Shown: positions 1-64,000 of the stretch, one piece after another | Numbering within the stretch: the stretch's first letter is position 1 | Layout of the letters: every line of letters begins with the position of its first letter | Assembly (NCBI GenBank): GCA_019347945.1 | Contig: JAHWKK010000006.1 | Location: 62,001 to 126,000, forward strand | Reading direction: 5' to 3' | Source: Acidobacteriota bacterium | GTDB taxonomy: Bacteria; Acidobacteriota; Thermoanaerobaculia; Gp7-AA8; JAHWKK01 | DNA: 64,000 nt | Notes under the pieces: model-generated | Told to the model about the DNA's origin: nothing | Seen by the model: the letters and a program-made list of their open reading frames with translations, nothing else | Databases searched by the model: none | Position numbers and translations under genes: made by a program

Positions 1-1402
1 GGTTGAACTTTTCACCGCGCTCACCCCGGAGGCGGATGGTTCCCCCGGGCTTCCGTTCGCTGTACTTGATCGCGTTCGAAACGAGGTTCTCCACGACCTG
101 TTTCGTCATTGCGGGATCCGCCTGGGCCGGTGGAAGGGCTTCAAGTTCGAATTCGACCGTTTTTCCGAGCCTGGCGGCCGCCGCGGCGACCAGCTCCTGC
201 GTGAGCCGGCTCATGTCGACGGTCGTGGTCCTGACTTCCTGCCGCGACACACGCGAGAACGCCAGCAGGTCGGAGATGAGATCACCCATCGTCTCCGTAT
301 TCGTCCGGATGATTCCGAGATACCGCTTCGCCTCGTCGTCGAGGCGAGGACCGTATTCATCCTGCAGGATCTGCGAAAAGCCCGCGATCGCACGCAGCGG
401 AGCCCTCAGATCATGCGAGATCGAGTACGAGAAGGATTCGAGCTCCCCATTCAGTTTCTGAAGCTCTGCCGTCCGCCTTGCTACACGGGCCTCCAGTTCG
501 TCCTTCGCTCTGCGCAATCCTCGTGTCGCTTCGGCCCGCTCATCATCGATTTCCTGCAGCTGTACGGCACTTCGCCAGATCAGAAAAGACAAGGCGAGCA
601 TCTCGAGCGCCACGAAGAGTGGTAACGCAAAGCTTCTGCTGAAGAGCTGTGCGTCTCTGGCCATCCCGATGACCAGTCCCAGCGCCAGAGTCCCCACGAG
701 AGCCGACGGGAGAAACCAGCGCAGCATCCGGCCCGCCGCGTTCGGTTGCGACAATGCGCGAGCGATCCCCCATTCCGTGTCGGAGCAGAGGACAGCGACT
801 CCGAACACCATCAGACCGGCTGCCGTCAGAGGGCTGATCATCACGAATCGCTGAACGCCTTCGACATCGTCGATGCGGAACAGACGAGCGAGCAGGGCCA
901 CACCCGCAATACTTATCGCCGTCACCGTGAGCCAGTCCGCCGCGGCCCGAGCCAACCTCTCCGTCCTCATCAGCAGATAGCCCGACGTGACCAGCAGCAG
1001 CACCGAGAATGCTCCGAGGTGGACGGCCGGAAACCCACCAAAGACGAACGAGACCATCAGGGTTGCAAAAGCCAGGACCGAAAGGGCCCGCGCCACTCCC
1101 AGGCCCACCTTCCTTCTGAAATGAAATGAAATGACGGCCAGTGAAGCAAGAAGAGCCGGAAGATCCATTTCGATGGCCAGGCTGAGCGAGCTCATCAGCC
1201 ACGACCGCCCCACCAGGTCGATCATGCTCCCGACCGCCACCGCAACGGCACACCAGAGCGAGAGTTGGCGGAGGCGCCAGGCGTGAAGGTGCAGCAGGTC
1301 ATCAGACGCCCAGAGACCATCGGAATCCGATGCGACAGTCCGACGCCCGAAGATCGGAGCTTCCGATCGTTCCGCCTGTGCAGTCGCCTCCTGCCCGCCC
1401 AT
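1..1402 (-). CDS. Membrane sensor histidine kinase, C-terminus cut by the window edge
   Basis: Read on the minus strand, the frame is open from 1402 to the left edge, about 467 codons. The first ~230 residues are rich in hydrophobic segments (about seven or eight membrane spans by eye) with no recognised sensor domain. A coiled stretch and a HisKA domain follow, with SYSISHDLRAPL and the phospho-accepting His near residue 330. An N-box, ENLVSNAIKYSE, lies close to the edge, so the rest of the ATPase domain is outside. It should autophosphorylate and pass phosphate to an unseen response regulator. Start 1402 is chosen because GGAGG lies 5 nt upstream; an in-frame ATG at 1414 is the alternative. 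It is divergent from the ABC importer. Confidence 0.85.
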   Translation of the reverse strand, partial: MGGQEATAQAERSEAPIFGRRTVASDSDGLWASDDLLHLHAWRLRQLSLWCAVAVAVGSMIDLVGRSWLMSSLSLAIEMDLPALLASLAVISFHFRRKVGLGVARALSVLAFATLMVSFVFGGFPAVHLGAFSVLLLVTSGYLLMRTERLARAAADWLTVTAISIAGVALLARLFRIDDVEGVQRFVMISPLTAAGLMVFGVAVLCSDTEWGIARALSQPNAAGRMLRWFLPSALVGTLALGLVIGMARDAQLFSRSFALPLFVALEMLALSFLIWRSAVQLQEIDDERAEATRGLRRAKDELEARVARRTAELQKLNGELESFSYSISHDLRAPLRAIAGFSQILQDEYGPRLDDEAKRYLGIIRTNTETMGDLISDLLAFSRVSRQEVRTTTVDMSRLTQELVAAAAARLGKTVEFELEALPPAQADPAMTKQVVENLVSNAIKYSERKPGGTIRLRGERGEKFN

Positions 1403-1719
1403 CTCTGCCTCCATCAACAAGGTAGCGTCTCGGAGAGCTCCTCGGATCCCTGGTCAGGACCCGGAAACACGCCCGCTCTTCTGTTACGTCTTCACGAGTT
1501 TTCGGTTTTGCCCATCTTACACCGAACGCGCAGAAAAGGACGATTCGCATCGGAGGCGAATGACATCCCGGCCGGCGCCGGCACCCACTTTTTCAGCTGA
1601 ACGGATCAACCACCAATGGCGACAGAATTGATCACCATTTCAATTTCAGGAAACATGCCACTCGGAGCCGACAAAACAGGAGGCGCTCGGAGATCCTCCG
1701 ATTCCGGGTGCAGATCGAC
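1403..1719. other. Intergenic region between divergent genes
   Basis: This stretch of about 317 bases separates the divergent kinase and ABC importer. It must hold promoters for both, but I see no convincing -35/-10 pair, RNA gene or repeat. An AT-richer patch around 1590-1680 is the likeliest promoter region. Confidence 0.4.
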
Positions 1720-2541
1720 ATGAACGCTTCAGAACAGACTGTTCCGGTCAGGAGATCGGTTAGACTCTCCGACCCGATGAGTCTGCGACGCGCCGTCTGG
1801 CGGGCGGCACCCTTCCTATCGATTCCGCTCTTCGTGATCCTCTGGCAGACCGCCGTCATGCTCGACCCTCGCCCGCTCGTTCCCTCGCCCGTCGCGGTGG
1901 CGGCGGGGACGCTCGAGCTTCTGGAGCGCGGGCTGCTGTTCCGATACATCGTCGCCTCTCTTTTCCGCACCACCTGGGGGTATCTGCTTGCGGTCGGACT
2001 CGCCGTCCCGCTCGGCGTCTGGCTCGGCCTCGCACCCCGCGCACGAGCCGCAGCAGGTCCGCTGCTCCAGATCCTCCGGCCGATCTCCGCGCTCGCATGG
2101 ATTCCGCTCGCGATCCTCTGGTTCGGCGTGGGCGATCTCTCCGCGATCTTTCTGATCTTCATCGCGTCGTTTCTCCCGATGATCGCGGTGACGATGCAGG
2201 CGGTGCGTCAGGTCGATCCGGTCTTTCTCGATGCCGGCCGAAACTTCGGACTCGATCGCAATGCCATGGTCCGGCGAATCGTCATTCCCGCGATCCTCCC
2301 CCGCCTCTTCGTCGGTATGCGGATCACGCTCGGCGTGTCCTGGCTCGTCGTCGTCGCCGCCGAAATGATCGCCGTCAATTCCGGACTCGGGTTTCTCATT
2401 ATCGAGGCGCGCAATGCCGGCAATCGCTACGACCTCGTGGTCGCCGGCATGGTGATGATCGGGCTGCTGGGCCTCGTACTCGACCTCGCCATGCGGCGGC
2501 TCGAACGCCTTCCTGCCGTGCGCTGGGGGTACGTCCGATGA
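1720..2541 (+). CDS. ABC transporter permease, NrtB/SsuC/TauC type
   Basis: This is a membrane subunit of an importer of the nitrate/sulfonate/taurine class (BPD_transp_1 fold). About six hydrophobic spans are visible, and the EAA-like loop near residue 190 (FLDAGRNFGLDRNAMVRRIV) contacts the ATPase. The C-terminal third (SWLVVVAAEMIAVNSGLGF, then ARNAGNRYDLVV) is nearly identical to the second permease at 3287, so the two probably arose by duplication and form a heterodimer. ATG 1720 is chosen; GTG 1708 and ATG 1777 are also in frame and no start has an ideal Shine-Dalgarno. The stop overlaps the start of the ATPase gene (ATGA). The substrate cannot be deduced. Confidence 0.88.
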   Translation: MNASEQTVPVRRSVRLSDPMSLRRAVWRAAPFLSIPLFVILWQTAVMLDPRPLVPSPVAVAAGTLELLERGLLFRYIVASLFRTTWGYLLAVGLAVPLGVWLGLAPRARAAAGPLLQILRPISALAWIPLAILWFGVGDLSAIFLIFIASFLPMIAVTMQAVRQVDPVFLDAGRNFGLDRNAMVRRIVIPAILPRLFVGMRITLGVSWLVVVAAEMIAVNSGLGFLIIEARNAGNRYDLVVAGMVMIGLLGLVLDLAMRRLERLPAVRWGYVR

Positions 2542-3290
2542 CGTCTAAAGTGGAGATGGTCGACGTCAATCGGCAATTCCGCACCGACGAGGGGAAGGTG
2601 GAAGCTCTGCGCGACATCCGTCTCTCGGTTCGTGCGGGTGAGCTGATCTGCCTTCTCGGACCGTCCGGTTGCGGGAAATCGACGCTGCTCAACATCGTTG
2701 CCGGATTTCTCGCTCCATCGAGCGGAACCGTCACGATCGACGGGGAGCCGGTGACCGGCCCCGACCGCCGCAGAATCTTCGTCTTTCAGGAGCGCGGCGT
2801 CTTTCCGTGGCTCACAGTCGAGGGAAACATCGCCTTCGGTCTCGACCATCTTCCACCTGCCGAAGCACGCGAACGGATCGCGCACTACATCGCGATGGTC
2901 GGCCTCCGCGGATTCGAGCGCGCTTACCCCCATGAGCTGTCGGGAGGGATGAAACAGCGCGTCGAGGTGGCGCGCGCATTCGCCGTCGATCCGGACGTCC
3001 TCTTCCTCGACGAGCCGTTCGGCGCGCTCGACTCGATCACGCGGCTCCAGATGCGACGCGAGCTGCTTCGGCTCTGGGAGGCCGAACGAAAGACGATTCT
3101 CTTCGTCACTCACGACATCGAGGAGTCGGTTCAGCTCGCCGACAGGGTCGTCGTCATGACTGCGCGCCCCGGCAGGATCCGGCGCATCGTCGAGATCGAC
3201 ATTCCGCACCCGCGCGATCTGAGCGATCCGCGCTATATCGAGCTCCGCGACTCGATCTTCGCGGAGATCGGACTGGCTCATCAGGTATGA
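2538..3290 (+). CDS. ABC transporter ATP-binding protein, SsuB/NrtD/TauB type
   Basis: This 250-residue protein is the ATPase of the importer. The Walker A motif is LLGPSGCGKSTLL, the Q-loop is FVFQERGVFPW, the signature is LSGGMKQRVEVARA, Walker B is DVLFLDEPFGALD, and the H-loop is VTHDIEE. The C-terminal MTARPGRIRRIVEIDIPHPR is typical of the nitrate/sulfonate/taurine class. ATG 2538 overlaps the upstream permease stop, and its own stop overlaps the next permease start by 4 nt, so the genes are translationally coupled. The frame is open upstream, but the sequence before 2538 is antisense-quality and belongs to the permease region. Confidence 0.93.
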   Translation: MTSKVEMVDVNRQFRTDEGKVEALRDIRLSVRAGELICLLGPSGCGKSTLLNIVAGFLAPSSGTVTIDGEPVTGPDRRRIFVFQERGVFPWLTVEGNIAFGLDHLPPAEARERIAHYIAMVGLRGFERAYPHELSGGMKQRVEVARAFAVDPDVLFLDEPFGALDSITRLQMRRELLRLWEAERKTILFVTHDIEESVQLADRVVVMTARPGRIRRIVEIDIPHPRDLSDPRYIELRDSIFAEIGLAHQV

Positions 3291-4051
3291 CCCGCCCGCT
3301 CATCGAACGGATCGCCCTCCCGCTCGGCACCGCCGTCGCAATACTCGTGCTGTGGTCGCTCCTCGTCCGAGCGACCGGCACGCCCGTCTTTCCCTCGCCT
3401 TCCGAGGTCGTCGCCGGATTCGGTGAGCTCGCGCGCCGCGGCGTGCTGCTTTCGTACATCGGTGATTCGCTCCGCCGCGTCGCCATCGGTTTCGGGCTGG
3501 CCATCGCGATCGGAATCCCAATCGGGATTTTTTCCGGATGGTTCGGCCTGCTCGACCGTGCGCTCAATCCGCTCGTCCAGTCGCTGCGACCGATCAGTCC
3601 GCTCGCCTGGATGCCGCTCGCGGTGATCTGGTTCGGCATCGGCGACGCTGCACCGGTGTTCCTCATCTTTCTCGGTGGAGTCTTTCCGCTGATTGTTGCG
3701 GCTGCCGATGGCGTGAGAAACGTTCCCGCGATCTACCTCCGCGCCGGATCCAACTTCGGGCTTTCGACACTCCAGGTCCTCGTTCGCGTAGTCTTCCCCG
3801 CCAGCCTTCCCTCGATCCTGACCGGTCTCCGCATCGCGCTCGGCATCTCCTGGCTGGTGCTCGTCGCGGCCGAAATGATCGCCGTCGATTCCGGACTCGG
3901 CTACCTGATCATCGATGCGCGCAACGCAGGCAAGCGGTACGATCTGGTCGTCACAGGGATGATCCTGATCGGCGTGATCGGGCTCCTGCTCGACACCACC
4001 ACGCGACTGATTGAGCGACTCCCCTCGGTTCGATGGGGATTTCGTGATTAA
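3287..4051 (+). CDS. ABC transporter permease, second NrtB/SsuC-type subunit
   Basis: A 254-residue integral membrane protein that is a clear paralogue of the permease at 1720. Shared landmarks are SLRPISPLAWMPLAVIWFG, SNFGLSTLQVLVRVVFPAS and SWLVLVAAEMIAVDSGLGY, followed by DARNAGKRYDLVV. Two non-identical permeases with one ATPase and one binding protein is less common in this class, where one homodimeric permease is usual; a heterodimeric channel is inferred. ATG 3287 overlaps the ATPase stop. The gene ends 28 bp before the binding-protein start. Confidence 0.9.
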   Translation: MTRPLIERIALPLGTAVAILVLWSLLVRATGTPVFPSPSEVVAGFGELARRGVLLSYIGDSLRRVAIGFGLAIAIGIPIGIFSGWFGLLDRALNPLVQSLRPISPLAWMPLAVIWFGIGDAAPVFLIFLGGVFPLIVAAADGVRNVPAIYLRAGSNFGLSTLQVLVRVVFPASLPSILTGLRIALGISWLVLVAAEMIAVDSGLGYLIIDARNAGKRYDLVVTGMILIGVIGLLLDTTTRLIERLPSVRWGFRD

Positions 4052-4064
4052 TCCGGCCGAATTC

Positions 4065-4072
4065 AAAAGGAG
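4065..4072 (+). promoter_or_regulatory. Strong Shine-Dalgarno for the binding-protein gene
   Basis: AAAAGGAG lies 7 nt before ATG 4080. It fixes translation initiation upstream of the in-frame UGA, so ribosomes are expected to reach the UGA rather than start only downstream of it. Confidence 0.75.
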
Positions 4073-4079
4073 CTGCAGC

Positions 4080-5138
4080 ATGACGATGCGTAAGAAGATG
4101 ATGCTGGCGACGGTTGCATGGGTCAGTCTGGTCACGATCCTCCATGGAGCATGGAACGTGAACTGGTCGGTCGTGATCAACGGGCTCGTTCCTCCGGACG
4201 AGAGAAAGCTCAACGTCGCATACATCCCGGTCACGTGACATCTCGCGTGCCCGGTGACCGACTACATCTCGGCCTACTCGGACCACGGCAATCTTTTCAT
4301 TCCGAGGCTCTTCCAGGGCTTTCCGGAGATCAAAGAGGCGCTGATGTCCGACCGGATCCAGGCGGGATTCATGGTCGCACCGATGGCAATCGCCCTGCGG
4401 GCTCAGGGCGTACCGCTCAGAATCACCTACCTCGGGCATCGTTACGGAAGCGCGGTCGTCGTCGGAAAGGATTCCGACATCCGCTCACCCGCCGATCTCC
4501 GCGGGCGTACGATCGCCATTCCCAGCCGCTTTTCCAATGAACGGCTGATCGTCTACAGGGTCCTGAAGGACTTCGGGATCCCGCCATCGGAGGTGAAGCT
4601 CGTCGAGATGGCACCTCCCGACGTCCCGGCTGCGCTCGCCGCCGGGGCGATCGACGCATTCTCGATGGGCGAACCGTTTCCGTCGCAGGCCGAGATGGCG
4701 GGGTTCGGCCGCGTTCTGTTCCACGCGAAGGACTACTGGCCGGACTACACCTCCTGCGTCCTGGTGGTGAGACAGGACGTGATCGACGAGCGCCCCGAGG
4801 CGGTCCAGATCCTCGTCGACGGGATCGCGCGATCGGGACTCTGGCTCGACGAGGGGAAGAGGAACCGCGAGCACGCTGCCGATTTCGTCGGACGCTACTA
4901 CTACCGCCAGGACCCGACGCTTCTCCGCTGGGCGCTGACGAACCCGCTCGACCGTGTGCGCTATACGCCGCTGACCCCGTACGAGGACGAGTTCGACGAG
5001 ATCGTCGGGCTGATGATCGAGACCGGTGTTCTCGAGCGCCACATCCCCTTTTCGGACTACGTCGACACCCGATTCGCAGAGGGTGCGCGAGAAGAGACCG
5101 CGTGGAGATACGAGCCCGGCAGCGGCAGAGCGGAATGA
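4080..5138 (+). CDS. ABC transporter substrate-binding protein with in-frame UGA (candidate selenoprotein)
   Basis: An NMT1/NrtA/SsuA-like binding protein, 352 residues if UGA 4236-4238 is read through. The N-terminus (KKMMLATVAWVSLVTILHG) is a signal anchor. After LNVAYIPVT comes the UGA (residue 53), then HLACPVTDYISAYSDHG and an intact 300-codon remainder with typical motifs (IQAGFMVAPMAIALRAQG, DLRGRTIAIPSR, AAGAIDAFSMGEPFP). Both parts are in the same frame and only that codon interrupts them. From memory, relatives carry a Cys at this place (TCHLTCPV-like), which would make UGA a Sec codon; this needs an alignment. Alternatives are a nonsense mutation or sequencing error of TGC, or a pseudogene. 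It closes the four-gene importer operon. Confidence 0.8.
4236..4238 (+). other. In-frame UGA, candidate selenocysteine codon
   Basis: The codon lies between ACG (Thr) and CAT (His), four codons before TGC (Cys 57), giving a U-x-x-x-C arrangement. Upstream and downstream codons share one frame (4080, 4236 and 5136 are all in phase). One base change would give TGC. Confidence 0.6.
4249..4273 (+). promoter_or_regulatory. Weak hairpin where a bacterial SECIS would lie
   Basis: Bases 4249-4254 can pair imperfectly with 4268-4273, leaving a 13-nt loop that starts 17 nt after the UGA and has G at its second position. A competing 4-bp stem pairs 4258-4261 with 4269-4272. Neither is a textbook bSECIS; drawn by eye only. 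Confidence 0.2.
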
Positions 5139-5362
5139 TCTTCGGCGGAGGGGCGCCCAATCACCGGAGCCCCCGCCGGATGATTGTTGTTTCAGGTTCG
5201 GTTTCGAGGATCGCGGCCCGCCGGAGGCTCGCCCTCCCGGTCAAGCCTTGCATCGCGCAAGTTCGCGACGGGGCGGCTTTGCAGGAGCCTCGCCCTCCCG
5301 GTGATGGGGGAAATTCCACAAGTTTGCGACGGTGCCAGGCAGGGAGGCTGGCCCTCCCCGGG
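5139..5362. repeat. Non-coding tandem ~60-bp repeat with GGAGGCTCGCCCTCCCGG cores
   Basis: Three copies of a near-palindromic core lie at 5223-5240, 5282-5300 and 5342-5361, a period of about 60 bp. Between cores a second element recurs (CAAGTTCGCGACGG near 5260 and CAAGTTTGCGACGG near 5320). No ORF of coding character is seen. It separates two convergent genes and may affect transcript ends. Confidence 0.65.
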
Positions 5363-5998
5363 CTAGTCGAGCTCCGGATGTCCCCACGGTGTCGGAGGTG
5401 ACGGAACGGGCGTGGTCAGATCGAACTCGCCCTGGAAGAGACGGCCGTGCCCCGGACGCGCGAGCTCGTAGAGAAATCGCTCGCCCGGCTCGATCTCCAT
5501 CGCCCACACGTTGACCAACGAAGCCGTCAGCCCGTTCTCCTCGAACGTCCGGATCGACTCCTCGTCGACCGGAAACTCCTGCCGAACCTCGGTGCCCGCG
5601 GTGGCCGTCTCGCCACCATACATCGTGACCGCGTCCTCGGTTCCGTCCTCATGCCGGTGATCATGCTTCAGTCTCAGTCCGGTGTCGGTGCGCGTCAGTA
5701 TCCAGGTGCGGCTGTGATCATCGCCGACGTGGAAGGGGATTCTGATCTCGTCGTCCGAGCATTCCCGGATATGCATCACCAGAGACTTGCCGGTAAATGG
5801 GTCCTCGCCGCTCGGTGGAGGCTCGTCGGCGACGATTCTGCCGGCGAACGCCTGGTTGCAATGCTCCGCGATTCGTTCGAGGAACAGATCCGCGGGTTCC
5901 GTCTCCGTCACCGTCGTCTCGACGGGAAGGCGCTCCGCCTCGTCGCCGCATGCGATGAAGAGAATGGCGACGGCGAGAAACGGGCTCGAAGCTTTCAT
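5363..5998 (-). CDS. Exported putative lipoprotein of unknown function
   Basis: 211 residues beginning MKASSPFLAVAILFIACGDE: a short signal with a possible lipobox ending at Cys 17 (Phe at -3 is atypical). The rest is soluble and acidic, with a repeated His-Asp character around residue 110 (LKHDHRHEDGTED) and DDHSRTWILTRTDTGLRLKH, which looks like a beta-strand-rich domain. Two Cys (CNQAF, RECSDDE) could form a disulfide. No family is recognised. It follows the caspase-like gene on the same strand with a 37-bp gap, so the two may be co-transcribed. Confidence 0.6.
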   Translation of the reverse strand: MKASSPFLAVAILFIACGDEAERLPVETTVTETEPADLFLERIAEHCNQAFAGRIVADEPPPSGEDPFTGKSLVMHIRECSDDEIRIPFHVGDDHSRTWILTRTDTGLRLKHDHRHEDGTEDAVTMYGGETATAGTEVRQEFPVDEESIRTFEENGLTASLVNVWAMEIEPGERFLYELARPGHGRLFQGEFDLTTPVPSPPTPWGHPELD

Positions 5999-6035
5999 CG
6001 ATCGAGCCTATCCCGGCGTGGAGATCGAGGCAAGA

Positions 6036-6944
6036 TCAGGGTGCTGAGCGTGCTTCGAACAGCGCCCGTGAGACCACTGCGAGATCCTCGGCTTCGTCAG
6101 CTCGCGCTTCGATCGAAGCGCGCCGCTCGAGAAAGAGCGCAAAGTTCTCGAACAATTTTTCGTGCTGTTCGGCGCTCAGCTCCGCTCTCGATTTCTCCCG
6201 TACATAGCCTTCGTCGATCAGCGCGAGGGATGAATCGCGGGTGAGCAACTGGATCAGCATGCTCGAAACTGCGAAGCGCCACGAATCATTCGGGGCATGC
6301 AGCGCGGATCTCGCAATCGGTGCGAGCTCGTCAGTACCGGCGTGAAGCAGGGTCTCGAGGTTGCTCTCCACCCGCCTTAAGACTTTGACGGGGCTTCGCG
6401 CTGCGTCGAACTCCGGTGACGCGTCGATGATCTCGAGCGTCGCGGGGAGAAAGAGCGGATCCCGGACCGAACGATCCAGAGCACTGTAGATCTCGGGTCG
6501 CAGAAGGCGTCCGGAATTGCAGGCGCTGAGGATCACGAGCTCGACACCCGTGCCGGCAAGATTCTCCTGCAGAGCCCCGACCGAGATGTAGGAGCGTGGG
6601 TCCGATGGCTTCTTGCTCGATTGAAGCTTGAGCCCGTGGCCATTCGTACCGTGAGACTCGACCACCAGAACCTCGACCGGCTCGAGAAGGGGGTCGGCAT
6701 TGTGAGCTCTGATTCGATCGAGAACGGCCCACCAGTCGGGACTCTCGATGTAGAGAAACCCGAGGCGTTCATAGAACCGCTCGTTGTCAGGATCGGAGAA
6801 ATCGGGGCTGAATACGATGGCGGTGCCACTGCCGATGCGGTTGAGCTCATCCGCATCCGCGGCGAAACCGCACGTGAGCGCGAGAACGATCGCTCCCGCG
6901 ATTCTCCAGAAATCTCCGGCGGCTCTGTCGAAGTGACTCTTCAT
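6036..6944 (-). CDS. Exported caspase/CHAT-like protein
   Basis: 302 residues. A signal peptide is likely (hydrophobic GAIVLALTCGFAADA at residues 17-31). The middle carries the two landmarks of the caspase-haemoglobinase fold: a strand ending in VLVVESHGTNGHG (His 98, Gly 99) and another ending in VELVILSACNSGR (Cys 142). These match the catalytic His-Cys dyad arrangement of CHAT/C14 peptidases. The C-terminal half is helical with charged residues. The target is unknown, and activity is inferred from the dyad only. The location would be periplasmic, unusual for CHAT proteins, which are mostly cytoplasmic effectors. A lipoprotein gene lies upstream. Confidence 0.6.
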   Translation of the reverse strand: MKSHFDRAAGDFWRIAGAIVLALTCGFAADADELNRIGSGTAIVFSPDFSDPDNERFYERLGFLYIESPDWWAVLDRIRAHNADPLLEPVEVLVVESHGTNGHGLKLQSSKKPSDPRSYISVGALQENLAGTGVELVILSACNSGRLLRPEIYSALDRSVRDPLFLPATLEIIDASPEFDAARSPVKVLRRVESNLETLLHAGTDELAPIARSALHAPNDSWRFAVSSMLIQLLTRDSSLALIDEGYVREKSRAELSAEQHEKLFENFALFLERRASIEARADEAEDLAVVSRALFEARSAP

Positions 6945-7008
6945 CTGCTCTCGAAACGACGGAGCGACGCGGCGGCTGCCGCGTCACCCCATTCGAATCT
7001 CGAAATGT

Positions 7009-7443
7009 TTATTCTTTTCTCGTCGTACGTCTGACGGGCTCTTCTTCGACTTCAATGACGGGAGGGGGCGTCACCTGAACGGTGCGTACCGGCTCCGTCT
7101 CGACTACGATCGTCTCTTCCTCTTCCACTACCGGGGAATCGCTCTGGGTGATCGTGACCGACGGCTCCGGTGGGGGCGTCGGATTCAGGTTGGTGTTCGT
7201 TCCCGAGGCCTTCATGTTCCCGGCTCCGGTCTGGCTGCTCGGGAACTCCTGTCCTACCGCGGAGTCGATGTGTCCGGGAGGTCCGAGCGGGTCAGCGGTC
7301 TGTCCGGTTGCAACGGTGTCCGATTCTGAGGTTTCATAAGTGACATCGTCGTCGGTCGTTGCGCATCCCATGGCGAAAGTCAATCCGAGGGCTGCTGCCA
7401 GTCCCATCGTTTTCCTCGTCCAGCTGTTTCTCTTCTGTTCCAT
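7009..7443 (-). CDS. Small lipoprotein, low-complexity, unknown function
   Basis: 144 residues. The signal peptide ends in a lipobox (LTFAMGC, Cys 27). The mature part is disordered, rich in Thr, Glu, Pro and Val, with PPPEPS, a Glu run (VEEEETIVVETEP) and VQVTPPPVIEVEEEP, like an envelope spacer or stalk. It ends in a basic RRTTRKE. No domain is recognised. GAAGGAGACCAGAC precedes ATG 7443, giving a good Shine-Dalgarno. Confidence 0.6.
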   Translation of the reverse strand: MEQKRNSWTRKTMGLAAALGLTFAMGCATTDDDVTYETSESDTVATGQTADPLGPPGHIDSAVGQEFPSSQTGAGNMKASGTNTNLNPTPPPEPSVTITQSDSPVVEEEETIVVETEPVRTVQVTPPPVIEVEEEPVRRTTRKE

Positions 7444-7693
7444 GTCTGGTCTCCTTCTGATTGGGTGAGTCTGTAAAGGTCATCGGAACGGACCTTCCGC
7501 CGATGACTTATTTTTAGAATTAAATCAAAAGGCGTGCCGATTGTTGACAATCAGGAGTCAGCGATCCGGGGTCGGGAACCGACGGGTCAGAAGGACGGGG
7601 CTTGGAGCGCGCGAAAATGGAGCACCCGGGTGGGGTCGATCCGGCTGCGGGGTTTCGCAGCTCAGGCGTCGCCTGACCCCCGAATGCCGCTCC
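7444..7693. other. Intergenic region upstream of the small lipoprotein
   Basis: It contains an AT-rich block (7507-7530) that probably includes the lipoprotein promoter on the minus strand. Nothing else was recognised; the 7550-7690 part has no coding character. Confidence 0.3.
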
Positions 7694-8374
7694 TCAACCG
7701 CAGACGTCGAAATACCCGAGAAGATCGCTGATGGCGTCGGGGTCACCGACTGTTCCTTCGAGATCGCTCCCGGTGACCGTCGTCTCGGAATCGCGGCGCT
7801 GAAACCACACGCCCCACCGCTCCCGATCATCGTCGCAAGGGATCGTCATCAGTGTGAAGAGCGCCGGAAGCGCCACGTCAGATTCGCTGATCTCTCCCTC
7901 CCTCACAGAGTAGGGTACGGTGCGACCGTCGACCTCCACGGTCGATTCGAGGAGAAGCTCGTCGGTACGGATTCGCGTCCCCATCTCGTCGAGAACATTT
8001 CCAGCGGTTCCCGCGACGTAAGCATCGACCTTCGACTCGCCGCCCCGGATCGATTCGTTGTAGACGAAGCCTCGGGTTGCCTCCGCAAATCCGTCAGGAT
8101 GGTCGGCGACCCTCGCCGAACGGACGAGACCCATCGAAATGCTGAATCCCGCGTGATACCCGGGCGGGAGGGAGGTCCCTCCGAGGATCTCCTTTGCCTT
8201 CTGCTCGCGCATTTCGGGATTCGACTGCTCCTCGACCATCGAAGCGAGCTTGCCGCTTCCCCAGTACATGGCGCCGATCACCAGTGCGACAGCAAGGAGG
8301 ATGAGCAGCAGACAACCCCCGAGAAGCCAGATCCAGACCGGTCGCTTCGAGCGCTCCTGCACGACGCGAATCAT
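7694..8374 (-). CDS. Membrane-anchored protein of unknown function
   Basis: 226 residues with one N-terminal transmembrane segment (WIWLLGGCLLLILLAVALVI, residues ~14-33) and an extracytoplasmic domain. The domain has a beta-rich look (YHAGFSISMGLVRSARVA, STVEVDGRTVPYSVREGE) and ends in DLLGYFDVCG. No family is recognised. ATG 8374 is preferred; a TTG at 8401 in the same frame would overlap the upstream kinase stop and suggests tight coupling. It lies downstream of the kinase gene on the same strand, so it may be co-expressed with it. Confidence 0.65.
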   Translation of the reverse strand: MIRVVQERSKRPVWIWLLGGCLLLILLAVALVIGAMYWGSGKLASMVEEQSNPEMREQKAKEILGGTSLPPGYHAGFSISMGLVRSARVADHPDGFAEATRGFVYNESIRGGESKVDAYVAGTAGNVLDEMGTRIRTDELLLESTVEVDGRTVPYSVREGEISESDVALPALFTLMTIPCDDDRERWGVWFQRRDSETTVTGSDLEGTVGDPDAISDLLGYFDVCG

Positions 8375-8397
8375 ACCGCAGGGAGTCGGCGATGCGG

Positions 8398-9822
8398 TCA
8401 ACCCTGGGTGGCGATGGTTTCCACTGGCCGGGAGTCATCCAGACCATCATCGGGAGCGCCCGTAGGTGCTGCCGGAAGCTCGAATGCGAACAGGGCCCCG
8501 CCGCCGACGAGGTTGTCCACCTCGATCGATCCACCATGAGCCTCGACGATCGCGCGCGCGATCTTCAGGCCGAGTCCCGCCCCGAGATGCGCCGTCTTCT
8601 TCGCCTGCCAGAACGGATCGAACAGATGAGGGAGATCCGCGGGCGCGATTCCAGGGCCGTTGTCGCACACCTCGAAACGGATGATGCGATCGCGCCGGAC
8701 GAGCGAGACCCGAACCATCCCCCCGGAGGGGGTGAACTTGAACGCGTTTCCAATGAGGTTTCCCAGGGCCTGCGCGAGCCGGTCGGGGTCTCCCATGATC
8801 TCCGGCAGAGTTTCATCGATCGAAGTCTCGAGCTGAATCTCCTTCGAATCGGCGATCGGCTCGTGCCCTGCCACGACCTCCTTCACGACTTCCGCCGGTT
8901 TGACCAAGTCACGGCGGATTTGAAGCGCACCGTGATCGATTTTCGTCACGTCCAGGAGATCTCGGATGAGCCGCTCCATCCGTCCGGTCGTCGTGAGGAT
9001 CGTCTCAACATGCTCGGCTCGCTCCTCGGGCGACGCGTCCGGGAGGAGCTCGGCGCTCAGGGCGATCGTCGTGAGCGGGCTTCTGAGATCATGGGAGACG
9101 ACTCCGAGAATCTCATCGCGCATCCGTACGAGGTCCTGCTCGCGCTCGAGCGCGCCCTGCCGTGCATCCGACTCTTCCTCGAGCATCGAAGCGAGCTGGC
9201 GGAGACGCGCGATGATCCAGATCACCACCAGTGCGGCACCCATTGCCATTAGAACCAGCCCGACCGTCAGCCAGACCTGGATCTGAGTGAGGCGCTCGAC
9301 TTGCTGACGCCGACCCGCCTGAACGCGCGTGATCGATTCGTCGAGTCGTCGGATCGCTTCGATCACATCCGGATAATTCGATTCGAAAGCGAGGCGTTGC
9401 GAGTCGACACTCCGCTGCACCGAGAGATGCCACAGCTCGAGACGATTCCCGAGCTCCTCGAGACGCATCTGGTATTCGGAGCCCAGGCGCCCGCGATGTG
9501 CCTGCAGAATTCGCATGGCCGCTCGCTGCGGCTCGATGGCCCTGCGATATCGTTCGGTCGACTGGGGAGCACCGGATGCAGCCGCGCGCGTCAGCGATGC
9601 GATCTGCTCGCTCATCCGGAAGCTGATCTCGTTGAGTGCCGCTCGGGCGGGGTCGGCGTGCTGCTCGAGCTCATCACGGATTCCCTCCATTCGCTGGTTC
9701 AGCAGGATCGGAAGCGTGACGAGCGCAGCGAGCGAAATGACGACAACGCTGGCGGCCGCAATCATCAGGGCTGCGGATGGACGTCGACGGTCCTCGAGTG
9801 CCGCGGATTGACGACCATTCAT
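8398..9822 (-). CDS. Sensor histidine kinase
   Basis: 474 residues. A transmembrane segment at ~18-40, a helical periplasmic region (41-182), and a second span at ~183-207 give a classic two-pass sensor. The HAMP-like/coiled linker leads into HisKA (GVVSHDLRSPL, His 244). The catalytic ATPase has an N-box (NLIGNAFKFTP), G1 (CDNGPGIAP), F-box (LFDPFW) and G2 (LGAGLGLKIARA). The periplasmic part is a long helical bundle of the four-helix type seen in CHASE3 or Tar-like sensors. No cognate response regulator is adjacent. The signal is unknown. Confidence 0.92.
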   Translation of the reverse strand: MNGRQSAALEDRRRPSAALMIAAASVVVISLAALVTLPILLNQRMEGIRDELEQHADPARAALNEISFRMSEQIASLTRAAASGAPQSTERYRRAIEPQRAAMRILQAHRGRLGSEYQMRLEELGNRLELWHLSVQRSVDSQRLAFESNYPDVIEAIRRLDESITRVQAGRRQQVERLTQIQVWLTVGLVLMAMGAALVVIWIIARLRQLASMLEEESDARQGALEREQDLVRMRDEILGVVSHDLRSPLTTIALSAELLPDASPEERAEHVETILTTTGRMERLIRDLLDVTKIDHGALQIRRDLVKPAEVVKEVVAGHEPIADSKEIQLETSIDETLPEIMGDPDRLAQALGNLIGNAFKFTPSGGMVRVSLVRRDRIIRFEVCDNGPGIAPADLPHLFDPFWQAKKTAHLGAGLGLKIARAIVEAHGGSIEVDNLVGGGALFAFELPAAPTGAPDDGLDDSRPVETIATQG

Positions 9823-9956
9823 GATCGCGCTGCCATCCTGCGGAATTCACGCCACTGAGCTCACATTCCGTGCAGCGCAAGAGCCGAAAGATGCAGGTTC
9901 CGTCGTTAAGGTTTGTCGCATCGCCCGGCGATGCCTCCCACGGGACGGCCAGCCAG

Positions 9957-10280
9957 TCACGCGCGCGGCGCGTACATGATCACCATGATGCCGGCGAGAC
10001 AGATCGAGCCTCCGAGGATGTCGAACCGGTCCGGCGTCACGCGGTCGATCAGCCAGCCCCAGAAGATCGACAGGACTACGAAAACACCGCCGTAGGCCGC
10101 ATACACCCTGCCGAAGTTCGCCGGCTGAAGCGTCGGGATGACACCGTAAAGAATCAACAGGACCGCTCCGGCGATGGCGAAGGCGATCGTCCGATTCCCC
10201 CGAAGCCAGAGCCAGACACCATATCCCCCGCCGATCTCGCAAAGGCCGGCAATAACGAACAGCATCATCGATCGAACCAT
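9957..10280 (-). CDS. ynfA: YnfA family (UPF0060) membrane protein
   Basis: 107 residues, four transmembrane segments, with the family pattern [20 protein letters not shown] at the N-terminus and [20 protein letters not shown] in the middle. The fold belongs to the small multidrug resistance/EmrE-like superfamily; the transported substrate is not established. It is divergent from the arsenate reductase gene, so a shared metal or arsenic stress role is possible but only contextual. Confidence 0.9.
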
Positions 10281-10383
10281 CCTCCACCTCCGAGCTCATA
10301 TCGCGTATCGACCTCGATTCTACGGGAAAGGCCGGCACGTTCACTTCCGTTTCCCTTCTCCCCGCGCTACGCTGTTTCGCGAG

Positions 10384-10854
10384 TTGACCACACAATCCGA
10401 TCCGCACGGATACACTGACAGGAAGAAGCGGGTTCTCTTCATCTGCACGCACAACTCGGCGCGGAGCCAGATGGCCGAGGGGCTCCTCCGTCATCTCGCG
10501 GGAGACCGATTCGAAGCCGAGAGCGCCGGGACCGAGCGGACGCACGTCCGCCCTCTCGCGATCCGAGCGATGGCCGAGATCGGAATCGACATTTCGCGAC
10601 AGACGTCCAAGACGCTCGAGCGGTTCCGAACTGACCGGTGGGACTACGTGATCACCGTCTGCGATCAGGCGAACGAGTCGTGCCCGCTCTTCCCCGGCGG
10701 CGAGGCACGCCTCCACTGGAGTTTCGATGACCCCTCCTCGGCGACCGGTTCGGAGGCAGAACGGCTCGCCGTGTTTCGCCGCGTCAGAGATCAGATCCGC
10801 GAGCGGATCGAGTCACTTCTTTCCGATGACGCCGCGCGCACGACGGCGAAATGA
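10384..10854 (+). CDS. arsC: Arsenate reductase, thioredoxin-coupled (low-Mr phosphatase fold)
   Basis: 156 residues. The P-loop VLFICTHNSARSQMAEG holds the nucleophilic Cys (residue ~21). Two further Cys sit in ITVCDQANESCPLFPG, in the spacing of Cys82 and Cys89 of the Staphylococcus aureus plasmid pI258 enzyme, and the general-acid loop HWSFDDPSSATG follows. This favours the thioredoxin-coupled arsenate reductase over a tyrosine phosphatase. No ATG is close; TTG 10384 is the only reasonable start after the preceding region, so the start is uncertain. Thioredoxins in this window (36706, 49910) could recycle it. Divergent from ynfA; no ArsR or arsenite pump is seen. Confidence 0.85.
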   Translation: MTTQSDPHGYTDRKKRVLFICTHNSARSQMAEGLLRHLAGDRFEAESAGTERTHVRPLAIRAMAEIGIDISRQTSKTLERFRTDRWDYVITVCDQANESCPLFPGGEARLHWSFDDPSSATGSEAERLAVFRRVRDQIRERIESLLSDDAARTTAK

Positions 10855-10929
10855 TCCTGCGGGGATCGACCCGTGTCACGAGCACCCCGAATGGAAGCCA
10901 TTCTGCCATCTTAATGGTATCCTGCTGCC

Positions 10930-11187
10930 ATGTTGACTACCATCGACCAGGCAGGCCGGATCGTGATTCCGAAGGAGATTCGGGATCGGGCAGGACTCAC
11001 GCCGGGCACCGAGATCGAGGTCGAGTACACGGGCGCCTCGATTACGATTCATCGCGCCGTCCCCGCGCCCAAGCTCGATCGCGTAGGCGGCCGGATCGTC
11101 GCCCGTCCCTCCGGTCCCGCGGAAGGGCGTCCCCCGGTCGACGTTGCCGCCATCGTCGAAGCGGAACGCGAGCGATGGCGAGACTGA
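10930..11187 (+). CDS. AbrB/MazE-type antitoxin
   Basis: 85 residues. The N-terminal swapped-hairpin AbrB domain is clear: TTIDQAGRIVIPKEIRDRAG then LTPGTEIEVEY. The C-terminal tail (VDVAAIVEAERERWRD) would wrap the toxin. It overlaps the PIN toxin gene by 13 nt, the usual arrangement for type II pairs. It probably binds its own promoter just upstream, where a partial inverted CCAT/ATGG pair is seen near 10898-10916. Confidence 0.88.
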   Translation: MLTTIDQAGRIVIPKEIRDRAGLTPGTEIEVEYTGASITIHRAVPAPKLDRVGGRIVARPSGPAEGRPPVDVAAIVEAERERWRD

Positions 11188-11645
11188 CGATCAGGGAGCT
11201 CTTCGTCGACACGAGCGTACTGCTCGCGGGCATCATCGATTTCGGCCAGAGCGCGAAGCCGGCCCAGGCGCTCATGGACCGTGTCGCCGAAGGGTCCGGC
11301 AAGCCGCTGACCGCCTGGCACTGCTGCCTCGAGTTCTATTCGGTCGCGACCCGCCTTCCGGAAGAGTACCGGCTCATGCCGGCCGATGCCACGCTGATCG
11401 TCCTCGAGGAGCTTCTCGGGCGCTTCTCGGTCAGAGACCTCCCGTCCCGCAGCCGGAAGTCATTCGTCGATTCACTTCCGCGGGACGCCGTGGCCGGCGG
11501 AAAGATCTACGACGCGCACATCGCCGACATCGCCCGTCATTCAGGTGCTGCGGCGGTCGTCACCGAGAACCAGCGCGACTTCATCACACTCCTCCGTCAT
11601 GGAGTTCCCGTGCTCAGCCCGACCGAGGCCCTCGACCGGCTCTGA
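11175..11645 (+). CDS. PIN-domain ribonuclease toxin, VapC type
   Basis: 156 residues. PIN acidic residues: ELFVDTSVLLAG (Asp), CLEFYSVATRLP (Glu), GKIYDAHIADIARHSG (Asp) and VVTENQRDFITL (the last position has Glu/Asp nearby). It is longer than many VapC proteins (130-140 residues). ATG 11175 overlaps the antitoxin stop. It should cleave RNA unless bound by the AbrB-type antitoxin. The exact RNA target is unknown. Confidence 0.85.
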   Translation: MARLTIRELFVDTSVLLAGIIDFGQSAKPAQALMDRVAEGSGKPLTAWHCCLEFYSVATRLPEEYRLMPADATLIVLEELLGRFSVRDLPSRSRKSFVDSLPRDAVAGGKIYDAHIADIARHSGAAAVVTENQRDFITLLRHGVPVLSPTEALDRL

Positions 11646-11960
11646 ACCGGCCGCCATCTGGCTGCCGCCCATTTCCGACGGGACAATCCGGCATAACAGC
11701 CAGCAGCGAAAAAATCCACCATCCACATTCTCCCCTTCCCGATCGCCCAATTTCGGGTTACGATCCCGCTCGCCATTCGACGATCGTAAGAGGTCAGGGA
11801 GGTCCTTCGATGAATCGGAATCCGAGTCGGCTTGTCCCACCAGCGCGATCCGACGTGTTCGCCCCGTCGCCTCGCCTCACCATCGCATTGATTTCGTCCG
11901 CCAACCAGAGGCGGATCGACTAGAGAAGGGCCGCTGACCACGGCAGAAAGGATCATTTCC
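11646..11960. other. Intergenic region with one possible tiny ORF
   Basis: About 315 bases between the toxin and a lipoprotein gene. The stretch 11710-11790 is AT-richer than its surroundings and likely carries the lipoprotein promoter. The only coding possibility is the 37-codon frame at 11810. Confidence 0.4.
11810..11923 (+). CDS. Possible 37-residue leader or small protein
   Basis: ATG 11810 has GGGAGG about 7 nt upstream and runs 37 codons to TAG (MNRNPSRLVPPARS at its start). It is basic and has no recognised motif. It precedes the lipoprotein gene by 37 bp, so it could be a leader, or just chance. Confidence 0.25.
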   Translation: MNRNPSRLVPPARSDVFAPSPRLTIALISSANQRRID

Positions 11961-12482
11961 ATGAAATCGATTCAGACAACACTCATCGGACTCACAACTC
12001 TGTTTCTCGTCGCCTCCTGCGCATCGGTACCGATTACAACGGCAGTGGAGGTTCCCCCCGGATCGGAGATCGGGATCATCTCGCTTCGCGACTGTGTGAT
12101 CACGGGACAGGAAGAGGACTGCACCGGTTCGGGAGAGCAGGCAGCGGAGGCATTCGCGGAGGCGTTCAATGAAGGAACGTTCGAGGCCCGCGTGCTCGAT
12201 CGGCCAGTTGCCGACAACATGGTCCTCAGCGACGAGGAAGCCGCCGAGTATGGGCGGGCGCAGGGCGTCGAGTACGTCATCAACGGCGAGGTCGACGACT
12301 TCTATTCGGTGGCCGCGATGACCTTCCGAAGCGACCGCGCCGCCGTGTCGGTCCGTCTGATCCGAACCTCCGACGGGCTCGTCGTCACTTCGTACAGCCG
12401 ACCGGGAGTGGCGAGCAGTAACTTCGTGACGCCAAAGGGAATGATCAAGGATCTCGCGATCGAGCTTCGCAACGCGCTCTGA
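11961..12482 (+). CDS. Lipoprotein of unknown function (DUF4823-like)
   Basis: 173 residues with a lipobox (LFLVASCAS, Cys ~20). The mature part resembles lipoproteins with an LpoB/CsgG-like alpha-beta fold: a strand IGIISLRDC, a helix AAEAFAEAFNEG, then RAQGVEYVINGEVDDF and a last strand pair (AVSVRLIRTSDGLVVTS). Two Cys (DCVITGQEEDC) may form a disulfide. Such folds often act in envelope complexes; the partner here is unknown. It ends at a strong hairpin. Confidence 0.65.
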   Translation: MKSIQTTLIGLTTLFLVASCASVPITTAVEVPPGSEIGIISLRDCVITGQEEDCTGSGEQAAEAFAEAFNEGTFEARVLDRPVADNMVLSDEEAAEYGRAQGVEYVINGEVDDFYSVAAMTFRSDRAAVSVRLIRTSDGLVVTSYSRPGVASSNFVTPKGMIKDLAIELRNAL

Positions 12483-12487
12483 GAATC

Positions 12488-12522
12488 GAGGGGTCCTCGG
12501 CGGTCTTCCGCCAGGACCCCTC
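12488..12522. terminator. Strong hairpin between convergent genes
   Basis: GAGGGGTCCT (12488-12497) pairs with AGGACCCCTC (12513-12522), enclosing a second stem GGCGG/CCGCC around TCTT. No U-tract follows on the plus strand, so it may be a bidirectional or Rho-assisted terminator. Confidence 0.65.
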
Positions 12523-12578
12523 CCCTCCCGATCCTTCGAGTGGCTCGACGCAACTCGGGAAACGGGAACGAATGGCGC

Positions 12579-13535
12579 TTACCTGCACGCCCGTTCGATG
12601 AGCTCCGCCCGCTCGCCGTCGGTCAGCCCGAGAAATCTCACGGCGTTCTCGAAAAGAATGCCGCGCTTCTGATCCTCGCTGAGGTAGTCGCGAGACCGGA
12701 GGGTCTCGATGGCGATCGGGATCGCGTCAGGCCAGATCATCTGGTCGGTGCCGAAAAGGATCCGATCTTCGTAGCCGCGGGCTTCCGCTTCACGAAGGAA
12801 ACGATCGAGGGCACGTCTCATGTGCGGGCTCACCCAGACCGCCACGCCGATGTCCGCGTAAAGATCCGGATACATGTGCATCATCGCGAGTGTTTCGTCC
12901 AGATAGAGATCGAGTCCGGCGTGCATCATGGAAACCTTCATCCCGGGATGCTCCACGAGAACGTCCTGGAGCATCAGTGGATCTCCCATTTCGTAGCGAA
13001 ACTTCGGACGACTCCGCAGCACGGTGCCGCGCGGCCCTCCGCCTGTATGGATGGCGACTGGCAGATCATGCTTCTCGGCCAGGTCCCACAGCGGCTCCCA
13101 CCGCGGATCCGCCGCAGAGATGCCCTGGTACTGCGCGCCGATCTCGCCGATCGCGCGGATGCGCCCATCCTCGACGGCCTCTTCGAGTGCTTCGATGTCG
13201 ATCTCGTCCGGATGTTCCACCTCGAGACTGTGCCAGAGGAGCGCCGTGTCGTGGTTGTCCCATCCGAATGGCGCGTTCGCGAGAGCCAGCACGATCCCGT
13301 TCTCATCCATCTGCCGGAGTGTTTCCTTCCGATGGCTCTCGGGCGTTTCGGGCGACATCTCGCCAGTAATTCGATTCGGCGCGGGGCCCCAGAATCTCTC
13401 CTCGTCGTAGAAATGGAGGTGGACGTCGATTACCGGTTCCGTCCTGCACTCGTCGGCCTCGAGCGATGCCACGAAGGCGAAAAGCGCGAAGGACGATGCG
13501 AGGATGACGCTGCTCGTCTTCCGCATGGACATCAT
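12579..13535 (-). CDS. Exported amidohydrolase (amidohydrolase_2 / COG2159 family)
   Basis: 318 residues with a signal peptide (TSSVILASSFALFAFVASLE). TIM-barrel metal ligands are visible: VIDVHLHFYD (HxH), LPVAIHTGGGP (His), KVSMMHAGLD (His) and RILFGTDQMIWP (Asp). Members decarboxylate or hydrolyse small acids or lactones; the substrate cannot be read. Export is unusual, as most COG2159 enzymes are cytoplasmic. ATG 13535 follows an AAAGAG Shine-Dalgarno; ATG 13526 and 13562 are alternatives. It converges with the lipoprotein gene. Confidence 0.85.
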   Translation of the reverse strand: MMSMRKTSSVILASSFALFAFVASLEADECRTEPVIDVHLHFYDEERFWGPAPNRITGEMSPETPESHRKETLRQMDENGIVLALANAPFGWDNHDTALLWHSLEVEHPDEIDIEALEEAVEDGRIRAIGEIGAQYQGISAADPRWEPLWDLAEKHDLPVAIHTGGGPRGTVLRSRPKFRYEMGDPLMLQDVLVEHPGMKVSMMHAGLDLYLDETLAMMHMYPDLYADIGVAVWVSPHMRRALDRFLREAEARGYEDRILFGTDQMIWPDAIPIAIETLRSRDYLSEDQKRGILFENAVRFLGLTDGERAELIERACR

Positions 13536-13616
13536 TCGAAACTCTTTGCTGTCGGTTCTCATGGCCGGGATTATAAGTCCGCACGGAAGACTCCTTCGGG
13601 CACTCTCGGGGCATGG

Positions 13617-14453
13617 ATGGTGCACTTTCGGATGCCGATGGCGACGGCCCCAGTTGGACCCGGCGCAACGATTGGCCGGTTTCCGGTATACGAGAAGGTG
13701 CTCGACCAGCTGATCTCGAATGACTTCGACTTCCTGATCGGTGGCGGTCATGCCTACAACCTCTACACGAAGCTCGATCGCCCCTCGCGCGATTTCGACA
13801 TCTTCGTGCGGGAGGAGGACTGCCCCGAGGCGCTCGCGCTGATGGAACGGATCGGGCTCGAAACCGAGCTCTCTTTTCCGCACTGGCTCGGAAAGGCGAA
13901 GCGCGACGACGTAACGGTCGACTTCATCTACGGTTCCGGAAATGGAATCGCTCCGGTCGACGAGGACTGGTTCCGCCACGCCGTCGAGGGAGAGCTGTGG
14001 GGTCGGCGCGTTCGATTCTGCCCCGTCGAGGAGCTCATCTGGTCGAAGTCGTTCATCATGGAGCGTGAGCGTTACGACGGAGCGGAGATCGCTCACCTCT
14101 TTCACTCCTGCGCCGAGACCCTCGACTGGCCTCGGCTTGCCGCGCGTTTCGGCGAGCAGTGGCCGGTGCTTCTGAGCCACCTCGTTCTGTTTCACTTCAT
14201 CTATCCATTCGATCGAAACAAGATGCCGCTCGCGATCACGCAGTTCATGCTGAAGCGATTCAGAAGTCAGCTCGTCGAGCCGGCACCCGAGAGAAGGATC
14301 TGCAACGGCACGCTTCTATCACGCGCCCAATACCTGATCGACATCGAAGAGTGGGGCTATCTCGACGCCCGGCTCGAGCCCTCCGGACGGATGAAACCGG
14401 ACGACGTCGCGCACTGGACCGAAGCGATGAGAAAGGAGGGCATTATTGACTGA
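13617..14453 (+). CDS. Nucleotidyltransferase-fold protein
   Basis: 278 residues. The N-terminal half has the minimal nucleotidyltransferase signature: FDFLIGGGHAYNLY (Gly 42-44), RPSRDFDIFVREED (Asp 59, Asp 61) and a third acidic strand, DDVTVDFIYGSG. The C-terminal half is helical (ELIWSKSFIMERERYDGAEI and HLVLFHFIYPFDR), like the helical partner domain of DUF6036 or MNT-type enzymes. It may transfer a nucleotide to protein or RNA. ATG 13617 is used; 13632 and 13638 are later choices. The stop overlaps the phosphoesterase start by 8 nt, so the two are coupled. Confidence 0.75.
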   Translation: MVHFRMPMATAPVGPGATIGRFPVYEKVLDQLISNDFDFLIGGGHAYNLYTKLDRPSRDFDIFVREEDCPEALALMERIGLETELSFPHWLGKAKRDDVTVDFIYGSGNGIAPVDEDWFRHAVEGELWGRRVRFCPVEELIWSKSFIMERERYDGAEIAHLFHSCAETLDWPRLAARFGEQWPVLLSHLVLFHFIYPFDRNKMPLAITQFMLKRFRSQLVEPAPERRICNGTLLSRAQYLIDIEEWGYLDARLEPSGRMKPDDVAHWTEAMRKEGIID

Positions 14454-15201
14454 GGAGCGAGTCAGAGTCGCCGCGGTCGGGGACATCCACTGCGGAGCCG
14501 ACTGCGAAGGGACGCTGCGCCCTATGTTCGAGGCGGCGGCGCGAGAGGCCGACATTCTGCTCCTTCTCGGAGACCTGACGAAGTACGGGAAGCCGGAGGA
14601 GGTCGAGCTTCTCCGGCACGAGCTCGAGCCGATGCGCGGCATTCCCGTCGTGGCCGTGCTCGGAAATCACGATTTCGAGAGCGGCAACGAGGACCGTGTG
14701 AAGGCAGCCCTTGCCGATGCCGGCGTTACCGTCCTCGACGGAACCGCCACCACCATGCTCGGAATCGGTTTCGCCGGCACGAAAGGCTTCGGCGGCGGAT
14801 TCGGACGCCGGTCTCTCATGGCCTGGGGCGAGCAGGCGACCAAGGCCTTCGTCCAGGAAGCGGTCGACGAGGCGGCAAAGCTCGAGCGCGCGCTCGGCGA
14901 GCTTCGAACCGAACAGAAGGTCGTTCTGCTCCACTACTCCCCCGTTCACGAAACGATCGTCGGAGAGCCGGAACAGATCGCTCCGTTTCTCGGATCGACT
15001 CGTCTCGAGGAACCGATCGACCGGTTCCGTGCCGACGTCGTCTTTCACGGGCATGCACACTACGGATCGCCCGACGGCCGGACCAAGAGCGGCATTCCGG
15101 TCCACAATGTTGCGATGCCGCTTCTTCAGCGCATCTTCCCCGACCGACCGCCATTCCGTCTCGTCGAGATTGCCGTCCGCCGAGCTCTGCACGCACGTTG
15201 A
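14446..15201 (+). CDS. Calcineurin-like metallophosphoesterase
   Basis: 251 residues. All five metallophosphoesterase blocks are present: VGDIHCG (Asp/His), LLGDLTKYG, LGNHDFESG, LLHYSPVHET and VFHGHAHYG. The TTG start at 14446 has GGAGGG 5 nt upstream and lies inside the end of the nucleotidyltransferase gene. A nucleotidyltransferase tightly linked to a phosphoesterase suggests opposed adding and removing activities on one substrate. That is inference; nucleotide or phosphodiester hydrolysis is the general expectation. Confidence 0.88.
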   Translation: MTEERVRVAAVGDIHCGADCEGTLRPMFEAAAREADILLLLGDLTKYGKPEEVELLRHELEPMRGIPVVAVLGNHDFESGNEDRVKAALADAGVTVLDGTATTMLGIGFAGTKGFGGGFGRRSLMAWGEQATKAFVQEAVDEAAKLERALGELRTEQKVVLLHYSPVHETIVGEPEQIAPFLGSTRLEEPIDRFRADVVFHGHAHYGSPDGRTKSGIPVHNVAMPLLQRIFPDRPPFRLVEIAVRRALHAR

Positions 15202-15369
15202 CACCTCGCTTCCGCGGAGTGTCCTTCACACTCCCCCTCGATTATCGGTGAAGTTCATCGGGATGACGCAAAGGATGGATTTCACCATACTGAGGGATGG
15301 AGTGAGGCGTTAGAACAGGAGCGATGAACGACGCGACCGAATCGCAGTTGATTCTAGAAGCTGCCACGG
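15202..15369. other. Intergenic region between convergent genes
   Basis: Nothing recognised beyond short inverted segments near 15210-15235 (GGAGTGTCC against CACTCC), a possible weak terminator of the phosphoesterase transcript. Confidence 0.25.
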
Positions 15370-16398
15370 TCACGTCGGCCTCACCGCCTCGTGCCGCTCA
15401 GGATCGGACGGAGCGTCGATCACGGCACAGTCGCGGCCGCGCTCCTTGGCGCGGTAGAGAGCCGCGTCGGCGCGGGCGAGCCAGCGCTGCCAGTCCTCCC
15501 CCTCCTCGAGAGCGGCACCGCCGAGGGAGATCGTGACTGCAGCCGGGGCGAGCTCCGACAGAGCCGAAGCCGCGCATCGGAGCTTTTCGGTGATCCTGCC
15601 GAGCGCCGCAACGTCCGCACCTGGCATCAGAAGGACGAACTCCTCCCCACCGAAGCGAAAGATGCGATCGACCTGTCGCGTGGAACGGCGAAGCATGCGG
15701 GCGAAAGCCATCAGGACCTGATCTCCCGTCTCGTGGCCGCCGGCGTCGTTGATGTCCTTGAAGTGGTCGATGTCGATCATCACCAGTCCGCAGGGGGTCT
15801 TCTGCCGCCGTCGCGTTTCGATCGCGATCTGCAGCTCCTGCTCCATCGCACGCCGGTTCTGTAGCCCTGTGAGCGGATCCTGGCTGGCGAGTGCGACGAG
15901 CTGACGGCGCTGCATCTCGCTCCTGTAGGCAAAAATGAACGAGAAGAGGCTGACCAGAAGTGCCGTGATCAGGAACGAAGACATCTGCAGCGGCGAATGG
16001 AAAGCACCACCGTGAATGACCAGGATCGCGAGGGCAAGCAGGGTGGCGAGCGAGGCCGTCACCCGGTCGACGAGAAAAAAACTGGCGACCAGAGCCACAT
16101 ACATCCATGACAGCCCTGCGGAGTGTAGAATGGCCATCAGTGTCGCCGCGGAAGTCGTCACGATCACGAGCAGCATCCCGGGGTATCGTGTGTCGCCCGT
16201 CTGGAGGGCGTAAAACCCAGCACCGGCGATGACCACAACCAGTATCGTGTCGATGACGCCGACGAGGAAATGGCCGACGAGGAAGCGGTAAATCGCGAAC
16301 GGGAGAATGCCCACCACCGCGCACACCCCGAAAAGCATCAGAATTCCGACCTGGAAGTCTGTGCGGAGGCGATGCCGTGCCTGATCAGCGCTTATCAT
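15370..16398 (-). CDS. Membrane diguanylate cyclase (GGDEF)
   Basis: 342 residues. Five or six transmembrane segments fill residues 15-158 with no known sensor domain. The GGDEF domain begins at SQDPLTGLQNRRAMEQEL; the active site is FGGEEF (residues 249-254). An I-site RxxD (RQVD, 241-244) stands five residues upstream, so product inhibition by c-di-GMP is expected. It makes c-di-GMP from GTP. The gene is transcribed toward the phosphoesterase gene. Confidence 0.92.
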   Translation of the reverse strand: MISADQARHRLRTDFQVGILMLFGVCAVVGILPFAIYRFLVGHFLVGVIDTILVVVIAGAGFYALQTGDTRYPGMLLVIVTTSAATLMAILHSAGLSWMYVALVASFFLVDRVTASLATLLALAILVIHGGAFHSPLQMSSFLITALLVSLFSFIFAYRSEMQRRQLVALASQDPLTGLQNRRAMEQELQIAIETRRRQKTPCGLVMIDIDHFKDINDAGGHETGDQVLMAFARMLRRSTRQVDRIFRFGGEEFVLLMPGADVAALGRITEKLRCAASALSELAPAAVTISLGGAALEEGEDWQRWLARADAALYRAKERGRDCAVIDAPSDPERHEAVRPT

Positions 16399-16748
16399 TG
16401 AGGCCGACCCTCTATGACCCGATGCCGCGGCACGGCGGGGAGCTCCGCGGGGGTAAAGCTCGCGGAACGGCCGGCCAGGTGAATCGCCGCTTGATCTCCC
16501 GTGCCCACCATGGCTAGAGAATCGTACTACGAGGGGGGCGCTGCCCTGGCCGAACCGTCTGGCGGCCGGCGAAAAAGAGACTGCTTCGAGGGAATGAAGA
16601 TCGGCGCCCCGCAGAGCGTCTCGCGGCTGGCGCTACGCCAGGAACCAGGGCGATCGCATGGGCGGGAAAGCGCGCGACCCCGCCATCCAGTACAGAGCGG
16701 CCCGGCGAGTCAGCGCCGCCCGTTCATTGCATGAATTTGGATCTCCGG
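16399..16748. other. Intergenic region, no feature recognised
   Basis: A 350-base stretch between the diguanylate cyclase start and the pyrophosphatase end. It contains short imperfect palindromes (for example GGCCGGCC near 16470) but no RNA gene, riboswitch-like core or coding frame with good codon use. I could not find the conserved core of a c-di-GMP riboswitch. Confidence 0.35.
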
Positions 16749-17375
16749 TCACGTCATACTCTCATCTGGATCGAGTGCCTCGTAGTCGAGCATCGCCGCT
16801 TCGACCACTCGAGCCGCATGATCCCGGCCAAAAGTGCCCAGGAGCGAGATCTGCGCTTCCTCTCCCGGCACGAGTTTGTACGTGGCGAAATAGTGCTGAA
16901 GCCGCTCCACCACAATGGGAGGAATGTCGCGAAGCTCGTTCGCGCCCTGCCAGACGAAATCTCCCTCGAGGACCGCGATGATCTTGTCGTCGGCCTCGCC
17001 ACGATCGAGCAACTGAATTCCGCCGACGACGTGAGCCGGGACGATCACCTCACCGCGTGCAATCGGGCGTTCACTGATGACGCAGATGTCGAGCGGGTCA
17101 CCATCGCCCCGCTCGGCACGCGGACAGAGCGTCGCGACCCTGGAGCCGCAGAAGGTACGTGGAATGAAACCGTAGAGGGCGGGTGGCTGTGAGGATGTTC
17201 TCTGCGGCCGGTCCACTCGCATGTATCCGGTCGCCTTGTCCACCTCGTATTTGATCAGATCGTATGGTGTGATCTCGATGTACGCATTCACGCGAAGCGG
17301 CGGCTCCGCTCCCGTCTCGAGACCATGCCAGGGATGGGGTCGCCACAATGAGAACCGTTGGTCGGTCATCGTCAT
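16749..17375 (-). CDS. ppa: Inorganic pyrophosphatase, family I
   Basis: 208 residues. The family I signature is present: [15 protein letters not shown] holds the Asp triad, with [15 protein letters not shown] and [10 protein letters not shown] before it and [12 protein letters not shown] after it. The protein hydrolyses PPi to phosphate, pulling biosynthesis forward. The N-terminus ([16 protein letters not shown]) resembles the longer plant/actinobacterial or eukaryotic-type family I enzymes more than the short E. coli form. The start is ATG 17375; the third-codon ATG is possible. It is divergent from the large GGDEF gene. Confidence 0.93.
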
Positions 17376-17481
17376 ATTCTCTCGGCCATCAGCATAGCCG
17401 AAGGCCCCAACGGCCTCCTATCTTCCGTCACTGCCGTATGTCGCCTCCGTAACGTAAGATGCGCGCGCGAATCGGATCGCC

Positions 17482-20472
17482 ATGAAAACGCTGACGACCA
17501 TCCTGCTGACCCTCCTGCTTCCTGCGACGATCGCGCGGGCGCAGGCGGTCGATCCGAGCGATCCCGGGCAGGCGCTCACGCAGTACCGGATCGACGGATG
17601 GCAGACCGAGCAGGGACTCCCCCTCAACACCGTTCAGGTCCTCCACCGGACTCGCGACGGCTATCTCTGGGTCGGAACCGGCGGCGGACTCGCCCGTTTC
17701 GACGGCATTCGTTTCAGAACGTTCGACCTGACCGCGGTCCCGGAGCTTCCGGGCTGGCCGATCTACGGGCTGATGGAAGATCCGGACGGAAATCTCTGGA
17801 TCGGACATTCCGAAGGCGCCATGATCCATCGCGACGGACTGTTCCGGCCCGTTTTGGGAGCGGAGGTGACGGCGGGGCGGCGGGTCTGGTCGTTCGCTCC
17901 CGCTCCGGACGGCTCGATGTGGATCGCGACCGAGAACGGACTCGTCCACTGGAAGAACAACGCGGCGCGGCTCTACCAGGTCAGCGACGGTCTTCCGACC
18001 GAGCGGCTCCGCGCCCTCACGTTCGATCGCGACGGCCTCCTCTGGATCGCGACCTCCGGCGGCGGCCTGGTCTCGTTCGACGGTGAGCGCTTCGAGCTCT
18101 TCGACGAGTCGAACGGCTTTCCGAACAATCAGGTCCGTTCGGTGATCGCCGATCCTGAAGGCGGCGTCTGGGCAGGTACCGCCGGCGGCGGTCTCGTTCA
18201 CCTGCGCGACGGACGTATTCGAACGTGGACCGTCGCGGACGGCCTCCCCACCGATCAGCTCACCACAGTCGATCTCGACGAAGACGGTTCGCTCTGGATC
18301 GGGACGTGGGGCGAAGGTCTCGCGAGAATGCGCAATGGGAAGTTCGACTCGATCTCGGTCGACGGCGGTCTCGCGGGAGAACAGATCTGGTCGGTGCTCG
18401 CCGACCGTGAAGGAAGCGTCTGGGTCGGCACCTGGGTCGGGGGACTCAACCGGCTGCGCGACCGCGACTTCGTCGTCCTCGGAACTCCCGAAGGGCTCTC
18501 GCATGACAACGTTCGCTCGGTGACGCATGCCCCGGATGGCGCCGCATGGGCAACCACCGCGGGCGGCGGTGCCAATCGAATCCATCGGGGAACCATCACG
18601 CACATCGGAGTCGAGGAGGGGCTGCGGACCAACGAAACTTCCTGCGTTTACGCCGATCGCTCGGGCGCGATCTGGATCGGCAGCTATACCGACGGGCTCG
18701 CGCGGTGGCGCGACGGCGTGATCGAGACGTGGGGCGTGGAGGACGGCCTTCCGTCAGGCGACATCCGCTCGGTACTCGAGGACCGCAACGGGACGATCTG
18801 GATCGGCACGGTGGAAGGACTCGCCCGATTCACGGGCGACCGCTTCGAGCCGATCGTCGACGAGAACCTACCAGTCGACGGAGTCGGGGCAATCCTCGCG
18901 GCTCGTGACGGTTCGCTGTGGATCGGGCTCAGCGGTGAGGGATTGGTCCGCTATCGCGAGGGCGTCTTCACCACGTTCACCCGCGAGGACGGGCTCCTCT
19001 CGAACTGGATCATGGCGCTTCACGAGGATTCGGACGGCGGCATCTGGATCGGAACGAACGGCGAGGGACTGAATCGCTACCGCGACGGGAAGATAGCGCA
19101 GATCGAGCCGGAGAACGGCTTGTGGGACGGCCTCATCCAGACGATTCTCGAGGACGACCGCGGCCGGCTCTGGATGACCTGCAACCGCGGCTTTTTCGCC
19201 GTTTCGCGCGCGGAGCTCGACGCGTTCGCCGATGGCCGCATCGAGCGAGTCACCCCGGAGAGCTACGGGCCCGGCAACGCGCTCCGCAGCACGACCTTCG
19301 CCGGAACCGTCCAGCCCGCCGGCGCCATCGACGCCGCGGGCAACCTCTGGCTGCCGAGCTTCCGCGGACTGGTGATCGTCGACCCCGATGATCTCCCCGG
19401 TCACGAGGGCCCTCCGGCGGTGCGTCTCGAGGAGGTGATCGTCGACGGCGAGCGCCGGCCCCTCGATGAGAAGGTGACGCTCCCGCCGGGATCCGCCCCC
19501 CTCTGGATCCGCTACACCGCGGCGACGCTCCAGAACGCGGAACGCGTCAACTTCCGCTACCGGATGGATGGCGCCCCGGGCGGATGGGTCGACGCCGGCA
19601 CGAGTCGCGAGGCCTTCTTCCCGGCGCTTCCGCACGGCAACTACACATTTCACGTCGCGGCGTCGTTCGACGGCCAGACGTGGCAGGAGGCGGCGACCGC
19701 GCTTCCGATCGCCGTGCGACCGTACTTCTTTCAAACGCCCTGGTTCATCGCGCTGCTGGTGATCGGGATCGCCGCGGTGATCGCCGTCACGATCTGGCTC
19801 TGGACGCGGCATCTGCGTCTGCAGCAAACCGAGATGGAGCGGCTCGTCGCGAAGAAAACCGAGGAGCTGCGGCTCGCGAACGATCATCTGGAGCGGCTCT
19901 CGTTTGTCGATCCGCTGACCGGACTCGCGAATCGCCGCCGGTTCGACGAGAAGCTCGACGAGGAGTGGCGGCGCGCGGCGCGATCGCAAACGCCGCTGGC
20001 GCTGATGGTTGCCGACGTCGATCTCTTCAAGGACTACAACGACTCGCTCGGTCATCCCGAGGGGGACCGGTGTCTCGTGGCGGTGGCCGAGGTGCTCCGG
20101 GACCGGATCAGACGGCCGGGGGATCTCGTCGCTCGATATGGTGGCGAGGAGTTCGTCGTGCTCGTGCCGGGTACGGATCTCGAAGCGGCGACGAGGCTCG
20201 CGGAAGAGCTTCGCAAAGCCGTCGAGGATCGCGCGATTGCGCATCCCAACTCGAGCGTGGCTCCCGTCGTCACGATCAGCCTAGGTGTCGCGAGCTGCGT
20301 TCCTTCGCAGACGACCGAAAGCGAATCGCTCTTCACCGCGGCGGACCCCGCGCTCTACCGCGCCAAGCGGGAAGGTCGCAATCGGGTCGCCGCGTCGTCC
20401 GAGTGCGCGTCCGAGGAGAGCGAACACGGACATCCCCGCGCCATCCCGCCCAAGCCCCTCGCTGAATCGTAG
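17482..20472 (+). CDS. Periplasmic two-component-type propeller fused to GGDEF (diguanylate cyclase)
   Basis: 996 residues. A signal peptide (LTTILLTLLLPATIARAQ) is followed by about a dozen Reg_prop repeats that form two seven-bladed propellers (residues ~40-600; recurring DGxLWIGTxGGGL). A Y_Y_Y-type domain (~690-745) precedes one transmembrane segment (~753-775) and a coiled linker. The cytoplasmic GGDEF starts at VDPLTGLANRRRFDEKL and has RYGGEEF near residue 887, with an I-site RPGD five residues before it. A periplasmic ligand should control c-di-GMP synthesis. This domain order is typical of Bacteroidota and Acidobacteriota sensor proteins. It ends in a low-complexity tail. Confidence 0.93.
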   Translation: MKTLTTILLTLLLPATIARAQAVDPSDPGQALTQYRIDGWQTEQGLPLNTVQVLHRTRDGYLWVGTGGGLARFDGIRFRTFDLTAVPELPGWPIYGLMEDPDGNLWIGHSEGAMIHRDGLFRPVLGAEVTAGRRVWSFAPAPDGSMWIATENGLVHWKNNAARLYQVSDGLPTERLRALTFDRDGLLWIATSGGGLVSFDGERFELFDESNGFPNNQVRSVIADPEGGVWAGTAGGGLVHLRDGRIRTWTVADGLPTDQLTTVDLDEDGSLWIGTWGEGLARMRNGKFDSISVDGGLAGEQIWSVLADREGSVWVGTWVGGLNRLRDRDFVVLGTPEGLSHDNVRSVTHAPDGAAWATTAGGGANRIHRGTITHIGVEEGLRTNETSCVYADRSGAIWIGSYTDGLARWRDGVIETWGVEDGLPSGDIRSVLEDRNGTIWIGTVEGLARFTGDRFEPIVDENLPVDGVGAILAARDGSLWIGLSGEGLVRYREGVFTTFTREDGLLSNWIMALHEDSDGGIWIGTNGEGLNRYRDGKIAQIEPENGLWDGLIQTILEDDRGRLWMTCNRGFFAVSRAELDAFADGRIERVTPESYGPGNALRSTTFAGTVQPAGAIDAAGNLWLPSFRGLVIVDPDDLPGHEGPPAVRLEEVIVDGERRPLDEKVTLPPGSAPLWIRYTAATLQNAERVNFRYRMDGAPGGWVDAGTSREAFFPALPHGNYTFHVAASFDGQTWQEAATALPIAVRPYFFQTPWFIALLVIGIAAVIAVTIWLWTRHLRLQQTEMERLVAKKTEELRLANDHLERLSFVDPLTGLANRRRFDEKLDEEWRRAARSQTPLALMVADVDLFKDYNDSLGHPEGDRCLVAVAEVLRDRIRRPGDLVARYGGEEFVVLVPGTDLEAATRLAEELRKAVEDRAIAHPNSSVAPVVTISLGVASCVPSQTTESESLFTAADPALYRAKREGRNRVAASSECASEESEHGHPRAIPPKPLAES

Positions 20473-20577
20473 CGATCCGGCATCAGTCGGCGCGAGTTTA
20501 GTCCGATGGGACACCGGCGCTACTGTGCGGGTAACGCCAGTCCGGAGACCTACGCTACTTTTGCGCCGGGAGATTGC
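20473..20577. repeat. Intergenic copy of a CGGCGCTAC repeat element
   Basis: Between convergent genes. The CGGCGCTACT and GGTAACGCC words (20515-20540) recur, inverted, in the 23748-23812 element; no gene is present. Confidence 0.4.
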
Positions 20578-23361
20578 TCAGCGTCGTCTGGTGGCCCGGC
20601 GCCTTCCGCGATCGTCGTCGATGATGTTGATCAAAAGGCGGCCGTCGAGCGGATGATCCCTGCCTCCATACCAATACTCGATCATCACTGCTCCCGAGAT
20701 GTCGGGCTCCTCGTCACCATGGATGACGAGTGGTACTTCGATCGTGGTCTGGCCGGGCTGAACGAGTATGGAGCCATGAAACGGTTCGTAATCCTTCCAG
20801 AATCTCTCGTTCTCATGCAATAACCGGGGGATGTCGACATGGACGTCCACCCGGGTCGGGACGAGGAACCCGCGATCGAAGATCAGCTCGATGAGCTCGA
20901 CCCTGGTCGAGTCCCCCTCCTTCACGGCCGGACGCGAAGCGCGCAGCTGAGGAGCATCGTTTTCGATGATGATCAGCTCGAGCTCACGATCGCAGCCGAG
21001 CTCGACACCGCTGCTCACCGCCTCGAGCCCCAGCGTGACATCCCAGTCGGCGAATACCTGATCGTCGAAAACGGTCACCGGCACGAGTTTCAGCATCTCG
21101 CCCGGCGCGAAGCGAACGATCGGCTCTTCGATCCTGATCGGCCCGTCGTCCGTCGCGGGAGACCATGTTGCCTCCACTCGAACGACGCTCTCCCCGGCGA
21201 TCGATCCCTTCCGCCCGACTGCGATGAACTGGTCATGGAGACCTTCCGAGAGTCTGTCCTCCGGGAGTGCGAACTCGACACGCGACGGACCCGGATCAAG
21301 CACACCGTAACGTTCCAGGTATACCGCGACCTCGCCATCGCTATATTCGGTCCGGAACGACAGCAGGACGTCGTCCTCGACAACGAGCGAACCTGAGAGC
21401 GGAATCCTCTCTTCGCCCGATTCGTCGATCAGCAACAGACCACCTCGGAATCCTCGGCTCGAGTAGCCCTGCACCCACCATCGTCCTCGCCAGCGGATCG
21501 CCTCTTGCCGACTCATGGAAACTCCTCCAAAGTCGAAAGGACGAACGTCATGAGCACCGCCGCTCCCGATCTCGACGACGCGATCACGCGAGGCCGCAAA
21601 GAGCTGGCCGTCTCCACTCTCCGTCGCGTACGGTGAGAAAAACTTGATGTCGACCGGATACGAGGCCACGGGCGGGCCGACCTCAGCGGTCTCCAGAATC
21701 GCCGCTCCTTCGTTCCATGAAGCGAAGACGCCGAACCGATCCCCCAGCCAGCCGGCAACCGAGTAGATCCAGTTCTTGTCCTTCACGACCGGCTCCGCCA
21801 GGCGGACCTCGCCGTCGACACCGAAGATCGCCATGTGAAGGGAGTAGCCATTGTCGTCGCGATCCTTCCAGGCGATCAGAAACGAGTCGGTACCTCCCTC
21901 GATTTCTCCGAACGGAATCAGTACGCGCTCGGCGAGCGGCTCGAGCGTGACCGCATTCACGAACCAACCGTATACGAGAGACTCCTCGAACTGAGTCACG
22001 AGCGCATATCGTCCGTCCGCGGTCATATTCGTCGTGACCATTCCATTGCCGAACGGAGTGTCGGTGAGCTTCCTCTCGCGGATGACCCGCCCATCTTGAG
22101 CCAGGGCGACCAGATGGAGGACGCCGAAGCGCGCGACCGTCATCAGGTACTGGTCCTCGGCGGCGTCATGAAAGCTCATGATCCAGACGGGCCTTCCGGG
22201 GCTCTCGCTGCCGATTACCCGAATCCCGTCAGCATTCACGATTGCGGCGGGATTCAGCGCGATGCAGCCGGAAGAGTTGCAGGATGCTGCAGTCACCGGC
22301 CTGATCAGTCGAATTCCCGGGGACGGAACGTAACTCTCGTACGCCGACCCGATCGAGACAGGCTCTGTGACGTTGAGCTCATCGTCGACGTCGGAGACGA
22401 GGATCTCGAATCGAGTACCGATCCCCGAGGTGTCGTGAATGTCGGCGTACCAGACGAGCGCTGCGTGCTCGGTGCCCATGGAGAGCGAGGGAGCCATCGA
22501 CTGTTTTGCACTGATCGAGCGCGATTCTCCGAACGAGAGGCCATCCGGGTCGAACTTCTGAAGCGTGATCCCTCCGAAATCGGCGGTAGCCGTGACCCAG
22601 TGGTCGTCGTTCCATGAGACCGTGACACCGGAGGAGTCTTCGCTCAGAACAGCTGCGTCGACCATCCTGCCGCGAGAGTCGAGGAACGCGATGTGTCCAG
22701 GACTCGGATAGTGATCGACCGTGTAGGCGGTGTCGCAGAAGCGCGAGATCGACCACGCAACCGCGAATCCATCTCCCGCCGCTGCGGTGATCGAGCTGCA
22801 GCTTTCCGCACGGCCCAGCTCGATCGAATCGTCGACGACGCTCCCGTCGGGCTCGATCAGCGTCCCGTGCAGGATAAAATCGGTGGCGGACCAGACCAGG
22901 AGATGGTGCAGGCCATCGAAGGTCGCATCCATGTCCGTCGCTCTCCTGTTCGATCCGGTCGAGAACGGACGCGCCCAGACGAGCTGACCATTCGCATCGA
23001 TCCGTGCGAAATGAAGATTCGTCTCTGCCCGGTGATGCGCCTCGCTCCAGAACACCAGATAGCCACCCGGATCCGCAGAGACCGTCATGTCGATCAAAGC
23101 CGAGTCCGTTGGCAGCGGCGTGACGCTCGAGGTTCCTCCCTCTGCATCGAGCAGAGTCACGAAGGCCGATTCGAAACCGGGGCTCGCTACGAGAAATCTA
23201 CCGTCGTGTCCCGCAGCGACATCACGGCCGTAAGCCCCGGACTCCGCCGGCGGCGGAACATCGAAGCGGACAAAGGGCTCCTCGCAGGAAGCCTCCCCGG
23301 CCCACGCGCCACCTGCAATCAATGCGGCAGCCACAATGAGCAGGACATGTCGATAGAGCAT
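20578..23361 (-). CDS. Large exported protein with a Calx-beta-like C-terminus
   Basis: 927 residues with a signal peptide (LLIVAAALIAGGAWAGEA). The body is beta-rich and repetitive in style (GYLVFWSEAHH, HHLLVWSATDF, FAVAWSISRF, ITLQKFDPDG), suggesting a beta-propeller or stacked strand domain of ~640 residues. After ~residue 700 there are two Calx-beta-like modules: PIRIEEPIVRFAPGEM... with ELIIIENDAPQLRASRP, then VKEGDSTRVELIEL ending LLINIIDDDRGRR. No enzyme motif is seen. It may be a secreted adhesin or a cell-surface binding protein; the exact role is unknown. Confidence 0.65.
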   Translation of the reverse strand: MLYRHVLLIVAAALIAGGAWAGEASCEEPFVRFDVPPPAESGAYGRDVAAGHDGRFLVASPGFESAFVTLLDAEGGTSSVTPLPTDSALIDMTVSADPGGYLVFWSEAHHRAETNLHFARIDANGQLVWARPFSTGSNRRATDMDATFDGLHHLLVWSATDFILHGTLIEPDGSVVDDSIELGRAESCSSITAAAGDGFAVAWSISRFCDTAYTVDHYPSPGHIAFLDSRGRMVDAAVLSEDSSGVTVSWNDDHWVTATADFGGITLQKFDPDGLSFGESRSISAKQSMAPSLSMGTEHAALVWYADIHDTSGIGTRFEILVSDVDDELNVTEPVSIGSAYESYVPSPGIRLIRPVTAASCNSSGCIALNPAAIVNADGIRVIGSESPGRPVWIMSFHDAAEDQYLMTVARFGVLHLVALAQDGRVIRERKLTDTPFGNGMVTTNMTADGRYALVTQFEESLVYGWFVNAVTLEPLAERVLIPFGEIEGGTDSFLIAWKDRDDNGYSLHMAIFGVDGEVRLAEPVVKDKNWIYSVAGWLGDRFGVFASWNEGAAILETAEVGPPVASYPVDIKFFSPYATESGDGQLFAASRDRVVEIGSGGAHDVRPFDFGGVSMSRQEAIRWRGRWWVQGYSSRGFRGGLLLIDESGEERIPLSGSLVVEDDVLLSFRTEYSDGEVAVYLERYGVLDPGPSRVEFALPEDRLSEGLHDQFIAVGRKGSIAGESVVRVEATWSPATDDGPIRIEEPIVRFAPGEMLKLVPVTVFDDQVFADWDVTLGLEAVSSGVELGCDRELELIIIENDAPQLRASRPAVKEGDSTRVELIELIFDRGFLVPTRVDVHVDIPRLLHENERFWKDYEPFHGSILVQPGQTTIEVPLVIHGDEEPDISGAVMIEYWYGGRDHPLDGRLLINIIDDDRGRRRATRRR

Positions 23362-23822
23362 GAAGAGTCCAACCGGCGGGGTGGATCATGCATTTCTGTT
23401 TCTGGTCGGCAGCGTGCGGTCGGAGGGCCGCGATATCGAGCGTCGGCTCGATGGACCGGGTGGCGGCCTCCCAGGCGGCCCGATGTAGCGCGGCCAGAAC
23501 CCGACTCGGAATCCCGCGCCATCGGTTTTGCTTGATGCTTTCGTGAACCGCTCGCTTCGCCCGTCGACGATTCTTCTCGGCGCCGCCCTCAATCTTCGCT
23601 CGCTCGAGCCGCTTCACGTACTGCGATTCCTCCGAATCCCCGCGATCCATCTCATTCTCCGCCGCGATCTCCCCTCGGCGCATTCCTGCTCCTCGTCGCA
23701 CGCGCACCCTCGCCCCACCCACCGCCCAATCTGACGGCCGTCCCATGTAGCGCCGGCCGCTTGCAAAGCGGCGCGTTCGGCAGAAAGGCGTTACGTTGAA
23801 AAGCGGCGCTACTTTCGCGACG
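23362..23822. other. Intergenic region with decayed sequence and repeats
   Basis: About 460 bases. A minus-strand frame here (23222-23746) runs into the exported protein gene and has no recognisable protein features, so it is not called. A GATGTAGCGCGGCC copy at 23482-23495 resembles the palindromic element at 23748. Confidence 0.4.
23748..23812. repeat. Short palindromic element with GTAGCGCCG termini
   Basis: GTAGCGCCGGCCGCTT (23748-23763) and its inverse AAGCGGCGCTAC (23801-23812) bracket ~38 bp. An inner hairpin GCCGCTT/AAGCGGC (23756-23772) and GGCGTTACG inside are shared with the 20515-20540 sequence. Non-coding; a REP- or MITE-like element is inferred. Confidence 0.45.
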
Positions 23823-25022
23823 TCACCTGGTGACCGGCTGGGTCCACGCGGTCTCGCGCTCGTCGGGGACGACTGGATGAGCGACCGGTTTCGACGAGAT
23901 GATCTTCGCGCGGACGTAGAGCTCGCCGCCGCGGAAGCGATACGACGGTGAGACGCCCGGTGCTTCGCTCAGGACGGTTCCGGTCTCGCCGCCCTGTCTC
24001 GTTCCGATGAAGCGCGTCACGTAGCTGACGCCGGGCTCGGCTGCGATCTCGATCCGGAGCTCGGCACCCGAAACAACGACGTCGTCGAGAGTCACGCCGG
24101 TCGTCGCGTAGAAGTCCCCCGCCTCCATCGCCGCGATGAGGCTCTCCACGGTGAGCTCCTCCGCGCGCACCATCACCCAGCCGCGGCCGGGATTCGGATG
24201 CGACGGGCCGAATGCGTGGTAGTGATGCGCATCGTCGGTCGCGAGCCCGAACATCACCGGATCGCCGCGCAGGACCCGCGCGGTCAGAACGATGTCCCAC
24301 AGCTCGTCGGTCGACGGACGGTCCTCGTCGCCGTCGTTGTGAACCAGCGGATGCCCGTTGTACACCTCGAAGAACCTCTCTCCCTTCAGGGCGACAAGAT
24401 CTTCGGCAGTCACCGCCCACACGTAGTTCGGATGGTTGATGTGCGGGAACATCGGCACGCCGAGCCGCTCGCGCTGCGCGAGCACCGCGTCGACGTTGTT
24501 CTGCATCACCTCGAGAACGGTCGCGCCTCCCTGCGGCGGAATCATCTCCCGGATGTTCGTCGCATTCACGTGGACCGGCTTGCCCGCGACTCCGTCGGTG
24601 ATCTCCTCGCTCTTGATGATCAGGAGCTCGCCGGGACGCTCGAAGAGCGGCCGATACTCGGCAAGAGTCTTGAGCCGGACACTCAACACGCCGTCCTCGA
24701 GCTTCGTCTCGACCCACACATCGCCGTATGTCTCCAGATAGTGATCGAAGGCGTGACGCAACGTCCCCTCCGGCGGCACGGTCACCCACTTCTCTCCTTC
24801 CGCGAGAATGTTGTGATCGGAAAGGGCGACAAAGTCATACCCGCGATCCGCGTACCACGCGATGATCATCTCGGGAAAGTCGTCGCCGTCGCTCCAGAGC
24901 GAGTGCGTGTGAAGATTGCCCTTCCACCAGCGGGCTTCCGGCGCGGGTGCAGACGCCGTGTGGCAGCCCGCAGATATCAGGAGGAAGAGAAGGAGAGGGA
25001 GGAGCGAGCCGGCGCGGTGCAT
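23823..25022 (-). CDS. PHP-domain lipoprotein (putative metal-dependent phosphoesterase)
   Basis: 399 residues with lipobox LFLLISAGCHTA (Cys ~20). PHP-type metal motifs: GNLHTHSLWSDGD (HxH), FVALSDHNILAE, IIKSEEITDG, MFPHINHPNYVWA and LATDDAHHYHAFGP. This matches the histidinol-phosphatase-like PHP superfamily, here exported and lipid-anchored. The ~70 C-terminal residues (residue ~320 on) form a beta-rich domain. The substrate is unknown; polymerase-associated or small-phosphoester roles are unlikely for an exported protein. Upstream on the same strand is the DUF2911 gene. Confidence 0.85.
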   Translation of the reverse strand: MHRAGSLLPLLLFLLISAGCHTASAPAPEARWWKGNLHTHSLWSDGDDFPEMIIAWYADRGYDFVALSDHNILAEGEKWVTVPPEGTLRHAFDHYLETYGDVWVETKLEDGVLSVRLKTLAEYRPLFERPGELLIIKSEEITDGVAGKPVHVNATNIREMIPPQGGATVLEVMQNNVDAVLAQRERLGVPMFPHINHPNYVWAVTAEDLVALKGERFFEVYNGHPLVHNDGDEDRPSTDELWDIVLTARVLRGDPVMFGLATDDAHHYHAFGPSHPNPGRGWVMVRAEELTVESLIAAMEAGDFYATTGVTLDDVVVSGAELRIEIAAEPGVSYVTRFIGTRQGGETGTVLSEAPGVSPSYRFRGGELYVRAKIISSKPVAHPVVPDERETAWTQPVTR

Positions 25023-25107
25023 CGGGGCAATGTCAGTGGAAGTGGTGGATTGGGGAAGATCGAGCTACCAGGCTCTCCCCCAGCCTCGTCCGCCATTCAT
25101 CACCAGG

Positions 25108-25938
25108 TCAGTCCGCGGCCTCCCGGATCGAGCGCATCGTTCCGCGAAGGATGTTCATGAAATCGGCCGGAACGTTCCCCTCGGCCATCGCGAGCGCCCT
25201 CTCCATCACCGGAACGGCCTCGGAGCTCCGTCCGAGCCGGTGGAGGAGACGAGCCTTCGTCCACAGATTGAAGACGCCCTCTCCGCTCACAGCGATCGAC
25301 TGGTCGATCCATCCCAACCCGTCCTCGAGGCGCTCACCGCTCTCGAGCGCCCAGTTCGCCGCGGCACCCCAGGTCGATGTGAATGTCCTGTCGATTTCAC
25401 TCCAAACGAGCGCGCTCACGTCGACCTCGACCTCGAACGGAACCTCGAGCTTCTCCCACGCGAGCGTGACCATGGCGGAATCGGGAGTCTTCGGATCGAT
25501 GGTGAATTGCATCCACTCGGTGTGCGGAGCGGAAACCGGCTCGACCTCGAACCGAAGGGCGTCCTTCGCGGGGTCGTAACCGTACGCCCCCCACTGGTCG
25601 GGATCACTGTTGATGACGAGCGTCCACCGATCCCTCTCCGGAATCGCGAACAGCGAGTACTTTCCTGCGGGAAGCTCCTTTCCCGCGATGGTCACGGGGT
25701 CGGAGAAGGAGATCGTGGTTGCCTCGTTGGCGCCCATCCGCCAAGGCTGTCCGTACGGGACGAGCTCGCCCCAGATCCGGCGGTTTTTGACCCCGGGCCG
25801 GTGATATTCGATCTCGATGTCGGTGGTTCCAATCGTCTGGACGACCGAGGCCTTCTGGCTGATGCGAGGCGTCTCGAGCTGTGCGGTGAGGGGAAGGGTA
25901 AAGGCGAAAAGCGAAGCTGCGACAATCAGTTTCTTCAT
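25108..25938 (-). CDS. Exported DUF2911 protein
   Basis: 276 residues from ATG 25938 (GGAG about 9 nt upstream; an in-frame start 45 nt earlier is less likely). The signal peptide is MKKLIVAASLFAFTLPLTAQ. The DUF2911 pattern follows: SVVQTIGTTDIEIEYHRPG, VPYGQPWRMGANEATTI and AGKYSLFAIPERDRWTLVIN. The last ~90 residues (GVFNLWTKARLLHRLGRSSE onward) look like a TPR-type helix pair. The function is unknown in all relatives. Confidence 0.87.
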   Translation of the reverse strand: MKKLIVAASLFAFTLPLTAQLETPRISQKASVVQTIGTTDIEIEYHRPGVKNRRIWGELVPYGQPWRMGANEATTISFSDPVTIAGKELPAGKYSLFAIPERDRWTLVINSDPDQWGAYGYDPAKDALRFEVEPVSAPHTEWMQFTIDPKTPDSAMVTLAWEKLEVPFEVEVDVSALVWSEIDRTFTSTWGAAANWALESGERLEDGLGWIDQSIAVSGEGVFNLWTKARLLHRLGRSSEAVPVMERALAMAEGNVPADFMNILRGTMRSIREAAD

Positions 25939-26028
25939 ATGAGGAGCTCCATTCGGTTCGAGTGAGCTGCGGATGCGTCGCACCCGATTCTATCTGATCG
26001 GCGAGGCACGGGAGCGGCCTTCCCGGCG

Positions 26029-27133
26029 TCAATCCATCGTCTTTCGGGCCTGCTGGTTCAGCCATTCCTCGATGAAGTCGTCGAGATCGCCGTCGAGAAC
26101 CCGCTGGACGTCGCCGACTTCATACCCGGTCCGCATGTCCTTGATGAGCTGGTACGGCTGCATGACGTACGAGCGGATCTGGCTTCCGAAGCCGATCTCC
26201 AGTTTCTCTCCGGTGATCTTCGCGGCCTCCTCCTGTCGTTTTTCCAGCTCGAGCTGATACAGCCGCGCCTTGAGGAGCTTCATGGCGGTGTCGCGGTTCT
26301 TGAACTGGCTCCGCTCGTTCTGGCACGTCACGACGATGTTGGTCGGAAGATGTGTGATCCGAACCGCGGAATCGGTCACGTTGACGTGCTGCCCCCCCGC
26401 CCCCGAGGATCGATAGGTATCGATCCGGAGATCCTTGTCGTTGATCTCGATCTCGATCTCGTCGTCGATCTCGGGGAAGACGTGCACCGAGGCGAAAGAG
26501 GTGTGTCGCCGCTTGTTGGCGTCGAACGGAGAGATCCGGACGAGACGGTGAACTCCCCGTTCGGCCTTCAGGTATCCGAAAGTGTGCTGACCCCTCGCGA
26601 TGAAAGTGACGCCCTTGATGCCGGCCTCGTCGCCCGCCTGATAGTCGACGGTCTCGGTTTCCCATCCGCGCCTCTCGCAGTACCGGAGGTACATTCGAAG
26701 AAGGATCTCCGCCCAGTCCTGCGATTCGGTTCCGCCCGCCCCCGGATGGATCGAGACGATCGCGTCCGCCTCGTCGTGCTCCCCGGAGAGCTTCATCTCG
26801 ATCTCGATCGACCGGGTCTGTGCCTCGAGCCCTCGAAGCACCCGTTCGAGATCCGCCGCGACGTCCTCCCCTTCTCCGGCGAGCTCGCGCATCACCTCGA
26901 TTTCCTCGAGCTTGGTCTCGAAGTCGACGCCGGTGCTGACGCGTTTTTCGAGGCGCGCGCGCTTCCGTCCGATCTCCTGCGCCTTTTCCGGATTGGACCA
27001 GACGTCACCGCTGGCGAGCTCCTGCTCTACCTCCGTAAGGCTGCTTTTCGCGGAATCGAGGTCAAAGATAACCTCGAATCGCGGCGACTTTCTCCTGGAT
27101 GTGGTCGATGCGTGTGGAGATATCTTCTTTCAT
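26029..27133 (-). CDS. prfB: Peptide chain release factor 2, programmed +1 frameshift
   Basis: The gene begins at ATG 27133 (MKEDISTRIDHIQ), 23 codons before UGA 27062-27064 in the zero frame; a +1 shift continues for ~340 residues to 26029. Landmarks are the SPF tripeptide for UGA/UAA recognition (RISPFDANKRRHTS) and the GGQ catalytic motif (SSGAGGQHVNVTDSAVR). It terminates translation at UGA and UAA. The frameshift autoregulates: low RF2 favours shifting. The gene starts one base after the lnt stop, so it is co-transcribed with lnt. This RF2 would compete with any recoding at the UGA in the importer operon. Confidence 0.95.
27061..27075 (-). promoter_or_regulatory. prfB: prfB programmed +1 frameshift site
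   Basis: On the minus strand the slippery CTT-TGA-C is preceded by CGAGGTTAT, an internal AGG Shine-Dalgarno element at the right distance. Zero-frame reading stops at UGA; +1 gives Leu-Asp and the full RF2 (RGYL then DLDSAK). This is the canonical prfB signal. Confidence 0.93.
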
Positions 27134-28666
27134 CTACGACTGGCTCCTTCGAGTGACTGTGAGGATGATCAGCAACAGCGCTCCCCCGATCGCGAACCAG
27201 TCGCCCCATTTCACGTAGGGCGTCAGGGTCGTTCGAGGGCGGACCTCTGTGATGAACATCCCGGATTGATTCATTCTAATCTCTTCGACTACGCGGCCTC
27301 GCGGCGTCACCGCCGCCGAGATTCCTGTGGTCGCGGCACGGATGAGCCAGCGATCCGCTTCGATCGCCCGCAGCCGGGCCGACTGAAAATGCTGCGCCGG
27401 AGCCGCGGTCTCGCCGAACCACGAGTCGTTGGTGATCGTCACCAGAATGTTCGCTCCGTTCCGGACCTGGTTCCGGCCGATTTCCGGAAAAACGACCTCG
27501 TAACAGATGGCGAGCCCGTAATCGAGTTTACCGCGCAGAGGCTCCGTGGAGGTTCCGAACTGGAAGTTTCCGACCGCCCGCACGAGCTTCTCGGCGAAAA
27601 ACAACGCACGCTGCATCGGCACGTATTCGCCGAACGGTACGAGCTGGATCTTGTCGTATTTCGACGCGATGCCGCCGTCGTGCACCAGAAACGCCGAGTT
27701 CCAGACCCGGTCCGATCCATCGTCGGCGGTCGCAATCGAACCGAGGATGACGTCGACCCCATTGTCGCGCGAGACTCCTTCGACCCAGTCTCGGTACGGC
27801 GGGGTGATGGCGAAGGGGTACGGCACTGTCGATTCAGGCCAGACGATGATCTCGGCCCCCGCCTGAACCGCATCGAGCGTCATCGACTGCATCAGGAAGT
27901 AGATGTCACGAGCCTTCGTGGGGTCCCAACGGACATCGAGCGCGATGTTCGGCTGGAGCACCGCGACCCTGAGCGCTTCCCCTTCGCTCGCCGGCTCCCT
28001 CCCCTGGGCGATCAGGCCGAGTAATCCCCACACGATCAGATACGCTGCCGTCGCCGCGATCGGCTGGATTCGCGACGCGATGCGCGGATCGAGCATGAAC
28101 ATCCGCGCCGCGACGACCGAAGGAAAGACGATCATGCTCCCGAGCAGATAAGGACCCGTCCACGGCGCGAGCTGTACCAACGGAAGATCGACGATCGTCG
28201 CAGCAATCAGGTCCCAGGAAAACCCGGAGAGAAGAATCGTCCGCGCGTACTCGAACACCGCCCACGCAACCGCGATGGCGATCCACCGACCCCATCCCCT
28301 GCCGGGATCGAGTCGCCATACCGTCAGCGTGAAGAGGCCGCCGTAGATCCCGAGAATGATCGCGAGTAGAACGTAGATCCCGATGCCGAGCGGAAGCGGG
28401 ATGCCCCCCTGTTCCGACATCACCGTGATCACCCACGGGACGTTGATCAGCCACTGCACGGTGATCGCCGCATGACCGAGGAAGAAGGCTTCGAGTCCGC
28501 CGCGTGCAGTCAGAACCGCGATGATCAGCGGAAAGAGAGCCAGAAAGGCGAGCGGGGCGATCGAAGCGTTCGGAAACGCGAGAGCGAGCGCAACGCCTGA
28601 CGCGATGGAAGCAGCGATGCGAAGGTGCAGTGACCCTCGCAGCCGTGTCGCGGCCGAAGAATCCAT
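27134..28666 (-). CDS. lnt: Apolipoprotein N-acyltransferase
   Basis: 510 residues. Six to eight transmembrane segments occupy residues 10-220. The nitrilase-like domain carries the Glu-Lys-Cys triad: IIVWPESTVPYPFA (Glu), YDKIQLVPFGEY (Lys) and GLAICYEVVFPEI (Cys), followed by VTITNDSWFGET. It N-acylates the lipid-modified Cys of lipoproteins, which suits the many lipoboxes in this window. ATG 28666 is 3 bp from the zinc-ribbon stop; the stop abuts the prfB start. The frame is open upstream, but start 28666 gives the normal family length. Confidence 0.94.
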   Translation of the reverse strand: MDSSAATRLRGSLHLRIAASIASGVALALAFPNASIAPLAFLALFPLIIAVLTARGGLEAFFLGHAAITVQWLINVPWVITVMSEQGGIPLPLGIGIYVLLAIILGIYGGLFTLTVWRLDPGRGWGRWIAIAVAWAVFEYARTILLSGFSWDLIAATIVDLPLVQLAPWTGPYLLGSMIVFPSVVAARMFMLDPRIASRIQPIAATAAYLIVWGLLGLIAQGREPASEGEALRVAVLQPNIALDVRWDPTKARDIYFLMQSMTLDAVQAGAEIIVWPESTVPYPFAITPPYRDWVEGVSRDNGVDVILGSIATADDGSDRVWNSAFLVHDGGIASKYDKIQLVPFGEYVPMQRALFFAEKLVRAVGNFQFGTSTEPLRGKLDYGLAICYEVVFPEIGRNQVRNGANILVTITNDSWFGETAAPAQHFQSARLRAIEADRWLIRAATTGISAAVTPRGRVVEEIRMNQSGMFITEVRPRTTLTPYVKWGDWFAIGGALLLIILTVTRRSQS

Positions 28667-28668
28667 CG

Positions 28669-29112
28669 TCAGCTCTTGAAGAGGTCGTCGAACGCCTTGC
28701 GCGCGTCGTCCGGGGTCTGGGTCTTCGATTTGTCCGCCGCGAGATCCCTGACCATCTTCGGCTGAAAGTATTCGCACTCGTTCGCGGTGTCCTTTTTCGG
28801 GATGCGGGCGGGGATCCGTTCCTCTCGACAGGACCACTGAACCGAGGTGTCGAAGTTCCGGCAGTTCGTGCAGGTGTGGAGATCGGCACCGCAGTCGAGG
28901 CACTTCTCGTCGAACGAGATCTCGACCTCGCCGAGCGTTTTCTTCAAAGCTCCGCATCGCGCACACTTGAAGGCCTGCGGGCCGAAGCCACCCGCGGTTC
29001 GCCCCCTCGGTGCTCCTTCCAGCCGTTCCTTCTTCGGGATGGAATCGCGGCGGGTCTGCTTCTCCATGCCGCTGTCCTGATAGCCGCGGTGTCCGTACTT
29101 TCGTTCGCTCAA
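28669..29112 (-). CDS. Zinc-ribbon protein of unknown function
   Basis: 147 residues from TTG 29112, which overlaps the E2 stop; GGAGG lies 7 nt upstream. The ATG at 29067 would give 132 residues. Three CxxC units are visible: FKCARCGALK, KCLDCGADLH and CTNCRNF, plus SCREERIP and NECEYFQPK. This layout suggests two zinc sites. The N-terminus is basic. It sits between PDH E2 and lnt in a co-directional run; no pathway link is established. Confidence 0.7.
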   Translation of the reverse strand: MSERKYGHRGYQDSGMEKQTRRDSIPKKERLEGAPRGRTAGGFGPQAFKCARCGALKKTLGEVEISFDEKCLDCGADLHTCTNCRNFDTSVQWSCREERIPARIPKKDTANECEYFQPKMVRDLAADKSKTQTPDDARKAFDDLFKS

Positions 29113-30494
29113 GCCGGTTCCTCCCTCACCTCGACGAGCAACCGGAGCGGCTGTTCGAGGTAGCTGCGCAGCGTGGCGAGATACTCGGCACCGGCAGCGC
29201 CGTCGATCACCCGATGATCGCACGACATCGTGATCTTCATACGATTCCGGACGGCGACCGTTCCATCCAGCACGACGGCCTTTTCCATCGCGCTGCCGAC
29301 GGCGAGGATCGCCACGTTCGGCGGATTGATGATCGCGGTGAACTCCTCGATTCCGTACATCCCGAGATTCGAGATCGTGAAGGTCGAATTCTGGTACTCC
29401 TCGGGAGTCAGCTTCCGGTTCCTCGCGCGACCGGCGAGCTCCTGCACGCGCGCGGCGATCGCGGGAACCGAAAGCTCGTGCGCGCCACGAACCACCGGCG
29501 TCAGCAGACCCTCGTCAGTCGCGACGGCGATTCCGACGTCGACGTTCGAGTGGTAACGGAGCGCTTCATCTCCCCAGCTCGCGTTCACTCGCGGATGATG
29601 GAGCAGAGAAAGCGCGGCGGCCCGGACGACGAAATCGTTGACGCTCGTCTTCGTCTGCTGGATCTCATTGAGCTGCTTTCTGAGCGACATCAGCTCGGTG
29701 ACATCGACGTCGATCGTGAGGAAAAAGTGCGGGATGGGACCGAGGGATTCGCCCAGCCGCCGGGCAATCGTGCGGCGCATGCCGCTCAGCGGCACGTCCT
29801 TTTCCTCGAGCTGTTTCGGGGCGCTCAGCTTTTCTGCGGTGCGGCCGGTAGCGGCAGGTTTTCCGCTGCCCGCTTTCCGGACGTCGTCGGCGACCACCCT
29901 CCCCGACGGACCGCTTCCCCGGATCGACTGGATCTCGACCCCGAGGTCTTTCGCAAGCCGTCGTGCGAGCGGAGACGATTTGGTGCGGCCCGAAGCGGTG
30001 CCGGAATCTGCGGGCGCCTTCGTTTCGGCCTTCCTTCCGGGCTCCGGTTCCGCGGGAACCTTCTTCCCGGCGTCAGCTTTCTTCTCGTCCGGCTTATCGG
30101 CGGTCTCATCGGAGGTCTTTTTCTTCTTGTTCTCCTTCTTCTCTCCTGTTTTCTCGTCGGGCTTTTCCGATTTCTCGTCGCTCTCTTCCGATTCCTCGTC
30201 GTCGGGCTTCTTCGATTCCTTCTCCGGCTTCTTCGAGGATTTTGCACTCTTCTTCGGCGGCTCGCCGCCGATCATGCCGATGATTTTCCCGACTTCGGCG
30301 GTCTCGCCTTCGCCGACGAGGATGGAGCTGAGCGGTCCGGACTCTTCCGCCTCCAGATCGAGGTTGACCTTGTCGGTCTCGATCTCGACGACCGGCTCAC
30401 CCTTTGTGAGCTCGTCGCCCTCAGCCTTGTACCATTTGACGACACGACCCTCGGTCATTGCGTCGCCGGTTTTCGGCATGATGATCTCGCCCAT
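29109..30494 (-). CDS. pdhC: Dihydrolipoamide acetyltransferase (E2) of a 2-oxoacid dehydrogenase
   Basis: 461 residues. One lipoyl domain (GEIIMPKTGDAMTEGRVVKW; lipoyl Lys in ETDKVNLDLEA), then a very long Lys/Glu/Asp/Pro-rich linker (~residues 78-170), a peripheral subunit-binding domain (SPLARRLAKDLGVEIQSIRG) and the catalytic domain (SLLHHPRVNASWG, TMSCDHRVIDGAAGAEYLA with His-Asp). It moves acetyl from lipoamide to CoA. It lies 6 bp after E1beta. The E3 gene is not nearby. Pyruvate specificity is inferred from context. Confidence 0.93.
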   Translation of the reverse strand: MGEIIMPKTGDAMTEGRVVKWYKAEGDELTKGEPVVEIETDKVNLDLEAEESGPLSSILVGEGETAEVGKIIGMIGGEPPKKSAKSSKKPEKESKKPDDEESEESDEKSEKPDEKTGEKKENKKKKTSDETADKPDEKKADAGKKVPAEPEPGRKAETKAPADSGTASGRTKSSPLARRLAKDLGVEIQSIRGSGPSGRVVADDVRKAGSGKPAATGRTAEKLSAPKQLEEKDVPLSGMRRTIARRLGESLGPIPHFFLTIDVDVTELMSLRKQLNEIQQTKTSVNDFVVRAAALSLLHHPRVNASWGDEALRYHSNVDVGIAVATDEGLLTPVVRGAHELSVPAIAARVQELAGRARNRKLTPEEYQNSTFTISNLGMYGIEEFTAIINPPNVAILAVGSAMEKAVVLDGTVAVRNRMKITMSCDHRVIDGAAGAEYLATLRSYLEQPLRLLVEVREEPA

Positions 30495-30500
30495 TTCTCC

Positions 30501-31493
30501 TCACACTCCATTCGCGTAGGCGACATCGCGCACGGCCTGGATGACGTCCGGCTCATGCGGCACCGCCAGCAGTTCGAGATTTCGCGCATACGGCATCGGA
30601 ACATCGGCTCCGGTGACGCGGATGACGGGCGCATCGAGCTCGTCGAATGCCTCGTCCATGATCGATGACGCGATCTCCGCCGCAAATCCGAACGGTTTCC
30701 ACTGCTCCTGCACGACCACGGCCCGATGCGTTTTCCTCACCGACTCGATCACCGGCGCCACGTCGAGCGGCCGGATCGCGCGAATATCGACGACCTCGCA
30801 GTCGATTCCGTCCTCCTCTTCGAGTGTTTTCGCGGCCGCGAGCGAGAGATGCACCATCTTTCCGGATGCCACGATCGTGACGTCCGCTCCCTTTCTCGCG
30901 ATGGTCGATGTGCCGATCGGCACCGTGAAGTCGGAATCGTCCGGTACCTCTCCCTTGATGGCGTAGAGCGCGGCGTTCTCCAGAAAGATCACCGGATCCT
31001 TTCCTCGTATCGCGGACTTCAGCAGACCTTTCGCGTCGGCCGGAGTCGATGGTGCAACGACGACCAGACCGGGGAAGTGTCCGAAGAACGCCTCGAAGCT
31101 CTGGGAGTGCTGCGCCGAAAGCCCGACACCTGCGCCGTGAGGACCTCGAATCACCATCGGGATGTCGAGCTGGCCCCCGGAAAAGTAGCGGATCTTCGCC
31201 GCATGATTGAGAATCTGATCGGCTGCCACGAGCGCGAAGTTGAACGTCATCATTTCGACGATCGGGCGCATCCCCGTCATCGCCATTCCGATGGCAGTGC
31301 CGACGATCCCCGCCTCGGCGATCGGTGTGTCGATCACGCGGTTCTCGCCGAACTTGTCGAGCATCCCGGCCGTGATCCGGAAGGTTCCCTCGTAGACGCC
31401 GATGTCTTCGCCCATGATGACGACCGAGTCGTCGCGTTCCATCTCCTCGAAGATCGCGTCCCTGACGGCGTCGCGGTAGCTCTTCTCCGCCAT
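30501..31493 (-). CDS. pdhB: Pyruvate dehydrogenase E1 component, beta subunit
   Basis: 330 residues. E1beta landmarks: DSVVIMGEDIGVYEGTFR, RVIDTPIAEAGIVGTAIG, MRPIVEMMTFNFALVAADQI and MVIRGPHGAGVGLSAQHSQS, then VVVQEQWKPFGFAAEIAS. It pairs with E1alpha in the heterotetramer that decarboxylates the oxoacid using ThDP. Its ATG overlaps the E1alpha stop (TAATG). Confidence 0.94.
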   Translation of the reverse strand: MAEKSYRDAVRDAIFEEMERDDSVVIMGEDIGVYEGTFRITAGMLDKFGENRVIDTPIAEAGIVGTAIGMAMTGMRPIVEMMTFNFALVAADQILNHAAKIRYFSGGQLDIPMVIRGPHGAGVGLSAQHSQSFEAFFGHFPGLVVVAPSTPADAKGLLKSAIRGKDPVIFLENAALYAIKGEVPDDSDFTVPIGTSTIARKGADVTIVASGKMVHLSLAAAKTLEEEDGIDCEVVDIRAIRPLDVAPVIESVRKTHRAVVVQEQWKPFGFAAEIASSIMDEAFDELDAPVIRVTGADVPMPYARNLELLAVPHEPDVIQAVRDVAYANGV

Positions 31494-32680
31494 TACTCTT
31501 CCTCACCCTCTTCGTCGCCGGCCTGCTCGGAGCTCGCCGCCGCTTCGACGTCTTCGGCATCTTCAGCCTCCTCGTCTTCTTCGTCTTCTTCGCCGCCTCC
31601 CTCGTCACGGGGACCCCAATGGAGCGGAGACGAAACGTCGCCGTCAGGCTCGCGCCCCGGCTCGAGGGCGATCACGTCCTCGAAAAGCTCCTTCGGGTCC
31701 GGCTCTTCGGCCTCCTCGGCGAAGCGGACGGCTTCCGCGACCTCCTCGTCCGCCCAGTCGCTCATCTCCTGGAGATCTTCGTCGGTCAGCCCTGTCATCT
31801 CGCGAAGGCGTTTGGAGAGGATCAGGATCGGGTCGCGATGGCGGCTCTCCTCGACCTCCTCCTTGCTTCGATAGGGCTGAAAGAGATCCGCGGCACCGTG
31901 TCCGCTGAATCGGTAGGTGATCGCTTCGATGCAATAGGGCCGGCCGGTCATCCGGACCTGGCTGATGACACGGTCGGCGACGCCGCGCATCGCGAAGGTG
32001 TCCTGCCCGTCGACCTTCTCCGAGGGGATGGCGTAGGCCTCGACCCGCGCGGAGAGATCGGTAACCGCGGAATGACGGTCGACGGAGGTTCCCATCGCGT
32101 ATCCGTTGTTCTCGATCACGAAGATCACGGGGCACATTCCACGCTTGCCCCACAGGCCGGCCATGTTCAGCGCCTCATGAAACGATCCGATGTTCATCGC
32201 ACCGTCGCCGAAGAAACAGACACAGACGCGATCGGTGCCGGAGTAGCGGAGCGAGTATGCGGTCCCGGCGGCGAGCGGAAGGTGGCCGCCGACGATTCCG
32301 TATCCCCCGTAGAGGCCGCGGTCGACGTCGAACAGATGCATGGATCCGCCCTTCCCCTTCGAGACGCCACTGGCCTTGCCGTAGAGCTCTGCCATGACGT
32401 CCTTCGGGTCCGAACCGAGAAGGAGCGCGTGCGCGTGGTCGCGATACCCGGCGTAGACGATGTCGTCCTTCCGGAGAGCCGAGGTGATCCCGGCAACGAC
32501 GGCCTCCTGGCCGCTGTAGACGTGGAGATAGCCGCCGATTTTTCCTTTTCGAAACGCTTTTTCGGACGCCTCCTCGAACTTCCGGACGAGCACCATCTCC
32601 CGGAGAATGCGCTCCCATTCGGGGGCAGCGATCTCTCCGAGCGCGGGCTCGGTCTTCTTTTTTTCGGCGCGTTTTGCCAT
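31493..32680 (-). CDS. pdhA: Pyruvate dehydrogenase E1 component, alpha subunit, with acidic tail
   Basis: 395 residues, longer than usual (~330) because of an acidic C-terminal tail of ~50 residues (DEGGGEEDEEDEEAEDAED). The ThDP motif is GDGAMNIGSFHEALNMAGLW with NNGYAMGT; the phosphorylation-loop region YRFSGHGAADLFQPY and the family KGKGGSMHLFD are present. It decarboxylates the 2-oxoacid. The tail has no catalytic residues and may interact with the basic E2 linker. Confidence 0.93.
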   Translation of the reverse strand: MAKRAEKKKTEPALGEIAAPEWERILREMVLVRKFEEASEKAFRKGKIGGYLHVYSGQEAVVAGITSALRKDDIVYAGYRDHAHALLLGSDPKDVMAELYGKASGVSKGKGGSMHLFDVDRGLYGGYGIVGGHLPLAAGTAYSLRYSGTDRVCVCFFGDGAMNIGSFHEALNMAGLWGKRGMCPVIFVIENNGYAMGTSVDRHSAVTDLSARVEAYAIPSEKVDGQDTFAMRGVADRVISQVRMTGRPYCIEAITYRFSGHGAADLFQPYRSKEEVEESRHRDPILILSKRLREMTGLTDEDLQEMSDWADEEVAEAVRFAEEAEEPDPKELFEDVIALEPGREPDGDVSSPLHWGPRDEGGGEEDEEDEEAEDAEDVEAAASSEQAGDEEGEEE

Positions 32681-32756
32681 CAGTTTCTCATCTGATCGAT
32701 TCCTCTTCGGGTGGGTGGCCCCGGGGCCGGGAAGAAACTCGCCCTCCGTCGACGGC

Positions 32757-33299
32757 TCACCCGCGGACGCGCGCGAGCCTCATCCTCGACTGTCCCGAAT
32801 GTGCGTGGCAGATCGCCACTGCAAGGGCGTCCGCCGCATCCGCTGACAGCCTTGCATCCTCGGTGCCCCTCACCAGGATACGCACCATGTGCGCCACCTG
32901 CTTCTTCTCGGCGCCTCCATACCCGACCACGGCGCCTTTGATCGAGCGTGGAGAATACTCCGAGATGTCCAGCCCCGCAATCCGGGCCGCCAGCAGGATC
33001 ACTCCTCTCGCCTGCGCGAGCTGAATCAGGCTTTTCGCATTGACTCCGCTGTACGGTGTCTCCACCGCCACGCAGGACGGCTTCACACGCTCGATCAACT
33101 CGGTGATTCCGTAGAAGATCCTCTCGAGCCGGGCAACGAGATCGTCCCCTTTTTTTCCGCGGATTGCACCCTGCTCGACCAGGTGGATCCGGCTTGCGCG
33201 GTAGTCGACCACACCGTAGCCGGTGACCAGCGAGCCGGGATCGATCCCGAGAATGCGGAGATCCTCACGGGCGACGGCCGCTTTCCCGGGGTTTCCCAT
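32757..33299 (-). CDS. ruvC: Holliday junction endonuclease RuvC
   Basis: 180 residues. Acidic residues are in place: ILGIDPGSLVTGYG (Asp), SCVAVETPYSGVNA (Glu) and SADAADALAVAICH (Asp/Asp, His). It resolves Holliday junctions. It overlaps the yebC stop by 3 nt, the common yebC-ruvC linkage. Confidence 0.94.
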   Translation of the reverse strand: MGNPGKAAVAREDLRILGIDPGSLVTGYGVVDYRASRIHLVEQGAIRGKKGDDLVARLERIFYGITELIERVKPSCVAVETPYSGVNAKSLIQLAQARGVILLAARIAGLDISEYSPRSIKGAVVGYGGAEKKQVAHMVRILVRGTEDARLSADAADALAVAICHAHSGQSRMRLARVRG

Positions 33300-34051
33300 C
33301 AGCCCTGCTGAGCGGCCAGCACTTCCTCGGAGATGTCGAAGTTCGCCCAGACGTTCTGGACGTCGTCATGGTCATCGAGAGCTTCCATCAGGCGAAGAAC
33401 GCTCTTCGCTGAGTCGTCGTCGAGCGGGATCGAGGTGGTCGGAAAGAGCCCGATACTCGCTTCGATCATCGGAACCTCTCGATCCTCGAGACTCTGGCGG
33501 ACGCCCTCGAACGCTTCCGGAGTCGTGTAAACGCCGAATGTCTCGGCATCTTCCGACACGAGGTCCTCGGCGCCGGCCTCGAGCACGATCTCCATCAGCT
33601 CCTCTTCACCGATGCTCGATCTGGCGACGCTGATGAAGCCCTTCTTCTCGAAGAGATAGGAGGCCGATCCGGGAGTCCCCATGTTGCCGCCGTTCTTTTC
33701 GAGCAGGTTGCGGATCTCGGGAGTGGTCCTGTTGGAGTTGTCAGTGACGGCTTCGATGACGATCGCGACGCCTCCGGAGGCATACCCCTCGTAGGTGATT
33801 TCCTCGAAGGCTTCCCCTTCCAGCTCCCCCGTTCCCTTCTTGATGGCACGCTCGATGTTGTCCTTCGGCATGTTGGCGGCCTTCGCCTCGGCAATGGCGC
33901 TGCGGAGTCGGGGATTTGCCGCCGGGTCCCCTCCTCCGAGCCGAGCCGAGATCGTGATCTCGCGAATGATCCGAGTGAACAGCTTGCCGCGACGGGCGTC
34001 AGCCGCACCCTTCTTGTGCTTGATGGTGCTCCATTTGCTGTGGCCGGACAT
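33299..34051 (-). CDS. yebC: YebC/PmpR family regulator or ribosome-rescue factor
   Basis: 250 residues with the family opening SGHSKWSTIKHKKGAADARR, then GGDPAANPRLRSAIAEAKAA and TTPEIRNLLEKNGGNMG. It is a conserved three-domain DNA/RNA-binding protein, described as a transcription regulator and more recently linked to polyproline stalling. It precedes ruvC in one transcript. The family length is 240-250. Confidence 0.94.
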   Translation of the reverse strand: MSGHSKWSTIKHKKGAADARRGKLFTRIIREITISARLGGGDPAANPRLRSAIAEAKAANMPKDNIERAIKKGTGELEGEAFEEITYEGYASGGVAIVIEAVTDNSNRTTPEIRNLLEKNGGNMGTPGSASYLFEKKGFISVARSSIGEEELMEIVLEAGAEDLVSEDAETFGVYTTPEAFEGVRQSLEDREVPMIEASIGLFPTTSIPLDDDSAKSVLRLMEALDDHDDVQNVWANFDISEEVLAAQQG

Positions 34052-34144
34052 GCAGATTGGCCTCCCTGTCAGAAGAATCGCCGGTTCGATCGGTTCTTCG
34101 ACACCGCGGAAGCGGTGGAAAACCAGATCGTTGCAACCATTCTA

Positions 34145-34203
34145 CTAAATGCGGAGCCCGGTTTCCTCTTCCCCTAAATGCGGAGCCCGGGTTTCCTCTT
34201 CCC
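34145..34203. repeat. Two tandem 29-bp repeats
   Basis: CTAAATGCGGAGCCCGG followed by TTTCCTCTTCCC is repeated at 34145-34173 and 34174-34203 with one G inserted. It lies between yebC and the crotonase-like gene. Function unknown. Confidence 0.75.
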
Positions 34204-34217
34204 GTTGCGGCCGGTCT

Positions 34218-34814
34218 CTATCGGAACTTTTCCGGTGGGAAGCGCGGCGGTCGCCGCTCGAGGAATGCCTTCAATCCCTCGACCACGTCGGTGCGGGTGA
34301 ACTGCGAAGCGAAGACGGCCCGCTCTCCGGGATCGCCACCGGACGAGCGGATCAGACGCGCGGCCGTCGCAATCGCTTCGAAGCTCCGTCCCGCGGTCCA
34401 GCTCTCGAGCCATGAGGCCGTCCGCACGCCGCCGTCCCGGATGAGATCGAGGACCCCGAGATCGCGTGCGGTCGCGACAGTCAGCGGCCCGTCGCCTCCG
34501 AGGATCTCGATCGCTCTCCGCCCGCATCGCCAGACGAGCCCGGCGATCGCCATCGGGCTGCAGCGGGAAAAATCGAAGCGCGAATCCCCGGTCGCGACGA
34601 AGACGTCGGAGCAGAGCCCGAGGGCGAGCTTGTCGCCGCCGATCATGCCGGCGGCATCGGTGATGAGGGTGGCACGCCGGTTCGCGAGAGCTCCGGCGAG
34701 CGGCTCGATGCCGCCCTCCGGGGCCCATTCGCTGTCGATGACGATCACCGACTCGGAGCTCTCGAGGTCTTCGGGCTCGAGCCGGTCGCCCGGTCTGATC
34801 AGGATGGAGCGCAA
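34218..34814 (-). CDS. Degenerate crotonase-family (enoyl-CoA hydratase-like) protein
   Basis: 198 residues instead of the usual ~260. GGDKLALGLCSDVFVATGDS matches the second oxyanion-hole region (GGGxELALACD), and the C-terminal VEGLKAFLERRPPRFP is family-like. The N-terminal beta strands with the first oxyanion Gly (AGADL-like) are missing or replaced by the short SESVIVIDSEWAPEGG. Catalysis is therefore doubtful. TTG start at 34814 follows the small ORF stop by 3 bp. It is either a neo-functional paralogue or a decaying gene. Confidence 0.55.
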   Translation of the reverse strand: MRSILIRPGDRLEPEDLESSESVIVIDSEWAPEGGIEPLAGALANRRATLITDAAGMIGGDKLALGLCSDVFVATGDSRFDFSRCSPMAIAGLVWRCGRRAIEILGGDGPLTVATARDLGVLDLIRDGGVRTASWLESWTAGRSFEAIATAARLIRSSGGDPGERAVFASQFTRTDVVEGLKAFLERRPPRFPPEKFR

Positions 34815-34817
34815 CGA

Positions 34818-34973
34818 TTACTCGGAATCGGGCCGCTCCGGAGCCGGCTGATCCTTCGGGCCGGGATGGTCCTCGCCCGATTTCTCGTCGTACTGGCTCT
34901 CCTCGGACGTATCCTTTTCTTCGGGTTCGGGATGCGCGGGATGCGGTCGGTTTTCTTCGCGTCGGTCTTCCAT
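34818..34973 (-). CDS. 51-residue charged, disordered small protein
   Basis: ATG 34973 shares its A with the L,D-transpeptidase stop (TGATG), and TAA is at 34818. The peptide is almost wholly polar (MEDRREENRPHPAHPEPEEK...). The tight 1-nt overlap on one side and 3-bp gap on the other suggest a real translated ORF, but no family is recognised and it is low complexity. Confidence 0.45.
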   Translation of the reverse strand: MEDRREENRPHPAHPEPEEKDTSEESQYDEKSGEDHPGPKDQPAPERPDSE

Positions 34974-35836
34974 CAGTAGATGATCACCTCGTCGCCGACG
35001 TTCGCCATCCGATACAGCCGGCCGATGTCTTCATTCGAGAGTCTGATGCAACCGTGCGACACGCTCTGTCCGAGCTGGGAAACGGCCTGCGTTCCATGTA
35101 GCGCGTAGCCATCGCCGAGATTCAGCCGGTAGTCGCCGAGCACGCCTTCGTACTCACGCGGTCGGGTACCGAGCGGCGGAACGACGAGCCTCCCCTGAAA
35201 CCAGATTTCCTGCCCGGCCGGCATCGTCCGGACGACCTGACCGTTGCGGATCTCGACGACGTCCCTACCGCTGACGCTGAGCATGTGCTCGGGCGTGCCG
35301 ATCGCCGAGTCACGGTCGAGTCTCACCATGTCTGCACCCGTGCTGTTCGCGATCTCAATGTAGTGCCAGTCCGGCGGCTTCCACACGGGGTCGGTTTCCT
35401 TCGAAATGATCTTGAACCTTCCGACGGGCGTCCTGAAGTCTCGGCGCCGCCCGTTCTGCACCAGGATGTCGCTCTTTCCGGTCGAGCAGACGGCTTCGAA
35501 AACGACCTCACCCTCCCGCCGCAAGTACACCTTGTTCTCCTCGGTCGACACCGTGATCACTTGGTTCGAATCCTGATGATCGCTGAGGGTCTCGTCGGAT
35601 GACTCCACTTCGCCCGACAGCTCGTCGAGCCGACCGGCCGCCGTCTCCATCTTCTCGCGGAGCTCGTCGAGGCGCTGCTGGCGCATCTCCTGGATCATCT
35701 CTTCGATCCGGTCGTAGCGCCGGTACTTCGCAGCCTCCTGGACATTGAGCGTTTCCGCCGCGACCGCCCAGGCCAGAAGTCCCACGGCCAGGACCAGCAG
35801 CGCCCAGGAGGCAATCAATCCAATCCATCGCTTCAT
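34973..35836 (-). CDS. L,D-transpeptidase (YkuD domain), membrane-anchored
   Basis: 287 residues. N-terminal transmembrane segment (LIASWALLVLAVGLLAWAVA), a coiled stretch (~35-85), then a YkuD domain. The catalytic motif is YALHGTQAVSQLGQSVSHGC followed by IRLSNEDI (His and the nucleophilic Cys in SHGCIRL). It cross-links peptidoglycan or attaches lipoproteins to it. The gene follows a paralogue that lacks this motif (35849) by 12 bp. Confidence 0.92.
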   Translation of the reverse strand: MKRWIGLIASWALLVLAVGLLAWAVAAETLNVQEAAKYRRYDRIEEMIQEMRQQRLDELREKMETAAGRLDELSGEVESSDETLSDHQDSNQVITVSTEENKVYLRREGEVVFEAVCSTGKSDILVQNGRRRDFRTPVGRFKIISKETDPVWKPPDWHYIEIANSTGADMVRLDRDSAIGTPEHMLSVSGRDVVEIRNGQVVRTMPAGQEIWFQGRLVVPPLGTRPREYEGVLGDYRLNLGDGYALHGTQAVSQLGQSVSHGCIRLSNEDIGRLYRMANVGDEVIIY

Positions 35837-35848
35837 TCAGTCGTCTCC

Positions 35849-36589
35849 TCAGTAGATGTAGATCTTCGTTCCCTCGCCGATGCGAGGCCAGATGGCTCTC
35901 ATGTCGCTCTCGGAGACCATGAAGGAACCGGGTTTGACGCCATCGAGAGGGCTTTCCTCGGAGGGCGTCGTATGAATCATGTAATCGTTCGGGAGCTCGA
36001 TCACGTAGCGGCCGAGGCCTCCCTTGATGGCCGGCAGAGAGGAGGGCACCTCTTCGCCCTTCATCAGATACACCCATTCCTGGACCTGCCAGGAGGGGGA
36101 GTACGACTTCCCGACCACTTCGAAAGCCCCTTTCAGAGGGACGAATGTCCAGACCTTCCCGTCCTTCCCCTCGATCTCCCTCTGCTCCCCAACCTCGACC
36201 GGCATCTCCCTGAGAACCTGGTCCGCGTACTGAAGCATCAGAGCCTTCTTCTCAGTATCGAGCGCGAGATAGAAGTTCTCGTCGTCGAGGTTTGCAATCA
36301 GCTGCTCCCGAGCCTGAAGCTCGCGCCGCAACTGCTCCTCGGTCAGATCCATCTCCGCCAGTTCGTCCTTGACCTCGTTGATCGCGACCGGCGAGGTCTG
36401 CTCGCTCGCGAGAACCCTCTCGAAATCCTCGGCCAGCGCTCTGCGATGCCAGGACGAGATCAGGAAAACGATCGCGGCCAGCAGAAGAATCGCCAGATTG
36501 AGCCACAGCGGCGGCCGGGGGGTGCGCCGCCGGTCGGGCGACTCCGGACGTTCTTCAGCCCGCCGGTCACTCTTGAGATTCAATGGCAT
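35849..36589 (-). CDS. Cysteine-free L,D-transpeptidase paralogue, probably inactive
   Basis: 246 residues from ATG 36589 (GGGAGG ~11 nt upstream; longer in-frame starts exist). Layout matches the neighbour: one transmembrane segment (LWLNLAILLLAAIVFLISSW), a coiled region (~75-130), then a beta domain ending YVIELPNDYMIHTTPSEESP and VKPGSFMVSESDMRAIWP. The HG-x(n)-SHGC motif is absent and there is no Cys anywhere, so transpeptidation by the usual mechanism is impossible. It may serve as a scaffold or partner of the active enzyme. Confidence 0.7.
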   Translation of the reverse strand: MPLNLKSDRRAEERPESPDRRRTPRPPLWLNLAILLLAAIVFLISSWHRRALAEDFERVLASEQTSPVAINEVKDELAEMDLTEEQLRRELQAREQLIANLDDENFYLALDTEKKALMLQYADQVLREMPVEVGEQREIEGKDGKVWTFVPLKGAFEVVGKSYSPSWQVQEWVYLMKGEEVPSSLPAIKGGLGRYVIELPNDYMIHTTPSEESPLDGVKPGSFMVSESDMRAIWPRIGEGTKIYIY

Positions 36590-36705
36590 TCCGAAATTGA
36601 TCCTCCCCCAACGTCCCCCTAATGCGAAATTCATGACCGGTTTCGAACCGTTCTTCGAGCTGACTGCACGACCCTTGCTTCGGAAACGATCCGAAAGGAG
36701 ATTCA

Positions 36706-37047
36706 ATGGCTGAGTCCAAAGCTGTCATCGAAGTCAATGACGAGAACTTCAAGAACGAAGTGATCGACTCCGAGATCCCGGTATTCGTCGACTTCTGGGC
36801 CCCCTGGTGCGCACCGTGCCGGTTCATGGCCCCCGCTCTCGACGAAGTGGCTCCGGAGTACGAGGGAAAAATCAAGATTGCCAAGGTCAACACCGAGGAG
36901 AATCAGCAGACCCCGATGTCGTACGGCATCATGGTTCTGCCGACGCTCGTCATGTTCAAGAAGGGTGAGGTCGTCGACCGGCGCCAGGGTGCGATGAACA
37001 AGGGGGCGCTCAAGGCGTTCCTCGACGAGCACGTCGACGTCAACTGA
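36706..37047 (+). CDS. trxA: Thioredoxin
   Basis: 113 residues. The fold and active site are standard: VFVDFWAPWCAPCRFMAPAL with the WCAPC redox pair (P at the third position is typical for this variant is WCGPC; here Ala). cis-Pro loop GIMVLPTLVMF. AAAGGAG lies 5 nt before ATG 36706. It reduces disulfides and could recycle the arsenate reductase. A strong terminator follows. Confidence 0.94.
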   Translation: MAESKAVIEVNDENFKNEVIDSEIPVFVDFWAPWCAPCRFMAPALDEVAPEYEGKIKIAKVNTEENQQTPMSYGIMVLPTLVMFKKGEVVDRRQGAMNKGALKAFLDEHVDVN

Positions 37048-37079
37048 TCGAAACGCTTCTGAAAAATGAGAAGGGGAAA

Positions 37080-37110
37080 GGGCCCGGTGAAAGCCGGGCC
37101 CTGTTTCTTT
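37080..37110 (+). terminator. Rho-independent terminator after trxA
   Basis: GGGCCCGG (37080-37087) pairs with CCGGGCCC (37094-37101) around TGAAAG; TGTTTCTTT follows. Confidence 0.88.
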
Positions 37111-37221
37111 CGATGGGAGTCGCCGGGCCGCCGCCGTGGTGGCCGACGCCCCAACGGCCGCTCGCGCATTTGAGCCGTGGAATCATCCAATCCAGGTGAT
37201 AGTATGTCCGAGGAGTAACGG

Positions 37222-40200
37222 ATGACGACGCGGCAGAATGCTGACCTGTCACTGCGGAGTGGTGTGAGGCTCAAGTTTGCCGAACGAGTCTGGAAAGGCT
37301 CCGGCAGGACGGAAAAACTCACGATCGCCTGCATTTTCGTCATCCTTTACGTCCTGACCGACATCGCGACGAACGTCTTCGAGCTGGAGCCGGGGGTGAC
37401 CCGTTTCTATCCTCCCGCCGGACTCGCATTCGCCTTCTTTCTGATCTACGGAAAGCGCTGGGCGGTCGCTTTCCTCGCCGCAGCGCTGGCGAGCGCAATG
37501 ACGGCCAGAGGTTTTCCGGGCTCTCTCGACAGTCTGGTGCCGATGGCGCTCGCAAAACTTCTCGTCTATCTCGGAGCGGCCGAGCTCGTGAGGCTGCGGG
37601 GCTTCGATCCGCTGCTCCGGCGCGCCCGGGACGTCTACTCCCTCGTCGCGGTAGCGATCCTGGCGCCGATCCCGATCGCCGTATTCGCGAACTACGTCAT
37701 CTACACGGGAGTCGTCGATCCGTGGACACAGTCGCTGGAGTTCTGGCTGGGCGACTTTCTCGGAGTTCTCGCGATCGCTCCCGTCGTGCTGCTTCTATGG
37801 GGGGAGATGGAGCTCAGAAAGCACGAACGAGGTTCGCGCGCAAAGCCGCTCGATTTGCGGACGATGCGCGACGGGGCGGCGCCGATCGTGGTGGTCCTTT
37901 TGATGGCGGCGTCGTGCGCGCTGGTCTTTTCGATCGAGGGCTCGATCGGAGCTGCGGCATACTCGCTCCTTCTCCTGCCACTCCTCTGGGCCGCGCTGAA
38001 GGGGGGGACGAAGAACGCTGTTTTCGCCGTGCTGACGCTGATCATCGCCTCGATGATCTGGCAGTTCGTCGTCCGAAGCTCCGCCGAGACTCTGATCGAG
38101 ACGCAGTTGCTCGTCGCGACTCTTGCAATCGCTTCGCTCTTCGCCGGAGTCGCGATCACGAGCAGGCAGGCAATCGTCTCCCAGCTGGAGGCGAGCGAGG
38201 CGCATCTGAAGCAAGCGGAATCGCTGGCCGGGTTGAGCAGCTTCGAATGGGACCCGATCTCCAACCGCATCACGGTCGGACACCACGTCGAGAATCTTCT
38301 CGGTTATGAGCTCGACCCACGCTCGACCACGCTCGACGAGATCATCGAGTGCGTCGACGAGATCGAACGTTCCTCCGTACGCGGTGCGCTGATGATCGCT
38401 CTCGAACAGGAAACGCCCCTCGATCGAGTCGTGACGTTCCGTCCCGCGGATGGATCGCTCGCCCGCTTCCACTGCCGATCGGCCGTTCGATCGGATCCCG
38501 GCGGAAGGCGAAGGCTCGTGGTGATGTGCCGGAACGTCTCATCCGAGCTCGAGCGTGAGAAACAGTTCGGGCGCATGGAAAAACGGATGCGCCGCTTCGC
38601 CGACGTCACGAAGGTCGTCGCATGGGAGGCTCGGGCGGACAACTGGCGGTTCACCTTCATCGCACCAGAGATCGAGCAGCTTCTCGGATACCCGCGTGAA
38701 TGGTGGTATCGGGAATCCTTCTGGACCGAGCACGTCCACCCCGACGACCGGAAACGGGTCGAGAATCACTATCGGAACTACCCCGGAGAAACCGGCCCGC
38801 TCGCGATCGAGTATCGAATGCTGGCCGCAGGGGGACACATCGTCTGGGTTCACGACGTGATCGAATCGGATCCGAAAGCCTCCGAGCCGAGACTCGTCCA
38901 TGGCTTCATGTTCGATGTCACGAATCGCCGCGTGGCCGAGGAAAGACTGAGACATGTGTCGCTGCACGATCCGCTCACCGGCCTGCCGAACCGCGGGCTG
39001 CTTCGGGACCGCCTTCACCACGCTCTGGATCGTCTCGGGGGCACCGATGAGCTCGCCCTGCTTCACGTCGACCTCACGCGGTTCAAGCTGATCAACGATT
39101 CCCTCGGAAGCGCAATCGGAGACGATCTGCTCCGCCGCGCCGCCCGTCGCCTCAGCCGGATCGTCGGAACGACGAATACGGTTGCCCGCGTCAGCGGAGA
39201 CGAGTACATGATCCTGATCGACGTCATCGACGGCGTCGACAAAGCGAGGGAGCTCGGTCGCAGGATCATTGAAGCGCTCACGAGCCGATTCGAGATCCAG
39301 GGTCACGAGATTCACGTCGGCGCGAATTGCGGAATCACGATCGCCGGCTCCGGCGACAACATCGAGATGGTATTGAGCCGCGCGGACATCGCGTTGCAGC
39401 AGTCCAAACGCTCCGGCGAATCGGGTGTGGTCGTCTTCGAGTCGGCGATGGAGAAGAAGTTCCTCCGTCGCAAGCGAACCGAGGACGACCTCCGCACCGC
39501 CCTCGATCGAAGCGAGCTTCTTCCGTTTTTCCAGCCCATCATCTCACTCGAATCCGGCGCGATCACCGGCGTCGAAGCACTCATGCGCTGGCGCCATCCC
39601 ACCCGGGGAATCCTTCCGCCGGGCAACTTCATCGCCGTCGCCGAAGAAACCGGGACGATCACCGAGATCGATCTTCGGATCCTCCGGGAGGGATGCCGTC
39701 AGCTGGCCCGGTGGCAACGCGTTGAGGGAAGAACCAATCTGTCGCTCTCCGTCAATTTCTCCGGACTTCATTTCCGGAGCTCCGCCGTCGTCCGCAAGAT
39801 TCAGGAAACGCTCGAGGAGACCGGAATCGATCCGGGAACGCTGCATCTGGAACTGACCGAGAGCGTCCTGATCGGCGATTCCGACACAGCAATGGAGGTC
39901 ATGAATCAGGTCGTCGATCTTGGCGTCGAAGTCCACCTGGACGACTTCGGGACGGGTTACGCCTCGCTGGTCTATCTCCAGATGTTCCCCTTCTCTGCGG
40001 TGAAGATCGATCGCTCCTTCGTCTCGTCGATGCTGCTCCAGCCGAAGAGTCTCGAGGTCGTCCGGTCGATCGTTGCGCTCTGCCATACGCTCGATCTGCG
40101 AGTCGTTGCGGAAGGAGTCGAGGAAGTCGCCCATGTCAATGAGTTGAAATCTCTCGGCTGCCATTTGTTTCAGGGCTTCCTGATCTCCCCCGCTCTCCCT

Positions 40201-40287
40201 TCCGAGGAGGTCACGCTCCTTCTCGACGATGATCGTTTCGCGGGACACAAAACCAGAAACGGACCGGCAACCTTCAGCGGCTTCTGA
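37222..40287 (+). CDS. MASE1-PAS-GGDEF-EAL c-di-GMP protein
   Basis: 1021 residues. The MASE1-type membrane region covers ~30-320 with eight or more spans (YPPAGLAFAFFLIYGKRWAV). Two PAS-like domains follow (~325-440, ~450-575). The GGDEF domain starts at HDPLTGLPNRGLLRDRL but its active site is RVSGDEYMILID (SGDEY, near residue 657), so cyclase activity is doubtful and no I-site is seen. The EAL domain has EALMRWRHP, NFSGLHFRSS, DDFGTGYASLVYLQM, KIDRSFVSS, VVAEGVE and LFQGFLIS, so phosphodiesterase activity is likely. The GGDEF may sense GTP. Confidence 0.93.
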   Translation: MTTRQNADLSLRSGVRLKFAERVWKGSGRTEKLTIACIFVILYVLTDIATNVFELEPGVTRFYPPAGLAFAFFLIYGKRWAVAFLAAALASAMTARGFPGSLDSLVPMALAKLLVYLGAAELVRLRGFDPLLRRARDVYSLVAVAILAPIPIAVFANYVIYTGVVDPWTQSLEFWLGDFLGVLAIAPVVLLLWGEMELRKHERGSRAKPLDLRTMRDGAAPIVVVLLMAASCALVFSIEGSIGAAAYSLLLLPLLWAALKGGTKNAVFAVLTLIIASMIWQFVVRSSAETLIETQLLVATLAIASLFAGVAITSRQAIVSQLEASEAHLKQAESLAGLSSFEWDPISNRITVGHHVENLLGYELDPRSTTLDEIIECVDEIERSSVRGALMIALEQETPLDRVVTFRPADGSLARFHCRSAVRSDPGGRRRLVVMCRNVSSELEREKQFGRMEKRMRRFADVTKVVAWEARADNWRFTFIAPEIEQLLGYPREWWYRESFWTEHVHPDDRKRVENHYRNYPGETGPLAIEYRMLAAGGHIVWVHDVIESDPKASEPRLVHGFMFDVTNRRVAEERLRHVSLHDPLTGLPNRGLLRDRLHHALDRLGGTDELALLHVDLTRFKLINDSLGSAIGDDLLRRAARRLSRIVGTTNTVARVSGDEYMILIDVIDGVDKARELGRRIIEALTSRFEIQGHEIHVGANCGITIAGSGDNIEMVLSRADIALQQSKRSGESGVVVFESAMEKKFLRRKRTEDDLRTALDRSELLPFFQPIISLESGAITGVEALMRWRHPTRGILPPGNFIAVAEETGTITEIDLRILREGCRQLARWQRVEGRTNLSLSVNFSGLHFRSSAVVRKIQETLEETGIDPGTLHLELTESVLIGDSDTAMEVMNQVVDLGVEVHLDDFGTGYASLVYLQMFPFSAVKIDRSFVSSMLLQPKSLEVVRSIVALCHTLDLRVVAEGVEEVAHVNELKSLGCHLFQGFLISPALPSEEVTLLLDDDRFAGHKTRNGPATFSGF

Positions 40288-40289
40288 AT

Positions 40290-40345
40290 CAGGTCGGACG
40301 GGTCGGACAGCTCGGACGACATACGGCCGGGTCGGGTGCCCGGCC
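40290..40345. repeat. GTCGGAC tandem repeats and GC hairpin
   Basis: GGTCGGACGG, GGTCGGACAG and CTCGGACGAC (40291-40319) follow the EAL stop. Then GGCCGGG (40325-40331) pairs with CCCGGCC (40339-40345) around TCGGGTG. The hairpin may terminate both convergent genes. Confidence 0.55.
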
Positions 40346-40357
40346 GCATGCATTCCG

Positions 40358-41158
40358 TCACCGGCGGCTGCGGATGATGATGTCGCCGTTGAAGGTCGTG
40401 AAGTGATACGCGGCCCCACCCCCGTTGATCGTCGCGATGACGTTGCGATCGACCTCGACTCGATGACCTCCGCGGGCCCTCGTGTCCCCTCTCTTCACCG
40501 TAGCGGAGGAAGGCTGAATGTTCATATCGAAGTCAGTGAGGATCTCGCCGTTGTTCGTCTTCATCTGCAGGTTGGCTCGGGTCGATGCGGGCAGAGTGAC
40601 GTCGATATCGCCGTTGAGGCTGCTGAAGGACATCGCTCTGTCGTTGGTGACTTCGAGCAGACGGACGCGTACCGGACCATTCGTCGTGTTTGCGACGACG
40701 GTTCCGGAGACATCGTCCGCATAGATTGCTCCATTGGTGTTTCTGAGCTCGAGCTCACCGCTGAGACCTCTCACCCGGATGTGTCCGCCATTGACGGTCG
40801 ACGCGACGAGGTTGACCCGGCGCGGCACCCGCAGCATCACCGGAGACTGGGCATTGGGTTGCAGCGCGACCTTCACGACGTTGTTGTGCTCTTCCGCGAT
40901 CAGGCCCATGCTGACGTTCGGGATTCTTCGGAGGCCATCGCTTCGGGGCTTCGCTTCTCTCCCCTCCGGCGTCTGCAGCATGATTTGAATCTCCGAGACG
41001 TCGGCTCCTTCGATCTCGATGCTTCCATTTACCCTCGAGATCTGCAGGGTGACCGGCTTGCCGGGGTCGGTGATCGGTACGACGATTGGTTCGTTCTGCG
41101 CAAGCAACGGCAGCGCCGCCAGCAGCGCGACGATGAAGAGAGTTTTTTTCAGTTTCAT
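40358..41158 (-). CDS. Exported DUF4097-type protein
   Basis: 266 residues with signal peptide LKKTLFIVALLAALPLLAQ. A beta-helix of short NG-turn repeats is obvious: SRVNGSIEIEGADV, STVNGGHIRVRGLSG, NTNGAIYADDVSG, TTNGPVRVRLLE, SLNGDIDVTLPA, TNNGEILTDFD and TFNGDIIIRSRR. This is the DUF4097 / putative adhesin domain. It lies 1 bp after a paralogue and is in the ECF operon. The role may be envelope sensing. Confidence 0.88.
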   Translation of the reverse strand: MKLKKTLFIVALLAALPLLAQNEPIVVPITDPGKPVTLQISRVNGSIEIEGADVSEIQIMLQTPEGREAKPRSDGLRRIPNVSMGLIAEEHNNVVKVALQPNAQSPVMLRVPRRVNLVASTVNGGHIRVRGLSGELELRNTNGAIYADDVSGTVVANTTNGPVRVRLLEVTNDRAMSFSSLNGDIDVTLPASTRANLQMKTNNGEILTDFDMNIQPSSATVKRGDTRARGGHRVEVDRNVIATINGGGAAYHFTTFNGDIIIRSRR

Positions 41159-41159
41159 C

Positions 41160-41996
41160 TCAATTTCCTTTTCTGATCATGATGTCGCCATTGAGGGTAT
41201 CGATTTCGATACGAGTCGCGCCCGAGCCGATGCGGACTCCGGTTCTGCCGGCGTTGCGAACGACCCACTTCGTTCCTTCACGCCGGGTTCTTTCCATTTC
41301 GGCCACCGAGGTAGCCTGCCAGTCGAAATCCGTCAGGATCTCGCCATTCAGAGTAGAGATTGCAAAGAGAGCATCGAGCGCCGGGGGAAAATAGAGATCG
41401 ATCTCATCGTTGACCGAGGAGTATTTCGAATCGACGGTGGGAGTCGTCCTGAACCGGCCGGCTACCGGTCCGTTCACCGTCGAAGCCGAGCCACCCCTGG
41501 CGTCACCCTCGAAGAAGACCCCTCCATTGACGTTGCGAAGGATGAACTCGTCGACCGTGCCTCGGAGGTCGACGTCACCTTCGATCGTACGAGCCTCGAC
41601 CGTGATTCCGTCGGGAACTTCGATCGTGAACGCGTACTCTGCCCGGCCTCGATCGCGATCATCGGAGTCGTGGGAACAGCGCCACCCGCGATCCGAGCAT
41701 CGCATCGGTGCGTCGACCAGGACTTCGAGCGCCGAGCCTTTCCTCTCGATGACTAGTGGCCATTCGGCGAGAACCCCCGAAGCCGAGGACCGTCGTCCTC
41801 CGATGGCTTTGATCTCGGCGGCGACGCGGATCGAGGCCGCGCCCGTTGTGATGGTCATCGGACCGTAAATGTTGTCGATCACGATCGACCGAACACCATC
41901 GGCCGGAAAGCTCTGATCGAATCGGCTCCGCTCGGTGTCTCCGAGTGCGGTCGATGCTGTCAGAACGAACAAAACAGCGAGGGCTGTGCGGTTCAT
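41160..41996 (-). CDS. Second DUF4097-type exported protein
   Basis: 278 residues, signal peptide TALAVLFVLTASTALGD. Same NG-turn pattern: NIYGPMTITTG, RTIEGDVDLRGTV, RNVNGGVFFEGDA, STVNGPVAGRFRT and TLNGEILTDFDW, ending TLNGDIMIRKGN. A Cys pair (MRCSDRGWRCSHDSDDRD) is an insertion not seen in its paralogue. It overlaps the anti-sigma gene by 4 nt. Confidence 0.86.
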   Translation of the reverse strand: MNRTALAVLFVLTASTALGDTERSRFDQSFPADGVRSIVIDNIYGPMTITTGAASIRVAAEIKAIGGRRSSASGVLAEWPLVIERKGSALEVLVDAPMRCSDRGWRCSHDSDDRDRGRAEYAFTIEVPDGITVEARTIEGDVDLRGTVDEFILRNVNGGVFFEGDARGGSASTVNGPVAGRFRTTPTVDSKYSSVNDEIDLYFPPALDALFAISTLNGEILTDFDWQATSVAEMERTRREGTKWVVRNAGRTGVRIGSGATRIEIDTLNGDIMIRKGN

Positions 41997-42721
41997 ATTC
42001 TCTCTCCTGCGCGCTGCCGCGCGAACGACCGGACTTCATCCTCGATGTCTTCGCGGTCGATGAGGCTCTCGATGTCGGAGGGTTCAGCCGTCGGCTGTTC
42101 CAGCAGCACATCAATCAGGGCGATCTGGACGAGAGGCGCCGACTCGAGAGCCAGCCGATCGGCGAGCTCCCTGTAGACGCCTGGGCGGGCCACCAGCGGG
42201 CGGGCGGCTTCGACGGCCGCCAGCCGGACATTCGGATTCTCATCGGACACGGCGGCCTCGATCAGACCAGCCGCCAGCGCAGGAGACGGCTCTTCCATCC
42301 CGGCAATCCTGCCAATAGCTTCGAGCCGGGCACTGGCGGATGACTGTTCCAGTAGTGAGAGGACGACGAGCTCGTTGAGCGAGTCCACCTTCTCCTCGAG
42401 CCGCGCCTGGTCACCCGGCGAATCGCTGTCGCGAAGAATCAGCATCCCGGTGGCGATCCCGGCGCCGAAGAGAACGACTGCCGCGAGCGCCATCGCGATT
42501 TTCTTCGGGACCCTCCGGGGAAAGGCCCGAACCGTACCGTCGCCTCCGCCGAGCTTCCGCTCGTCGATCGCCGGCAGGTTCTGCCAGATCTCCTGCATGA
42601 CCGCGTATTCCTCGACGCACACGGGACAACTCCGGATGTGCCTGCTCAGAGTGGCGTCCAGCTCCTCGCCTTCCACAAACGCATCGGTAATCGCGTTCTG
42701 TATTTCGTCACACGAGCTCAT
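41993..42721 (-). CDS. Zinc-finger anti-sigma factor with HEAT-like extension
   Basis: 242 residues. The zf-HC2 anti-sigma motif is RHIRSCPVCVEEY (His 28, Cys 32, Cys 35), which should bind the adjacent sigma factor. One transmembrane segment (~74-96, AMALAAVVLFGAGIATGMLI) leads to a periplasmic domain of HEAT-like helices (SDENPNVRLAAVEAARPLV, APLVQIALIDVLLEQPT). The HEAT-like domain could bind the DUF4097 proteins or another ligand. The start lies within the sigma gene (14-nt overlap), ensuring balanced expression. Confidence 0.88.
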   Translation of the reverse strand: MSSCDEIQNAITDAFVEGEELDATLSRHIRSCPVCVEEYAVMQEIWQNLPAIDERKLGGGDGTVRAFPRRVPKKIAMALAAVVLFGAGIATGMLILRDSDSPGDQARLEEKVDSLNELVVLSLLEQSSASARLEAIGRIAGMEEPSPALAAGLIEAAVSDENPNVRLAAVEAARPLVARPGVYRELADRLALESAPLVQIALIDVLLEQPTAEPSDIESLIDREDIEDEVRSFARQRAGERI

Positions 42722-43283
42722 GTTCCATCTCCCTGTAGATCGATCTCAGTTCCTTCATCGCCCGATGGACGCGCACTTTGAGCGATGACAACGAGATTCC
42801 GAGAGACCGCGCGATCTCCCGGTAGCCTTTCGTTTCATCGCGTGCGAGAAGGATCAGTTCTCTCTTCGCGGGCTCGAGACGCAGAAGTGCGTTCTCGAGC
42901 CGGTCGAGGTTTTCCCTGTGCTCCAGATGCTCGGGGGCGAGCACCGATTCATCTTTCAGATCGAGAATCGCCGGGTCCACGGCAATAGGTCGCCGGCGGC
43001 GGAGGTGATCCAGACACGCGTTTCGCGCGACGCTGTAAATCCACGGCGTGAACCGCGATCCCTCCTCGAAGGATTCGCGGCTCCTGAAAATCCGGAAGAA
43101 CGTCTCCTGCGCCATGTCCTTCGCGAGATCCCGGTCACCGGTGATCTTCGCGCAATACGCGACCAAGGCGGGGTGGTGCCTCTCGAAGAGGTGCTCCATC
43201 TCCTCGAAGCGCCCATTCCTCACCGCCGACATCAGATCCTCGTCACTGCCGTGGTCGTCGTCCATCAGCTCATAGTTTCCCAT
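42708..43283 (-). CDS. ECF sigma factor
   Basis: 191 residues. Region 2 is AKDMAQETFFRIFRS with SRFTPWIYSVARNACLDHLR; region 4 is KGYREIARSLGISLSSLKVR with VHRAMKEL. It directs RNA polymerase to its own regulon. The gene leads the operon sigma, anti-sigma, DUF4097, DUF4097. The upstream region carries tandem repeats (43328-43390). No obvious AAC-type -35 was found. Confidence 0.93.
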   Translation of the reverse strand: MGNYELMDDDHGSDEDLMSAVRNGRFEEMEHLFERHHPALVAYCAKITGDRDLAKDMAQETFFRIFRSRESFEEGSRFTPWIYSVARNACLDHLRRRRPIAVDPAILDLKDESVLAPEHLEHRENLDRLENALLRLEPAKRELILLARDETKGYREIARSLGISLSSLKVRVHRAMKELRSIYREMEHELV

Positions 43284-43327
43284 CGCTCACCCTTCATGAC
43301 GAGATCGGGAGGGAGCGGTTACAGGGG

Positions 43328-43518
43328 GAGGATATGAGGAGATAAGGATTTGAGGATTTGAGGGTTGAGGATGTGAGGACGTGAGGATTCAGGTCGCTGG
43401 GAGGTCAGCTGGTCCGACCCGGGCACACTGGGACCAGAGGTCCCGCGTGATTGGACAAGAGTGGGCAACCATCACCAGGTGCACCCCTCAAATCCTCATA
43501 TCCTCATATCCTTTCTTC
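43328..43518. repeat. Inverted pair of GAGGAT tandem-repeat arms
   Basis: Left arm 43328-43390 is an imperfect tandem of GAGGATTTGAGG-like units; right arm 43484-43518 is the inverse (CCTCAAATCC, then TCATATCC) and touches the sdhB stop. The ~90-bp core between them contains GGGACCAGAGGTCCC. No gene. The shape matches the element at 61641. Confidence 0.6.
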
Positions 43519-44275
43519 ACTTTTTCGGGGTCTGGGGGCGGGAAAAACGCGATCGGATCCAGTCCCGGTTCATCTGCGCGATGAAATCGATCGAGATGTC
43601 CTTGGGACAGACGGCCTCACATTCCGCATAGTTGGTGCAGCTGCCGAAGTACTCCTCCATGACGGCAACCATGTCCTGAACTCTGCGGTAGCGTTCCGGT
43701 TCGCCCTGTGGGAGCAGGGCGAGATGGGAGACCTTCGCGGCGGTGAACAGCTGCGCCGCACCGTTCGGGCATTGCGCAACGCATGCGCCGCAGCCGATGC
43801 AGGCCGCCGCATCCATCGCCTCCTCCTGAACGGGTTTCGGCACCAGCGTGAGATTCGCCTCGGGGGCGCTTCCCGTCGAGACCGAGATGAATCCTCCCGC
43901 CTGGATGATCTCGTCGAACGCCGTGCGATTGACCGAGAGATCGCGGATCACCGGAAACGCCCCTGCCCGCCAGGGCTCGATCCGGATCGTGTCACCGTCG
44001 GAGAATGAGCGCATGTGGAGCTGACAGGTAGCCGTTCCCCGCTTCGGGCCGTGTGCTTCGCCATTGATCATCACGCCGCAGGAGCCACAGATCCCTTCGC
44101 GGCAGTCGTGATCGAACGCGATCGGCTCCTCCCCCTTCTCGGTGAGATTCTCGTTGACGATGTCGAGCATCTCGAGAAACGAGGCATCAGGGCTGATGTC
44201 CGTCGCCTCGTAACGCTCGAACCGGCCTTTTGAACGGGGGCCTGCCTGACGCCAGACGTAGAGAGTCAATTTCAT
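43517..44275 (-). CDS. sdhB: Succinate dehydrogenase iron-sulfur subunit
   Basis: 252 residues. The [2Fe-2S] Cys set is [18 protein letters not shown] plus GTATCQ. The second and third clusters use [15 protein letters not shown] and [17 protein letters not shown]. It carries electrons from the flavoprotein to quinone. It follows sdhA with a 1-nt overlap (ATG 44275). The C-terminus reaches the repeat arm. Confidence 0.94.
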
Positions 44276-46212
44276 TACTTGTAGCTCCTCACGGTGGGCT
44301 TGACGTATTCGAACTCGAGCTGCTCCTTGTGGAGCCGCGGTGCGCTGCTGTCGCCCGTGTACTCCCAGGCGGCGACGTACTGGAACCGTTCGTCGTTCCG
44401 CTTCGCCTCTCCATCATCGGTCTGATGTTCAACCCTGAAGTGACCGCCCGCCGATTCGTCGCGATCGAGAGCGTCGATGCACATCAGTTCGGCGAGCTCG
44501 AAGAAGTCCGCAACCCGGCCGGCCTTCTCGAGACTCTGGTTGAAGGTCTCCGCGGCACCCGGTACGCGCACTTCGCGCCAGTACTGCTCTTTCAGCTCGC
44601 GGACCCTGGTCATCGCGTCCTTCAGACTCTCCTCGCTGCGAGCCATCCCGCATCCCTCCCACATGATCGCGCCGAGCTCGCGGTGGAACGATTCGACGGT
44701 CCGGGAACCATTGGTTCCGAGCAGCGCGGACACTCTCGACTCGACTTCCGCTTCGGCATCTCTCGCCGCCGCCGTCGGGTCAGGCCTCTCCCGGTTGAGT
44801 TTGGTCGCGAGAAAGTTGCCGATCGTATAGGGAAGCACGAAGTATCCGTCCGCGAGTCCCTGCATCAGGGCGCTCGCTCCGAGGCGGTTGGCTCCGTGAT
44901 CGGAAAAGTTCGCCTCTCCGATGACATAGAGACCCGGAAGGTTGCTCATCAGCATGTAGTCGACCCAGAGTCCGCCCATCGTGTAATGGGGCGCGGGATA
45001 GATCCGCATCGGCGTCTCGTAGGGATTGTCCGCCGTGATGTCGGCGTACATGTCGAAGAGGTTCCCGTAACGCTCGCCGATGGTGGACTTGCCGAGCCGC
45101 TCGATCGCCGAGGAGAAATCGAGGTAGACGCCGCGGCCGGAGCTGCCGACTCCGTATCCGGCATCGCAGACCTCCTTCGCCGCCCTCGACGCCACGTCTC
45201 GTGGAGCGAGATTGCCGAAGCTCGGATACTTCCGCTCCAGGTAATAGTCCCTCTCCTCCTCGGGGATCTGATTCGGAGGACGATCGTCGTCCTTCTTCTT
45301 CGGAACCCAGATCCGCCCGTCGTTTCGAAGGGACTCGCTCATCAGCGTCAGCTTCGACTGATAGTCACCCTTCTGAGGAATGCAGGTCGGATGAATTTGC
45401 GTGTAGCAGGGATTGGCGAAGAAGGCGCCCTTCCGATGTGCCCGCCAGATCGCGGTCGCGTTGCAGTACTTCGCGTTGGTCGAGAGATAGAAGACGTTCG
45501 AATAACCCCCCGTTCCGAGGACGACTGCGTCTGCGAAGTGGCTCGAGATCTTCCCCGAGACGAGATCGCGAACCACGATTCCCCTCGCCTCCCCGTCGAC
45601 GACGATCAGGTCGAGCATCTCCGTACGGGTGTGCATTCTCACAGTCCCGGCCGCGATCTGACGCTCGAGCGCCTGATAAGCGCCGAGCAGCAGTTGCTGT
45701 CCCGTCTGTCCCCGGGCATAAAACGTACGCTTGACCTGCGCTCCCCCGAACGACCGGTTGTCCAGGTAGCCCCCATACTCGCGAGCGAACGGAACCCCCT
45801 GCGCGACGCACTGATCGATGATGTTCACGCTGACCTGGGCCAGCCGGTAGACATTGGACTCCCGGGCCCGGAAGTCGCCCCCCTTCACCGTGTCGTAGAA
45901 GAGCCGCTGAATGCTGTCCCCGTCATTCTGGTAGTTCTTCGCCGCGTTGATCCCCCCCTGCGCGGCAATCGAATGAGCACGCCTCGGGGTGTCGTGGAAG
46001 ACAAAGCAGCTCACCTCGTATCCGAGCTCGCCAAGGGTTGCCGAGGCGGATGCACCAGCCAGCCCTGCTCCGACGACGATCACCCGGAACTTCCTCTTGT
46101 TGTTGGGGTTCACCAGCTTCATGGTGAATTTCGCTTCATCCCACCGATTCTCGATCGGGCCCTTCGGGACGCGCCCATCCAGACCGTTGCCGCCGACGCT
46201 GGTCACCCTCAC
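44275..46212 (-). CDS. sdhA: Succinate dehydrogenase flavoprotein subunit (B-type)
   Basis: 645 residues. FAD binding: [20 protein letters not shown]; covalent-FAD region [19 protein letters not shown] with the His linker; catalytic [11 protein letters not shown] and the active-site region GVYLDFSSA. The N-terminal [12 protein letters not shown] and [10 protein letters not shown] match B-type SdhA, which supports the GTG start at 46212 overlapping the sdhC stop. Class B enzymes pair with a single two-haem cytochrome, as here. Confidence 0.94.
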
Positions 46213-46898
46213 TTCGCCACCCCCATCAGGATCGCCAGCGGAAACGAGAGGTTCCCGATCGTCACGATCACGGCGAACGCGATCGCGAAGACCCGCCGCC
46301 AGTCATTGAATTTCCGGTGGTTGAGACCGAGCGACTGAAACATGCTCCATAATCCGTGATAAAGGTGGAGCCCCAGGGCGAGGTTCGCCAGGATGTAGAA
46401 CGCGCTCACGAGCGGCCGGCTGAGCGACGCAACCAGGTTCTGATGCACCGCTCCCTCCTCGAATGCCGGATTCACGTGTCCCGTTGTGAGGTCGAGGATG
46501 TGAAATACAACAAAAAGGGCAATGATGACCCCTCCCCATCGCATCGTCCGAGCGGCATACTTCGCCGCGACCGTCCTTCTCATCTCATAGCCGACCGGAC
46601 GAGCGCGCCGGTTCGCCAGAGTCAGGCGAACGGCGGAATCGATGTGAAGAATCACCGCGGCGAGAAGAACGAGACGGGCGATCCAGAGGGCCCCGCCTTC
46701 CGGCAGTCCTGGAACCCCTATCACCCGGAGCCATTCGCCGTAAACGTCCAGCGGATAACGACCTGCATGCATTCCGAAGTAGAGCTTCAGGTTCCCGATC
46801 ATGTGAACCAGAACGAATCCGAAGAGGATGATGCCGGTGATCGCCATCACCGCCTTCTTCCCCAGGGTTGAGCTATAGAAATTAACCAGCCAGGACAT
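46209..46898 (-). CDS. sdhC: Succinate dehydrogenase cytochrome b subunit
   Basis: 229 residues from ATG 46898 (an in-frame start 72 nt upstream is weaker). Five transmembrane segments with haem-ligand His candidates in [39 protein letters not shown] and [11 protein letters not shown]. This is the fused cytochrome b558-type anchor; no sdhD is expected. It leads the sdhCAB operon. Confidence 0.92.
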
Positions 46899-47044
46899 TC
46901 GTTCGCCACCTGCGATCCAACGGGGCTCCGTGCGATCCGCAGCAGGGGATCGAACGTGCCGGGTAATCATAGTCGGTCGACGCCTGTGAAAAAAGAGCCC
47001 TTAAACGAAGAGTTGGACAGAATTTTGCCTCCGGAGCCCACTTG
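46899..47044. promoter_or_regulatory. Divergent promoter region of sdhCAB and a transglycosylase gene
   Basis: A 146-bp gap containing an AT-rich stretch (46985-47030, GTGAAAAAAGAGCCC and AATTTTG). It must hold both promoters, but exact boxes are not clear. Confidence 0.35.
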
Positions 47045-47842
47045 ATGAGGAATCTCATGCACATCGTATCGACATCGATCGCAGCGAGGAGACGCCGCCG
47101 CGCGGTCGACTCGCTCCGGACGATCTGCCGGTGCCAGACGCACCGCCGCCGATCCCGTCTCGGACGGATCACCGCAGGTATCACCTCCGTCCTCGTCGTC
47201 ATACTTTCAATTACCACCCCGCTCGGCGCCGAGGTCTTTCACCCGATTCTGACGTCGGCTTCGGAGCTGCTCCCGTTTTCGGCTTCCGTCGAGATCGTCG
47301 AGATCGAATCGGAGGTACGGCGCCCGGTGGCGCCCCGCGTCCACCGCTGGCTTCACGACAGGCTCACCGCTGAAACCGTCCGGCGTGCCTATTTCCGGGA
47401 TCACGTTCCTTACGGATCAATCATTTACGAAGAGGCTCAGCGAAACGGCCTGCGCCCCGAGCTCGTCGCGGCGGTCGTCAAAACCGAGTCGGATTTCAGG
47501 CCTCGGCTTGTTTCCCACAAGAACGCCCTCGGGTTGATGCAGATCATTCCCAGCACCGGCCGCTGGATGGGAGCAGGAAACCTCTTCAATCCCGACGAAA
47601 ACATCAAAACCGGAGCCCGTTATCTCCGTTATCTCCATCGCAGATTCGAAGGGGACGAGACGCTCCTGCTCGCCGCCTACAACGCCGGTGAGGGAAATGT
47701 CCGCCGGTATGGAGGCGTCCCTCCGTTCGACGAGACCCGTAACTACGTCGGAAAAGTCGCCATCTCGAATGCCGAGTATGAAGCGCGGATCCGGCAGAGC
47801 GTCGCCGAATGGAACCGCCTCGCCCTGAGGCTTCGCGACTGA
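47045..47842 (+). CDS. Lytic transglycosylase, SLT domain
   Basis: 265 residues. Basic N-terminus and a transmembrane/signal segment (TAGITSVLVVILSITTPLGA). The SLT (GH23) domain has YGSIIYEEAQRNGLRPELVA, the catalytic Glu in VVKTESDFRP, GLMQIIPSTGRWMG and LAAYNAGEGNVRRYGG. It cleaves peptidoglycan to anhydro-muropeptides. Start is ATG 47045; a TTG sits 3 nt earlier. Confidence 0.92.
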   Translation: MRNLMHIVSTSIAARRRRRAVDSLRTICRCQTHRRRSRLGRITAGITSVLVVILSITTPLGAEVFHPILTSASELLPFSASVEIVEIESEVRRPVAPRVHRWLHDRLTAETVRRAYFRDHVPYGSIIYEEAQRNGLRPELVAAVVKTESDFRPRLVSHKNALGLMQIIPSTGRWMGAGNLFNPDENIKTGARYLRYLHRRFEGDETLLLAAYNAGEGNVRRYGGVPPFDETRNYVGKVAISNAEYEARIRQSVAEWNRLALRLRD

Positions 47843-47903
47843 GCTGGAGGAGGAGCCATTCCGCCGGTCTCCGGCATCCGCAAACCGGGTATCCTTTCCG
47901 GCC

Positions 47904-49136
47904 GTGCTCTCCCCGTCGACGACTGCCTCGTCTGTGACCGGTCCAGGCCCGGCGATGAGCAGCCGCCCACCGCTCTTCACCGGTCCTTTCCTGCGGCTGC
48001 TTGCGTTCGTCTTCATCACATTCACCTCGGCGTTCCAGCTCTTTCCGACGATGCCCCTGCGCATCCTCGAGCTCGGTGGATCGAAGGCGTCGGCGGGGCT
48101 CTTTCTCGCCGTCTACACATGGGCATCCGCGATAGCCGCTCCGCTGACCGGAACCGTGGCGGACAACTTCGGCCGGCGCCGGCTGATGCTGACCGCTTCG
48201 ATCGCCTTTCTCCTGTTCACTCTCCTCTACGCAATGACCACGAGCCTTCCGGTTCTGCTCGCGATCGGGCTCGTACACGGAGTTCTCTGGTCGGGGCTGC
48301 TTTCGGCGAGCGGGGCGGTCCTGACCTCGATCATTCCACCGACGCGGCGCGTCGAAGGGCTCGGCTATTACGGTATGGCTCCGACACTCGCGATTGCGTT
48401 CGCTCCGCTGCTCGGGCTGCATCTGTTCAAGACCGCCGGCTGGATGGCGGTATGTGTGAGCATGGCCGTTCTCTCGGTGGGGATTCTCATTCTCGGTCTG
48501 CGGATCACCGACTCGCACCAGCCGGTCCGGAGGTGGCCCCGGCCTCGGCAGCTCGTCGACTGGAGGGTGGTCCTCGTCGGTACGACTCTTCTCGTATGCG
48601 CGTTTCCCTACGGAGGGCTGACCTCCTACGTCGCGATCTTCACCGCGGAGCGCGGCATCCATCCCGACGCTCTCTTCTTCATCGTCCTCTCGATCGCGAT
48701 CATCGTGACCCGGATCGTCATTACGCCTCTGGGCGACCGCTACGGACCCCTCTGGCTTCTCTATCCGGCGCTGCTGCTCGTCCCTCCGGCGATGCTGCTC
48801 CTGATCCACGCCGGGACCGGCCTGCAGATGGCCTTCTCGGCGACGTTGTTCGGAATCGGATTCGGTGCGATCTACCCGGCGCTTCTGTCGGCCATTCTGA
48901 TGCTGGTTCCGGGCGACAGACACGGAGCAACATTCGGGAGCATCCTGATGTCGCTCGACATCGGAATCGGCGCGGGATCGCTCGTGATCGGATGGATCGC
49001 CGGCACTCGAGGCTGGAGCGCCGCATGGGGAACGGGTGCTGCCGTTGCAGCCATGGCGATTCCGATATTTCTGCTCACCTATCCCCGTTTCGCGCGGAAT
49101 CGAACTGATTTCGCCAGGGGCGTTCCCGACAACTGA
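47904..49136 (+). CDS. Major facilitator superfamily transporter
   Basis: 410 residues with twelve transmembrane segments. The MFS loop 2-3 motif is GTVADNFGRRRLML. It matches sugar/drug efflux MFS proteins (ITFTSAFQLFPTMPLRI). Substrate unknown. GTG 47904 is the 5' limit; ATG 47955 is a likelier start, because residues before it are Ser/Thr/Pro-rich. Confidence 0.88.
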   Translation: MLSPSTTASSVTGPGPAMSSRPPLFTGPFLRLLAFVFITFTSAFQLFPTMPLRILELGGSKASAGLFLAVYTWASAIAAPLTGTVADNFGRRRLMLTASIAFLLFTLLYAMTTSLPVLLAIGLVHGVLWSGLLSASGAVLTSIIPPTRRVEGLGYYGMAPTLAIAFAPLLGLHLFKTAGWMAVCVSMAVLSVGILILGLRITDSHQPVRRWPRPRQLVDWRVVLVGTTLLVCAFPYGGLTSYVAIFTAERGIHPDALFFIVLSIAIIVTRIVITPLGDRYGPLWLLYPALLLVPPAMLLLIHAGTGLQMAFSATLFGIGFGAIYPALLSAILMLVPGDRHGATFGSILMSLDIGIGAGSLVIGWIAGTRGWSAAWGTGAAVAAMAIPIFLLTYPRFARNRTDFARGVPDN

Positions 49137-49838
49137 TCATCCGCCGCTTTTTCGGATCGCTTCGACCGCGGCACGTGCACGGGTGATGCTCTCGAGACTG
49201 ACCGTGTAATCGAGCATCCGCCAGAGGATCAGCACCTCCCGGCTGTGGCTGCCGGTCACACCCCGCTTCTCCATCTCACCGCGGGCATCGGCGAGGAGAT
49301 CCTGGCTGTCGGACAGCTCGGCGAGACTTCTCATCGCCTGCTCCACGAGCATCAGCGTGTCCGAATCGATCGCCTGGGCGCCCTGAATCCCTGCTCGGGC
49401 CCGTTCGATCATTCGAATGGCTACCGCCTTCTTCTTGCGATCGAAGGATTCGGCGTCCTCGCGCCCGTGGAATCGGATGAGCCTCCCGAGGATTCCGGCG
49501 ATCTCTTCGATCGGCTGGTCGAACCGGAGCCCGGTTCGATAAAACAGCTTTCCCGTTGCGTCTTTTTCTCCCGTCATCCGGCTCCAGACGACGTCGGCCC
49601 TGAACTTGTGACGTTGTCCGAAGTCGGGATCGAGCACGGAGATCCGAACCGGCGATCCCACATTGAGATGGGTGGTGTTGACGATCCCCATTCCCCCCGT
49701 GGAGATATCCACCAGGACGACTGAGTCGCCGCCGATCTCCGCCTCGAGCGGCGTGGCGAAGACGTAACGCTTTGCCGTCCGGATGTCTTCGACGACCTGC
49801 GTACCAGCAGCAGTGGTCACTGTTTCTTTTCTCGTCAA
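49137..49838 (-). CDS. PilZ-domain protein (c-di-GMP receptor candidate)
   Basis: 233 residues from TTG 49838 (CGGAG 8 nt upstream); GTG 49877 is an alternative. The N-terminal half is PilZ-like: AKRYVFATPLEAEIGGDSVV, LVDISTGGMGIVNTTHLNVG and HKFRADVVWSR. The RxxxR and D/NxSxxG motifs are partial (DISTGG clear). The C-terminal ~110 residues are helical. It could sense c-di-GMP made by cyclases in this window. It lies downstream of the thioredoxin 2 gene. Confidence 0.75.
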   Translation of the reverse strand: MTRKETVTTAAGTQVVEDIRTAKRYVFATPLEAEIGGDSVVLVDISTGGMGIVNTTHLNVGSPVRISVLDPDFGQRHKFRADVVWSRMTGEKDATGKLFYRTGLRFDQPIEEIAGILGRLIRFHGREDAESFDRKKKAVAIRMIERARAGIQGAQAIDSDTLMLVEQAMRSLAELSDSQDLLADARGEMEKRGVTGSHSREVLILWRMLDYTVSLESITRARAAVEAIRKSGG

Positions 49839-49909
49839 GCCGTTTACTCCGAAAAAGATGGGATTCGCGAAACTCACCGTCTCACCACCCCATTCTATCT
49901 CCCCGATGC

Positions 49910-50332
49910 CTAGAGATAACGCTCGAGAGCGCTCTCGATGCCGGCCCGATCGGTCAGACCGACCAGCCGTCCCGCTTCCTCTCCGTCCCTGAAAAAGACG
50001 AGCATCGGAATGCTCTGGACGTTGAAGCGGGTCGATGTCGCTCGGTTGGCCTCGGTATCGAGCTTGGCGAACGTCACATCGGTTCGACGCGATGCAACCT
50101 CGGAGAACACCGGTGCCATACGACGACAGGGCCCGCACCATTCGGCCCAGAAGTCGACCACGACCCTCGGCTCCCGCGAGAGAAGCGCGTCGAAGTTCTC
50201 GTCGGTGACCTCGACCGGGGTCCCTCTCATTTCGAGATCCGTCCCACAGCTTCCGCAAACGTTCCGGCGGCCGGGCTCACGTAACCGGTTCCTCTTTCCG
50301 CACGAACGGCATTTCACGATCAGATCACTCAT
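49910..50332 (-). CDS. trxC: Thioredoxin 2 (zinc-ribbon thioredoxin)
   Basis: 140 residues from ATG 50332. An N-terminal zinc ribbon (VKCRSCGKRNRL with NVCGSCGTDL) precedes a thioredoxin domain (VVDFWAEWCGPCRRMAPVF, with the CGPC pair and SIPMLVFF cis-Pro). It reduces disulfides and resembles E. coli TrxC in architecture. The frame is open upstream, but the first residues there look non-coding. Confidence 0.92.
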   Translation of the reverse strand: MSDLIVKCRSCGKRNRLREPGRRNVCGSCGTDLEMRGTPVEVTDENFDALLSREPRVVVDFWAEWCGPCRRMAPVFSEVASRRTDVTFAKLDTEANRATSTRFNVQSIPMLVFFRDGEEAGRLVGLTDRAGIESALERYL

Positions 50333-50388
50333 TTGCCTCTCCTCACTCTCACGGTAACGCCCGGCCATTCCCGAAGTATGATGCGTCC

Positions 50389-50856
50389 ATGAGCAGGCCC
50401 GCGACCCCGGAGACCCTTCGAATGCTCTGGATCGCCATGCTGGCGTCGGTTCTGATCTATGGCCTTCTCGCATGGATCATCACCAGCGAGAGTGCCGAAC
50501 CCGCGGACTGGCGGGATCCGATGGTCTACATCCTCGCGGGCATGGCTGCCATGGTGATGATCGCAGCGATTGTCGTGCCTGGCCTCGTGGTAACGGCGGC
50601 TCGCCGAGCAAAGCGCTCGGATCGTCCCTCGACTTCACAACCGACCTCCGCTTTCGAGCTCACCGGGGAAGTCACCACGGCCTACATCCTCCGGCTCACC
50701 ATGATCGAATCGGTCGCGATCTTCGGGCTGGTTCTGGCGATGGTGAAACAGAGCTTCGACTTCTTCGTTCCTTTCGGACTCGTCGCAATCGCTGCATTTC
50801 TCGCGATCTCGCCGAGCACCGATCATCTCCGCGGACTCGATCGATCGGGGCGCTGA
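50389..50856 (+). CDS. Four-span membrane protein, unknown
   Basis: 155 residues. Hydrophobic segments: WIAMLASVLIYGLLAWII, VYILAGMAAMVMIAAIVV, IESVAIFGLVLAMVK and FFVPFGLVAIAAFLAIS. No family motif is recognised. Its stop and the uvrB stop are adjacent and convergent. It is divergent from trxC. Confidence 0.7.
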   Translation: MSRPATPETLRMLWIAMLASVLIYGLLAWIITSESAEPADWRDPMVYILAGMAAMVMIAAIVVPGLVVTAARRAKRSDRPSTSQPTSAFELTGEVTTAYILRLTMIESVAIFGLVLAMVKQSFDFFVPFGLVAIAAFLAISPSTDHLRGLDRSGR

Positions 50857-52842
50857 TCAGATGAGCAGTTCGGCTTCGCGCAACTGGCGGAGCCGGTCGC
50901 GCAGTTCGGCGGCCTTTTCGAATTCCAGCTTCGAGGCTGCCTCCCGCATTTCCTTCTCGAGCCGCCTGATTCGCTCTTCGAGAGGGCCCTCGGCCACCAG
51001 ATCGAGCCCCGTATTCGCGATCTCGACGCCATAGAAATCGAGGTTGGCCATCTTCACGAGATCGGAATCGACCGCTCTCATGACCGACTTCGGCTCGATC
51101 CCGTGCAACTCGTTGTACTCCGACTGAACCGCACGACGTCTGTTGGTCTCATCGAGCGCGTGCTGGATCGAGTCGGTGATCCGATCGGCGTATAGAACGG
51201 CTTTCGCGTTGACGTTGCGCGCTGCCCGGCCGATCGTCTGGATCAGGGACGTACCGGAGCGGAGAAATCCCTCCTTGTCGGCATCCAGGATGGCGACGAG
51301 CGAGCATTCCGGAATGTCGAGTCCCTCCCGCAGGAGGTTGATCCCGACGATCACATCGTAGGTACCGAGGCGGAAATCGCGCAGGATCGCGACTCGCTCG
51401 AGGGTGTCGATGTCGCTGTGGAGGTAGTGAACCCTGATCCCGATCTCCAGCAGGTACCGGGTCAGATCCTCGGCCATCCGCTTGGTGAGGACCGTGACCA
51501 GCACCCTTTCGTCACGCTCAGTCCGGTCCCGGATCAATCCGATGAGATCATCGACCTGGCCCCGGACCGGACGGATCTCGACCTCGGGGTCGAGCAGCCC
51601 CGTAGGCCGGATCACCTGCTCGACAAACTCGCCGCCGGTGAGTGTCAGCTCGTAATCGCCGGGCGTGGCCGAGACGTAGATGGCCTGATCGATCCGCTCC
51701 CTGAACTCGTCGAAATTGAGCGGGCGGTTGTCCAGGGCGCTCGGAAGACGGAAGCCATACTCGACAAGCGTCTCCTTGCGCGAACGGTCGCCACCCCACA
51801 TCCCGCGCACCTGAGGAATCGTCTGGTGCGACTCGTCGATGACGATCAGAAAGTCATCGGGAAAGTAGTCGAGAAGGGTGGGCGGCGGCTCTCCGGGAGC
51901 CCGGCCGCTCAGATGACGACTGTAGTTCTCGATACCGTTGCAGTAGCCGAGCTCGGCCATCATTTCCAGATCGAACATCGTTCGCTGCGCCAGCCGCTGC
52001 GCCTCGAGCATTCTTCCAGCCTCTCTCAGCTCCCTCACCCGTTCGTCGAGCTCTTCCCTGATATTGGTCATCGCGTCGGCCAGGCGGTCGCGCGGGGTCA
52101 CGTAATGGCTCTTGGGATAGACGGCCAGACGGTCGATCGATTCACCCGCCCTTCCGGTGACCGGATCGATTCGCCGGATCGCCTCGATCTCGTCCCCGAA
52201 AAACTCGATCCGGACGGCATCGTCCTCGTACGCCGGCCAGATTTCCATCACGTCGCCACGCAACCGGAACGTTCCTCGGCTCAGATCGTACGGCGTGCGC
52301 TCGTACTGCATGTCGGTCAACCGTCTCAGATAGTGATCGATCGGCTGGTCCTGTCCGGTCTCGAAAAAGAGGAGCATGCCGAAATAGAGCTGCGGATCGC
52401 CGATGCCGTAGATGCAGGAGACCGAGGCGACGATGATCACGTCACGCCTTTCGAACAGCGCTTTCGTCGCGGCGAGTCTCAGTTTGTCGATCTCGTCGTT
52501 CTTGGTCATCTCCTTTTCGATGTAGAGATCGCTTTGCGGTACGTATGCTTCAGGCTGGTAATAGTCGTAGTAGGAGACGAAATACTCGACCCGGTTGCGC
52601 GGAAAGAAGTTCCGGTACTCCTGGTAGAGCTGCGCCGCGAGCGTCTTGTTGTGGCTCAACACCAGGGTCGGGCGATTGATCTTCTCGATGACGGACGCGA
52701 TCGTGAAGGTTTTGCCCGAACCGGTCACGCCGAGCAGGACCTGATGCTTCTCACCCGATGACACGGATCGGGTCAGCTGTTCGATCGCTTCGATCTGATC
52801 GCCCTGAGGCGTGAAGCGTGACGTCAGCTCGAAGTTGTTCAC
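50857..52842 (-). CDS. uvrB: Excinuclease ABC subunit B
   Basis: 661 residues from GTG 52842, the standard family length. Walker A ([14 protein letters not shown]), the family [35 protein letters not shown] (DESH box), and the helicase motif QTIGRAARN are present. The C-terminal UVR motif ([20 protein letters not shown]) binds UvrC. It verifies DNA damage in nucleotide excision repair. The frame is open upstream of 52842, but the start must follow the next gene. Confidence 0.94.
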
Positions 52843-52855
52843 TCGGAGATCGGGC

Positions 52856-53389
52856 TCAGAAACTCTGCTCGATCGGCTCGTCGTTGATCTTGCGGAGCTC
52901 GACCAGAAGTTCCTCGGCTTCTTCCGAGTCGATTCGCTCGTCGGCGACAGCCGTCTGAAGGACCGGCAGAAGCTCCTGGAGGTCCATGAATCCGATCTCT
53001 TTCCGCTCGATTCTGACGCGAACCTCGTCGAGCTCCCGTGTGAGCTCGGCCTTCGCCGCGTCATCGAGCTCGGTCGATTCCGTCACGGTGTTCGAGAGCT
53101 CGGTCATGAGCGTCTTGCCGAACCATCCGCTGTCGAGCAGCCACCAGAAACCGCCAATCAGAAGAATGACGACGAGGCAACCCGCGCCTCCGCATCCGAT
53201 CGCCCATTTTCCGCAGCCCTTCTTCTCAGCGGTCTTGACGGGTTCCTGCGAGTAGTATCCGGCCGGTGTATTGATGCCGGGCTGGCCGGGTCCTGGAACC
53301 GGCGGGTGTTCCGCCGCGCCCGGCGGAGGGGGAGTCGGAACTGATCCTGCTCCCGATTTCGGCGTGCCGTCGTATCGATTGTCCTCCAA
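52856..53389 (-). CDS. Membrane protein with proline-rich N-terminus
   Basis: 177 residues. A proline/glycine-rich cytoplasmic stretch ([20 protein letters not shown]) precedes a Cys/Gly-containing transmembrane segment ([20 protein letters not shown], residues ~66-86) and an acidic helical domain. No family is recognised. It starts at ATG 53389 and ends 13 bp before uvrB, so co-transcription is likely. Confidence 0.65.
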
Positions 53390-53478
53390 ATTGACCCTCC
53401 CTGCGGTAATAAATCCGAATCTATCATGTTATCCTTCGTCGAACTGGATAACTCGCTCAGACACGGAGATTAACTTCA

Positions 53479-53856
53479 ATGGCGAAACTATCGGACCTGA
53501 CGATCCTGGTCCTCGACGACAATCCCCTCGTACTCAAGCTGGCGCGGGCGCTGCTCGAGAAAGAAGGCTCCTCGGTGCTGACCGCCGGAAGCTGGATCGA
53601 GTTCAACCATGTCCTCGCGACCAACGTCCCTGATCTGATCCTCATCGATGTCAATCTCCCGAGCATCAAGGGAAATCGCCTGAGCGAAGTACTCAAATCT
53701 CAGCCGAGCAAGAAGCACGTTCCCATCGTCCTGATCTCCGATCTTCCGGAAAAGTCGCTCGAAGAGATGTTCCCTGCGTCCGGTGCCGACGCGTGGCTGA
53801 AGAAACCACTCACCAGAGAGAAGCTGACCGAGATCGCAGGACGCCTCCTCGACTGA
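53479..53856 (+). CDS. Stand-alone response regulator receiver
   Basis: 125 residues. The receiver has VLDDNPLVLKLARALL (acid pair), the phospho-acceptor in LILIDVNLPSIKGN (Asp ~54) and the Lys in ADAWLKKPLTREKL. No output domain. It may act as a phosphate relay or sink for one of the kinases. The divergent neighbour is the membrane protein. Confidence 0.9.
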   Translation: MAKLSDLTILVLDDNPLVLKLARALLEKEGSSVLTAGSWIEFNHVLATNVPDLILIDVNLPSIKGNRLSEVLKSQPSKKHVPIVLISDLPEKSLEEMFPASGADAWLKKPLTREKLTEIAGRLLD

Positions 53857-54330
53857 ACTTGCTTCAGGACGAAGCGGGGAGCCGCGAATCATCGTCATGG
53901 CGGGACGGAAGAATCATTCACGAGCCGCCCCCGAATCCTTCGCCCGTGCTTCGCCGGTCTCCTAATGAAACGACCACGAAATTGCGTGGACTTCGACCTT
54001 TTGCAGCGCTTCGCTTGGCCTGATGTCCCACCCTGCAAGGTCCCTTCGGTTTCCCCCACCCATCACCCCTCAGGGCAGGCTCCTCGCTTGCCCACCCGAC
54101 CGCCCGCTCGGGACGACGTCGGTTTGAGTATGGAGTGCGGGGTTTTGCGGGCTCCGGTTTTCATTCCCCCTTCACCGACGCAACGCGCCGGTCAATTGCT
54201 CAGGATGACAAGAGCGGACTTTTCCCCGCCATCGTCTCTACCCGGGTTTCGGCACCAGCCCGTCCAGACCCGACCCCGATCCCTGGAACGAAACCTCCAA
54301 CCTCCAACCTCAAACTTCCAACCTCAACAT
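53857..54330. other. Non-coding region with tandem repeats at its right end
   Basis: About 474 bases between the receiver gene and the mrcA stop. No coding frame of good quality. The right end (54290-54330) is a degenerate tandem of AACCTCC / AACCTCA units touching the mrcA stop codon. Confidence 0.5.
54290..54330. repeat. Degenerate AACCTCC tandem at the mrcA stop
   Basis: Units AACCTCCAACCTCC then AACCTCAAACTTCC and AACCTCAAC. They abut the TAG (54331-54333) of the minus-strand gene. The form is like the arms at sdhB and tfoX. Confidence 0.55.
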
Positions 54331-56739
54331 CTAGTTACTCGGCGGGGCTTCCGCCGGCGGGAGCTCGTCAGGCGGCGGAGACTCCGCGCCAGCTTCCAGG
54401 GCCAGCTCCGGTTCGACGGGGAGACCTTCGGGAATCGTCCCGTAGATCTCACCCCAGCAGTTCTTTTCCGGCTCGGTACCGGTGATGAAGACGCCCTGCA
54501 CCACCCGACCACACGGCCCTTCTGCGCGCCTTCCCGTCTTGAGATCGAACGAGACCGAGACCACGCCGGGCGGAACCTCGAACGCTTCCTTCGGCTCCCC
54601 CCTCAGCCCCAGTTCGTCGATCGCTTTGAAGACCTCGATCCAGATCGGAAGAGCCACATCACCACCCGTCGATCCGCGGCCGAGCGATTTCCTCGGATCG
54701 TCGTATCCGACCCAGACCGCAACCGTGTACTCCGGTGAATAGCCGACGAACCACGAGTCGGTGTAACCGTTCGTCGTCCCGGTCTTTCCGGCATAGACTC
54801 CCGGGAGTGTGTGTGCCGGAAACCCGGTGCCTCGCCGCACGACGGCCTGCATCGCGTGGGTCAGGACGTAGGCCACCTGCTCGGTCGTAGCCTCCTGGAG
54901 GTCCGGATACGTCTCTTCGAGTATCTGCCCCTCGGCGCTCTTCACGCGCCGGAGCATCCTCGGCTCGGCGTGCACCCCGCCGTTGGCAAAGCTGTTGAAC
55001 GCCGCCGCCATCTCGATCGGAGGAATCCCGGCGGGTCCGAGCGCCAGCGATGGAACCTCCGGCAGATCCGCCGAGATCCCCGCTCGTCTCGCAAAGTCGA
55101 TCACTTCGCCGATTCCGATCAGCAACATCACTTTGACTGCCGGGATGTTGATCGACAGCTCCAGCGCGCGCTGAATCGTGATCACCCCCTCGTAGGTGCC
55201 TGTGTAATTTCTCGGTCGATAGACTCGATTGCCGTCGAGCTCGAACTCGGTGGCGGCGTCGAAAACCGTGTCGGCAGGCGTGTATCCTTTCTCGAACGCC
55301 GCTCCGTAGACGAAGGGCTTGAACGCCGAGCCGACCTGCCGCGCGGACTGTACCGCCCGGTTGAACTTCGAGTTCCTGAAGTCGTAGCCGCCCACCAGCG
55401 CCCGCACCTCACCCGTTGGAACGTCGAGGACGACGACCGCCCCCTGGAGCGCCGGATACTGATCGAGATACCACTTTCTCGGTTCCTCTTCTCCCTCTTC
55501 GAAGCGAACCCAGATCACGTCGCCTTCGCGCAGCTCCCGCGCAACATCTCTGCGGGTCCAACGGGTCGAGTCGGCATCGAGGGTGATCGTTTCGCCGGCG
55601 AGCCGCGCCTCGATCGCACCGGTCTCGGATTGAAGGACCACGGCCGGGTAGGCTTCACCCGCCTCGAGCTCTTCCCGCCAGCGGGGATCGGACCACGTCG
55701 CCGGATCGCCGCCCTCGTCGATGATGTTTCGCTCCGGTTTGCGGAATCCTCTGATTCGATCGAGCCTTCTCAGATTCTTCCGTAGCGCTCGCTCCGTTTC
55801 TTCCTGCAGCGCCAGATCGAGCGTCGTCTCGACGACGAGTCCTCCGCGATAGAGCCCCGCGGTGCCGTAATTCTCCTGAAGGTACTGGCGGACCTCCTCG
55901 GTGAAATAGCCACCCGCTCCGGGCGCATCCTCCTCCCAGTCGCGGAGAATGATCGGCTTCGCACGGGCCTGCTTCCGCTCCTGCTCGCTGATGTATCCCT
56001 GTTCGGCCATCCTGTCCAGAATGTAGTTGCGCCGCGAAATGACGCGATCGCCGTTGGAGATCGGAGAGTAGTCGGATGGTCTCTGAATCAGCGCCGCGAT
56101 CAGCGCAGCCTCCGCGATGTCGAGATCGCTGGCGTTCTTTCCGAAGTAGACACGCGAAGCAGCCTCGACACCATAGGCACCTTCGCCGAGGAAGATCTGG
56201 TTCGCGTACATCTCGAGGATCTGGTCCTTGGTGAATGTCTTCTCCATCTCGACCGCGAGAAAGGCTTCGTTGAACTTTCGCGTCCAGCTCTTCTCAGGTG
56301 TGAGGAAGATCTGCTTGGCGAGCTGCTGGGTGATCGTGGAGGCTCCCTGTGCCTTTTCCCGCAGGATGAGGTCGGTCTTGACCGCCCGCAGCACCGCGAT
56401 CGGATCGATTCCGCCATGTTCGTAAAAGCGCTTGTCCTCGATCGCGACAATGGCGTTCTTCAGATGAGGCGACATCTCGGAGGATTCGATGACGATCCGC
56501 TTCTGAAGCGAGTACTCGGCGACGCGCTCGCCGTTCCGATCAACGATCCGGGTAATGATGTCGGGACGATAATCGTAGAGTTTCTCGACCAGCGGCCTCT
56601 CGATCATCCGGGCGAAGAGATATCCCGCCGGAATGCCGAGTGCGATGAAGACGGCCAGCAGCGCGAGACGCGTCAGATAGAAAGAGCGGATCCGCCTTCC
56701 CCTCCCCTTCTTCCCCCCGGGATTCGCTTCTGCCGTCAT
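54331..56739 (-). CDS. mrcA: Penicillin-binding protein 1A (bifunctional)
   Basis: 802 residues. One transmembrane segment (~22-44). The GT51 domain has AIEDKRFYEHGGIDP (catalytic Glu), QGASTITQQLAKQIFL and EMEKTFTKDQILEMYAN. The transpeptidase has SARQVGSAFKPFVYG (SxxK-type Ser in SAFK), SIN in ELSINIPAV and KTGTTNGYTDSWFVGY. An acidic Pro-rich tail (SPPPDELPPAEAPPSN) ends the protein. It polymerises and cross-links peptidoglycan. The adjacent region downstream is non-coding. Confidence 0.95.
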   Translation of the reverse strand: MTAEANPGGKKGRGRRIRSFYLTRLALLAVFIALGIPAGYLFARMIERPLVEKLYDYRPDIITRIVDRNGERVAEYSLQKRIVIESSEMSPHLKNAIVAIEDKRFYEHGGIDPIAVLRAVKTDLILREKAQGASTITQQLAKQIFLTPEKSWTRKFNEAFLAVEMEKTFTKDQILEMYANQIFLGEGAYGVEAASRVYFGKNASDLDIAEAALIAALIQRPSDYSPISNGDRVISRRNYILDRMAEQGYISEQERKQARAKPIILRDWEEDAPGAGGYFTEEVRQYLQENYGTAGLYRGGLVVETTLDLALQEETERALRKNLRRLDRIRGFRKPERNIIDEGGDPATWSDPRWREELEAGEAYPAVVLQSETGAIEARLAGETITLDADSTRWTRRDVARELREGDVIWVRFEEGEEEPRKWYLDQYPALQGAVVVLDVPTGEVRALVGGYDFRNSKFNRAVQSARQVGSAFKPFVYGAAFEKGYTPADTVFDAATEFELDGNRVYRPRNYTGTYEGVITIQRALELSINIPAVKVMLLIGIGEVIDFARRAGISADLPEVPSLALGPAGIPPIEMAAAFNSFANGGVHAEPRMLRRVKSAEGQILEETYPDLQEATTEQVAYVLTHAMQAVVRRGTGFPAHTLPGVYAGKTGTTNGYTDSWFVGYSPEYTVAVWVGYDDPRKSLGRGSTGGDVALPIWIEVFKAIDELGLRGEPKEAFEVPPGVVSVSFDLKTGRRAEGPCGRVVQGVFITGTEPEKNCWGEIYGTIPEGLPVEPELALEAGAESPPPDELPPAEAPPSN

Positions 56740-56776
56740 GACCCTCAGTTTATACGACGCCCAGCGCGGGCGGAGG

Positions 56777-57394
56777 TCACAGAATCATCGTCAGAACGCC
56801 GGCGATGAACAGGAGGCCGACGAAGGCAACCGAGACCCAGAATGTGGCGATCGTCCCCTTGTGAACGTCGACTCGATCACCTCTCTCGCCGAGGAGATAG
56901 CGAAGATATTCGACTCGAACTCTCACTGCGCCGAGCTTTCTCTCGAGCTCGACGTCGGGATAGACCACCGTATTGATCTCCGGCATCATGACGACCGGTA
57001 CGATCACGGCGCCTTTCGCCTCGGTCACGAAACCGTTCAGCTCGCTGCGGTGAGGCGCTCCCGACTCACCGACGATCACGACGTACACCGTCGTCGTCTG
57101 GAAGATCATTCCCGCTTTGCGGTCTCTGGCTCGGGCGATGAACAGGTTTCCGACTCCTCCCATCGCCTGATCGATGACCTTTTCCGAAACTGCCTCGGTG
57201 TGGAGAAAGATGAAGACGGTTTCGCCCTCGGCAAACAGGACCCGTTCGCGACGGTGCCACACCTCGTCGCCGAGCGCAGCCCATTCGTCATCGTCCGGCT
57301 TTCGGCTGAATCCCTCGGCGCCGAGAACCGCCGTCAGCCGATTCCTCGGACTCGGTTCTTCAGGAGATTCAATCGGCTTTGTCGTCGTCAGCAT
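56777..57394 (-). CDS. Tail-anchored protein of unknown function
   Basis: 205 residues. A soluble alpha/beta domain (VFIFLHTEAVSEKVIDQAMG and VVIVGESGAPHRSEL) precedes a C-terminal transmembrane segment (ATFWVSVAFVGLLFIAGVLT), giving a cytoplasmic domain on a tail anchor. No family is recognised. It overlaps the response regulator stop by 26 nt, suggesting functional linkage. Confidence 0.6.
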   Translation of the reverse strand: MLTTTKPIESPEEPSPRNRLTAVLGAEGFSRKPDDDEWAALGDEVWHRRERVLFAEGETVFIFLHTEAVSEKVIDQAMGGVGNLFIARARDRKAGMIFQTTTVYVVIVGESGAPHRSELNGFVTEAKGAVIVPVVMMPEINTVVYPDVELERKLGAVRVRVEYLRYLLGERGDRVDVHKGTIATFWVSVAFVGLLFIAGVLTMIL

Positions 57395-57734
57395 ATTTTT
57401 CGACCAGTTTGGTCAGCTCCTCGAATTCAAAAGGTTTGCCGAGGTAGGCGTCCGCGCCGCAACTGTCTGCTTTCTCCCGGATGTCGCGATCTCCCGACAG
57501 GATGATCACCGGAATCCCGCGCGTCTGCTCGTCCGATTTGAGGCGCGAGCAGAGGGCGTCACCCGGCAACCCCTTCACTCCGAGGTCGGCGATCACGAGT
57601 GACGGATGCTCGGCGTGCGCCTGCTTCAGGGCGGCGTCACCTCCGGACACCGTCTTCGATTTCCGACCCATTCTCTTCAGCACCAGCTCAATGAGCCGGG
57701 AAACCTGAGGGTCATCCTCGACGATCAAAATCAA
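57369..57734 (-). CDS. Single-domain response regulator
   Basis: 121 residues. MILIVEDDPQVSRLIELVL (acid pair), LVIADLGVKGLPGD (phospho-acceptor Asp ~51), IIILSGDRD (T/S) and LGKPFEFEEL (Lys). No output domain. It overlaps the start of the tail-anchored protein, which may be its output partner. Confidence 0.88.
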   Translation of the reverse strand: MILIVEDDPQVSRLIELVLKRMGRKSKTVSGGDAALKQAHAEHPSLVIADLGVKGLPGDALCSRLKSDEQTRGIPVIILSGDRDIREKADSCGADAYLGKPFEFEELTKLVEKYADDDKAD

Positions 57735-57758
57735 TTTACTCGGATCTCCTTTTTTTCT

Positions 57759-58235
57759 TCAGACGAAGTTGAAACGAACTCTGCGGCGTATCTGCCCGGC
57801 GAGCGCTCCAAGAATCGCGCCTACTACGTTCCAGATCACATCATTGACGTCGGTCACCCGAGTTGGCTGGAAATACTGGATCGCCTCGATGGCACCGCTG
57901 AAGGCGGTTGCGAGAAGCGCGATGTAGACGAAAGACTCGATCGCGTACCGATCCCCGTTGTCGAGCAGGATGAAGAGGAAAAAACCCCAGGGAACGAAGA
58001 GAAGTACGTTCAGCAGAACCGGCATCGCCAGAGCAACGAGAACGGAAAAGGGAAGGTCCCCCTCCTGGAGCTTCTCGGTCAGAACCATGACATCGTGAAA
58101 TGGTCGTGGGTCGACCTTCCGATAGGTTTTGCCGGCAATCTGGAGCGTGACGAGAAGAATCGCGCCAGTCGTCAGAAGCAGCATCAACAACGTGACGGCT
58201 CTCGGAATCGTCACCGTTCGCGGATCACGCGCCAT
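57759..58235 (-). CDS. VanZ family membrane protein
   Basis: 158 residues with four transmembrane segments and the VanZ hallmarks NVLLFVPWGFFLFIL, AFSGAIEAIQYF and DVNDVIWNVVGAILG. The function is not settled; relatives occur with glycopeptide resistance genes but are also widespread without them. It precedes the response regulator gene. Confidence 0.86.
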   Translation of the reverse strand: MARDPRTVTIPRAVTLLMLLLTTGAILLVTLQIAGKTYRKVDPRPFHDVMVLTEKLQEGDLPFSVLVALAMPVLLNVLLFVPWGFFLFILLDNGDRYAIESFVYIALLATAFSGAIEAIQYFQPTRVTDVNDVIWNVVGAILGALAGQIRRRVRFNFV

Positions 58236-58247
58236 GGCTGGAGAGTA

Positions 58248-58844
58248 TCACCCAATCGGCCGCTGAGACCTCAGCCCGGCGATCCTCGGATGCGTCTCGA
58301 CGGCGAGGAGGAAGCCCCGGAACGAGCTCATCATCGCGAGACGCTCCTGCTCGACGGTCCGGACGATCCGATCGACGTCGAGAGGTGGACGGATCCGTCT
58401 TCGAAAACGTTCGAGCGAGAGCGCGAGCCCGTCGAGCCTGGCGTAGGATTCGAGCCAGCCTTCCTCGATCATGCGAATCGCCACCGAGCGGGCAACCGAC
58501 GGAAATTCGTCGAGACCGGACGCGATGGCCGCGTGGCACCCGGTCACGAACGTCTCGAGTGGAAGCTCGGAGAACTCGTCCCACCCGGATGCAAGGAGAT
58601 GATCGCCCACGATATCGGCAACCACCGTCGCATACCGGTCGCACGAAGGTCGGAGCCGCCGGCAGTTCTCCCGGAACGATTCCGTCCGGTCACCGATCGC
58701 ATCGACGGCACGATGGAGGCGAAGTCCCGGCTGGTAAATCGCTCGGTGATCCTCGACCGGTCCCTTGAGAAAATCTCCGAGAAAGCTCCCGACCATGAGC
58801 GACCGATCCGAGGCAGCTGTATAGAAATGTCCGAGAAAGTTCAT
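58248..58844 (-). CDS. acpH: Acyl carrier protein phosphodiesterase (AcpH-like)
   Basis: 198 residues. The DUF479/AcpH pattern is clear: MNFLGHFYTAASDRSLMVGS, FLGDFLKGPVEDH and LHRAVDAIGDRTESF. It may remove 4'-phosphopantetheine from ACP. Some members are HD-like hydrolases of unclear role. It starts at 58844 and ends 12 bp before the VanZ start. Confidence 0.88.
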   Translation of the reverse strand: MNFLGHFYTAASDRSLMVGSFLGDFLKGPVEDHRAIYQPGLRLHRAVDAIGDRTESFRENCRRLRPSCDRYATVVADIVGDHLLASGWDEFSELPLETFVTGCHAAIASGLDEFPSVARSVAIRMIEEGWLESYARLDGLALSLERFRRRIRPPLDVDRIVRTVEQERLAMMSSFRGFLLAVETHPRIAGLRSQRPIG

Positions 58845-58951
58845 GGTTTCGCCCGCGCGTCAGGCACGGGAGCCGCAACCCGCAGGGCCCGATTGACGCC
58901 TCCCCGCGCGAGTGCTAACGTCCGCGCCGAATCGACTCGAGAGGACCAACC

Positions 58952-59323
58952 ATGCCAGAGCTCGGAAACAAGCATACCTGCTACAGCTGCCAGACGAAGT
59001 TCTACGACTTCAACAAACCGGAACCTGCCTGTCCGAAGTGCGGCGCCGACCCGCGTGAAGCCGACACCGCCGTGAAACCGAAGCGCGCGAGAGCCACCAG
59101 GGCGCCCGCTAAACCGAAACCGAAGAAGGCGAAGAAAAAGAAGAAGAAGAACAAGAAGGAAGTGGAGCTCGACGATCACGAGGAGCTCGAAGAGGAAGCG
59201 GACGACGACTCCGACGACGAAGTTTCCGATGACGACGATATCGACGATAATGATGATGATGACGATGCCGACGATGACGAAGCCGATGGTGACGCCACCG
59301 ACGCTGACGACGAAGAATTCTGA
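58952..59323 (+). CDS. FYDLN-type acidic zinc protein
   Basis: 123 residues. The N-terminus has [20 protein letters not shown] with CxxC pairs and the FYDxN sequence of the TIGR02300 family. A basic linker ([12 protein letters not shown]) precedes an extremely acidic tail ([19 protein letters not shown]). Function unknown. It is 9 bp before lemA, and the composition resembles histone- or metal-buffer-like proteins. Confidence 0.85.
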
Positions 59324-59332
59324 GGTAGTGAA

Positions 59333-59953
59333 ATGAAGAGATTCGGCTTCATCGGCTGCGCGGCCGTTGTGCTGATCGTCATCCTCGTTCTGGCGATGGT
59401 GGCGTTCACGACCTACAACCGCCTGGTCACACTCGACGAGAACGTCAACGAGGCCTGGGCTCAGGTGGAAAGCCAGTACCAGAGACGGGCGGATCTCATC
59501 CCGAATCTCATCCGAACGGTTCAGGGTGCTGCCGACTTCGAGAGAGAGACGCTGCAGAACGTCATCGAGGCACGCTCGAGGGTCGGGCAGGCGACTGCCG
59601 GGGCCGGCGATCCGACCGAGAATCCTCAGGCTTTCGAGCAGTTCAGTCAGGCACAGGCGGCGCTCGGTTCCGCGCTTTCACGGCTGCTCGTCGTCGTCGA
59701 GCGCTATCCCGAGCTTCGAGCCAACCAGAACTTCCTCGATCTTCAGGTTCAGCTCGAGGGAACGGAGAACAGGATCGCCGTCGAGAGAATGCGCTACAAC
59801 GAACAGGCCCGCGCCTTCAATACGGCTTCCCGACGGTTTCCCGCGAAGATTTTCGCCGGCCTGTTCGGCTTCGACCAGAAGCAGTATTTCGAGTCCACCG
59901 AAGGATCGGACGTACCGCCGGAAGTCGAATTCGACTTCAGTGGATCGAACTGA
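59333..59953 (+). CDS. lemA: LemA family protein
   Basis: 206 residues. A transmembrane segment (GCAAVVLIVILVLAMVAFTT) then the LemA helical domain: NEAWAQVESQYQRRADLIPN, LIRTVQGAADFERETLQNVI and FPAKIFAGLFGF with the final beta-like end. It is a coiled-coil-rich membrane protein, usually beside TPM-domain genes as here. Role in the envelope unknown. Confidence 0.92.
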   Translation: MKRFGFIGCAAVVLIVILVLAMVAFTTYNRLVTLDENVNEAWAQVESQYQRRADLIPNLIRTVQGAADFERETLQNVIEARSRVGQATAGAGDPTENPQAFEQFSQAQAALGSALSRLLVVVERYPELRANQNFLDLQVQLEGTENRIAVERMRYNEQARAFNTASRRFPAKIFAGLFGFDQKQYFESTEGSDVPPEVEFDFSGSN

Positions 59954-60025
59954 CGGCACCCGGAGGGGCGGGCCGCTGAAGCCCGCTCCCGCCCGTCCCT
60001 TCAGTCCGCGGTTTTTCTCCAGACG

Positions 60026-60778
60026 ATGACTCCCTGCCGAAAAGGCGTCGCCTTCCTGCTCGTTCTGCTCGTGGCGATTCCGCTGCTCGGGCAGGCCAGG
60101 CGGCCCGTTCCCCCTGCGCCGACGCAGTGGGTCACCGACCAGTCGGGACTTCTCACTGCCGAGCAGAGGTCCGCCCTCAACGCGACACTCCGGGCTTTCG
60201 AGGAGCGCTCCGGCGCCCAGCTGATCGTCTACATCATCCCGACACTCGACGGTTACCCCGTCGAGGAGTTCACCGTCCGCGCTGCCCACGAGTGGGGCGT
60301 TGGCCAGGACAAATACGACAACGGTCTGGTCCTCTTCCTCTTCCCGGAGGATCGAACCGCCCGGATCGAGGTGGGATACGGCCTCGAAGGGTCGATCACC
60401 GACGCCTTCTCCGGGCGGGTCATCCGGGAAACGATGGGACCGCATTTCCGGGAGAATCGATGGTACGAGGGACTCGTGGCCGGAACCAACCGGCTGATGC
60501 GGCAGATCGAGACCAACGAGGAGCCGGTCGGCTCGATGGAGGAACCGCGCGGCGGTCTGAAATTCACCGACCTCATCTTCTTCGTTCTCATTTTCTTTTT
60601 CTTCTTCGCCTTCATCCGGCCGCATCGCCGCCGGGGCGGCTGCTTCACACCGATCATCTTTCCGTCGAGCGGCGTGACGTGGGGCGGGGGCGGATTCTCG
60701 GGAGGAGGGGGCGGCTTCGGAGGCTTTTCAGGCGGTGGAGGCGGGTTCGGCGGCGGCGGAGCAACGGGAAGCTGGTGA
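60026..60778 (+). CDS. TPM-domain protein (YgcG type)
   Basis: 250 residues. Signal peptide (GVAFLLVLLVAIPLLGQA), a TPM domain (VTDQSGLLTAEQRSALNATL, AHEWGVGQDKYDNGLVLF, and RTARIEVGYGLEGSITDAFS), a transmembrane segment (DLIFFVLIFFFFFAFI), and a Gly-rich tail (GGGGFGGFSGGGGGFGGGGA). TPM domains are linked to thylakoid/photosystem or phosphatase functions. It forms a module with LemA. Confidence 0.92.
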   Translation: MTPCRKGVAFLLVLLVAIPLLGQARRPVPPAPTQWVTDQSGLLTAEQRSALNATLRAFEERSGAQLIVYIIPTLDGYPVEEFTVRAAHEWGVGQDKYDNGLVLFLFPEDRTARIEVGYGLEGSITDAFSGRVIRETMGPHFRENRWYEGLVAGTNRLMRQIETNEEPVGSMEEPRGGLKFTDLIFFVLIFFFFFAFIRPHRRRGGCFTPIIFPSSGVTWGGGGFSGGGGGFGGFSGGGGGFGGGGATGSW

Positions 60779-60782
60779 AACG

Positions 60783-61229
60783 ATGAAACATCGAGAGCTC
60801 ATCGACCGGATCGACGAACAGGCGGTCATCGACGCGATCGGTCGAGCCGAGAAGGCCTGCTCGGGGGAAGTCCGCGTTCACATCGAACGATCTGCCAGAG
60901 GCCGCGACCTCCGCGCTTTCGGGGAGCGCACCTTCGAACGGATCGGCATGACGAAAACGCGGGACCGCACAGGAGTCCTGATCTTCATCTGCGCCGAACA
61001 GCAGCAGTTCGTCGTGCTCGGAGATCGGGGCATCCATGAACGCGTCGGCGACGAATTCTGGCAGTCAGTCGCCGCCCATCTGGAGGAGCATTTCAAGACT
61101 GGCGACTTCACGCGCGGACTCGTGAATGCGATCGACGAGATCGGCGAACAGCTTAGCCGGCACTTTCCTCGGGAACGCACGGACCGCAACGAGCTCACCG
61201 ATGCAATCAGCAAAAGCGACCTCGACTGA
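60783..61229 (+). CDS. Small soluble TPM-domain protein
   Basis: 148 residues from ATG 60783, five bases after the previous stop. A compact TPM domain: EKACSGEVRVHIERSARG, RDRTGVLIFICAEQQQFVVL and GDRGIHERVGDEFWQ. No signal peptide, so it is likely cytoplasmic, unlike its neighbour. The stop overlaps the folK start. Confidence 0.85.
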   Translation: MKHRELIDRIDEQAVIDAIGRAEKACSGEVRVHIERSARGRDLRAFGERTFERIGMTKTRDRTGVLIFICAEQQQFVVLGDRGIHERVGDEFWQSVAAHLEEHFKTGDFTRGLVNAIDEIGEQLSRHFPRERTDRNELTDAISKSDLD

Positions 61230-61677
61230 GCGCTCCCGTCCCGTTCGCGTGGTTCTCGCGCTCGGCAGTAACGTCGGCGACCGGCGCTACGAGCTCGAGC
61301 TCGCCATCCGCGCGCTGCGGCGTCACGTCGATATCGTGCGGCGTTCCCCGATTCACGAGACCGCGCCGGTCGACTCCCCCGAAGGTGCCGGCCCGTTCCT
61401 GAACATGGTGGTCGCTGGTTTTACCACCCTCGGGCCCCACCAACTGCTCGAGCTGATTCACAGTCACGAGAAGACGCGCGGGCGGCGGCGGATCGTCCGC
61501 AACGAGCCTCGCAGGATCGACGTCGACATCATCCAGTACGGCGCGGCCAGAATCTTCGAAAGGAACCTCGTCATTCCGCATCCCCGTTTCTCCGAGCGCG
61601 AATTCGTCGTCGTTCCGATGTCCGAGCTGGGACTTTATCGAGGGATTAGGGATCAGGGATCAGGGATCAGGGGTTAG
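61201..61677 (+). CDS. folK: HPPK (2-amino-4-hydroxy-6-hydroxymethyldihydropteridine pyrophosphokinase), C-terminus in a repeat
   Basis: 158 residues. HPPK motifs: VVLALGSNVGDRRYELELAI, SPIHETAPVD, GPFLNMVVAGFTT and RNEPRRIDVDIIQYG, then NLVIPHPRFSEREFV. It pyrophosphorylates the folate precursor. The last residues (RGIRDQGSGIRG) and the stop are encoded by the repeat arm at 61641, so the C-terminus may be altered. Start ATG 61201 overlaps the TPM gene by 29 nt. Confidence 0.9.
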   Translation: MQSAKATSTERSRPVRVVLALGSNVGDRRYELELAIRALRRHVDIVRRSPIHETAPVDSPEGAGPFLNMVVAGFTTLGPHQLLELIHSHEKTRGRRRIVRNEPRRIDVDIIQYGAARIFERNLVIPHPRFSEREFVVVPMSELGLYRGIRDQGSGIRG

Positions 61678-61842
61678 ATTAGGAAAGGCAGGGCACGAGT
61701 GGGGCCGCGGAGCCGCGAGAGAACCAGAGGTCCGATTCGCCCTGACAGGTCTGACACGTCGGACGCGTCCGAGCTTTCGCCCTGATCCCCTGAACCCTGC
61801 CTTTCAACCTGATCCCTGATCCCTGATCCCTAATCCCTAATC
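61641..61842. repeat. Inverted GGGATCA/GGGATTA tandem-repeat arms
   Basis: Left arm 61641-61683 (AGGGATTAGGGATCAGGG, then ATCAGGGATC) is matched by the inverse at 61808-61842, about 30 bp almost perfect. The right arm touches the tfoX stop codon and the left one provides the folK end. The ~120-bp core has GAACCAGAGGTCCGA and GTCGGACGCG. Confidence 0.65.
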
Positions 61843-62203
61843 AGCGCTCTGCTCGCCGAAGCGTGCCGGCGTATCCGAGGCCGCGCCGGACCCATCCCGC
61901 CAGATCGCCCGCGGTCGCGATGGCGGAGCTCGAAACGCGGACATACCCCCTGAGTGGTCTCCCGGTGAGCTTGATCGCCCTCACGTGGGAGAGCGAGAGA
62001 GTCGGCTCGTATTGTTCCATCCCGACCCGGACCATCAACTCGTTTCCGATGACCCCGCAGAAGACATTGCCGTGCAGGAGAAACGAAAGTCCGCCGAACA
62101 TTCGCCTCTCGGTCACGGAGGCGTTCCCGCCGATCACGTTCCTGATCCGCGCGACCAGCTCTTCATTGATTCCATCGGTTGCCTCGAGCCGTCTCGCCAT
62201 CAT
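61841..62203 (-). CDS. TfoX N-terminal-domain protein
   Basis: 120 residues matching the TfoX/Sxy N-terminal domain: VTERRMFGGLSFLLHGNVFC, GVIGNELMVRVGMEQY and GYVRVSSSAIATAGDL. Sxy/TfoX regulates competence genes in Proteobacteria; isolated N-domains like this one have no known function. The stop is at the repeat arm. Confidence 0.87.
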   Translation of the reverse strand: MMARRLEATDGINEELVARIRNVIGGNASVTERRMFGGLSFLLHGNVFCGVIGNELMVRVGMEQYEPTLSLSHVRAIKLTGRPLRGYVRVSSSAIATAGDLAGWVRRGLGYAGTLRRAER

Positions 62204-62410
62204 TCGTCCGAGGGCCGTCGGTTCCTCCCAGCCAGGCTTTGGGCTGACATTTGTAGTGACAGGGTAGCAGATGGCGCCTCAGCAGGTTTTCGCTCCGCTC
62301 ACCGTCCGCCGAGAACATACCCGGGCAACTCCGTGGGGGTCGGCTCTCCAGTGGGGGTCGGCTCTCCAGAGCCGACTCGCGGGGGGCTCCAGCCCCCCGC
62401 AAGGCGTGTT
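62204..62410. repeat. Non-coding with direct repeats and a perfect hairpin
   Basis: GTGGGGGTCGGCTCTCCA occurs at 62333-62350 and 62351-62368. GAGCCGAC (62369-62376) inverts part of it. GGGGGGCT/AGCCCCCC (62381-62398) forms an 8-bp stem. No CRISPR (two copies only) and no gene. Confidence 0.6.
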
Positions 62411-62821
62411 CTATCCGTCCTTCGGGCCAACCCAGAAGGCGGGATTGTGTGCAATCTCCCAGAGATGGCCATCGGGATCGCGGAAATAGCCCGAATAACC
62501 GCCCCAGAATGCTCTCTCTGCCGGCTTGACCAGCGACGCGCCGGCCGCGATCGCTTCCGCAAGCACGGCTTCGACTTCCTCTTCCGTTTCGACGTTGTGC
62601 GAAAGAGTGAACCCCCCGAACCCCTCGCCTTCGGGCGACACGGTCGCGTCCTCGGCGAGCGATTCGCGCGAATAGAGACCGAGCCATGTTCCATTGAGGG
62701 TGAAGAACGCCACTTCCGGCGGGCTTTCCATTCGTGGAAATCCGAGCCCGTCTTCATAGAAGCGAACGGCGGTCTCCAGGTCGCGGACACCGAGCGTGAT
62801 CAGGCTGATTCGCGGCTTCAT
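62411..62821 (-). CDS. VOC/glyoxalase superfamily protein
   Basis: 136 residues. The paired beta-alpha-beta3 fold is visible: ISLITLGVRDLETAVRFYED, EVAFFTLNGTWLGLYS, AGASLVKPAERAFWGGYSG and YFRDPDGHLWEIAHNP (final metal-ligand Glu). Two metal ligands are less certain. Substrate unknown; it may be a dioxygenase, a glyoxalase or an antibiotic-resistance-type protein. Confidence 0.86.
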   Translation of the reverse strand: MKPRISLITLGVRDLETAVRFYEDGLGFPRMESPPEVAFFTLNGTWLGLYSRESLAEDATVSPEGEGFGGFTLSHNVETEEEVEAVLAEAIAAGASLVKPAERAFWGGYSGYFRDPDGHLWEIAHNPAFWVGPKDG

Positions 62822-62889
62822 CTCTGCTCCTTTCAGTCGCCTGGTTCGATGCGACTGTCTCGTTGAGCCACAAGCGAGGCTACTGCGTC

Positions 62890-63291
62890 TCAGGTACGCC
62901 AGCTTTCGACTCTCAGCCGATCAATGCGCTCGAACTCGTCTCGATTGTCTGTCACCAGTATGAGATCGTGTGCGCGGGCCTGCGCTGCGATCAGCATGTC
63001 GTTGGGACCGATGGGCGTGCCCGCTCGCTCCAGTTCCGAGCGAACCTGTCCATATTCAGAAGCGGAATCGAGATCGAACTCGAGGGAGGCCAAGTCTTCC
63101 AGAAGCAGGTCCAGACGCTTATGGTTCTCCTGCGGGCGGTTGCTCTTTTCAGCACCATACCGAAGCTCGGCGACGGCGATGACGCTCACCGCGACGTCAC
63201 TCGGCAGCACCTCCCGCAACCTTTCAATCACCTTCGGGTAGCGCGCATTGAGGTAATCGACGCAGACGTTCGTGTCGAGAAGGTAGCGCAT
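62890..63291 (-). CDS. vapC: VapC-type PIN toxin
   Basis: 133 residues. PIN residues: MRYLLDTNVCVDYLN (Asp), VSVIAVAELRYGAE (Glu), GPNDMLIAAQARAHD (Asp) and LILVTDNRDEFERI (Asp). It cleaves RNA, typically tRNA-like targets, if released. It follows the antitoxin gene (overlap of 1 nt) in the order antitoxin, toxin. Confidence 0.92.
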   Translation of the reverse strand: MRYLLDTNVCVDYLNARYPKVIERLREVLPSDVAVSVIAVAELRYGAEKSNRPQENHKRLDLLLEDLASLEFDLDSASEYGQVRSELERAGTPIGPNDMLIAAQARAHDLILVTDNRDEFERIDRLRVESWRT

Positions 63292-63527
63292 TACCGACCG
63301 AGATCAGGACCCGGCTCGACAGAAGGAGGCTCATCCGGATATGGAAAATCGGCGGCCGTGCCCGCGAGACTGAGAAACTGTTGACTCCACTCCGCTTTGA
63401 GCGACTCGAGGACCACGCGATTGCCCTCCCGGTAGATCAGCACCTCGTCCTCGTCGAAGCGGTACTGTTTCGGAAGTCGGACCGCCTGACTCCCTCCCGA
63501 CTGAAACACCTTGGCGATGTCTGCCAT
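63291..63527 (-). CDS. vapB: VapB-type AbrB antitoxin
   Basis: 78 residues from ATG 63527. AbrB-like: IAKVFQSGGSQAVRLPKQYR and FDEDEVLIYREGNRVVLES. The acidic Pro-rich tail (PYPDEPPSVEPGPDLGR) would bind the toxin. The 1-nt overlap of its stop with the vapC start supports the pair. An in-frame start 30 nt upstream is less likely. Confidence 0.88.
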   Translation of the reverse strand: MADIAKVFQSGGSQAVRLPKQYRFDEDEVLIYREGNRVVLESLKAEWSQQFLSLAGTAADFPYPDEPPSVEPGPDLGR

Positions 63528-63688
63528 ACGATTCGGTTCCTCCGGAAATGTATACACAATTCGTAGATACGTTGTTCCAGCCGCTCCGGCTGGGCCGCAC
63601 CGGGTGATACCGCTCAGGTTCTTCGTCGGGGGTCAACCCCCCCGTCCAAAAAACGAAGGTGTGGCTCGAAGCCGAGTCAGCTCGGAAG
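63528..63688. other. Intergenic region upstream of vapB
   Basis: About 160 bases. A short inverted segment GGGGGTCAACCCCCC (63635-63649) may be the terminator of the kinase gene transcribed from the right. AT-rich bases at 63540-63570 probably include the vapB promoter. Confidence 0.4.
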
Positions 63689-64000
63689 TCAGTCGGCTTT
63701 CGGATCGGCCAGGGGGAGTCGGACGATGAAAGTGCTTCCGACGCCCGGCTCGGATTCGACTTCGATCGTGCCGCCGTGCATCGTGACGATCTCGCGCGTA
63801 ATGTAGAGACCGAGGCCGGTTCCCTTTGCAACCTGGCCATTCTCCTGGACCCGATAAAACCGTTCGAACACGCGGTCGATTTTGTCCGGGCTGATGCCGA
63901 TTCCCTGATCCGAAACGAGGAGCTCGAGGTGATCGGCGCGCCGCGCCAGCGTGACAATGACCTTCATCCCCTCCGGCGAGTACTTGCAGGCGTTTGAAAG
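63689..64000 (-). CDS. Sensor histidine kinase, N-terminus beyond the window
   Basis: The last 103 residues are visible. The N-box begins at the edge (LSNACKYSPEG), with G1 (VSDQGIGISPDK), F-box (VFERFYRV) and G2 (AKGTGLGLYITREIVTMHGG), then GVGSTFIVRLPLADP. The frame is open to the right edge. The kinase domain is typical of WalK/PhoR-like enzymes. Sensor part unknown. Confidence 0.92.
   Translation of the reverse strand, partial: LSNACKYSPEGMKVIVTLARRADHLELLVSDQGIGISPDKIDRVFERFYRVQENGQVAKGTGLGLYITREIVTMHGGTIEVESEPGVGSTFIVRLPLADPKAD

Follow-up and report, generated by a model that had tools for sequence, protein, structure and literature searches.

The gene at positions 4080..5138 (+ strand) of the window, the 64,000-nucleotide stretch of DNA that was analyzed, almost certainly encodes a genuine selenoprotein, with selenocysteine (Sec) inserted at UGA codon 53. 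The product is a receptor with the NitT/TauT (NMT1/SsuA) fold, and the selenoprotein family to which it belongs is real and new, though of a kind already known, and has a Sec site of its own. The fullest explanation, that this selenoprotein serves a two-permease importer of the NitT/TauT type as its receptor, that the cargo is a soft metal or organometal, and that Sec acts as a ligand to it, is the favored one and is considered probable as a whole, with clearly less assurance than the Sec reading itself.

The gene encodes an ABC substrate-binding protein of 352 aa, including an N-terminal membrane helix (residues 3-26), and has 63 relatives at 44-72% identity. Its ATG at 4080 follows the ribosome-binding site AAAAGGAG (4065..4072, + strand) with a 7-nt spacing, in line with the original prediction of a well-initiated gene. 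Translation meets just one TGA in frame, at codon 53 (4236..4238, + strand), and then, in the open frame that had been predicted, 299 more sense codons up to the terminal TGA (5136-5138). Since TGA is thus also the normal stop of this gene, a global reassignment of the codon is not the explanation. The residue lies in the context YIPVT-U-HLACPVTD, which contains the U-x-x-x-C pair reported earlier; the second residue of the pair is the invariant Cys57 (codon 4248..4250, + strand). The NMT1/NrtA-like motifs claimed for the protein are likewise borne out by a match to NMT1_2 (PF13379; 9.7e-32). An ORF at 4254-5138 is also present, so that translation might stop at codon 53 and begin again at the GTG at 4254, yielding a 294-aa protein without the signal or the first strand. 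This split expression is scarcely credible: the reading frame is conserved over the 52 residues upstream of the TGA, where W14, H22, and N26 do not vary, the short form would have neither the export signal nor the first β strand, and the Cys orthologues make the full protein.

The strongest evidence for Sec comes from the relatives. A scan of GTDB genomes yielded 73 loci, of which 63 cover residue 53; the codon is TGA in 15/63 and a Cys codon (TGC or TGT) in 48/63, with no other residue at any of them (0/63). The expectation that relatives would carry either Cys or UGA at this residue is therefore satisfied, and only these two states occur at the position in all members of the family. TGA in the relatives is confined to this one column, which is otherwise invariantly Cys and is surrounded by the near-fixed motif PVT-[U/C]-[H/Q]-L-[A/T]-CPV. 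A further 10 loci with TGA came from searching the relatives of the window genome, though part of these belong to species that the count above already includes. The family is distributed over Acidobacteriota and Myxococcota, the TGA form being shared between lineages of both, and splits into two deep clades, the second of which also includes TGA at residue 53 (L057, L058, L124, and L136); once duplicates are removed, the set comprises 19 Sec and 56 Cys sequences. On the maximum-likelihood tree the state changes between Sec and Cys about seven times, with at least three of these changes forced by well-supported branches, and even a close pair may differ (L018 with TGA, L055 with Cys). That the same sulfur/selenium swap recurs in dozens of related bacteria indicates that the Sec reading is real. 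One locus (L053), whose record is titled Comamonas sp. KCTC 72670, clusters tightly with a Myxococcus on the family tree, and the record is possibly misnamed. A search of plasmids returned distant receptors only, all below 60% identity overall and at 24-30% among the matches listed.

The codons downstream of the TGA evolve as coding sequence. Between the window gene and the TGA-bearing orthologues pS is 0.51-0.67 and pN 0.16-0.24, and over all comparisons between TGA-bearing orthologues the values are 0.42-0.78 and 0.03-0.24. Because pN is far below pS after the TGA, these codons are translated and under selection. The original prediction had kept mutation, sequencing error, and pseudogene as alternatives, and a draft genome in 49 contigs, the frequency of single stops during gene decay, and the lack of a clear SECIS might all be read in that direction. 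These alternatives fail, as TGA is found at the same codon in 15 independent loci and in more of the relatives, the operon is intact, purifying selection past the TGA is strong, and the Sec machinery is present in the genome. Hardly any probability is thus left for a recent nonsense mutation, for decay into a pseudogene, or for an error of sequencing, and error, pseudogene, and reassigned code can be considered excluded for practical purposes.

The machinery for Sec incorporation is encoded in the window genome, a draft assembly of 3.72 Mb from a soil-type bacterium that is 99.65% complete. As the earlier proposal to look for sel genes anticipated, all the components are found: selA (453 bits), selB (355 bits), selD (L109, G000:C24:388-1335; 353 bits), and tRNA-Sec (68.9 bits; gathering score 47). 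The selD gene has its own TGA, in SGG-U-ACKLG, which is the known Sec form, and is thus itself a selenoprotein gene. Across the family, selB scores above its cut-off in 15/15 TGA genomes vs. 23/30 Cys genomes (Fisher p = 0.077), a correlation that is weak taken alone because most Cys genomes carry selB too. Many relatives use Cys despite an intact selB, so the receptor can evidently function without Sec.

The SECIS element, which had been suggested for 4236-4285, is not demonstrable by folding. The region where a bacterial SECIS is expected (4239..4290, + strand) shows no significant hairpin, and the 55 nt that follow the TGA in the window fold no better than shuffled sequences (z = -0.03). 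Across the sequences compared, folding after residue 53 is not stronger in the Sec set (median -9.6 kcal/mol) than in the Cys set (median -10.25 kcal/mol; p = 0.71). Rfam scans of the window and of one clade-2 locus returned nothing at gathering scores. In clade 2, the UGA is followed by a 7-bp hairpin, GGUCACC-AGUUG-GGUGACC (L058, L124, and L136; 6 bp in L057), with a G in the loop about 21 nt past the UGA and z values of -0.5 to -1.7. This hairpin looks like a bacterial SECIS and is a good candidate. At its position the four clade-2 Sec proteins (L057, L058, L124, and L136) read PVTSWVT, vs. PVTDFAT or PVTDYAT in Cys relatives, as if the protein sequence had been shaped by the SECIS. Codons +4 and +5 of the Sec forms are nearly fixed as TGC and CCG; this third-base constraint downstream of the TGA is suggestive, although confounded by relatedness and G+C.

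The AlphaFold model of the receptor is bilobal, with the N-terminal helix at residues 3-26 and a mean pLDDT of 84.7; loop 51-70, which holds Sec, is its least certain part except for the extreme C-terminus. In the N-terminal segment (residues 1-26, window 4080-4160), Trp14, His22, and Asn26 are invariant across the family, which is odd for a cleaved signal peptide, and the helix may be retained as an anchor. Sequence comparison (9.5e-37) and fold comparison (TM 0.73/0.87, the 0.87 on the target) agree on the closest solved structure, 3un6, an ABC ligand-binding component from Staphylococcus aureus whose title names bound zinc; fold matches also include SsuA and TauA. The structure 3un6 has been called a metal-binding protein, and nickel import has been proposed for related transporters near CO dehydrogenases (PMC6344411). 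The zinc in 3un6 may itself be a crystallization ion.

Four residues, U/C53, C57, H120, and C226, are invariant in 64 family sequences. His120 belongs to an LGHR motif (codon 4437..4439, + strand) and Cys226 to an SCVLV motif (codon 4755..4757, + strand). When 3un6 is aligned to the window protein, positions 53 and 120 are both His and position 226 is Cys: its PIT-H aligns with PVT-U, its GHH with GHR, and its CCVLV with SCVLV. The two proteins differ in that 3un6 has His rather than Sec or Cys at 53 and is without Cys57; they share 24% identity. In the outgroup proteins L125 and L137, position 53 is Thr, position 120 is Asn, and the Cys near 226 is shifted, indicating that the set of residues was lost together. 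Residues 53, 57, 120, and 226 are proposed to form one site.

The receptor gene is the last of an ABC operon, all on the + strand. Upstream of it lie a first permease (1708..2541, 277 aa; best NCBIfam model SaoP, 154 bits, under the cut-off of 295), an ATPase with an inferred start codon (2538..3290, 250 aa; SaoA, 238.7 bits, under the cut-off of 360), and a second permease (3287..4051, 254 aa; SaoP, 185 bits, again under 295). For the ATPase, SaoA was the best match out of 187 NCBIfam families compared. The ATPase stop (3290) overlaps the start of the second permease (3287), which agrees with the translationally coupled operon of two permeases and an ATPase in the original prediction, and the order permease-ATPase-permease-binding protein (P-A-P-S) is kept in relatives.

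No metal-related genes adjoin the operon in the window genome. Such genes are found near the orthologues: at 26 Acidobacteriota-type loci, all of them Cys loci, a ~100-aa exported MerP-like HMA protein (GFTCITCAVGLE) is encoded in the vicinity of the receptor gene, immediately downstream in nearly all cases and mostly 20-60 nt after it (L008, L013-L017, L020, L022, and L023 are among the loci with this neighbor). The neighbor scores 24.0-24.4 bits against Pfam, just below the gathering score of 24.8, and matches NCBIfam MerTP at 1.3e-10. It is confined to Cys loci and was not seen beside any Sec gene. In many cases the HMA gene is followed by one for a DUF169 protein, which occurs at 14 loci. 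Apart from the ABC, HMA, and DUF169 genes, neighbor clusters were discarded as short-range synteny or spurious frames.

The window genome itself harbors mer-like genes elsewhere. An island on another contig combines genes for a flavoprotein disulfide reductase and a MerT-like protein with two HMA genes, each of the latter with an in-frame TGA in its metal motif (L149, G000:C8:97000-112500; 8201-8722 on the - strand and 11707-12249 on the + strand). The motif of both is TIFGMD-U-AVCAHAVRVAL, their scores are below the cut-offs of existing models, and they are probably further selenoproteins with Sec at a metal site. A MerB-family (PF03243) protein is encoded on a further contig (L150, G000:C44:781-1146); it has an N-terminal helix-turn-helix part and an SSCGCC motif, and reaches 49 bits against SaoL (cut-off 140).

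Uptake of a soft metal or organometal is favored by the likeness to SaoA and SaoP together with the HMA neighbors of the Cys relatives and the mer-like genes of the window genome. In the proposed mechanism the receptor would be periplasmic, anchored in the membrane, and would serve an ABC importer of the NitT/TauT type with two permeases. The ligand cleft would be lined by Cys57, His120, Cys226, and Sec53 (a Cys in most relatives), and these four residues would hold either a metal ion that is soft and thiophilic or a small organometal. The lobes would then close and present the ligand to the permeases, and the ATPase would power import. The leading guess for the ligand is a mercury-type one, with copper or nickel as possible alternatives; import would presumably serve either detoxification or use.

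The U/C pair had been described at the outset as redox- or metal-like, and the metal half of that description is now better supported than the redox half. A selenoprotein could nevertheless use U-x-x-x-C as a redox (thiol/selenol-disulfide) or covalent-capture site, binding an oxidized sulfur or selenium compound or forming a mixed disulfide. Bacterial selenoproteins are mostly thought to be redox proteins (PMC13188914), the sulfonate receptors SsuA and TauA belong to the same fold family, and U53 and C57 are near each other in sequence. Such a site would account less well for the invariance of His120 and Cys226, the metal bound in 3un6 with His at 53, the joint loss of Cys53 and His120 in the outgroup, and the heavy-metal gene next to the Cys orthologues, and this explanation is rated unlikely, albeit well above those that deny the selenoprotein. 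A wider proposal is put forward tentatively, at slightly under an even chance: Sec would be a direct soft-metal or organometal ligand in the receptor of an importer separate from the SAO system and found in Acidobacteriota and Myxococcota, and this importer, along with the MerP-like Sec proteins of the window genome, would belong to a strategy of capturing and importing metals by means of selenium.

Selenocysteine is usually catalytic, and to our knowledge receptors in which it binds the transported ligand are rare and known from prediction alone; the present family adds to the few known Sec-containing transport receptors. The family is broad, with two deep clades, repeated switches, and no fewer than 19 Sec and 56 Cys sequences that are distinct, and it offers natural matched pairs for asking what selenium contributes to ligand or metal binding; because the closest solved structure carries zinc, the nature of the ligand is open to direct test. 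Annotation pipelines that lack a model for the family will break such genes at the TGA.

The original prediction knew of no selenoprotein among binding proteins of this class, a statement that no longer holds: SaoX (U-x-P), SaoB (CUxxT), and BtuF (CxxU) have already been described as Sec-containing ABC receptors among 119 families (PMC13188914). The window family is absent from this 119-family 2026 inventory, and no model in NCBIfam release 20.0 (June 2026) covers the window protein above its cut-off. As far as the account in PMC13188914 goes, exactly eight families are credited to Haft & Gwadz 2023 and the window family is not one of them. The protein is set apart from SaoB and BtuF by motif only, and the original SAO papers may conceivably contain an earlier mention of the family.

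The nearest known relation is the SAO system (SaoX/SaoP/SaoA; Haft & Gwadz 2023, as presented in PMC13188914), likewise an ABC importer with a Sec receptor and sharing the NitT/TauT fold. Since SaoX is a Sec-type ABC receptor and SaoA and SaoP are the top-scoring models for the ATPase and both permeases, albeit all below the curated cut-offs, the window protein might simply be the SaoX of such a system. This identity is most improbable and was rejected: the protein scores 69 bits against SaoX (NF040735), far under the cut-off of 300, and its Sec site differs. The sole C-x-P (C-D-P) of three true SaoX proteins, which probably corresponds to the reported U-x-P motif as judged by alignment, falls on Gly197 of the window protein (Gly197-Glu-Pro), and position 53 in SaoX is His or Met. 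SaoX would thus carry its Sec or Cys in a C/U-D-P motif, in contrast to residue 53 here. No linked saoL, saoT, or saoC was seen at the window locus, and the SaoX proteins compared are from Clostridia, whereas the window family is found in Acidobacteriota and Myxococcota.

SsuA, TauA, and NrtA (TIGR01728, PF13379) share the overall fold and family, the window protein reaching 119.8 bits against SsuA_fam (cut-off 163.5). Their cargo is organic sulfonates or nitrate, and the window protein differs from them in its additional invariant U/C53, C57, H120, and C226. The Sec MerP-like, UxxU, and MerT/CopZ proteins (NF041115, NF045683), two predicted examples of which are encoded in the same genome, resemble the window protein in that Sec sits at a heavy-metal motif, a putative one in the latter; they are small HMA domains, whereas the window protein is an ABC receptor.

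Follow-up and report, generated by a model that had tools for sequence, protein, structure and literature searches.

L,D-Transpeptidases (LDTs) catalyze the 3-3 cross-linking of the cell wall, which is sensitive to carbapenems, and also anchor envelope proteins to it. An LDT in which an active YkuD domain is followed by a second, cysteine-less YkuD domain is known from Pseudomonas aeruginosa: LdtPae1 has QLGKIR where SHGCIR would be expected. In the available sections of the report, its authors state that this architecture is seen in no other LDT, leave the role of the dead domain open and speculate about peptidoglycan binding (PMC10434034). The locus described here resembles LdtPae1 in that a YkuD domain, here presumably active, is tied to a related cysteine-less one. 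LdtPae1, however, is a single chain with the active domain first, whereas here two adjacent genes are found and the dead one comes first. Moreover, the LDT and its cysteine-free neighbor, hereafter called the twin, each have a predicted N-terminal anchor of their own, and the twin carries KPGS rather than QLGKIR.

The degenerate LytM (M23) regulators, such as DipM and ActS, use a dead peptidoglycan-enzyme domain to regulate wall enzymes. By analogy, and as far as the accessible parts of the sources describe them, they appear to be the best functional parallel to the twin, although they have another fold and belong to another enzyme class, and a regulatory role of the twin is only presumed. Serine-dependent chemistry on a YkuD-superfamily scaffold is represented by the YafK-type protein Lpg1514 of Legionella pneumophila, which, according to the available text, hydrolyzes beta-lactams through Ser132 and possesses the canonical Cys174 (PMC13400389). 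The twin, in contrast, is free of cysteine and has its serine on the cysteine position, whereas Ser132 of Lpg1514 lies elsewhere and Cys174 is kept. The same exchange of the nucleophile as in the twin is present in LdtMt2 C354S (8pxy) and Ldtfm C442S (2hkl), and both structures were matched by the model of the twin. The engineered LdtMt2 C354S has no transpeptidase activity in the part of the report at hand (PMC11410929). These two proteins are laboratory mutants with the rest of the site intact, whereas the twin has also lost the histidine of SHGC and the arginine. The part covered of a review on LDTs contains nothing on cysteine-less members, and "Acidobacteri" is absent from the review (PMC12729407). 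Among the matches listed from the open-access literature, none described a pseudo-LDT as a protein of its own whose gene lies next to that of an LDT. The dead domain of LdtPae1 and the LytM regulators are precedents for the twin, which is a separate, consistently linked polypeptide.

Organization of the Gene Pair

The pair is located on the minus strand of the window, i.e. the whole stretch of 64,000 nucleotides that was analyzed, with the twin gene upstream, the LDT gene downstream, and 12 nt between the two ORFs (Table 1). With a completeness of 99.65, the host genome comprises 3,724,673 bases in 49 contigs; it contains five PF03734 matches, the weakest of which is the twin. In BLASTP, twin and LDT shared 20% identity (E 3e-8), and hhalign of 19 twins against 17 partners (probability 98.4) aligned the domains to the last residue. 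According to the AlphaFold2 models and Kyte-Doolittle profiles, both proteins have a common layout leading from an N-terminal hydrophobic segment through helices to a C-terminal YkuD domain. An earlier note on this DNA had described two adjacent proteins of the same layout, the upstream one without any cysteine, and both statements were borne out: the ORFs lie as described, each with a hydrophobic N terminus and a YkuD domain, and the 246 residues of the twin include 0 Cys. For the part that the note took as a coiled coil, the models predict helices. The statement that the twin lacks SHGC was correct for the motif itself and had to be refined in that KPGS stands in its place, with the glycine kept, a serine on the cysteine position, and the base histidine retained.

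Table 1. Features of the twin-LDT locus (window positions)
Feature	Position	Strand	Basis or remark
Twin gene, cysteine-free YkuD pseudoenzyme, membrane-anchored (predicted)	35849..36589	-	246 aa, ATG at 36589, stop included
Probable transmembrane segment of the twin (residues 28-46, hydrophobic)	36452..36508	-	Kyte-Doolittle; model helix 28-61
Twin residues 47-103, helical stalk, approximate boundaries	36281..36451	-	Model helices 28-61, 67-79, 84-101
Twin residues 104-246, degenerate YkuD domain (predicted)	35852..36280	-	VIA-align range 103/104-246
Twin His206, on LDT base His247	35972..35974	-	hhalign
Twin Ser222 (KPGS), on LDT catalytic Cys263	35924..35926	-	hhalign, MAFFT
Partner gene, YkuD L,D-transpeptidase (LDT)	34973..35836	-	287 aa, stop included; PF03734, model, fold search
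Hydrophobic segment at the N terminus of the LDT (residues 4-25), either anchor or signal peptide	35762..35827	-	Kyte-Doolittle; within model helix 3-84
LDT His247 of HGT motif	35096..35098	-	Invariant in 17/17 aligned partners
LDT Cys263, SHGC nucleophile	35048..35050	-	Invariant in 17/17 aligned partners

The Partner LDT

The downstream protein matched PF03734 with 88.4 bits, above the curated cut-off of 23.4. Its motif is SHGC, and residues 117 and 263 are its only cysteines. The best 19-residue Kyte-Doolittle mean was 2.42, starting at residue 7. AlphaFold2 predicted a single long helix (residues 3-84) plus the YkuD domain, with low confidence for the stalk (block means 42-72). From family and motif, we infer that the LDT is catalytic and would form 3-3 cross-links or attach proteins to peptidoglycan. 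The partner in one genome (G015), which is split over two contigs, was excluded from the partner alignment and the trees. The second cysteine, Cys117 in CSTG (window 35486-35488), is nearly invariant in the partners; a cysteine of the CSTG type also occurs in many solo LDTs and is missing from the twin.

Predicted Fold of the Twin

The AlphaFold2 model of the twin, computed from a 19-row alignment, had a mean pLDDT of 82.2, and the ten-residue block means reached 91-97 from residue 111. The helices of the stalk were predicted at lower confidence (block means 52-77). When candidates from Foldseek were aligned by VIA-align, LDTs ranked at the top over model residues 103/104-246, namely 4lpq (Z 13.4, rmsd 2.5, 116 aligned), 1y7m (Z 13.3, rmsd 2.3, 105 aligned), and 5e51 (Z 13.2, rmsd 2.3, 114 aligned). 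The whole-query TM-scores of Foldseek were modest, 0.36-0.40 among the matches listed, and the N-terminal part of the twin stayed unmatched. The C-terminal domain of the twin is confidently predicted to have the YkuD fold. An unrelated fold was rejected because the best structural matches were YkuD transpeptidases.

Against PF03734, the twin scored 21.0 bits (E 5.5e-4), just below the curated cut-off of 23.4, and 13 of 19 relatives matched the family at E up to 0.1, the best at 2.8e-6. No LDT was retrieved when PDB chains were searched at the sequence level, whether the query was the twin itself or its profile. The M23 family was not among the Pfam matches of the twin at E up to 1, and the structural matches listed were YkuD. 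Hydrophobicity of the twin was highest from residue 28 (best 19-residue Kyte-Doolittle mean 2.45).

The Degenerate Active Site

His206 and Ser222 of the twin are 16 residues apart, as are His247 and Cys263 of the LDT, and hhalign placed no gap between them. The same register was obtained in an 82-row MAFFT alignment. In the change from SHGC to KPGS, cysteine is replaced by serine and histidine by proline, glycine is kept, and the arginine two positions after the cysteine has become methionine or leucine. Lys219, Pro220, Gly221, and Ser222 are invariant in all 19 copies from the class of the host (clade A); residue 206 is histidine in 18 of them and glutamine in G002. A sequencing or frame error behind KPGS was rejected because 19 copies from 18 genomes have this motif. 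Seventeen of the 18 full-length class copies are free of cysteine, and the remaining one (G012) has a single cysteine. At the catalytic position itself, no cysteine occurs in the 19 clade-A copies, in a further pair found on a public contig (L082), or in five twins of a second clade (clade B, see below).

The former active-site loop of the twin has been rebuilt and is strongly conserved. Conservation was 0.84 for the former active-site block (residues 201-237) compared with 0.70 for the remaining domain. The best-conserved 17-residue stretches are located in the juxtamembrane tail (residues 19-35) and in the former active-site block (219-237). Residues 19-35 (RRSFPRPPLWLNL in most clade-A copies; window 36452-36589), which comprise the N-terminal tail and the start of the membrane segment, are the most conserved stretch of the protein. 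The conserved tail may bind an intracellular partner. The twin of G002, a 49-aa fragment at a contig end, was included in the alignment and left out of the trees.

Conservation of the Pair in Two Clades

The 148 genomes of the host class were searched for both proteins. Some match to the twin at E up to 1e-3 was obtained in 49 genomes and some match to the partner in 58. The twin proper was present in 18 of the 148 genomes with 19 copies, 18 of which were found at E 6.8e-50 or better; the other was a 48-residue fragment at a contig end in G002. The partner-type LDT occurred in the same 18 genomes. Twin and LDT were adjacent on one strand in 19/19 copies; for the 18 that are full-length, the gap ranged from -1 to +192 nt. 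In two members of the main carrier family (G004 and G005), both twin and partner-type LDT are absent. Solo LDTs occur in genomes without the twin. All 36 solo loci read, which derived from the PF03734 matches of the host and from the twin searches in class and phylum, have (S/T)HGC (THGC in L101). The motif was likewise present in 35 of 35 additional loci that came from the partner searches, some of whose genes are shared with the 36. One genome (G017) has two pairs on two contigs (L016 and L067), and KPGS is kept in both twins.

When the twin profile was run against 396 genomes sampled from the phylum, 79 were matched, and no match outside the host class exceeded 86.2 bits. A scan of public contigs with the clade-A profile, the patterns of which would miss clade B, yielded 18 loci. 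Seventeen lay on contigs that, judged by their length, had already been covered; the titles of these contigs were Acidobacteria, Acidobacteriota, or Thermoanaerobaculia. The remaining locus was a new pair. This clade-A pair (L082:10001-11650) resides on a contig titled Elusimicrobiota, which may reflect transfer or a misplaced contig. Single-sequence scans of genome contigs and viral contigs returned no relatives.

With the partner profile, a partner-type LDT was detected outside the host class in G451 (E 7.3e-58), and a cysteine-free twin-like gene is situated directly upstream of it. In the class of G451, which belongs to the same phylum, 5 of 193 genomes have a partner-type LDT, and the twin lies directly upstream in all five. 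These clade-B pairs (L152 in G451, L153, L154, L155, and L156) are divergent. Nine genomes of the clade-B family (f52) are without the partner-type LDT, and the twin was not found in any of the five of these that were searched. In clade B, the position of the base histidine is occupied by tyrosine in 5/5 twins and the cysteine site by serine in three, glycine in one, and alanine in one. None of the five has a cysteine in its last 165 residues; the twin of G499 has one in the hydrophobic segment. Thus, a Ser-His dyad is not what the pair conserves overall, and family-wide Ser-His catalysis is disfavored by clade B.

Evolution and Selection

In a tree of 82 rows, from which one solo LDT on a long branch (L002_solo) was excluded, 24 twins formed one clade (support 97/97) and 23 partners another (100/100), and each was split into A and B. 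This topology is in line with the pair having arisen once or having been transferred as a whole. A recent duplication of the twin from its neighbor was not supported, twins and partners being in separate clades. A common clade of twins plus partners had an AU p of 0.53, the held-together tree being 1.5 log units better, and an old common duplication is compatible with this result. The distances of twin and LDT were correlated with r 0.93 over 23 pairs and 0.60 over the 18 clade-A pairs, which is no more than expected from shared descent alone. Among three close genomes, the twin had a dN/dS of 0.14-0.17 (YN00, with NG86 as fallback), compared with 0.12-0.16 in the LDT. The values for the twin indicate purifying selection. 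By its kept predicted fold, the loss of the catalytic residue, and selection, the twin is classified as a YkuD pseudoenzyme, with inactivity being predicted.

Possible Functions of the Twin

The alignments and the model establish a predicted YkuD fold, the loss of the cysteine, conservation, and a location directly upstream of one LDT type wherever this LDT type was found. In our opinion, twin and LDT probably constitute a two-gene system in which a catalytic YkuD LDT is accompanied by a dedicated, membrane-anchored YkuD pseudoenzyme acting as a non-catalytic subunit or regulator. The persistence of the linkage in the relatives covered points to a non-catalytic protein that assists the enzyme as a subunit. 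In favor of this reading, clade B has retained the pair although its twins lack the base histidine (5/5) and, in part, the serine (2/5). The earlier note had proposed a pseudoenzyme partner for a peptidoglycan cross-linker, naming an unrelated fold as the outcome that would speak against it and conservation of the pair in relatives as a check. The YkuD fold of the best structural matches, the absence of the catalytic cysteine from every twin read, and the adjacency in both clades agree with this proposal; the partnership itself we infer. Both proteins would be anchored in the inner membrane with the N terminus inside and the YkuD domains in the periplasm, carried by helical stalks of similar length (~57 residues in the twin and ~65 in the LDT). 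The twin would assemble with the LDT via the membrane and stalk helices and would affect it. The degenerate domain, being non-catalytic, could hold a peptidoglycan stem or strand, e.g. the acceptor; alternatively, it could position and switch the catalytic domain of the LDT. If true, the pseudoenzyme that accompanies one type of LDT in two deep clades would represent a subunit or regulator of a kind not found described in the literature listed, and a natural Cys-to-Ser YkuD protein would offer a direct handle on the role of a dead YkuD domain, the question left open for LdtPae1.

Adjacency and co-occurrence would also fit a shared pathway without contact. The twin might be an independent peptidoglycan-binding or structural protein that is co-transcribed for a common envelope role and does not touch the LDT. 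Its fold and conserved pocket region are compatible with ligand binding, and peptidoglycan binding by a dead YkuD domain is the speculation put forward in the accessible text on LdtPae1 (PMC10434034). We regard such independence as unlikely, for twin and LDT type were gained or lost together, although solo LDTs exist without a twin. It is very improbable that the clade-A twin is instead a true enzyme in which a Cys-to-Ser exchange in the YkuD fold has made Ser222 the nucleophile, with His206 serving as the base, for hydrolase or acyltransferase chemistry. KPGS in 19/19 and His206 in 18/19 clade-A copies, at the spacing of the LDT His and Cys, would suit such an enzyme, as would the serine-dependent beta-lactam hydrolysis of the YafK relative in the part of that report available (PMC13400389). 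However, clade B has tyrosine for the histidine in 5/5 twins and glycine or alanine for the serine in 2/5, glutamine occupies the histidine position in clade-A G002, and the second histidine and the arginine after the cysteine are gone. Moreover, the active serine of Lpg1514 is at another position, and LdtMt2 C354S is inactive in the available text (PMC11410929). We likewise give little credence to a version confined to clade A, in which twins with Ser222, His206, and the invariant Lys219 would work in tandem with a cysteine-type LDT and clade B would have lost or never had this chemistry. It is scarcely conceivable that the twin is a duplicate in decay, on its way to becoming a pseudogene: its active site is degenerate, and the AU test leaves room for an old duplication, but the frame is open in the 18 full-length class copies, in L082, and in the five clade-B copies (G002 being cut by a contig end), dN/dS is that of purifying selection, and two deep clades exist.

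Gene Neighborhood

A conserved wider operon was not found. Five genes neighboring the pair in G016 and G012, encoding a porin-like protein, ZnuA, ABC-3, a CDP-alcohol transferase, and a rhomboid protein, had no match in the window. Around the 18 public-contig loci, some of which are cut by contig ends, the CDP-alcohol transferase was present in 12 and ZnuA plus ABC-3 in six. In several carriers (e.g. L083:6855-12287), the pair is located between a ZnuA/ABC-3 metal-uptake ABC system and a CDP-alcohol phosphatidyltransferase, an arrangement not seen in the window. A divergent thioredoxin gene (window 36706-37047) lies beside the twin gene, and thioredoxin was present at varying distance in 11 of the 18 public-contig loci.
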